24,746 nucleotides of DNA from a virus, in the IMG/VR virus record IMGVR_UViG_3300020439_000079, positions 1 through 24,746 of that record; one strand, given 5' to 3'. Below the pieces are notes generated by a model, which saw only the letters and a program-made list of their open reading frames with translations, was not told the DNA's origin and ran no database searches. Below are positions 1-24,746 of the stretch, one piece after another (position 1 is the stretch's first letter; each line of letters starts with the position of its first letter). A program made the position numbers and the translations under genes.

Positions 1-3000
1 TTACCTCCATCTTTTATATAAAAAGCAGAAGTGCCATCATCTTGGAAATCTATTACTGGTTGCGATCCTGTCTGATTTACAATCAGTGCAGGGCCAGTTC
101 CATCATTAGTAATTGAAAGCTGTTCTGTTGTACTTACATCAGTGTCTACAATCGTAAATGATCCTGTAGTAGAGATGTCTCCTTGCACTGTAAGGTCACC
201 TACGACAAGGGTGTTTCCACTTGTATCAACAGCAAATTTTTGTACACCTGCAATCTCAACTTTTAAATGAGATGATTGAAGTCTTAATGGTCTATATCCC
301 CCACCTGACCCTCTATCATAAGAAAGAATCCTGCTTTCATTTGAATGAATTGAACTAGAAAATTCTAATCCTGTTGTATCTGTAGACGATGCAACAATGT
401 GTAATTGTTGGTTTGTGTGGGGTGTTGTGTTTATACCTACTCTACCGTCAGAAGTAATACGCATCAACTCAGTACTACTATTTACAAAAGTTATCGGAGT
501 AGATGAGCTACTAGCTCTTATCTGAGCTTTGTTTCCAGTGAAGTATAATTCTCTATTATCACCTTCTATCCTTACGTTTCCAGCAACTGTAAGTTTTTCT
601 GATGGTGAGCTTTGACCTATACCAACATTACCATCTTCATCAATAGTCATTGATTGAGTTATAACTCCATCACTAGTTGTGTTTTGTTTATTCCAAAATT
701 GAAGTTCACTCTGTGCATTTGGGCCAACTCTTTTACATAATATAGAAGCACCAACATCAACAGTGAGGGCAGAAACCAAGAACCCCATACCAACACCTTC
801 AGTGGTATCGTTTGCAGGATTTCTTAAAAGCAAGTGATGGTTTTCTGGCTCATCGACATCAGCTAATGCGTTAGCACTGCTTTCAACTGTTAATTTAGAT
901 ACGGGGCTTGTAGTGCCTATACCAACGTTACCTGCATTGATATAACTGTCTGCTCCACTACTATTGAGGGCAACTCTAGTTACACCCGATGAATTATTAA
1001 TTGTTAACTGCCCATGATCACTTGATGACCCTAAATTTATAATCTGTATGCCAGTACTGCCAAGTCTTGAAATTGTTCCTTTGACTGAAAGCAAATGAGG
1101 AACCGTAGTCGTGCCAATTCCCACATTACCATTTTGCTCAATCCGCATCCTTTCATTTTGAACTGTCTGAAATCTAATTCTTCCAGTTCCACCAGTGCTA
1201 TAGGTTGAGTTGATGTAAGCACCGTCTGCATCAGCCCCTGCTAAAAATCTATTATTACGTCCGACGGTATCGTCATATAGAGTTAAAGTCGCACCTGCAC
1301 CTGTGCTTGTCCTAATGTTTCCATTAACTTCTAACTTTGCTACGGGGCTTGTAGTGCCAATTCCCACACTACCACTTGAATTGACTCTAATTCTTTCATT
1401 TCCATTACTAAAAATCTGAAGATCGTTGCCACTAGCACCTAAACGAACCGAAGTGTCATTGGTTGTAGAGTCATCAGAGAAAGACAAATAAGCTCCAGCA
1501 TCTGTACTCTCAAAGCTTGCAAGAACATTTGTTCCTCCTCCATTAATATGTAGATGTCTTGAAGGGCTGGTTGTACCTATTCCTAATTTACCTCCAGAGG
1601 TTAGCCTTGCCTTTTCTGCTGCTCCTGCAAACAATGTTAAGTTATCACCAGAAGAACCAGCACCTACATAATTATTACCCGAAGTGCCAGAGTCGTTGAA
1701 AGATACTCTCGATTGATTTGAGGTACTTTCAAACATTGCAGTGATTATCTCACCTGAATTGACGGAAAGTTTTCTTGCAGGACTACCAGTCCCAATACCT
1801 ACTTTTCCATCTGTGGCTATCTTTAATCTCTGTGACCCACCTACATAAAAATCTAAATTAACTGACCCATCTGCTGCTAGTGAAATGTTAGCAGAATCCT
1901 GATAAACCCTAAAAAATCTTGTACCATCACCAGTTTTAAAACTACTTGTGCCAGACGCACTTTGAACTGTTAATGTATTTGTTGGGGCAGTAGTGCCAAT
2001 GCCTACCTTACCATCAGAAAGAATACGCATCCTTTCTTGAGTTCCATTGGTATTGAATTGCAAGAAAGTAGACGCTTGTAATCTAAACCCACCTCCTATA
2101 GCTGCTGCGTAATGGTTACCTACTCCAAGAAAAGCCTCACCCCAACCAGAGGACTGCATATAAGCAGTACCGCCTGCATTTCCTGAACCATCATCAGCTT
2201 GTTTAACTTGAACTTTTGTTACTACCCCAGACCCACCTGCACCATACACATGAAGATTTGAAGTAGGGTTTGTAGTTCCTATACCAACATTGCCGTCATT
2301 ATCAATGACAGTAGTTGAGTAAGTATTGGCTGCGTTTTTAGTAATGAAACGCATTGTAGTACCTGCACCATTTCCTACGTTTGCTACAAAATCAGCATAA
2401 CGCATGTACTCATTTGAGCTACCCCCTACTGCATAGTAGTGGTTTAATATTAAACCTGCTGGGCTTCCCCCATGTGTGTAAGTCCTTACCGCTGGACTTA
2501 CACCTTCAGTGTCGGCAACAAGGAATTGATCTCCAGAGTTGTCATTATCTTTAACAACTGAAAGCCACGCATCTGGGCTACTTGTTTGACCTATCCCTAC
2601 CTTACCTCCTCCAGAGGCTAGAAAAACATTATTGTTCGATAAGTGGTTTATATAAATTGGGCCATAAGCATTTGAACTTGAGTTCTTGCCCTCAACGTGT
2701 CGGACACTCATGTATCCATTACTAGATCCACCCACACTAAGTATATTAGTGCTTGATGAAGAGTTTCTACTCAACACTGTAACAAGACCACCTGCATCTA
2801 TACTTAATGCTGTTACTCCTGTAGTTCTAAACTTGATACCACTCGCTGTACCTGTACCAGCAGCCTCAGTTCCTATCTCCAAGAAGCTAGAAGCATGCTT
2901 GAAGAAAGATCTCTCGTAGTTAGAGGAGTCGGTATAAGTTTCATATAAATTTATATGCCTACTGTTTGTGCCGTTGCGTATTTCAAAATTACCAGAAGCA

Positions 3001-4775
3001 ACTATCTCTTTAGATGTTATCCCCCTTAGTCTTAGTAACTCTGCAATCCCATTACTAGAAGTAACTTGCAGAATTATGTCTTTTCCAGACCCAGTGTTCC
3101 TGATGATGAGATCTTTAGAAGCGTCCTGAGAGGATATGTAATTAAAATTTCCTGCTGTATGTAGATTTAAACTACTACCACAAAAATGACCTGATGTGCT
3201 AGTAATAGAACCAGCAGTCACTGCATTTCCTGCATAACTTATAGTCATACAATCAATAGCATCCGCTGTGTTTCTGAACTTAAACCCGTATCCTGATCCA
3301 CCTGTTGTAGCTAACCATTCTTGGAAAGTTCTGACTTGATAGCCATTAGCAACATAAACATTACCACTTACTGACCATATACCTGCTTCGTTTGCTTTGA
3401 ACTTTGTATTTCCATCAATGGATAGGTTGACTTGATCTTTCTGAGGTGAAGATGTGTAATCAGATCTATAAAAACCTGTGTCATTTCCACCAGTAAATGA
3501 TATAGCAGGATCTCCTCCAGTCCCATCAGGGATTCTTAATCCTTTGGTAAATACATTTTTAACAATACCCCCATCTAATCGGAAATATTCTGTATATCCT
3601 CCAGAACCATCGTCATTTTGAAATACTATATTTTGATCATCAGCAAGATTCCTAATGACTAAATTACCTACTCCTGCGTTCGATATATAAGAAACATTAT
3701 TATGATGGAACAACTGTAAGTCAGTCGAGTTACCAAATGTAAGTCGGCTAGAGTCTGGGAAAACTGTGTAAGGAACTGTACCTAATGAACCATCCAAACG
3801 GAAGTATTCAGCCACTCCGCCAGACCCATCATCAGATTTAAATATAATGTCTTTATCATTTGCCGTGTTCTCAATGTAAAGATCACCGACAGTGTTTTTT
3901 ACAAAACCATTTGTACTATTATGAGTAAGCCAAATGCCTGAACCAACATATAAAGAAATATTATCTGGAATATTTACAGAACTAGCCGACCCGTCGAGTC
4001 TGAGCAACTCGTTAAGAGTTCCATCAGACGCTCTAAAAATTAAATCCTTATTAGCTGCATCATTTGAAATATAAAAATCCCCTGAGAAGTTTTTATGATG
4101 AGTGTTATTTGGGCCATGCTTAATAGAAAAATCATTTGCCCCACCAAAAAACAATTCAACATTATCAGGAATGTTGACGGAAGTAGCCGAAGCATCTAGA
4201 CGAAGAAGCTCTGTTGTTGAAGCACCTGCTAAAAATATTATATCATCAGCATCTCTTGATGTTTGTATCTTCAGGTTATTGAACCTTGGTGCTATTGTGC
4301 TGTCTCCGCCATCCCCACCAACTTGTATAACTCCACTGTTAGTGTTTCCTAACTCAAGGTATCCAGTGCCGTTAGCTTTTAATGCTGCGTTATTGGATAC
4401 AAAAAGATTAGAAGCTGTTAGATCTCCATGAATTGTTGATCCAGATGCCGAAGTACTCAGCTTAAGTATGTTGTTATAGTAGAGAGAAACAGCTCCGCCA
4501 TTGATAAATGATGCATACTGAGCAGTATCAAGATGATTACGAAAAATTAAATTTGTGGCATGTAACTCAAGATTTCCAGTACCAACATCCTTGATTATAC
4601 TATCCGATCCATCGTGTAGGAGCTGTAGATCATTGCCATCTCCTAGCTTTATAATGCCATTATCAGCAAGTTTAATATTGCCAGTAGTTTCAATTGACTC
4701 TGATGGCTCAATAGTTCCAACGCCAACTTTATCTAAAGTAGCTATCTGTTCTTTAAAAAATCTACCTTGTGCCAT
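1..4775 (-). CDS. Giant tail fibre / adsorption protein, C-terminus beyond window edge
   Basis: I read this frame codon by codon from the ATG at 4775 to position 3 and found no stop, so at least 1591 residues are encoded and the C-terminus lies outside the window. The start MAQGRFFKEQIATLDKVGVG follows the upstream fibre stop by one base. The N-terminal part has LGDGNDLQLLHDGSDS and four or five degenerate units of the type IIF..DDGSGG..EYFRLDGS (about 3580-4260). The left part has about ten copies of a motif like GNVGIGTTSP, often after RMRI..NGNVG. The last visible stretch contains NDGTGPALIVNQTG and FQDDGTSAFYIKDGG. These repeats are typical of host-recognition fibres of marine phages; they usually form trimeric beta-rich shafts outside the cell. 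Role as a fibre is inferred from repeat style and position after the tail genes. A receptor-binding tip or an intramolecular chaperone could lie in the missing part. Confidence 0.88.
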   Translation of the reverse strand, partial: MAQGRFFKEQIATLDKVGVGTIEPSESIETTGNIKLADNGIIKLGDGNDLQLLHDGSDSIIKDVGTGNLELHATNLIFRNHLDTAQYASFINGGAVSLYYNNILKLSTSASGSTIHGDLTASNLFVSNNAALKANGTGYLELGNTNSGVIQVGGDGGDSTIAPRFNNLKIQTSRDADDIIFLAGASTTELLRLDASATSVNIPDNVELFFGGANDFSIKHGPNNTHHKNFSGDFYISNDAANKDLIFRASDGTLNELLRLDGSASSVNIPDNISLYVGSGIWLTHNSTNGFVKNTVGDLYIENTANDKDIIFKSDDGSGGVAEYFRLDGSLGTVPYTVFPDSSRLTFGNSTDLQLFHHNNVSYISNAGVGNLVIRNLADDQNIVFQNDDGSGGYTEYFRLDGGIVKNVFTKGLRIPDGTGGDPAISFTGGNDTGFYRSDYTSSPQKDQVNLSIDGNTKFKANEAGIWSVSGNVYVANGYQVRTFQEWLATTGGSGYGFKFRNTADAIDCMTISYAGNAVTAGSITSTSGHFCGSSLNLHTAGNFNYISSQDASKDLIIRNTGSGKDIILQVTSSNGIAELLRLRGITSKEIVASGNFEIRNGTNSRHINLYETYTDSSNYERSFFKHASSFLEIGTEAAGTGTASGIKFRTTGVTALSIDAGGLVTVLSRNSSSSTNILSVGGSSNGYMSVRHVEGKNSSSNAYGPIYINHLSNNNVFLASGGGKVGIGQTSSPDAWLSVVKDNDNSGDQFLVADTEGVSPAVRTYTHGGSPAGLILNHYYAVGGSSNEYMRYADFVANVGNGAGTTMRFITKNAANTYSTTVIDNDGNVGIGTTNPTSNLHVYGAGGSGVVTKVQVKQADDGSGNAGGTAYMQSSGWGEAFLGVGNHYAAAIGGGFRLQASTFLQFNTNGTQERMRILSDGKVGIGTTAPTNTLTVQSASGTSSFKTGDGTRFFRVYQDSANISLAADGSVNLDFYVGGSQRLKIATDGKVGIGTGSPARKLSVNSGEIITAMFESTSNQSRVSFNDSGTSGNNYVGAGSSGDNLTLFAGAAEKARLTSGGKLGIGTTSPSRHLHINGGGTNVLASFESTDAGAYLSFSDDSTTNDTSVRLGASGNDLQIFSNGNERIRVNSSGSVGIGTTSPVAKLEVNGNIRTSTGAGATLTLYDDTVGRNNRFLAGADADGAYINSTYSTGGTGRIRFQTVQNERMRIEQNGNVGIGTTTVPHLLSVKGTISRLGSTGIQIINLGSSSDHGQLTINNSSGVTRVALNSSGADSYINAGNVGIGTTSPVSKLTVESSANALADVDEPENHHLLLRNPANDTTEGVGMGFLVSALTVDVGASILCKRVGPNAQSELQFWNKQNTTSDGVITQSMTIDEDGNVGIGQSSPSEKLTVAGNVRIEGDNRELYFTGNKAQIRASSSSTPITFVNSSTELMRITSDGRVGINTTPHTNQQLHIVASSTDTTGLEFSSSIHSNESRILSYDRGSGGGYRPLRLQSSHLKVEIAGVQKFAVDTSGNTLVVGDLTVQGDISTTGSFTIVDTDVSTTEQLSITNDGTGPALIVNQTGSQPVIDFQDDGTSAFYIKDGG
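418..2610 (-). repeat. NVGIGTTSP-type protein repeats in the giant fibre gene
   Basis: Ten copies of a motif read as [NDSG]G[NKRS][VL]GI[GN] followed by a TTSP-like tail occur near plus positions 430, 610, 910, 1110, 1350, 1570, 1790, 1990, 2270 and 2590; a related VGVGTIEPSE lies at the N-terminus near 4710. Spacing is irregular, roughly 180 to 320 bases, because the sequence between motifs differs. This is a coding repeat of the shaft, not a DNA mobile repeat. Confidence 0.8.
3570..4260 (-). repeat. DDGSGG-EYFRLDGS protein repeats in the giant fibre gene
   Basis: Units with the core DKDIIFKSDDGSGG followed by EYFRLDGS, or the diverged forms ELLRLDGSASSVNIPDN and ELLRLDASATSVNIPDN, recur at about 200-base intervals (near 3600, 3820, 4010 and 4200). 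Each unit ends in a segment describing a beta-rich stretch such as LTFGNSTDLQLFHH. The set is distinct from the NVGIGTTSP repeats further along the same protein. Confidence 0.75.
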
Positions 4776-4776
4776 T

Positions 4777-7700
4777 TTATATCAATCGTCTTAGTTTAAT
4801 ACTGAAGGTGTGTGCCTGCGTTCCAGTATATGTACCTGCTATTTGTAGTTTAACATTATTGGATGTCGAACTCGATATAGTTCTTAAAAATAAAGTCTTA
4901 TCATTATCTCCTCCACCTGCTCTATGTAGATCTATTTCACTACTAAACCCGTCATCGCTAGTGGTTCCTCCGTAAAATGCCATGATGCCAGAATAATATA
5001 CTTCTGAAGAACCTCCTGAAGCTGCGTCATTAGCATGTATTTGGACTGCGTAAGTCCCTAATGGTGTATTCGAACCATCAATTCCAGTGTCTTGGAAGCT
5101 CGTAGATATTGTCACTGAAACAGATACCGTCCTTAACTGATCGACAGCACTTCCAGATGTCATGTTCAATCCACCATGCTTGACCTGCCCATTGACATCT
5201 AGCTTTACACCCTGAGAGCTTTGTGGAGACGATGTATTAACTCCTACAGATCCATTTGAAGCTACTATAAACCTATCAGTAGCAGACAAACTTTCATCTT
5301 TGAATCTTACTGTGTCTGCCCCTACCCATATATCTCCAGTGCCGTTTTCCAGTACCGCTCTTGAGTTGTTATGGTAAATATCAAAATCATTGTCGCTACC
5401 AAATCTAGCCTTAACATCATCATTAAATGTAACGTTTCCAGTGAGAGTTCCACCAGCTAGAGGGAGCTTAGTCGCTATTGAATTAGTGATGGTGGTGGAG
5501 AAATTGGCATCGTCCCCCAGAGCGGCCGCCAGTTCATTTAGAGTGTTTAGAGCGTCTGGGCTGGAATCCACCAAATTGCTAACTGCTGTGGTTACGTATT
5601 CAGTAGTTGCTATCTGTGTTGAATTTGTAGACGATGAAGCTGTGGGTGCTGTAGGAGTCCCTGTAAATGTAGGACTCGTAAACATGGTGGCCTTAGATTG
5701 ATTGGTTACATTTCCAAGACCTACCTGTGCTGCTGTTACAGAATGCGGATTAGTTGTATCGCTTGTATGGGTTGCTAAGTTTGTGCTAGAGCTGATTCCT
5801 AATTCAGTTAATGTTTTGTTTTCCCACTTTGATGTACTGCTATTGTATTGAAGAAGCTCCCCGTTTCCTAATGAGCTTAGACCAATATCACCCATTTCAG
5901 CCAGAGTGTCCTCTGTGTCTACAACCGCCTGCACAAACGCTGTTGTGGCGATTTTAGTGCTGTTATCAGAGGTTGATGGGGTTGGTGCTGTAGGGGTTCC
6001 TCCAAAAGCAGGATTGGCTAGCGTTGCTATACCTAATTCCGCGAAAGTTTTATTATGCCACTTTGACCCTGATCCATAAGCCAATAAAGAATCTGATGCT
6101 GGAACTCCAGAGATAACAACATCATTCATCTCTGATAATTCATTTTCAGCGGTTACTGCACTCTGAACAAACTGTGTTGTAGCTATTTTTGTAGAATTAT
6201 CCCCTGAAGACTGCGTTGGGGCGGTCGGATTCCCAGTCAATGCAGGACTTGCAAGAATCGTTGACTTGGATTCGTTAGTTACATTACCCAAACCAACATC
6301 ACTGGCTGTTATGTTACCTATGGCTGTGGTTACAAATGCCGTTGTCGCTAATCTAGTTGTGTTGTTACCTGCCGATGGTGTTGGGGCTACTGGTGTCCCT
6401 GTGAATGTAGAGTTGGCGAACATTGTCGCCTTTGACTCGTTAGTTACGTTTCCTAACCCAACTTGTGTCGCTGTTACTGAGTGCGGATTGCTCGTACTTG
6501 CGGTATGCGACGACAGAGACGATGTAGTTGCTATCCCAACTTCTGATAGAGTTCTATTTTCAAATCTACTATCAGAATTATCATAAACTAATATTTCACC
6601 ATCAGATATCGATGACAACTGTACATCTGTTGCGTTAGAAATTGATACAGATGAAGAGGTTATGTATGACTGTGCTTTTACAAAAGCTGTACTTGCTGCT
6701 TTTGTAGAATTATCTGAACTTGCAGGTGTAGGTATGGTTACAGTCCCTGTAAATGTAGGACTGCTAAACATAGTTGCTTTAGACTCATTGTCTACGTTGC
6801 CTAGTCCAACTTGAGATTTAGTTACAGAATGAGGGTTACTAGTCGAACTTGTATGTGAAGTTAACGAGGAGCTTGAAGCAATGCCTGCTTCAGATAATGT
6901 TCTGTTTATCCACTTGGAGGTGCTTGAGTCGTATTGTAAAACCTCATCATTTGATATTGATGTTATTTGTGTGTTACTTAAATCGCCTACACTAAAGCTT
7001 ACATTTCCTACTGCTGTTGTAACGAACTGTGTTGTTGCTAACTGAGTAGTATTAGTCCCTGATGATGCCGTTGGAGCTGTAGGTGTGCCAGTTAAAGAAG
7101 GGCTTGCAAGAGGAGCCTTCAAAGCTAGCGAATTGGTTACACTGCTAGAAAACGAGGAATCATCACCCAACGCAGCTGCCAGTTCATTTAGCGTATCTAA
7201 AGCAGCTGGAGCTGAATCCAGTACATTAGCTATAGCAGTTGTTACATATTCAGTAGTTGCTATTCTTGTGGAGTTATTGCTAGCTCCTTGAGTTGGTGCT
7301 ACAGGATTTCCAGTAAAAACTGGATCTGCAAACATGTTAGCCTTTGATTCATTTGTGACGTTACCAAGCCCCACCTGAGATGCTGTCACCCCATGAGGGT
7401 TGCTTGTGCTTGACGTATGGGAAGCAAGACTTGATGAAGTCGCTAATCCTGCTTGAGTAGCTGTTTGGTTAATCCACTTACTAGACGTAGAATCATAAGC
7501 TAGCAATGCATTGTCTGCTGGAACCCCAGTGATTGTTACGTCATTTAGCTCTACTAGCTGATTCTCTTGATTGATCGCTGAAGTTACAAACTGAGTAGTT
7601 GCTATTTTGGTGCTATTGTCTCCTGCACTCTGTGTAGGAGCCGTCGGGCTACCTGTAAGGGCAGGGCTAGTAAGCATCGTCGCTTTAGATTCGTTCGTAA

Positions 7701-8922
7701 CATTCCCAAGCCCAACTTGCGAAGCTGTGACATTATGAGGATTGCTAGAGCTGCCAGTGTGAGAAGAAAGAGATGCAGTAGTTGCAATACCTGCTTCTGA
7801 AAACGTTCTATTAATCCATCTTGATGTTGTTGTGTCATATTGAATGATCTCATCATCGGAAAGAGAACTAATTGATACATCATTCAACTCAGACAGCTCA
7901 TTCTCTGTTCCGATAGCAGAATCCACATAAGCGGTAGTTGCTAGCTTGGTACTATTATCTCCTGCGCTTTGAGTAACAGCTGTTGGATTCCCTGTAAATA
8001 CAGGGCTTGTGAACATGGTTGATTTAGATTCGTTAGTAACGTTGCCTAAACCTACCTGAGTAGCTGTTACGCTATGAGGATTTGATGTGCTACTTGTATG
8101 AGTTGTTAAGCTAGATGAAGTTGCTAATCCTAGCTCTGATGTCGTTTTGTTAAGCCATTTGCTTGAAGAGCTATCATATTGAAGCAATTCTCCGTTTCCA
8201 AGAGATGTGATATTCACATCATCCATTTCACCAATGCTATTCTCTAAATTGATAGCAGAAGTTACGAATGCAGTAGTGGCTATCTTTGTTGAGCTGTCAC
8301 CTGCTGATTGAGTTGGAGCGGTGGGGTTTCCCGTTAAAGCAGGGCTAGCTAATGTAGCCTTCGCATCTAGTGCAGTTTGAGTGGCTGTTGAAATTGGTTT
8401 ATTAGCATCACTTGTATTGTCAACGTTTCCCAAACCAACCTGTGATTTAGTAACACTATGCGGATTGCTAACATTTACAGTGTGAGCTGTTAAGTTAGTA
8501 GATGTGGCAAATCCCAACTCATTTATAGTTCTGTTTATGAACTTTCCGCTAGTTGAGTCGTACTGAAGTAGCTCATTATCAGCTATTGATGTTAAATTTA
8601 CATCATTAAGCTCTGCAATTGTGTTCTCGCTCTCTACAGCCGACTGAACAAATGCTGTGGTTGCAAGCTTTGTGCTGTTATCTCCAAAACTCTGAGTAGG
8701 CGCAGTTGGATTGCCTGTTAGGTTTGGGCTGTTTTTAGGAGCGTATGAAGTTTCAACGGTGACTTTTGAAACCTTTGATTCTACTGAAACTAAATTGGGA
8801 GTTACAGCTGGAGTTACAGTGACAGAATCACCGCTAACAACAGTTATTACTTTGTTCTGTTGTGGTGTGTTGACAGTAACTTTCTTGACTGTCTGTTGAA
8901 CCGTTGCTGTGACATTCGACAT
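4777..8922 (-). CDS. Long repeat-rich tail fibre protein (1381 aa)
   Basis: The protein is built from a short N-terminal domain of about 65 residues, then 11 copies of a phage tail-fibre repeat of the TGNPTAPTQSAGDNSTK type followed by IATTAFV, then a non-repetitive C-terminal part from about residue 1150. Between most copies are two further recurring blocks: ELLQYDSSTSKWENKT and SNPHSVTATQVGLGNV. A full composite unit is about 113 residues. The C-terminal part has LPLAGGTLTGNVTF, a GSDNDFDIYHNN stretch and a GSVGVNTSSP motif resembling the repeats of the next gene, then a terminal beta-rich domain. The ATG overlaps the stop of the upstream gene as TAATG, with no clear Shine-Dalgarno, so translation is probably coupled. 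Expected role: trimeric adsorption fibre attached to the tail tip. Confidence 0.9.
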   Translation of the reverse strand: MSNVTATVQQTVKKVTVNTPQQNKVITVVSGDSVTVTPAVTPNLVSVESKVSKVTVETSYAPKNSPNLTGNPTAPTQSFGDNSTKLATTAFVQSAVESENTIAELNDVNLTSIADNELLQYDSTSGKFINRTINELGFATSTNLTAHTVNVSNPHSVTKSQVGLGNVDNTSDANKPISTATQTALDAKATLASPALTGNPTAPTQSAGDSSTKIATTAFVTSAINLENSIGEMDDVNITSLGNGELLQYDSSSSKWLNKTTSELGLATSSSLTTHTSSTSNPHSVTATQVGLGNVTNESKSTMFTSPVFTGNPTAVTQSAGDNSTKLATTAYVDSAIGTENELSELNDVSISSLSDDEIIQYDTTTSRWINRTFSEAGIATTASLSSHTGSSSNPHNVTASQVGLGNVTNESKATMLTSPALTGSPTAPTQSAGDNSTKIATTQFVTSAINQENQLVELNDVTITGVPADNALLAYDSTSSKWINQTATQAGLATSSSLASHTSSTSNPHGVTASQVGLGNVTNESKANMFADPVFTGNPVAPTQGASNNSTRIATTEYVTTAIANVLDSAPAALDTLNELAAALGDDSSFSSSVTNSLALKAPLASPSLTGTPTAPTASSGTNTTQLATTQFVTTAVGNVSFSVGDLSNTQITSISNDEVLQYDSSTSKWINRTLSEAGIASSSSLTSHTSSTSNPHSVTKSQVGLGNVDNESKATMFSSPTFTGTVTIPTPASSDNSTKAASTAFVKAQSYITSSSVSISNATDVQLSSISDGEILVYDNSDSRFENRTLSEVGIATTSSLSSHTASTSNPHSVTATQVGLGNVTNESKATMFANSTFTGTPVAPTPSAGNNTTRLATTAFVTTAIGNITASDVGLGNVTNESKSTILASPALTGNPTAPTQSSGDNSTKIATTQFVQSAVTAENELSEMNDVVISGVPASDSLLAYGSGSKWHNKTFAELGIATLANPAFGGTPTAPTPSTSDNSTKIATTAFVQAVVDTEDTLAEMGDIGLSSLGNGELLQYNSSTSKWENKTLTELGISSSTNLATHTSDTTNPHSVTAAQVGLGNVTNQSKATMFTSPTFTGTPTAPTASSSTNSTQIATTEYVTTAVSNLVDSSPDALNTLNELAAALGDDANFSTTITNSIATKLPLAGGTLTGNVTFNDDVKARFGSDNDFDIYHNNSRAVLENGTGDIWVGADTVRFKDESLSATDRFIVASNGSVGVNTSSPQSSQGVKLDVNGQVKHGGLNMTSGSAVDQLRTVSVSVTISTSFQDTGIDGSNTPLGTYAVQIHANDAASGGSSEVYYSGIMAFYGGTTSDDGFSSEIDLHRAGGGDNDKTLFLRTISSSTSNNVKLQIAGTYTGTQAHTFSIKLRRLI
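5580..8727 (-). repeat. Eleven-copy tail-fibre repeat array (coding)
   Basis: Eleven copies of the TG.PTAPT..NSTK.ATT.FV module can be counted in the translated 1381-residue fibre. Two copies (the fifth and the last) are followed by a variant block ALNTLNELAAALGDD instead of the ELLQYDS block, and the eighth copy is shortened. The protein units are very alike, but the underlying DNA units differ at many synonymous positions. Confidence 0.85.
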
Positions 8923-9299
8923 TATGTAACTTCGTGCTTAATATCAAACTCAAGCCTCACTGACTCTACGCATTCGTTTGAGGAGTTAAATATTTTCAAG
9001 TCACCTCCTACTGTTACGTCTGTATTTGGAAGAGCGGTGGCTTGAGCTGTGTTCCACAACAGTTTTACATTGGGCTTTGTGTTAGCATCTACATAATGAA
9101 ACGTTATCCTTCCAGATGCCGAAGTTAATGAATCTACTTGATCACCTGAGAATGATCGATCTATTTTCCCTGCGCTTTTCCTAAGAACCATTGAGGCTGT
9201 AAATCCACTAGTAAAATCCTGAACATTGTCATTATCATCAGGAACTGTTACCTCTACTGTTTGTTTTTGCCCTCTTTTTAATATAGTGTTGTTTGCCAT
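8922..9299 (-). CDS. Small tail-tip or fibre-adaptor protein, function uncertain (125 aa)
   Basis: The sequence begins MANNTILKRGQKQTVEVTVP and ends with an all-beta looking stretch (VTVGGDLKIFNSSNECVESV, then RLEFDIKHEVT). The pattern of a short beta-sandwich ending in a hydrophilic EVT strand is reminiscent of the N-terminal domain of baseplate upper proteins (BppU-like), which connect fibres to the tail tip, but I cannot confirm that by eye. Position directly before the first long fibre gene, with a TAATG overlap between them, fits an adaptor role. There is no strong Shine-Dalgarno; instead an inverted repeat ends one base before the ATG. No signal peptide or membrane segment is visible. 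Confidence 0.72.
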   Translation of the reverse strand: MANNTILKRGQKQTVEVTVPDDNDNVQDFTSGFTASMVLRKSAGKIDRSFSGDQVDSLTSASGRITFHYVDANTKPNVKLLWNTAQATALPNTDVTVGGDLKIFNSSNECVESVRLEFDIKHEVT

Positions 9300-9300
9300 T

Positions 9301-9332
9301 GCGGAATTTCCCAGTTTATTAGTAATTTCCGC
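9301..9332 (-). promoter_or_regulatory. Inverted repeat directly upstream of the 9299 start
   Basis: GCGGAATTT at 9301-9309 and AATTTCCGC at 9324-9332 can pair at eight of nine positions around a 14-base loop. On the transcript the hairpin ends one base before the ATG at 9299 and would hide any ribosome-binding site there. It has no T-run, so it does not look like a terminator. Function is unknown. Confidence 0.35.
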
Positions 9333-9362
9333 TCTCGACCCCTTTTCGTCAACTTTTCCTTT

Positions 9363-10259
9363 TTAACACTTAGCTGGATTTGCTCCATGAGAAGTAGCTG
9401 ATTGATTTCTACCCTGTGGAACATTGTCCATTTGTATGTGCAGTCCTTTTATATTAACATAAGTATCAGTTGGGTTATTACCAGCAGCAGATGGGAATGT
9501 TTTAAGCTCATTCCCAGTGCCATGCCCCCCATCAGATTGTCCTCCTATATAATGGACGCATCCTGACGCAGTGAATGAATATATATCAGCCCCTCCATGA
9601 AATGGCATGCCGCTAGCTGTCGGGTTACTGCCATTTCCATCCTGCATTTCAAATAACACGTAAACAACATACGAGCAATCTTTGTATAAATTAGCACACC
9701 TTAGTGCATACTGTCCTCGATACCCATTGGAGCTGTCACTAGAGTCACCTTGACTCCAGTATCCGTTAGTACCATTTTGCCCAAATAAAGCATCAGTAGC
9801 TGCGTTGCTACCATTGTAATTAGGGTGACTGTCAGGAGTTCCTTCAGCATTATGATTAGATTGCCCAGTAGCCTCATGATACACTCTCGCCAAGCTCCCT
9901 CCTTGATGGTACTCCCAAAGAAAAACCTTGGGGCAACCACAAGAGTGCATGTATTCGTATTGCTCTGTGCATCCAGCATATATTGGAAAGAAAGATCCAG
10001 ATGTGTCAACTGAAGTGATCCCTCCTGATGGAGTCATGTATGGTAACTTGTCACAACAATGTATCATGTTTTGAATCACCTTATCTGGTGCAAATGCCTG
10101 TCCCTCCGTTGAACTGCTGTCAGTCTTTGAGAAAAAAGGAGGATCTCCTCTAAATTTCCACCCTCCCCCATCATCCGCTCCATAGTGCTTGGTATTAACG
10201 CCAGTACCTTGCTCAATGCGGTTGGCTTTATATATATAATCTTTTGATGTATATGACAT
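9363..10259 (-). CDS. Cysteine-rich tail protein of unknown function (298 aa)
   Basis: I place the start at the ATG of MSYTSKDYIYKANRIEQGTG because it overlaps the upstream stop as TAATG and has a G-run five bases before it; a TTG start 11 codons earlier is less likely. No known domain is recognisable. The protein is rich in Gly, Ser, Asn and Tyr, with nine cysteines, including HCC, SCGC, RCANLYKDC and a C-terminal AKC, and several His residues (GMPFHGGAD, GGQSDGGHGTG). This composition suits an extracellular tail-tip or receptor-contact protein, possibly metal-binding or disulfide-bonded. Its place between the distal-tail genes and the fibre genes supports a structural role. It could also be a spike domain; this is inference only. 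Confidence 0.75.
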   Translation of the reverse strand: MSYTSKDYIYKANRIEQGTGVNTKHYGADDGGGWKFRGDPPFFSKTDSSSTEGQAFAPDKVIQNMIHCCDKLPYMTPSGGITSVDTSGSFFPIYAGCTEQYEYMHSCGCPKVFLWEYHQGGSLARVYHEATGQSNHNAEGTPDSHPNYNGSNAATDALFGQNGTNGYWSQGDSSDSSNGYRGQYALRCANLYKDCSYVVYVLFEMQDGNGSNPTASGMPFHGGADIYSFTASGCVHYIGGQSDGGHGTGNELKTFPSAAGNNPTDTYVNIKGLHIQMDNVPQGRNQSATSHGANPAKC

Positions 10260-10897
10260 TATACCCCCCAAAAATAATGAGTGGTTCCGCAACTTTTGTG
10301 CTGAAGGCTATGAGTTACAGTCTGGAATATTTGAGTTATGGCTCCATCTTCTACTTTCACTTTGCCTATTTCTATATAGCCATTGGTTGCTGTGCTTGTT
10401 GTTAAAGTGCTAACCTGCTCTATTTCTGCATCCTCTGTGCCGTTTCCGCAATTATCAACAGGTGTGTACTTTAACTGTATAACGTGTTCTCCGTCACTGT
10501 TTGATACAGTCAATGAAGGTTCGTTTCCTGCACCTGTTCCGCTATCAGTTATCGATGCTGGATGGCTTATTTCAGTGCTTCCAATCTTTGGGACAAAATT
10601 GTTAATAGTCCCATAAAATACAGAAACCCCTAGTGGGTCTGCTTCAGCGTCTTTTTGATAAATCTTAAAAGGAAAATATTTTGTAGGAGTCAACGCTGAC
10701 GGTAGTGCTTCAAATATTATTGAATTAGCATCCTCTATGACCTTTATGCCTTTTCCTGCTACAATTTTCTTCTGTATTGGAGCTTCTTCAATAGCTTGAG
10801 CTAATTCATTAAATGCCTGTGCAAGTAGAGGCTCTCTTTGGGATTGGAGTCTAGGCAGTTTTCTGTTAGGTATTTTGTAGGATTGTATTCCTTGCAT
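10259..10897 (-). CDS. Tail-tip or baseplate-associated protein, unknown function (212 aa)
   Basis: The protein starts MQGIQSYKIPNRKLPRLQSQ, has a short helical segment (LAQAFNELAQAIEEAP), then a largely beta region ending HSLQHKSCGTTHYFWGV. I do not recognise a family. Starting with a short helix and continuing as beta strands with a VAGKGIKV stretch is common among phage tail-tip and fibre-base proteins. The ATG lies one base after the stop of the preceding gene, and its own TAA overlaps the next ATG, so it is part of the same translationally linked tail operon. Function is inferred from position only. Confidence 0.75.
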   Translation of the reverse strand: MQGIQSYKIPNRKLPRLQSQREPLLAQAFNELAQAIEEAPIQKKIVAGKGIKVIEDANSIIFEALPSALTPTKYFPFKIYQKDAEADPLGVSVFYGTINNFVPKIGSTEISHPASITDSGTGAGNEPSLTVSNSDGEHVIQLKYTPVDNCGNGTEDAEIEQVSTLTTSTATNGYIEIGKVKVEDGAITQIFQTVTHSLQHKSCGTTHYFWGV

Positions 10898-10898
10898 G

Positions 10899-11603
10899 TC
10901 ATCTTCCGTATATAAGTTTATCCCATCCCCTTCTTCCTGATAGCTTCCAAACTTTTTTTACTATACCTCCATCTCCAACCTCTTCAAAGCTACCAGAGAC
11001 TAACAACCAATCTCTTTTCCATCCACCATCGCCATCTGGTGTCGGAGCAGGAGGTATTCCCGTTCCTGTGTAAAATCCAGAGTCTATGTACCCAATGTTT
11101 GTTATCTCAGAGGCCAATTGAGACTTAGCTGCTTTTGCAAAAACTTTGCTTTGTTCGTAAGTGATAGTTGGATCTAGATAAGAGTCTATGCCTGCTTTCT
11201 CGTTCGCTACCCCTGATTCGAGTTGAGACGGAAAACCCTTAAATGTTCCATTGTCATTAAAAGCAGGTTCAAACTTTCCAGACCATGTTGTAAAAGTAGG
11301 ATGTGTATCTATTGGCTCATTAGCCATTGATGCCTTTATTGTCGTAGTAACTTGACCATCTGAATCTGGATCTATCCCATCAAAGTTAAGGGTTATTTGA
11401 GCCATTCCGCCTGCAAGAAAAGTTACTGTCCCATCAAGCCTTTTGAGAAAAGAATATCTAGGATGGCTTTTCATGGAAAGCGCCTTTTTTACAGCTGTAG
11501 TGTCACCACATTCTGCAACAATTGAAGCTGTGACTACTCCTGTTTCATCAAAATTTGTTGTTCTTGATGTTATGTAAAACTCTTTGTTGTTAAGAATAGC
11601 CAT
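10899..11603 (-). CDS. Distal tail protein candidate, paralogue B (234 aa)
   Basis: This protein is a clear relative of the product of the gene just before it. Shared landmarks, in the same order, are an N-terminal MAI, EPIDTHPTF, GTFKGFP, AGIDSYLD, a K-RDWLLVSGSF strand and the C-terminal KLSGRRGWDKLIYG. I know no named family with this signature. Encoded directly after the tape measure, it takes the place where siphoviruses usually encode distal tail or baseplate hub proteins, some of which share the tail-tube fold. The start overlaps the upstream stop as TAATG. No membrane segments or catalytic motifs are visible. A structural tail role is probable; the exact part is not known. Confidence 0.78.
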   Translation of the reverse strand: MAILNNKEFYITSRTTNFDETGVVTASIVAECGDTTAVKKALSMKSHPRYSFLKRLDGTVTFLAGGMAQITLNFDGIDPDSDGQVTTTIKASMANEPIDTHPTFTTWSGKFEPAFNDNGTFKGFPSQLESGVANEKAGIDSYLDPTITYEQSKVFAKAAKSQLASEITNIGYIDSGFYTGTGIPPAPTPDGDGGWKRDWLLVSGSFEEVGDGGIVKKVWKLSGRRGWDKLIYGR

Positions 11604-12343
11604 TATGCATCTCCGTATATATCCTTATCCCAGCCTCTTCTCCCAGAAAGCCTCCACTCCTTTGTAATAGTTCCAATAGTCTTTTTTCTTCTATCGCCTT
11701 TAGCTGGGCTTGTGAATGTTGCGGAAAATCCAGTGTATAGCCAGTTTCTACCTTTTGGAGTTGGCGCGTCTCCTTCTGGTTCCATTCTTTTTCCTAGTCC
11801 ATTTATGCTTGGTGTTTGGTCTGACTTAAAGCTCATTGTCCATGTTGCTGAAGCGTTAAGATAAGATGTAACGCCTGCCATCCTGTTTTGATCACCAAAT
11901 TGTGCTGGCAACCCTCTAGAATTTAATGCACCTATCGGGCCGTCATTTTTCTTTGAATACTTTACAGGGAACCCTTTGAAAACTCCTTCTTCAAAAAGAG
12001 CTTGGTGTATTGGTGCGCCTTGCGCTCCTCCTATTTTTGTTTTGAAATCAGGATGAGTGTCTATTGGTTCCGATGTGGTTGTAATGTCTAAATTGAATAT
12101 CTCTTCATCTGAAGTTTGCTCATATTCAACACTTCCTGAAGCCACACCATCTTGATATGTAGTGGACGCTGATTTGAAATTCCCGTGTTGGACTCCTCCC
12201 TTGAAAAAACCATTACCACCATTTGTGTTTGCGTCAACAAAGTTAACTGTTGACCCTATAGGCTCTTTGGTTTTGTAATTACCTATTTTAACTGAGCTTC
12301 CAACAGTTTCATATAACCCTGTTTGTCCTTTGATAATTGCCAT
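11603..12343 (-). CDS. Distal tail protein candidate, paralogue A (246 aa)
   Basis: First gene after the tape measure, starting three bases beyond its stop. The N-terminus MAIIKGQTGLYETV resembles the N-termini of the small tail-tube candidates upstream of the tape measure. Later landmarks EPIDTHPDF, GVFKGFP, AGVTSYLN and the C-terminal WRLSGRRGWDKDIYG are shared with the next gene, so the two are tandem duplicates that have diverged strongly. Position suggests a distal tail or baseplate component. It may have a tail-tube-like beta fold, but this is an inference from position and the shared N-terminus. Confidence 0.78.
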   Translation of the reverse strand: MAIIKGQTGLYETVGSSVKIGNYKTKEPIGSTVNFVDANTNGGNGFFKGGVQHGNFKSASTTYQDGVASGSVEYEQTSDEEIFNLDITTTSEPIDTHPDFKTKIGGAQGAPIHQALFEEGVFKGFPVKYSKKNDGPIGALNSRGLPAQFGDQNRMAGVTSYLNASATWTMSFKSDQTPSINGLGKRMEPEGDAPTPKGRNWLYTGFSATFTSPAKGDRRKKTIGTITKEWRLSGRRGWDKDIYGDA

Positions 12344-12346
12344 TAT

Positions 12347-14956
12347 TTACGATCTAGTTAGTCCAAATGTTGGGGAGTCTCCATTTCCTCTAAGCGCTTC
12401 CAGTATCCCCTGTTGCATCTGATTCATAGCGTTCATTTGTTCTAATTGCTTCTCCGCAGCTATAGCAGCTCTCTCTCTTAATGCGTTAGCTTGAAGCTCT
12501 AAATCTCCTGCAACTCCTCCGCCACCTCCAATTTTGGCTAAGCTTGATACACCTCCTAGCCCTAGCCCTATCGTCTGCCTATCTTTGTTTGCTCTGTCTT
12601 GAGCAACTACCGCCATCGCCTCTTGCCTTCTTTTCTCCATCAAGAATTCATTGGCTGGCCCGTCCATTTCTCCTGTAGCCATGCCTTTCAAAGATTTCTC
12701 AAACTGCCTGACTATAGAATCTACAGCTTTTTCATCTTCCAAAGCATTAAGTGCTTTTGTTGCCTCCTTTGCTCTTCCCGTTTTTCTGCCAAACTTATCT
12801 TTTTCTTCTGAAAGAGATTTTAGTTTTAGAACTTCAAAATCCCTCTTATTGTCGTCCATCCCTCTCTTGGCCGCATCAGCTTGTTCGATTTGGGTTTTAA
12901 GTATCTTCTCTTGTTCTTTGCGATATTTTTCTGCTAGAGATAATTTTTGTGCTTCAAGAGTTTTTAAGTTTAATTGCTCTTTTTCCTTAACTGATGCCTC
13001 TTGTTCAGACAATTTACCCGTTGACCTATCTAGAGCTTCTCTAGTCCTTGTATTTCTCGTTATTTGCTCTTCGAGATCAAGAATTTCTACTTTTTTCTCA
13101 ATTAATCCTGCAAGAGTGGTATCTTCTTTGTTTTCTGCCTCTATTTGTTCTGTCAACAAACGTACTCTTTCTCTAGCGAAATCAACCATCACCATGTGAT
13201 CTTTTTTCTTCTGTCCGTAGAGTTCGTTAGTTATTTTCTCCAACGCGAGTTGTTGCGCTGTTGCCTGAATTAAATCTGCCCTAATATCATCTATATCTTC
13301 CAGCTCTTTCATTTGAGCTGTCAAAACTGATGTTACTGCCCCTTCTCCTCCTTTTTTAACTTGATCTGGAGTGTTTGATTCTTTAAGAGCTTTATCAATT
13401 TCCGCTGTAATTTTTTCATTTTCTTTTTTTGCATCCGCTTGCAGTTCCGCGTATGCATCTTTAATATCAGCGCCTCCATCAGAAACTTTTTTAATAAGCG
13501 CCTCAATCGCAAATCCTATTCCTACTAATACTGCTAAAACAACCGTGCTTGCCATCAATGTCCTTAGAGACAATGTTAACCCTTTAATTGCTATAGCCAA
13601 CCCAATCGTGGCAGTTCTAGCAATACCGCATAACTTTATGAATCCTATAAAGAAAGGCTTGGATACCGCCCATGCAGCCATCATAACTTTGCCGAAAACT
13701 TTAGCTCCCCATATCCCCACAAAAACAGTAGCAGCTGCTATCATTGCGCCTATTGATGCAAGTATCACATTAAAAACTCCAGTCAAATCCCCCATTCCAC
13801 CAACGGCTTTAGTTAACCCAGTAGCAAAGGCTTTTACTTGAGAAGACATGTTTTTTAAAGCGTCGGTTAAGCCTGCGTCTCCCAAAGCTTGCACTAATCC
13901 TGTAAATGCTGATTTTACCAATTTGAATGCAGAGAATAACGTTGTTTTCAACTCATCCGCTGCGTCCTGTGCCGCTCCTTGGTTGTTCTTTAATTCAGCA
14001 TTTAGCTTTCTAAAATCCTTAATTCCCTCTACTAGAACTGTACCTGCGGCTGCTTGTCTTATTCCGAAAATCTTACTCGCCTCTCCTGCCACCCCGAATG
14101 AATTGCTCAGTCTGTCCAAAACTGTATCCATGCCATGTATAGCTGGGTTTACCTCCTCGGTTGTTAACCCTATTCTAGCTAAAGCATCCGCAGTTTCCTT
14201 TGTTGGACTCTGCAATCTCATTAGAACCATTCTTAAACCAGTACCTGCCATTGATCCTTGCAAACCTGCGTTGGATAGCGTTCCTACAGCTGCTGCGACA
14301 TCTCTCAATGGAATACCAGCTCCTGATGCCACTGGGCCTACGTACTTAATGGCATCACCAAGTTGGGTCATATTGGTGTTACTGCTTGATATAGTAGTCG
14401 TTAAATCATCTACAACGTCAGTCATGTAATGAGCATTGATGCCAAATGCTTGCATTATATTTGTAGCGATATCAGAAGCTCTACCCAATCCTATCATTCC
14501 TATCTGAGCCAAATTCAATACAGCCTCTTGAGAATCAAGAATCTCCTGCACTTCCATTCCTGACATTGCAAGGAACCTCATACCTTGAGCCACTTCTGTT
14601 TGAGTAAACACAGTTGTTTTACCAAGCTTAGCAGCTGCTTTTGTTAAATCATCAAACTGACCTTGTGTAGCTCCAGAGGTCACCTTAACTCGCATCATTT
14701 CATGCTCGAACTGCGCTAGTATATCTGTTGTTGTTCCAAATAACCTTACAGCTCCATAAGCTGAAAAGAACCCTGCTGTAAGCCCAGTCAGGTTCCTTTT
14801 GATTGCCTTCATCGAGGTACCCAAACCTCTGATTCTTTTGCCAGTTTGATCAGATTGAGTGGCGGTTCTTTTAAGTTGACTGGAAAGCCTCTCAAGAGCT
14901 GCATTTATATCAGCTGTATTCCCTTTGATGTTTATCGCTATTGTTGCTTCCGCCAT
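12347..14956 (-). CDS. Tail tape measure protein, TP901 family (869 aa)
   Basis: The tape measure sets tail length and occupies the tail tube lumen. Residues from about 75 to 270 match the TP901-type core by eye: FEHEMMRVKVTSGATQGQFD, KAAAKLGKTTVFTQTEVAQG, AMSGM, ATNIMQAFGI, ISSSNTNMTQLGDAIKYVGP, AAAVGTLSNAGLQGSMAGTG and LRMVLMRLQSP. Between about residues 385 and 490 is a cluster of hydrophobic segments that could form membrane helices (for example VLAVLVGIGFAIEALI). The region after about 500 is highly charged and helical, as expected of a tape-measure coiled coil. With the usual ruler of about 0.15 nm per residue, the tail would be near 130 nm (inference). It follows the tail assembly chaperone frameshift gene by 29 bases, the standard siphovirus order. 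Confidence 0.95.
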   Translation of the reverse strand: MAEATIAINIKGNTADINAALERLSSQLKRTATQSDQTGKRIRGLGTSMKAIKRNLTGLTAGFFSAYGAVRLFGTTTDILAQFEHEMMRVKVTSGATQGQFDDLTKAAAKLGKTTVFTQTEVAQGMRFLAMSGMEVQEILDSQEAVLNLAQIGMIGLGRASDIATNIMQAFGINAHYMTDVVDDLTTTISSSNTNMTQLGDAIKYVGPVASGAGIPLRDVAAAVGTLSNAGLQGSMAGTGLRMVLMRLQSPTKETADALARIGLTTEEVNPAIHGMDTVLDRLSNSFGVAGEASKIFGIRQAAAGTVLVEGIKDFRKLNAELKNNQGAAQDAADELKTTLFSAFKLVKSAFTGLVQALGDAGLTDALKNMSSQVKAFATGLTKAVGGMGDLTGVFNVILASIGAMIAAATVFVGIWGAKVFGKVMMAAWAVSKPFFIGFIKLCGIARTATIGLAIAIKGLTLSLRTLMASTVVLAVLVGIGFAIEALIKKVSDGGADIKDAYAELQADAKKENEKITAEIDKALKESNTPDQVKKGGEGAVTSVLTAQMKELEDIDDIRADLIQATAQQLALEKITNELYGQKKKDHMVMVDFARERVRLLTEQIEAENKEDTTLAGLIEKKVEILDLEEQITRNTRTREALDRSTGKLSEQEASVKEKEQLNLKTLEAQKLSLAEKYRKEQEKILKTQIEQADAAKRGMDDNKRDFEVLKLKSLSEEKDKFGRKTGRAKEATKALNALEDEKAVDSIVRQFEKSLKGMATGEMDGPANEFLMEKRRQEAMAVVAQDRANKDRQTIGLGLGGVSSLAKIGGGGGVAGDLELQANALRERAAIAAEKQLEQMNAMNQMQQGILEALRGNGDSPTFGLTRS

Positions 14957-14985
14957 ACTAAAAAGTAAGTCTTATAAGCAAAATA

Positions 14986-15662
14986 TCAAGACGATAACAA
15001 TTCGCTAGCTAGATCATCTGTTGTCTGATGCCCTGACCATTTGCACTCGTTCCCCTGCTTTATGTACCACATGTGTTCGAAAGCATACACGCATATAAGT
15101 GGCATTTTCGCGTAAACGTCAAAGGCAGGCATTTTAGTTTCTTCACTAACTACAGAAATAACTCTAACCGTAGGCAGTGGATGAGCTAGATCTCTTGGAT
15201 CTCTTTTTTTTTGTCTCCTCCTTGAATATCCTCGTTTGGCAACGGCTCTGCCTTAGTGCTTGTGGCATCCTGCAAGATGGTCACAACTTTCTCAAGAAGA
15301 GTTGGAATTTGGCTAGGCTCAACTTCCATGCCCATTTCAAATGCCTTTTGTTTGAATTTTGCTTTTGGATTTTCTTCAAGGCATGATATTTCAGACAACT
15401 CCTTATGCTCTGCTGTATGGATATATATGAATAATAATACCTCTAATATAACGTTATCAATCTCGTCGATGTTAGCTCCCTGTATTAACTGACATCCTGC
15501 TTCCGCCATGAAACCAAGCGTCGCTAAAGTTACTGGTTTTACCTTTATTCCTAATAGGTCATCTGTAAACTCTTCACCAGTTAAGAACTTTTGAACAACT
15601 TGATCGCTGTCCAAAGTCTTCTGTATGTTTGGTTCTATCTCTTCAACTAATTCTTCACTCAT
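14986..15662 (-). CDS. Tail assembly chaperone, long form made by -1 frameshift (G-T-like, 225 aa)
   Basis: The shorter chaperone gene has nine A residues in a row on the coding strand shortly before its stop. Slipping one base back there enters a frame that I read as open to a TGA at 14988-14986. The extension adds 72 residues beginning RDPRDLAHPLPTVRVISVV, containing KMPLICVYAFEHMWYIKQG and ending DDLASELLSS. The +1 frame stops after about 14 codons. In siphoviruses the gene pair just before the tape measure (G and GT in lambda) is almost always linked by such a programmed shift, and the long form binds the tape measure and recruits tail tube protein. The extension fills an otherwise unexplained 200-base gap. 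It has no good start of its own. Evidence is positional and sequence-level; the ratio of products is unknown. Confidence 0.8.
15186..15662 (-). CDS. Tail assembly chaperone, short form (G-like, 158 aa)
   Basis: A mostly helical, acidic protein starting MSEELVEEIEPNIQKTLDSD and ending GGDKKKEIQEI. It contains VTLATLGFMAEAGCQLIQG and a hydrophobic helix VILEVLLFIYIHTAEH. No family is certain from sequence alone, but size, acidity and position immediately before the tape measure, together with the slippery A9 run at codons 151-153, identify it as the first part of the tail assembly chaperone. It starts by an ATGA overlap with the preceding gene, so the two are translationally coupled. The last five codons after the A-run are read only when no frameshift occurs. 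Confidence 0.85.
   Translation of the reverse strand: MSEELVEEIEPNIQKTLDSDQVVQKFLTGEEFTDDLLGIKVKPVTLATLGFMAEAGCQLIQGANIDEIDNVILEVLLFIYIHTAEHKELSEISCLEENPKAKFKQKAFEMGMEVEPSQIPTLLEKVVTILQDATSTKAEPLPNEDIQGGDKKKEIQEI
15204..15212 (-). promoter_or_regulatory. Slippery A9 heptamer site for -1 frameshift
   Basis: Nine A residues on the coding strand, read as GAC AAA AAA AAA GAG in the zero frame, lie six codons before the zero-frame stop. A-AAA-AAA is a strong slippery heptamer, and tandem P- and A-site lysine tRNAs can re-pair fully after a one-base slip. I see no large downstream stem or pseudoknot. Transcriptional slippage on the same run could give the same product. Confidence 0.78.
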
Positions 15663-16075
15663 ATTTTTTTACACCTTGGATCATTAATCATTCTCTCATA
15701 CCTCTTGTCGTCTTCAGTCACCCAAATAGTATGCTTGCCAACTTTAAAACCATGCATTGGCTTTGCTTTTTTTAAAGAATCATTGAAAACCCTAAAGTTT
15801 TTTACAGAAGCAATGGCGTAGCTTATTGGGTCATCAGGTTTTTCCTCTATCGTCTTCTTGAAGTTTTTATAAGCTTTGTAAACTTCGCGAGCTGATCTTT
15901 TGCCGTCTATTGATTCGTTTTCAAACAACCATGTGACTTGCAACTTCCCATCTTGAATGCGCACAGAGGCAGGGTCATCAGGATCAAAGAATTCAAAATC
16001 TAAAGCTGTAAGGATAGCAGCTAGTTCTGTGTCTTTTGTGGTGAACCAAGAGTCACCTCTTTCAATTAATTTCAT
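15659..16075 (-). CDS. Conserved-position tail module protein of unknown function (138 aa)
   Basis: The protein starts MKLIERGDSWFTTKDTELAA and is charged and soluble, with LQVTWLFENESIDGKRSARE and VYKAYKNFKKTIEEKPDDP in the middle and a GKHTIWVTEDDKRYERMIND segment near the C-terminus. I do not recognise a family. It sits between the tail-tube candidates and the tail assembly chaperone and overlaps the chaperone start as ATGA, so it is made together with it. It might be an accessory tail assembly factor or a small DNA-mimic-like regulator; neither is supported beyond position. A structured 70-base intergenic region lies just upstream. Confidence 0.75.
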   Translation of the reverse strand: MKLIERGDSWFTTKDTELAAILTALDFEFFDPDDPASVRIQDGKLQVTWLFENESIDGKRSAREVYKAYKNFKKTIEEKPDDPISYAIASVKNFRVFNDSLKKAKPMHGFKVGKHTIWVTEDDKRYERMINDPRCKKI

Positions 16076-16080
16076 TCGTT

Positions 16081-16139
16081 TTATGTCACCCTATTGGTGA
16101 GTTTATAGGGTTAGAATTTTAAGCCACTAACCTTGGCTT
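16081..16139 (-). promoter_or_regulatory. Predicted H-type RNA pseudoknot and adjoining hairpin between tail genes
   Basis: On the transcript, AAGCCA (16139-16134) can pair with TGGCTT (16126-16121), while GGTTAG (16132-16127) in that loop can pair with CTAACC (16114-16109) downstream. This gives two six-base stems with a one-base first loop and a six-base third loop, a normal H-type geometry. Further along, TCACC and GGTGA (16086-16090 and 16096-16100) form a small hairpin, and CCCTAT/ATAGGG can compete with the second stem. The element ends about 30 bases before the ATG at 16075. No T-run follows. It could be a translational operator or a mRNA-stability element. Confidence 0.4.
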
Positions 16140-16145
16140 TGTTAA

Positions 16146-16511
16146 TTAACTTAACGGAATACCGTAGCTTGTGGCTCTAACCGAGGTCTTAACATGCTCC
16201 TCATTAGCTTTATCAATGGTAACTTCATCAATAATGCATTCAGCAGCTGCTGGGTTTCCATGCTCAGTTGCTGCTTGGAGTGCATCTGCAAGCGCTGCTC
16301 CTACTATCAAGCTTGAAGGTATACCAAGAAAATCTACTGATATCTCTTCAGTTTTCCTGTAAAAAGCAACACTCTTAGTGTCTCCATTTTTGTCTTTCAG
16401 CTCTTTGATGTTTATACCATTAGTTTGCGAGTAAGACTGAGCAGGCGATGTTGCTCCACCTGCGGCTGAAGTTACCCCAAACGTTAACTGTTCTCCCTTG
16501 ATTATTGCCAT
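16146..16511 (-). CDS. Tail tube protein candidate, paralogue B (121 aa)
   Basis: Small beta-rich protein beginning MAIIKGEQLTFGVTSAAGG and ending VKTSVRATSYGIPLS. It is related to the gene just upstream: both start MAI, have a GD or GE turn followed by V.FY, then a GI motif, and end with NE[ED]..KT and a YG motif. Position after the neck genes and before the chaperone and tape measure is where the major tail protein of siphoviruses is encoded. At about 120 residues it is smaller than most tail tube proteins. It could be the tube subunit with its neighbour, or one of the two could be a tube initiator. No strong Shine-Dalgarno is visible. Confidence 0.78.
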   Translation of the reverse strand: MAIIKGEQLTFGVTSAAGGATSPAQSYSQTNGINIKELKDKNGDTKSVAFYRKTEEISVDFLGIPSSLIVGAALADALQAATEHGNPAAAECIIDEVTIDKANEEHVKTSVRATSYGIPLS

Positions 16512-16521
16512 GACTAAAAAA

Positions 16522-16902
16522 TTATGCGGTGTTTATTCCTCCGTAGAATACGCCAGAAATTGTTGTTTTTTGAAAATCTTCGTTAGACTCTTCTTTTGCA
16601 ATACTATTCACATATATTTTGGAAGCATTGGCTGACTCTGAACTATTATCATCAGGGTCTAAACCAGCTATATCACTTGCAGTTGCTAGAACTGAAATTA
16701 GTGCTTTTGCTGTAGTGATACCATAACCTGTCGCTGTAAACTCTCCATGTGGATTGTAGAATCTAACGCAGGCATACTCTCCATTTTCTAGATAAGCTTC
16801 AGTTTTATCAATCCTAGTAGTAATACTCACAGACTCAGTGGTTGTTAAGCCAGCTGCTTCTGTGGTTCCTATTCCGAATGCTATTTGATCTTTAATTGCC
16901 AT
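16522..16902 (-). CDS. Tail tube protein candidate, paralogue A (126 aa)
   Basis: Starts MAIKDQIAFGIGTTEAAG and ends EDFQKTTISGVFYGGINTA. The middle has LENGEYACVRFYNPHGEFTA, which aligns by eye with KNGDTKSVAFYRKTEEIS of the next gene. The pair is a diverged tandem duplication. Nothing enzymatic is visible. From gene order (neck proteins before, chaperone and tape measure after) one or both of these proteins should build the tail tube. The gene is separated from the preceding one by 67 bases and from its paralogue by 10 bases. Confidence 0.78.
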   Translation of the reverse strand: MAIKDQIAFGIGTTEAAGLTTTESVSITTRIDKTEAYLENGEYACVRFYNPHGEFTATGYGITTAKALISVLATASDIAGLDPDDNSSESANASKIYVNSIAKEESNEDFQKTTISGVFYGGINTA

Positions 16903-16969
16903 TGTTTTTTCTAACTACTGTAAATTTGCCATCATGGTATAGACCAGTCAACAAAAAGATTATTTTATG

Positions 16970-17515
16970 TCAAGCTTCTGAAGTTCCTATGTCTCTTAAT
17001 GATATTGTATCTGTTCTTGTTCCTCTTTCGTAAGGGTGAGGAGCATATAAAATCTCCACCTCTATAATATGATGTGGTGCGCCACCATCTACTTTAGCTT
17101 CCGATACCGTGGTGGAAATTCCAGTTCTACAGGTGTTTTCTAGCTTTAAATCGATAGATCCGTCGTAATCAGTTTCTATCACATCTCTCATTCTATTTAG
17201 ATAATAAACCGCTGAGTTTCTCCTGTCATCTGCGTTCCAATCTATCAGTGGATTTCTTTGACTAATATTAAGTCCAAAGGTTATTGTTCCATTTATTTCT
17301 ACAATATCTTGGCTTCCTGCCTTAAATGGCTCTTCTTCTTCCTCCCAAGAGAGTATATTTATTAGAGGTAAGTCTCTCTTTGAATATTCTTCTTTCTCGT
17401 CATTGCCGAATACCAGTTTTACTCCTTCTAAACGCCTCCCATTGCCAGTTGCGTATTGCAACCGTCTAAACATCACTGCTAATGGAGCAGATCCTATTTC
17501 AAAGTTTTCAGCCAC
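16970..17515 (-). CDS. Probable tail terminator / neck protein (181 aa)
   Basis: The protein has LPLINILSWEEEEEPF, IVEINGTITFGLNI, AVYYLNRMRDVIETDYDGSI and HHIIEVEILYAPHPYERGTR. A small alpha-beta protein at this place, right after the gp10-like protein and before the tail tube genes, normally is the tail terminator that caps the tube and joins it to the head. The family cannot be named from sequence alone. The start is a GTG overlapping the end of the upstream gene by eight bases; a later ATG (MFRRLQYATGN) is possible but would remove the overlap. The stop lies 67 bases before the next gene. Confidence 0.72.
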   Translation of the reverse strand: MAENFEIGSAPLAVMFRRLQYATGNGRRLEGVKLVFGNDEKEEYSKRDLPLINILSWEEEEEPFKAGSQDIVEINGTITFGLNISQRNPLIDWNADDRRNSAVYYLNRMRDVIETDYDGSIDLKLENTCRTGISTTVSEAKVDGGAPHHIIEVEILYAPHPYERGTRTDTISLRDIGTSEA

Positions 17516-18008
17516 TTACTCTAATTTGTTTTGCTATTCTGCCTAATCTACTTCTAAGTCTTTGCCTTGTCTTCTTCTTTTGAGCAGGAATTATCTTGAT
17601 TGCTTTTATTCCTTTAGCTTTTCTTGCAAAGACAAAGTCTCTTCCAAAAACCATGCCTCTTTGATATCTTCCCTTTCTCCATGCTGATTTTTTCAATGGT
17701 ATAAACAAATGTGGAGCCGTTCTTGGTCTTCTTACTTTCGTTCCGTGTTCAAGAAACCTCATTACTGGGTTTAGGTTTTCTATTCTAAAATGAATTATAT
17801 TTGGAGTCCTTCGACCTGCATTTACAACAGTCCAATCTTTTCTAGTCCTGCCCGACCATCTTTTCGGAGTTTTAAGGGCAAGATTTCTTCTTGTTTGATT
17901 TGCTTCCTTCTCGATGGCTCTATGCGCTGCTGTGTTAAGCTCCTTAGGTATTCCTCTAATTAGTCCAGATACTTTTCGGATATTATGACTCAATGAGAAT
18001 CTAGCCAT
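17508..18008 (-). CDS. HK97 gp10-like tail completion / neck protein (166 aa)
   Basis: The protein is strongly basic and carries the typical pattern of HK97 gp10-like proteins: an N-terminal helical stretch (KELNTAAHRAIEKEANQTRR), then TPKRWSGRTRKDW, then FLEHGTKVRRPRTAPHLFIP, which matches the usual EHGT...P.PFL.PA signature. The C-terminus is very rich in Lys and Arg. Proteins of this type sit at the head-tail interface. The ATG overlaps the connector stop as TAATG and is preceded at nine bases by AGGAG, one of the few clear Shine-Dalgarno sequences here. Confidence 0.85.
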   Translation of the reverse strand: MARFSLSHNIRKVSGLIRGIPKELNTAAHRAIEKEANQTRRNLALKTPKRWSGRTRKDWTVVNAGRRTPNIIHFRIENLNPVMRFLEHGTKVRRPRTAPHLFIPLKKSAWRKGRYQRGMVFGRDFVFARKAKGIKAIKIIPAQKKKTRQRLRSRLGRIAKQIRVSG

Positions 18009-18610
18009 TACACCGCACTCCTACGCACCTCTTTTAAGAGCCTCTTTGCCTCCTCTGGGATGTCTTTGACTGGAATAGGGTTTCCGTCACCAAAAAGGGG
18101 TGACTCTTCGTTCTCGTCAGTAAATGCGCTTGCAATGATAGCTGTAGCTCTTCTGACAGCTACTGGAAAGTTCGTGTCTGTTGGAACTTCGGTGTTTGAT
18201 GATACAGCATAGCCAAAAGTGCCTTTTACGGTTATGTCTAAGTCTGAGTCAAAAATGTACCCGTCATCTCTTAATATCTTCCAAATGGAAGATCTATTCC
18301 TTCTTAGTCTAATTCTTCCATCATCGTACCCAGTGTAAGCATCTGGTTCCAATATAGTGTCCTCTTGCTTCACTTCTGTAAGAGTTATAATTGGAAACGG
18401 GAGGTAGATCATGTGAGGTGTAATATCACGATAATCTACAAGTAAAGAAGATGATGTGTGGTCGTGATACCAGAATGACCTATTGCAAAATTGATCAACG
18501 TATCTACTAGCATAATTGATAGCCTCCTCTGCTACTGAGGTAGGTATGTCCCTGTCACTTGTATAGCTTCTTACGTCGCCAACAGTGCAATATGGCTTTG
18601 AAAGCGCCAT
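18008..18610 (-). CDS. Head-tail connector protein, gp6-like (200 aa)
   Basis: The N-terminus reads YCTVGDVRSYTS, followed by helix VAEEAINYASRYVDQFCNRS, then MIYLPFPIITLTEVKQED and later DLDITVKGTFGYA and FPVAVRRATAIIASAF. This succession (short helix with VDV/VDQF, beta segment with LP-PI-.V, TY/TFG-motif, then a helix) is characteristic of the HK97 gp6 / phage connector family, which forms a ring under the portal. Length near 200 residues is above the shortest members but normal. It follows the small lysine-rich genes by two bases and overlaps the gp10-like gene. Confidence 0.87.
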   Translation of the reverse strand: MALSKPYCTVGDVRSYTSDRDIPTSVAEEAINYASRYVDQFCNRSFWYHDHTSSSLLVDYRDITPHMIYLPFPIITLTEVKQEDTILEPDAYTGYDDGRIRLRRNRSSIWKILRDDGYIFDSDLDITVKGTFGYAVSSNTEVPTDTNFPVAVRRATAIIASAFTDENEESPLFGDGNPIPVKDIPEEAKRLLKEVRRSAV

Positions 18611-18612
18611 TT

Positions 18613-18804
18613 TTAATCAGCAGTCTTCTTAGCTACTTTTTTCTTAGCAGGCTCTTGTTTGTTAACAAGGTCTTCTCTCCACCAAGTGACTTTATACATT
18701 TTGCTGTAGTTAGCCCCTTCACCGCAATCTTGTACTGTGAATTTACCCTGTTTGCCTTTTGATGCTTCTTCTAAAATTTTTTTAATGTCTTTTTCGCTGC
18801 TCAT
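18613..18804 (-). CDS. Small lysine-rich protein of the head module (63 aa)
   Basis: I start this gene at the ATG at 18804 (MSSEKDIKKILEEASKGKQG) because it overlaps the upstream stop as ATGA; a TTG three codons earlier is unlikely. The protein has a beta-like YSKMYKVTWWRED stretch and a Lys/Ala-rich tail ending KKKVAKKTAD, similar in composition to the tail of the first gene of this trio. No family is recognised. Proteins of this kind next to a capsid gene may be decoration, DNA-condensing or head-completion proteins. Confidence 0.68.
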   Translation of the reverse strand: MSSEKDIKKILEEASKGKQGKFTVQDCGEGANYSKMYKVTWWREDLVNKQEPAKKKVAKKTAD

Positions 18805-18989
18805 TTTACCCAAAAAGGTTTAGTTTTTTTATTCATGTAATGCTTGCTGCCAGACTTTTGCCTTAGATCAGTTAAGTAATTTTTGATATCGCTCTTATTC
18901 TTGCCAGAGATAAACTTTAATGCATCTGTCCTTTCCTCCTCAGATAAAGGAAGGTCAGCGATCCATCTTTTTGCTGTGGCTTCGTTCAT
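18801..18989 (-). CDS. Small basic helical protein of the head module (62 aa)
   Basis: Starts MNEATAKRWIADLPLSEEER two bases after the preceding stop and ends MNKKTKPFWVK. It is predicted by eye to be two or three short helices, and is basic toward the C-terminus. Its stop overlaps the start of the next small gene. Function unknown; the coupled trio of small genes between the capsid and connector genes suggests a shared role in head completion. Confidence 0.65.
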   Translation of the reverse strand: MNEATAKRWIADLPLSEEERTDALKFISGKNKSDIKNYLTDLRQKSGSKHYMNKKTKPFWVK

Positions 18990-18991
18990 AT

Positions 18992-19195
18992 TTAATCTTT
19001 CTTATTAGCGATCTTTTTAGCTGCTTTTTTTGCTGTTTTCTTGTCTTCAGCCCAATCGTCCTTTGAAGCCGCTTCCCATTCTGAAGCAGGGATATTGTAC
19101 TTTTTCCCTTTTTCTGGAATAGATCCAACGACTGCATTTATAATATCAGTCTTCTCGCCTATATACTTAACAGTTACTGTCTTCTTCTTACTCAT
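18992..19195 (-). CDS. Small lysine-rich protein after the capsid gene (67 aa)
   Basis: The chosen start is the ATG at 19195, giving MSKKKTVTVKYIGEKTDIIN; an ATG 19 codons upstream lies inside the terminator hairpin and is unlikely. After a beta-like KTVTVKYIGEK strand come KGKKYNIPASEWE and a tail rich in Lys and Ala (KKTAKKAAKKIANKKD). A short SH3-like or beta-hairpin body with a basic tail is a reasonable picture, but no family is known to me. It is the first gene of a coupled trio following the capsid terminator. It may be a capsid decoration or DNA-binding head protein. Confidence 0.7.
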   Translation of the reverse strand: MSKKKTVTVKYIGEKTDIINAVVGSIPEKGKKYNIPASEWEAASKDDWAEDKKTAKKAAKKIANKKD

Positions 19196-19203
19196 GATGC
19201 TAG

Positions 19204-19233
19204 ATAATTTAATGTCGTACCTAAATACGTCAA
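19204..19233 (-). promoter_or_regulatory. Possible weak promoter after the capsid terminator
   Basis: TTGACG (19233-19228) is followed after 18 bases by AATTAT (19209-19204) on the coding strand. If used, the start would be a few bases before the ATG at 19195, giving a nearly leaderless transcript. Match to consensus is moderate and this is a low-confidence call. Confidence 0.22.
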
Positions 19234-19234
19234 T

Positions 19235-19266
19235 AAAAAAGAGGGAGAGCATTTCTGCTCCCCCTC
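19235..19266 (-). terminator. Rho-independent terminator after the major capsid gene
   Basis: On the coding strand GAGGGGGAGCA (19266-19256) pairs with TGCTCTCCCTC (19251-19241) over 11 base pairs, including one G-T pair, closing a GAAA tetraloop, and is followed directly by six T residues. It lies 25 bases after the capsid stop. This is a textbook intrinsic terminator and probably separates high capsid expression from the downstream neck and tail genes. Confidence 0.85.
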
Positions 19267-19291
19267 CGTGAATTGTTTGCTAATCCTGTGA

Positions 19292-20860
19292 TTAGTCAAC
19301 GCTGATTCCCCACTGAAGTGGAGTAATGCTTGCACTTGGAGTCTCAAGAGGCTGGAAGTCTCTACGGAAACTTGCAACAACCTGATTAGACTGAGAAGTG
19401 ATGTCACGGTCAGTCTCGACTGTGAAGTCTCTTCTTACACCAACAACGAAGCTAGGCTTATGAACAATTAAGAACTGTCCTTTTACGTTGTTTGATGCAG
19501 TAGCATTTACCTTACCGTCAGTATGTACAGCGTCACTAAGAAGTGCTGAAGGAATTACCTTCATGCCGTAAATCTTAGGCACGAAACCTGACATTACAGA
19601 AGCATCTGGGCCAACCTTGTCGAGAGTCTCAACAATGTCGAGTCCAACGATGTCGTTGTAAGCCTTGAAGCCAGTAATAATGATTGTCTCATTTGGCTTC
19701 ATTCCATACTTACCCATTGCCTTACGAGCAGCGAGGATCTTAGCAGCTGTTACAGCGCCACCTACAGTGGTTTTCAATGCTGCGTTAGCGTCAGCTAGCT
19801 TACGAAGTCCGTCACAAAGAGTATCAGCAGCGGTTACACCGTTGTCGATAGCTCCACCCTCTTGTCCGTTGATGATAGCATCTTCAACAGCTTCAGCAGC
19901 AGCGGAAGCAAGTTGATTAGTTATCATTGGAAGAACTGCCATAATAGCGTCTTCATCTAACTCGTATGAATACTGGACGTAAGCAATGAGCTTCTCAGCA
20001 TCAAGAGTTACTTCACCAGTAGTCTGAGCTGTATCTGCACTTGGAGCTGTGTTGTCAGCCTTGATTGCAAATGTCGGACGAGTCTTGCCAACAGGGATCT
20101 TGAATGGGTTACTTGGCATTGTTACCTCTTGTGAGGCAAACTCAGCTGCAACTGCTGACTCAAGATAAAGTCTTTCCTGCAATACAGAGGAAAGGTCAGT
20201 TGGTGTCAACTCAGCTCCTGCACCAGCAGTAGTTGACGTTAGGTCTTTACGACCTGATCTAACGGCAGCAACCCTGCGGTCACCGTGTGATTTAGCGTCT
20301 GCAAGAACACTTTCTGGAATATCAGCATCCTGATGCTTTCCAGTCATGATGTTCAAGAGCTGCTTCTGATGAACAGGCATATTGCCTTTTCTCTCAGTAG
20401 TTGGGACAGATACTTGCGCATCTTTAGCTTCATGTTTCATTTTGGATTCTCCTTTGAATGATTTAATTGTGTTTTCGATTAAGCTTTTTACAGCCTCTTC
20501 TGTTAGTTCCTCACGATCTCCGAGTGCCTCTGTAACGATATCTTTAACATCGTCTCCAGTGATAGCCTTAGAGTGGCTCTCAACAACTTTGTCGATTGCT
20601 TCTTTAATCTCTGTGTTGGCTTCTTTCACTGACTCAGTTACGAGTGCTTTGGCCTCTTCTTCCGTGAGAGCTTCTTCTTCTTCGCTTGAAATTTCTTCAG
20701 CCTCTGGCTCTTCAGGAGTTTCTTCATCCACTACTGGAGCGTCTACATCCTTGGAATCAGTATGAAGAGCTTCAAGCTCTTTAAGTTCTTGCATCTCTGC
20801 GTCGCTAAGTTCTTTAGCGCTTTGCAGATCCTCAAGTCTTTTTAACTGTTCTTCGTTCAT
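19292..20860 (-). CDS. Major capsid protein, HK97 fold, with fused N-terminal scaffold-like domain (522 aa)
   Basis: The C-terminal two thirds look like an HK97-fold capsid protein: GKDL/RKDLTSTTAGAGAELTPTD at the start of the fold, VAAEFASQEVTMPSNPFKIP, YSYELDEDAIMAVLPMITNQ, AVEDAIINGQEGG, a KYGMKPNETIIITGFKAYND segment, YGMKVIPSALLSD, FLIVHKPSFVVGVRRDFTVE and VVASFRRDFQPL. The first 140 residues are acidic, helical and rich in Glu, like the delta domain of HK97 gp5 that acts as an internal scaffold and is removed by the prohead protease encoded just upstream. I use the ATG at 20860; a GTG one codon earlier is possible. The start has no good Shine-Dalgarno, while an internal ATG at 20440 has an excellent one. 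A strong terminator follows. Confidence 0.93.
   Translation of the reverse strand: MNEEQLKRLEDLQSAKELSDAEMQELKELEALHTDSKDVDAPVVDEETPEEPEAEEISSEEEEALTEEEAKALVTESVKEANTEIKEAIDKVVESHSKAITGDDVKDIVTEALGDREELTEEAVKSLIENTIKSFKGESKMKHEAKDAQVSVPTTERKGNMPVHQKQLLNIMTGKHQDADIPESVLADAKSHGDRRVAAVRSGRKDLTSTTAGAGAELTPTDLSSVLQERLYLESAVAAEFASQEVTMPSNPFKIPVGKTRPTFAIKADNTAPSADTAQTTGEVTLDAEKLIAYVQYSYELDEDAIMAVLPMITNQLASAAAEAVEDAIINGQEGGAIDNGVTAADTLCDGLRKLADANAALKTTVGGAVTAAKILAARKAMGKYGMKPNETIIITGFKAYNDIVGLDIVETLDKVGPDASVMSGFVPKIYGMKVIPSALLSDAVHTDGKVNATASNNVKGQFLIVHKPSFVVGVRRDFTVETDRDITSQSNQVVASFRRDFQPLETPSASITPLQWGISVD
20438..20455 (-). promoter_or_regulatory. Strong internal ribosome-binding site and in-frame ATG inside the capsid gene
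   Basis: AAAGGAG (20455-20449) stands eight bases before an in-frame ATG (20440-20438) that reads MKHEAKDAQVSVP. Initiation there would yield a 382-residue protein with the whole capsid fold and without the acidic N-terminal domain. It is the clearest Shine-Dalgarno I noticed in the window. Confidence 0.45.
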
Positions 20861-20890
20861 CACAAATATTTCTAATTGTTATGGATTAAT

Positions 20891-20896
20891 ATTATA
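20891..20896 (-). promoter_or_regulatory. Possible -10 element upstream of the capsid gene
   Basis: The coding strand has an exact TATAAT about 30 bases before the capsid ATG, in a very AT-rich stretch. No -35 hexamer is seen at the right distance; instead two inverted repeats, at 20920-20932 and 20947-20965, lie upstream. This would suit an activator-dependent late promoter, but the call is weak. Confidence 0.25.
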
Positions 20897-20919
20897 TATA
20901 GAACTACTCCCAAGGTTTC

Positions 20920-20965
20920 GCCCTTACAGGGCATAATTTAGACCATCTTTACAATTAATGTAAAG
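20920..20965. repeat. Two inverted repeats between protease and capsid genes
   Basis: GCCCT-TAC-AGGGC at 20920-20932 is a perfect five-base-pair hairpin with a three-base loop. CTTTACA and TGTAAAG at 20947-20953 and 20959-20965 form a perfect seven-base-pair repeat with a five-base spacer. They could be protein-binding operators for the capsid promoter or RNA processing sites. Confidence 0.45.
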
Positions 20966-20966
20966 C

Positions 20967-20989
20967 AAAAAAAACCTGATTTGTGGTTT
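20967..20989 (-). terminator. Weak terminator-like hairpin after the protease gene
   Basis: Directly after the protease stop the coding strand has AAACC and GGTTT (20989-20985 and 20976-20972) around an eight-base loop, continuing into eight T residues (20974-20967). The stem is short and AT-rich, so termination is probably partial. Confidence 0.35.
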
Positions 20990-20990
20990 A

Positions 20991-22502
20991 TTAAACTGCT
21001 TCGAACCTAGCGTCAGGGTTCATTGGTATAGCCACAAGTGAAACTTCAAAGAGATCTACTTCACTAATAGCTTTACCGTCATCTTCATAATAGAACATTC
21101 CGCCTATGCTTAATGTCTGAAGATGTCCCTCGGCAACTAGCATTCTAACTGTCGCTAATTCTGGAGCATTTGAAATTTTACCCTCTAGGTATAGTCCATT
21201 TTCATCCTCCTCAACTCGCGTATAACTGCCTGCAATATTATTGACCGAGTTTTCGTGATCAATAAGCATAACTGGGTTCTTTTTGAATTCAGATATAGTC
21301 TTGCGGAATGCGCCCTTCCTCAAATAATCACCAATTCTATCACCTTTAGTTATTGTCTCATTAGTTGATCCATATCCTTTGAATACTACATTTTTATAAT
21401 CAACTATCCTGTCTCCGTCATAAATAGGTTCTGCGATTTCGCTTTCGATTGGCAACGAAGCTTTGAATCTTTTTGTATGCTCACACTCATCATCTGCAAC
21501 TATTGTGCAGCTTTTTATAAAAGACCTTCTATAAGGCTTTGGTTTGTCATCGTCCTTATCTTCTTCTTCTTCATCATCATGATGATATGGCTTCTCATCC
21601 ATGTCTGATTTGCCAAACTCAATTATGATTGAGTCTTCAGTCTCTCTGATTTCCCTGATATGCTTGATATCATGATCAGGTAAAGACTTTTCATTAGAGA
21701 CTGATTCTGTTAAAGTTTCAGCGCTATCTAGTGTAACCGTGTTGTTTAAATCTATTTCTTCAACAACAGAAGAGCAATCTACGCTCTTACTTGATTGAGG
21801 ATGACCTTTAGGTAAAAGATCAGTGTCGTGCTTTCCACTTCTAAATTTTCCGTTTCTAAGAGCATACAAGAACGAGTTTACTCTTGCGTAAGCCCATTGT
21901 TCAGCGGAAGTGACATTAGGTCTTACTGATTGTGGATTTGTCTCATAGGCTCCAATGCCTCTTTCAAATACAGCAATTAATGTTCTTAAAGTTGTTCTCT
22001 TTGTTTTATCATCTCCAACTTTTTCATTATGCTCATCAGCTTTTCTCTGAAGTCCTTTTTCAACAGCTCCAGATACTTGCTTCTCGTCATCCTTGCCTTG
22101 GCGCTCTGCCCATTTCATAGCCCTCATTCTATTGCTTTTACCTAAGTCACCGCCCCATAGTAGCCACGCAACTTGACCTCTGGTCGGCCTGTCACTGTCA
22201 CCTCTAAGGTATTCATCAGCTTTTGGTGAGTCTAAATCACTCTTATGTCTGGCAAACCAAGCGGCCATCCTTTTTGCTTTATCGTCACTGATTTCTCCGC
22301 GAGCCATTGACCTAGCCTCTCTCTTTGTCTTATCTGTAAGGCCATCACCACCAAACTGCAAAAGGTCTAACCCTCTTCTTGCATTTGTTTTTATGTATTC
22401 TGGAACGCTAGCAACCTTATTGACTGCGTGACGCTTCAATTTGAGAAACTTTTTTGACCTGTGCATGATGCATAATGAAATGCATAGCTGTTTATTTGTC
22501 AA
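20991..22502 (-). CDS. Prohead (head maturation) serine protease with long N-terminal extension (503 aa)
   Basis: The C-terminal part from about residue 375 is a phage prohead protease: VFKGYGSTNETITKGDRIGD, LRKGAFRKTISEFKKNPVML, the catalytic His in LIDHEN (residue 416), AGSYTRVEEDENGLYLEGKI, the catalytic Ser in LQTLSIGG (residue 465) and the closing DLFEVSLVAIPMNPDA. It should cleave scaffold and capsid N-termini during maturation. The N-terminal half holds two blocks I have seen in phage head proteins: RRGLDLLQFGGDGLTDKTKR with VAWLLWGGD, and GAYETNPQSVRPNVTSAEQW with FRSGKHDTDLLPKGHP. A linker of about 100 acidic residues follows. The TTG start overlaps the upstream stop; an ATG at 22466 (MHRSKKFLKL) is an equally plausible start, and between them lies ATGCAT repeated at six-base spacing (22468-22485). 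Confidence 0.9.
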   Translation of the reverse strand: MTNKQLCISLCIMHRSKKFLKLKRHAVNKVASVPEYIKTNARRGLDLLQFGGDGLTDKTKREARSMARGEISDDKAKRMAAWFARHKSDLDSPKADEYLRGDSDRPTRGQVAWLLWGGDLGKSNRMRAMKWAERQGKDDEKQVSGAVEKGLQRKADEHNEKVGDDKTKRTTLRTLIAVFERGIGAYETNPQSVRPNVTSAEQWAYARVNSFLYALRNGKFRSGKHDTDLLPKGHPQSSKSVDCSSVVEEIDLNNTVTLDSAETLTESVSNEKSLPDHDIKHIREIRETEDSIIIEFGKSDMDEKPYHHDDEEEEDKDDDKPKPYRRSFIKSCTIVADDECEHTKRFKASLPIESEIAEPIYDGDRIVDYKNVVFKGYGSTNETITKGDRIGDYLRKGAFRKTISEFKKNPVMLIDHENSVNNIAGSYTRVEEDENGLYLEGKISNAPELATVRMLVAEGHLQTLSIGGMFYYEDDGKAISEVDLFEVSLVAIPMNPDARFEAV

Positions 22503-22789
22503 TCTTCTGAATGTATTTCCAGCAAATGCTTGATAGGTGAAAAAAATTTATGAGCAGCTTCTTTGTCCCAAGATAATAACGATTGACCATTAGCAGTATT
22601 AGATTGAACGACGCTTAGTTTAGCTAATGCTACTCTTACTTTTATCTTGTCTATGTCCTTTTCGATTATTTCTTTGTGAGCCTCATCAGAGGCAAATGAT
22701 TTTCTGCATTCAAGCTCACCAAGTTCTCTCATTCCCATTGATAGGTCTACGATTGCTTCTGCTAAATTTTTCATTTCTGGTTTTCTCAT
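22499..22789 (-). CDS. Small helical protein of unknown function before the protease (96 aa)
   Basis: The protein starts MRKPEMKNLAEAIVDLSMGM and is predicted by eye to be almost entirely helical and charged (IEKDIDKIKVRVALAKLSVV). No family is recognised. Its stop overlaps the TTG of the protease gene. A second ATG five codons in (MKNLAEAIV) has a better purine stretch before it and could be the true start. Being the first gene after a terminator-like hairpin, it begins the head-maturation transcript; it may be an assembly accessory factor. Confidence 0.65.
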   Translation of the reverse strand: MRKPEMKNLAEAIVDLSMGMRELGELECRKSFASDEAHKEIIEKDIDKIKVRVALAKLSVVQSNTANGQSLLSWDKEAAHKFFSPIKHLLEIHSED

Positions 22790-22824
22790 TTATATAAAAT
22801 TAAAGGTCGCCATCTGACGACCTT
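22790..22824 (-). terminator. Probable terminator closing the amidotransferase cassette
   Basis: AAGGTCG and CGACCTT (22803-22809 and 22818-22824) pair perfectly over seven bases around an eight-base loop. On the coding strand the stem is followed by a T-rich stretch (TTAATTTTATATAA). It lies 14 bases after the stop of the 89-residue gene. The T-tract is interrupted, so efficiency is uncertain. Confidence 0.55.
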
Positions 22825-22837
22825 GTTTGGTTAGGGG

Positions 22838-23107
22838 TTACTTTTCTAATCTTTCTCTCAAGGCAAACACTGGTTTTAGTTGTTCATCAAAACCTATTTT
22901 AATAACGTTTGATGAAACTAGATCAGAGAGATTTTTAATCAAATTGACCTCTTCTAAACCTGATTGCTTGTGTAAGAAATTATATGTATTCCAAAGATTT
23001 TTCTTTTTTGAACAAGCTAAAATAATTGCTTTTTGATCTCGATCAAACTCATCACCTCTTCTAATCCATTGAAGCTTTTGGTCATAAGTATCATTAAAGT
23101 TTGTCAT
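22838..23107 (-). CDS. Small unknown protein of the amidotransferase cassette (89 aa)
   Basis: The protein begins MTNFNDTYDQKLQWIRRGDE and continues with IILACSKKKNLWNTYNFLHK and LIKNLSDLVSSNVIKIGFDE. It is charged and mostly helical with a C-terminal segment that could form a small beta hairpin, giving a faint winged-helix look. No family is recognised and no catalytic motif is visible. It is the second and last gene between a promoter and a terminator. Its ATG is one base after a perfect nine-base-pair hairpin that also contains the stop codon of the amidotransferase gene, so its translation is probably controlled by, or coupled to, that gene. Confidence 0.7.
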   Translation of the reverse strand: MTNFNDTYDQKLQWIRRGDEFDRDQKAIILACSKKKNLWNTYNFLHKQSGLEEVNLIKNLSDLVSSNVIKIGFDEQLKPVFALRERLEK

Positions 23108-23108
23108 T

Positions 23109-23129
23109 GGAGCTATAGATTATAGCTCC
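23109..23129 (-). promoter_or_regulatory. Perfect hairpin spanning the amidotransferase stop and preceding the next start
   Basis: GGAGCTATA (23109-23117) and TATAGCTCC (23121-23129) pair over nine bases with a three-base loop. On the transcript the 5' arm holds the only GGAG near the next ATG, and the loop region holds the amidotransferase stop. A ribosome finishing the first gene would open the stem, so translational coupling is likely. There is no T-run. Confidence 0.5.
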
Positions 23130-23902
23130 AAATCTTCGGTCTTCAAAATGGTGAGTTCATTTAAATCTTCGTCATCATAGAAGTCATTGACTCCGAAGTT
23201 CATTGGTGTCCTGACATCATCTTCTAGATCGTCTATATAGCTTCTTCCTTTTGATCTATTGGAAGCATGATAATCTTTGAACAAAACCTCTTGAGAGTGA
23301 GCAGCAGGCTTGACTTTCTTTTTAGAATACTTTGGCGCTAGGCTATTTTTCCATTTGCTGACCCTTGGCATATAACTGTCATTGCTGAACCAGCACCCCT
23401 CATCCCAATGACCTTTTTGCTCATTGAAAATAACAGCCTCTCCAGATCCGTCAATAACCGCCACCTTGCTTTGTCCTATAGCAAGATTGATCATCTTTTT
23501 GCCTGCCTTGGAATAAATGAAACTAGGGTTCTCTTTAATTATTGGAGCAAGAATTCTATGAGCAAAATTAGAACTATCACTTCCGTTGTTTTTGCAAAGA
23601 ACTCTATCAATAGTCCCATTGTGAACCATTGCATGCTTTTGATTTAGCTTGAATGGATGGCAATTCTCCTTGGTTTTTCCACCCTTGGTTGCCCACCTGA
23701 AGTGAATGAGCATCGCGTGTTTTTCTCCTATAGATTTATAAGCTTTGTAAAATTCACTAAAAGAGAAAAAACCTTTTTTGATGAAGACTTTACCGTTCTT
23801 TGAATAAGCGATACCAGAACCGTGAGGGTTTCTGTTGAAACCGTTTCTAAGACGGTCAGTATTAACTTTTTTGTGTTTTGGTTTATATATTGCTAGGCAC
23901 AT
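23120..23902 (-). CDS. Stand-alone class II glutamine amidotransferase (260 aa)
   Basis: This is an Ntn-hydrolase glutaminase domain that releases ammonia from glutamine. Residue 2 is Cys (MCLAIY), which becomes the N-terminal nucleophile after Met removal. NPHGSG (25-30), HFRWATKGG (67-75), NCHPF (80-84), MVHNG (92-96) and SDSSNF (108-113) match the class II motifs, with Arg69, His82, Asn95-Gly96 and Asp109 at the positions expected from enzymes such as GlmS. A later strand VAVIDGSGEAVIFNEQ completes the fold. No synthase domain is fused; the last 80 residues are low in motif content and acidic at the end. Similar free-standing domains are frequent in phages, but their ammonia acceptor is not known. 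Its own promoter upstream and the terminator after the next gene set it apart from the head genes on both sides. Confidence 0.88.
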   Translation of the reverse strand: MCLAIYKPKHKKVNTDRLRNGFNRNPHGSGIAYSKNGKVFIKKGFFSFSEFYKAYKSIGEKHAMLIHFRWATKGGKTKENCHPFKLNQKHAMVHNGTIDRVLCKNNGSDSSNFAHRILAPIIKENPSFIYSKAGKKMINLAIGQSKVAVIDGSGEAVIFNEQKGHWDEGCWFSNDSYMPRVSKWKNSLAPKYSKKKVKPAAHSQEVLFKDYHASNRSKGRSYIDDLEDDVRTPMNFGVNDFYDDEDLNELTILKTEDLEL

Positions 23903-23941
23903 ATTAGTAAGTAGTTAGTTGTTAGTATTAATAATAATTAC

Positions 23942-23969
23942 ATAATAATGCATATACTATTAATGTCAA
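23942..23969 (-). promoter_or_regulatory. Sigma70-type promoter of the amidotransferase cassette
   Basis: On the coding strand TTGACA (23969-23964), a 16-base spacer and TATTAT (23947-23942) give a near-consensus promoter. A run of nine A residues (23991-23983) lies upstream at the place of an UP element. The predicted start near 23935 leaves about 33 bases before the ATG. Base composition of this 100-base gap is very AT-rich, which raises chance matches. Confidence 0.65.
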
Positions 23970-24003
23970 TACATTAAATGTATTTTTTTTTACAAATGCC
24001 GAA

Positions 24004-24746
24004 CTAATCCCTCTGAACTATTTTCGAAGGTATCCAAAGTCCCGTGTGATTTATATGAAATTCAACAATATCAACATCCTCAGTAGGTACGTCTTTGATG
24101 TTGCATGTTGGTATGCCGTTATAGGTAGGAATCCTTGGCTCAATAGCCATACATCCAACAACACTGCAATGCGTTACTATTTCAGACTTATCAAACGCTT
24201 CTTTGATCCCTTCATCAACCGCCCTTCCTCCATCAGTTCTAGCTATTGTGGTCAACCTAGAATTAGAAGCAACTCTTTCTGTTATTGACTTAGTGACAGC
24301 TGTTACTGCGTCTGCCCAACTTGTATTAATATTTAAAAGGTTTGTTCTTAATATTTCCCTTGTGATTCTAAATTCAGCCATTGCAAAACTGGCTTGATTT
24401 ATAAGTGCAGTTGTTCTCAGTAAGTTTTCGTTTCTTGATGCTAAAGCTGGATTTCTTAGCCCATCACCTTCACCAAGCACAAACCTTGCTCTAGTGTACC
24501 CTCTATCAATTAAGCTCTGGTATTTAGATCTAGCCATTTGAACTAGAAGAGTGTCTCTTAAAAATGCGTTTCTTGCTGCTTCAACTAATATGGCTATAAC
24601 TAAAGCAATTTCTTCATCGCTCCAAGTTTCATCAGGTTGAGCCTTGTTAGCTAATCTAGTCCTAGCTCCTAGGAGTAATGCTTCATCTTTGAATTTGTTT
24701 ATTTGGTTTTGAAAAATGACCCTAAACTCCCTTGGAAGGCTTCCCA
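24004..24746 (-). CDS. Mu gpF-like minor head morphogenesis protein, N-terminus beyond window edge
   Basis: The frame is open from the right window edge to a TAG at 24004-24006, showing 246 residues of a larger protein; an internal ATG at 24537 is not the true start because the helical sequence continues in frame upstream (GSLPREFRVIFQNQINKF). The C-terminal part resembles the Mu gpF / SPP1 gp7 domain: ITERVASNSRLTTIARTDGG with RAVDEGIKEAF for the conserved [IA].RTE...A.N.G helix, a Cys pair (HCSVVGCMAIEP) in place of the usual D..C..C segment, and a final EFHINHTGLWIPSKI similar to the H.NC. or HPNHTG ending. Such proteins sit by the portal inside the head and help packaging or ejection. The portal and terminase are expected further right. 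Confidence 0.72.
   Translation of the reverse strand, partial: GSLPREFRVIFQNQINKFKDEALLLGARTRLANKAQPDETWSDEEIALVIAILVEAARNAFLRDTLLVQMARSKYQSLIDRGYTRARFVLGEGDGLRNPALASRNENLLRTTALINQASFAMAEFRITREILRTNLLNINTSWADAVTAVTKSITERVASNSRLTTIARTDGGRAVDEGIKEAFDKSEIVTHCSVVGCMAIEPRIPTYNGIPTCNIKDVPTEDVDIVEFHINHTGLWIPSKIVQRD

Follow-up and report, generated by a model that had tools for sequence, protein, structure and literature searches.

A cassette in the junction between the minor head and prohead protease genes of a tailed phage probably joins the glutaminase half of an amidoligase/GAT-II module to a small winged-helix protein. With a probability of about three in four, it was moved together with an early-type promoter and a terminator from the non-structural arm of the genome into this junction. 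The window, by which we mean the whole 24,746-base stretch of DNA analysed here, is a complete IMG/VR record and a fragment of the phage genome, and our reading derives from comparing its sequence with those of related viral contigs. If it is correct, a seemingly partner-less "moron" enzyme would be a relocated piece of a widespread phage system known from sequence proposals, and the predicted winged-helix protein and the shared early-type promoter would be new for the amidoligase/GAT module in this lineage.

Gene order and signals of the cassette

On the minus strand, the genes and signals follow the order minor head gene, A-tract, promoter, amidotransferase gene (GAT), 89-aa gene (g89), hairpin, 96-aa gene (g96), S78 protease gene and major capsid protein gene (Table 1). 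The first-pass annotation of this DNA had described an amidotransferase gene, an 89-aa gene, a promoter and a hairpin terminator as a closed unit of non-structural content between minor head and protease. The order, the signals and the non-structural content of GAT and g89 were borne out, and the unit does possess its own predicted promoter and terminator, but g96 had been overlooked between the terminator and the protease. This gene is part of the GAT-g89 block. The start of g89 lies 12 nt downstream of GAT.

Table 1. Positions of the cassette features and the flanking genes in the window
Feature	Position	Strand	Basis or remark
Minor head protein gene	24004..24744	-	5' part extends beyond the fragment; bounds the insertion upstream
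A-tract, nine A on the coding strand	23983..23991	-	just upstream of the promoter; read from the sequence
Extended -35 element TTAATGTATTGACA of the predicted lineage-specific early-type promoter	23964..23977	-	exact 14-mer
-10 element TATTAT, spacer 16	23942..23947	-	promoter scan
GAT, class II glutamine amidotransferase, 260 aa	23120..23902	-	Pfam GATase_6, alignment
Perfect 11-bp hairpin	23107..23131	-	includes the GAT stop codon and reaches the g89 start codon by one base; folding
g89, 89-aa predicted winged-helix DNA-binding protein	22838..23107	-	AlphaFold2 model, PDB fold matches
Intrinsic-terminator-like hairpin	22803..22824	-	end of the cassette; folding
g96, 96-aa gene, function not assigned	22499..22789	-	follows g89 in G006 and G007 too
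Prohead protease (S78) with extra N-terminal domain	20991..22502	-	downstream boundary; conserved TTGACAAATA upstream

The -35 hexamer TTGACA (23969-23964) and the -10 hexamer, 16 nt apart, matched the consensus at 11 of 12 positions, so that a transcription start near 23935 is sensible. Resampling of the 102-nt gap yielded a match of this quality by chance in 0.9% of cases, and the coding strand of the whole window should hold about 0.33 such matches, indicating that the consensus match on its own is weak. The predicted promoter becomes convincing through the exact 14-mer TTAAWGTATTGACA, which it shares with non-structural promoters of two sister phages, G001 (39.9 kb) and G006 (35.7 kb). This 14-mer occurs once in the window, at the cassette promoter, and three times in each sister, where every copy is oriented with transcription and none falls within the structural modules. 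Three of these six copies directly precede the G001 genes for gamma-glutamyl cyclotransferase and amidoligase and the G006 amidoligase gene. Such placement suggests that the cassette is under the same type of promoter as the non-structural genes. Comparison of the promoter regions showed that the nine-A tract is not common to G001 or G006. A palindrome beside the promoter, AATACATT-T-AATGTATT, was considered as an operator and rejected, as it is not conserved in the sisters.

The hairpin at the GAT stop codon has a 3-nt loop and a folding z of -5.5, with no equal in 10 resampled windows, and well-paired hairpins of other sequence occupy the same point in G001 and G006. Because it has no T-tract, it appears more likely to act in mRNA processing or in balancing translation than in termination. 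The closing hairpin of the cassette has 9 pairs, a loose T tail and a folding z of -3.9, and a terminator within a head operon would be polar unless read through. Directly after the major capsid gene (19240-19267) we observed a terminator-like hairpin stronger than the closing one, with 12 pairs followed by TTTTT. This indicates that terminators are normal within the late cluster here and are presumably read through. In the G001 and G006 loci, G+C-rich hairpins also lie in the amidoligase-GAT spacers (L044 15480-15560 and L093 16140-16220), so that the GAT gene of these phages is flanked by hairpins on both sides.

As a separate observation, the protease of the window has a domain at its N terminus (about residues 26-239, with a weak DUF5824 match) that is missing in G001 and that was matched, without capsid genes, in many other contigs (L011-L030).

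The two proteins and the link to amidoligases

We compared GAT with known glutaminases. It scored 30.7 bits against Pfam GATase_6 (cut-off 27), and in an alignment of 10 GAT sequences C2, H67, R69, T72, the HPF motif, N95, G96 and D109 were invariant, as was the pair M1-C2, which places the catalytic Cys right after the start Met. In the profile alignment, its motifs H-R-AT-G (H-R-ATHG) and HNG line up with those of GlmS. The class II (Ntn) domains of GlmS and PurF resemble GAT in C2, R69, N95, G96 and D109, but they are fused to a synthase domain, whereas GAT has none, and its C-terminal 80 residues, which are acidic, extend beyond the matched domain. The earlier view of this gene as a complete class II glutaminase was thus upheld, and GAT is an intact domain of this class with predicted activity.

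A search of viral contigs with the single window GAT sequence gave no matches, and 40 GAT loci were then retrieved from IMG/VR with a two-sequence alignment. An amidoligase gene lay near GAT, always on the same strand, in 39 of these 40 loci, which include near-duplicates and of which the exception is a 13.5-kb fragment. It was located upstream of GAT in 33 cases and downstream in 6, with a median gap of 212 nt and a maximum of 910 nt. The profile behind these matches was built from known amidoligases, and it gave no match in 29 control loci (290 kb), which had been chosen by their similarity to the protease or the capsid protein. This difference between GAT loci and controls indicates that GAT is most likely the glutaminase of phage amidoligase/GAT-II systems rather than a free ammonia donor. 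The first-pass annotation had regarded it as such a donor with no synthase partner. This description is true of the 24.7-kb fragment, but not of the subfamily, which is linked to amidoligases and in which the nearest relatives, the GATs of G001 and G006, adjoin one. Iyer et al. are said to have proposed phage amidoligase/GAT-II modules in 2009. Annotated amidoligases also stand close to GAT in a spring-water podovirus, phage C75C1, a Christensenellales phage, and Rhizobium and Stenotrophomonas phages. Modules of this kind have been discussed for the Methylophilales phages MEP401/402 and for LUZ24-like phages (PMC10580990, PMC3890496), and in two Methylophilales phages the amidoligase is assigned to PF12224 and the GATase to PF13522 (PMC10580990). 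The window shares with these modules the GAT subfamily, the N-terminal Cys and the early or non-structural content. It differs in having GAT by itself among the head genes, under its own predicted promoter and with a predicted winged-helix gene after it, whereas in the sisters the amidoligase is directly upstream of GAT.

We then considered where the amidoligase of this phage might be encoded. Positions 1-142 of another contig, G008 (L108; 15,690 bases), overlap window positions 24605-24746 over 142 nt with 99.3% identity, and G008 seems to continue the genome of the same phage or of one nearly identical to it. It completes the minor head gene and adds the portal and terminase genes and replication genes. 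No amidoligase matched in the window or in G008, which also contains neither GAT nor the promoter 14-mer, and G001 and G006 were positive in the same search. The window and G008, two separate records, cover about 40.3 kb together; as the far end of G008 does not meet the other end of the window, an unseen stretch of the genome remains, from which an amidoligase may act in trans, or the amidoligase may have been lost.

The second gene, g89, matched no Pfam family and nothing in the phage collection, in line with its earlier description as a gene without a recognisable family. This description holds for the sequence but not for the model, which is a winged helix. Several weak sequence matches, namely PHROG O-like initiators, Rrf2 and Hop2, point to winged helices. 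A first fold from two sequences was useless (pLDDT 43). The AlphaFold2 model built from only four sequences reached a pLDDT of 77, with three of the five models at about 43, and showed the order helix-helix-helix-strand-strand. Its fold matches (Foldseek, VIA-align) were MarR, Fur and TFE winged helices with Z of about 10, and 190 PDB chains had Z of 8 or more. These results predict that g89 is a winged-helix protein of three helices and a wing, with DNA binding and autoregulation. The same fold is found in the regulators MarR, Fur and TFE and in phage O-like domains; unlike these, g89 reaches no sequence family, has four members found and is roughly 5-20% identical to its best PDB matches.

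History of the block in sister genomes

To trace the cassette, we compared the junction among relatives. Homologs of the minor head protein were found in G007 (69% identity), G001 (52%), L009 (51%) and G006 (50%). In G001, L009 (a 4.1-kb piece) and G006, the minor head gene immediately precedes the protease gene and the junction is empty, as expected from the earlier claim that the two genes are normally adjacent. The pair is therefore not universal at this locus, whereas its universal presence here was part of what the first-pass annotation had named as refuting its reading. In G001, whose capsid protein is 61% identical to that of the window, the genes lie far from the junction, with the amidoligase at 34371-35441, GAT at 35552-36289 (62% identity) and g89 at 36422-36727 (42%). 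G006 carries amidoligase-GAT-g89-g96 in its right arm. The amidoligase upstream of the pair belongs to PF12224 in both sisters. The GATs of the window, G001 and G006 group in a single clade with an SH-aLRT support of 96, and GAT identities of 56-62% resemble those of the structural genes in the pairs compared.

Among the relatives that cover this region, G007 (7.6 kb) is the closest, and its junction reads minor head-g89-g96, without GAT. Ahead of the conserved part of its g89 lies an 82-nt gap, within which 36 nt match the 3' end of the window GAT. Only 6 of 5000 shuffles reached the score of this match, and it is the best site in the window, with one G006 site nearly equal; the match is possibly a relic of GAT. 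The simplest history, with the direction of the move inferred from a few genomes only, would be that the lineage's GAT-g89-g96 block entered the head junction in the common ancestor of the window phage and G007, and that GAT was later lost from G007. The lineage thus presents three states, a block with amidoligase, a moved block and a moved block without GAT, which bear on whether the glutaminase needs the ligase. A deletion scar was also considered, from a match between the cassette leader (ATACTAA-CAACTAAC) and the G006 amidoligase stop region that 0.05% of shuffles reached. It is not claimed, because equal or better leader matches lie elsewhere in G006.

Alternative readings and possible function

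The cassette had been called moron-like. A true moron would be a foreign cassette that was recently gained between the two head genes and has an expression of its own, for instance in a prophage. The anatomy of the cassette agrees with this, since like the morons of tailed phages it is a closed transcription unit of non-structural content, with promoter and terminator, at a junction empty in relatives. The origin does not, as the same pair occurs elsewhere in the sister phages and its GATs fall in one clade at identities resembling those of structural genes, so that the genes appear native to the lineage. No foreign base composition was found in GAT, whose GC3 of 0.379 is at the top of the structural-gene range but still within it, and a bacterial genome scan returned four weak GAT matches only and no prophage of this lineage. 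We therefore consider a true moron improbable. It is also unlikely, though deserving some weight, that the cassette is a decaying leftover, in which the amidoligase has been lost, GAT is disappearing as in G007 and only g89-g96 is still useful. The combined sequence without an amidoligase and the possible relic kept in G007 would fit such decay, but the window GAT is intact in all catalytic residues, has 62% identity to G001 GAT and retains the 11/12 promoter, and a possible gap between the two contigs could hold the amidoligase.

Other readings give the ammonia a different acceptor. G008 encodes a TET/JBP dioxygenase and a TET-associated glycosyltransferase (TAGT) at L108 6826-7650 and 5680-6390, beside ParB-like and P-loop genes, and these are likely a DNA hypermodification module. 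TAGT is also present in G001 and G006, so a link of GAT to base modification in this lineage is possible. A transfer of ammonia to DNA hypermodification instead of to an amidoligase would also agree with the missing amidoligase beside the window GAT, but TET was found in 2 and TAGT in 3 of the 40 records, all from this lineage, against the near-constant amidoligase. Thus they are not a general GAT partner, and in G001 and G006 GAT adjoins the amidoligase and not the TET/TAGT genes. We regard this reading as very doubtful. A related proposal, and a speculative one that we would not favour, is a split amidation system, in which a glutaminase freed from its amidoligase, under a promoter controlled by the co-encoded winged-helix protein, would serve another acceptor, such as the TET/TAGT pathway of base modification encoded in G008, or the virion proteins of the neighbouring genes.

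Under the preferred reading, a relocated glutaminase half of an amidoligase/GAT-II module, host RNA polymerase would read the cassette from a sigma70-type promoter of the kind also used by the non-structural genes, and the closing hairpin would halt the transcript ahead of the head genes. The hairpin at the stop codon may balance the output of GAT and g89, and g89 would bind DNA and probably regulate its own promoter or others with the same 14-mer. GAT, with its full class II active site, would hydrolyse glutamine and release ammonia, and an amidoligase such as that neighbouring its relatives would use ammonia or an amine to form an amide. This enzyme may be encoded in the unseen part of the genome and be served in trans, or it may have been lost. 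The product may modify a host or phage peptide, the cell wall or a metabolite during infection. For amidoligase/GAT systems, the part of the literature consulted offers function at the level of proposals, namely cell-wall modification against superinfection, or secondary metabolites, and a role in defence or exclusion is likewise a published proposal only (PMC10580990).

A further feature of the two sister genomes concerns the capsid gene. In both G001 (5610-5924) and G006 (10965-11171), part of the major capsid protein (around residues 151-201) recurs in a small separate gene upstream of the terminase gene.
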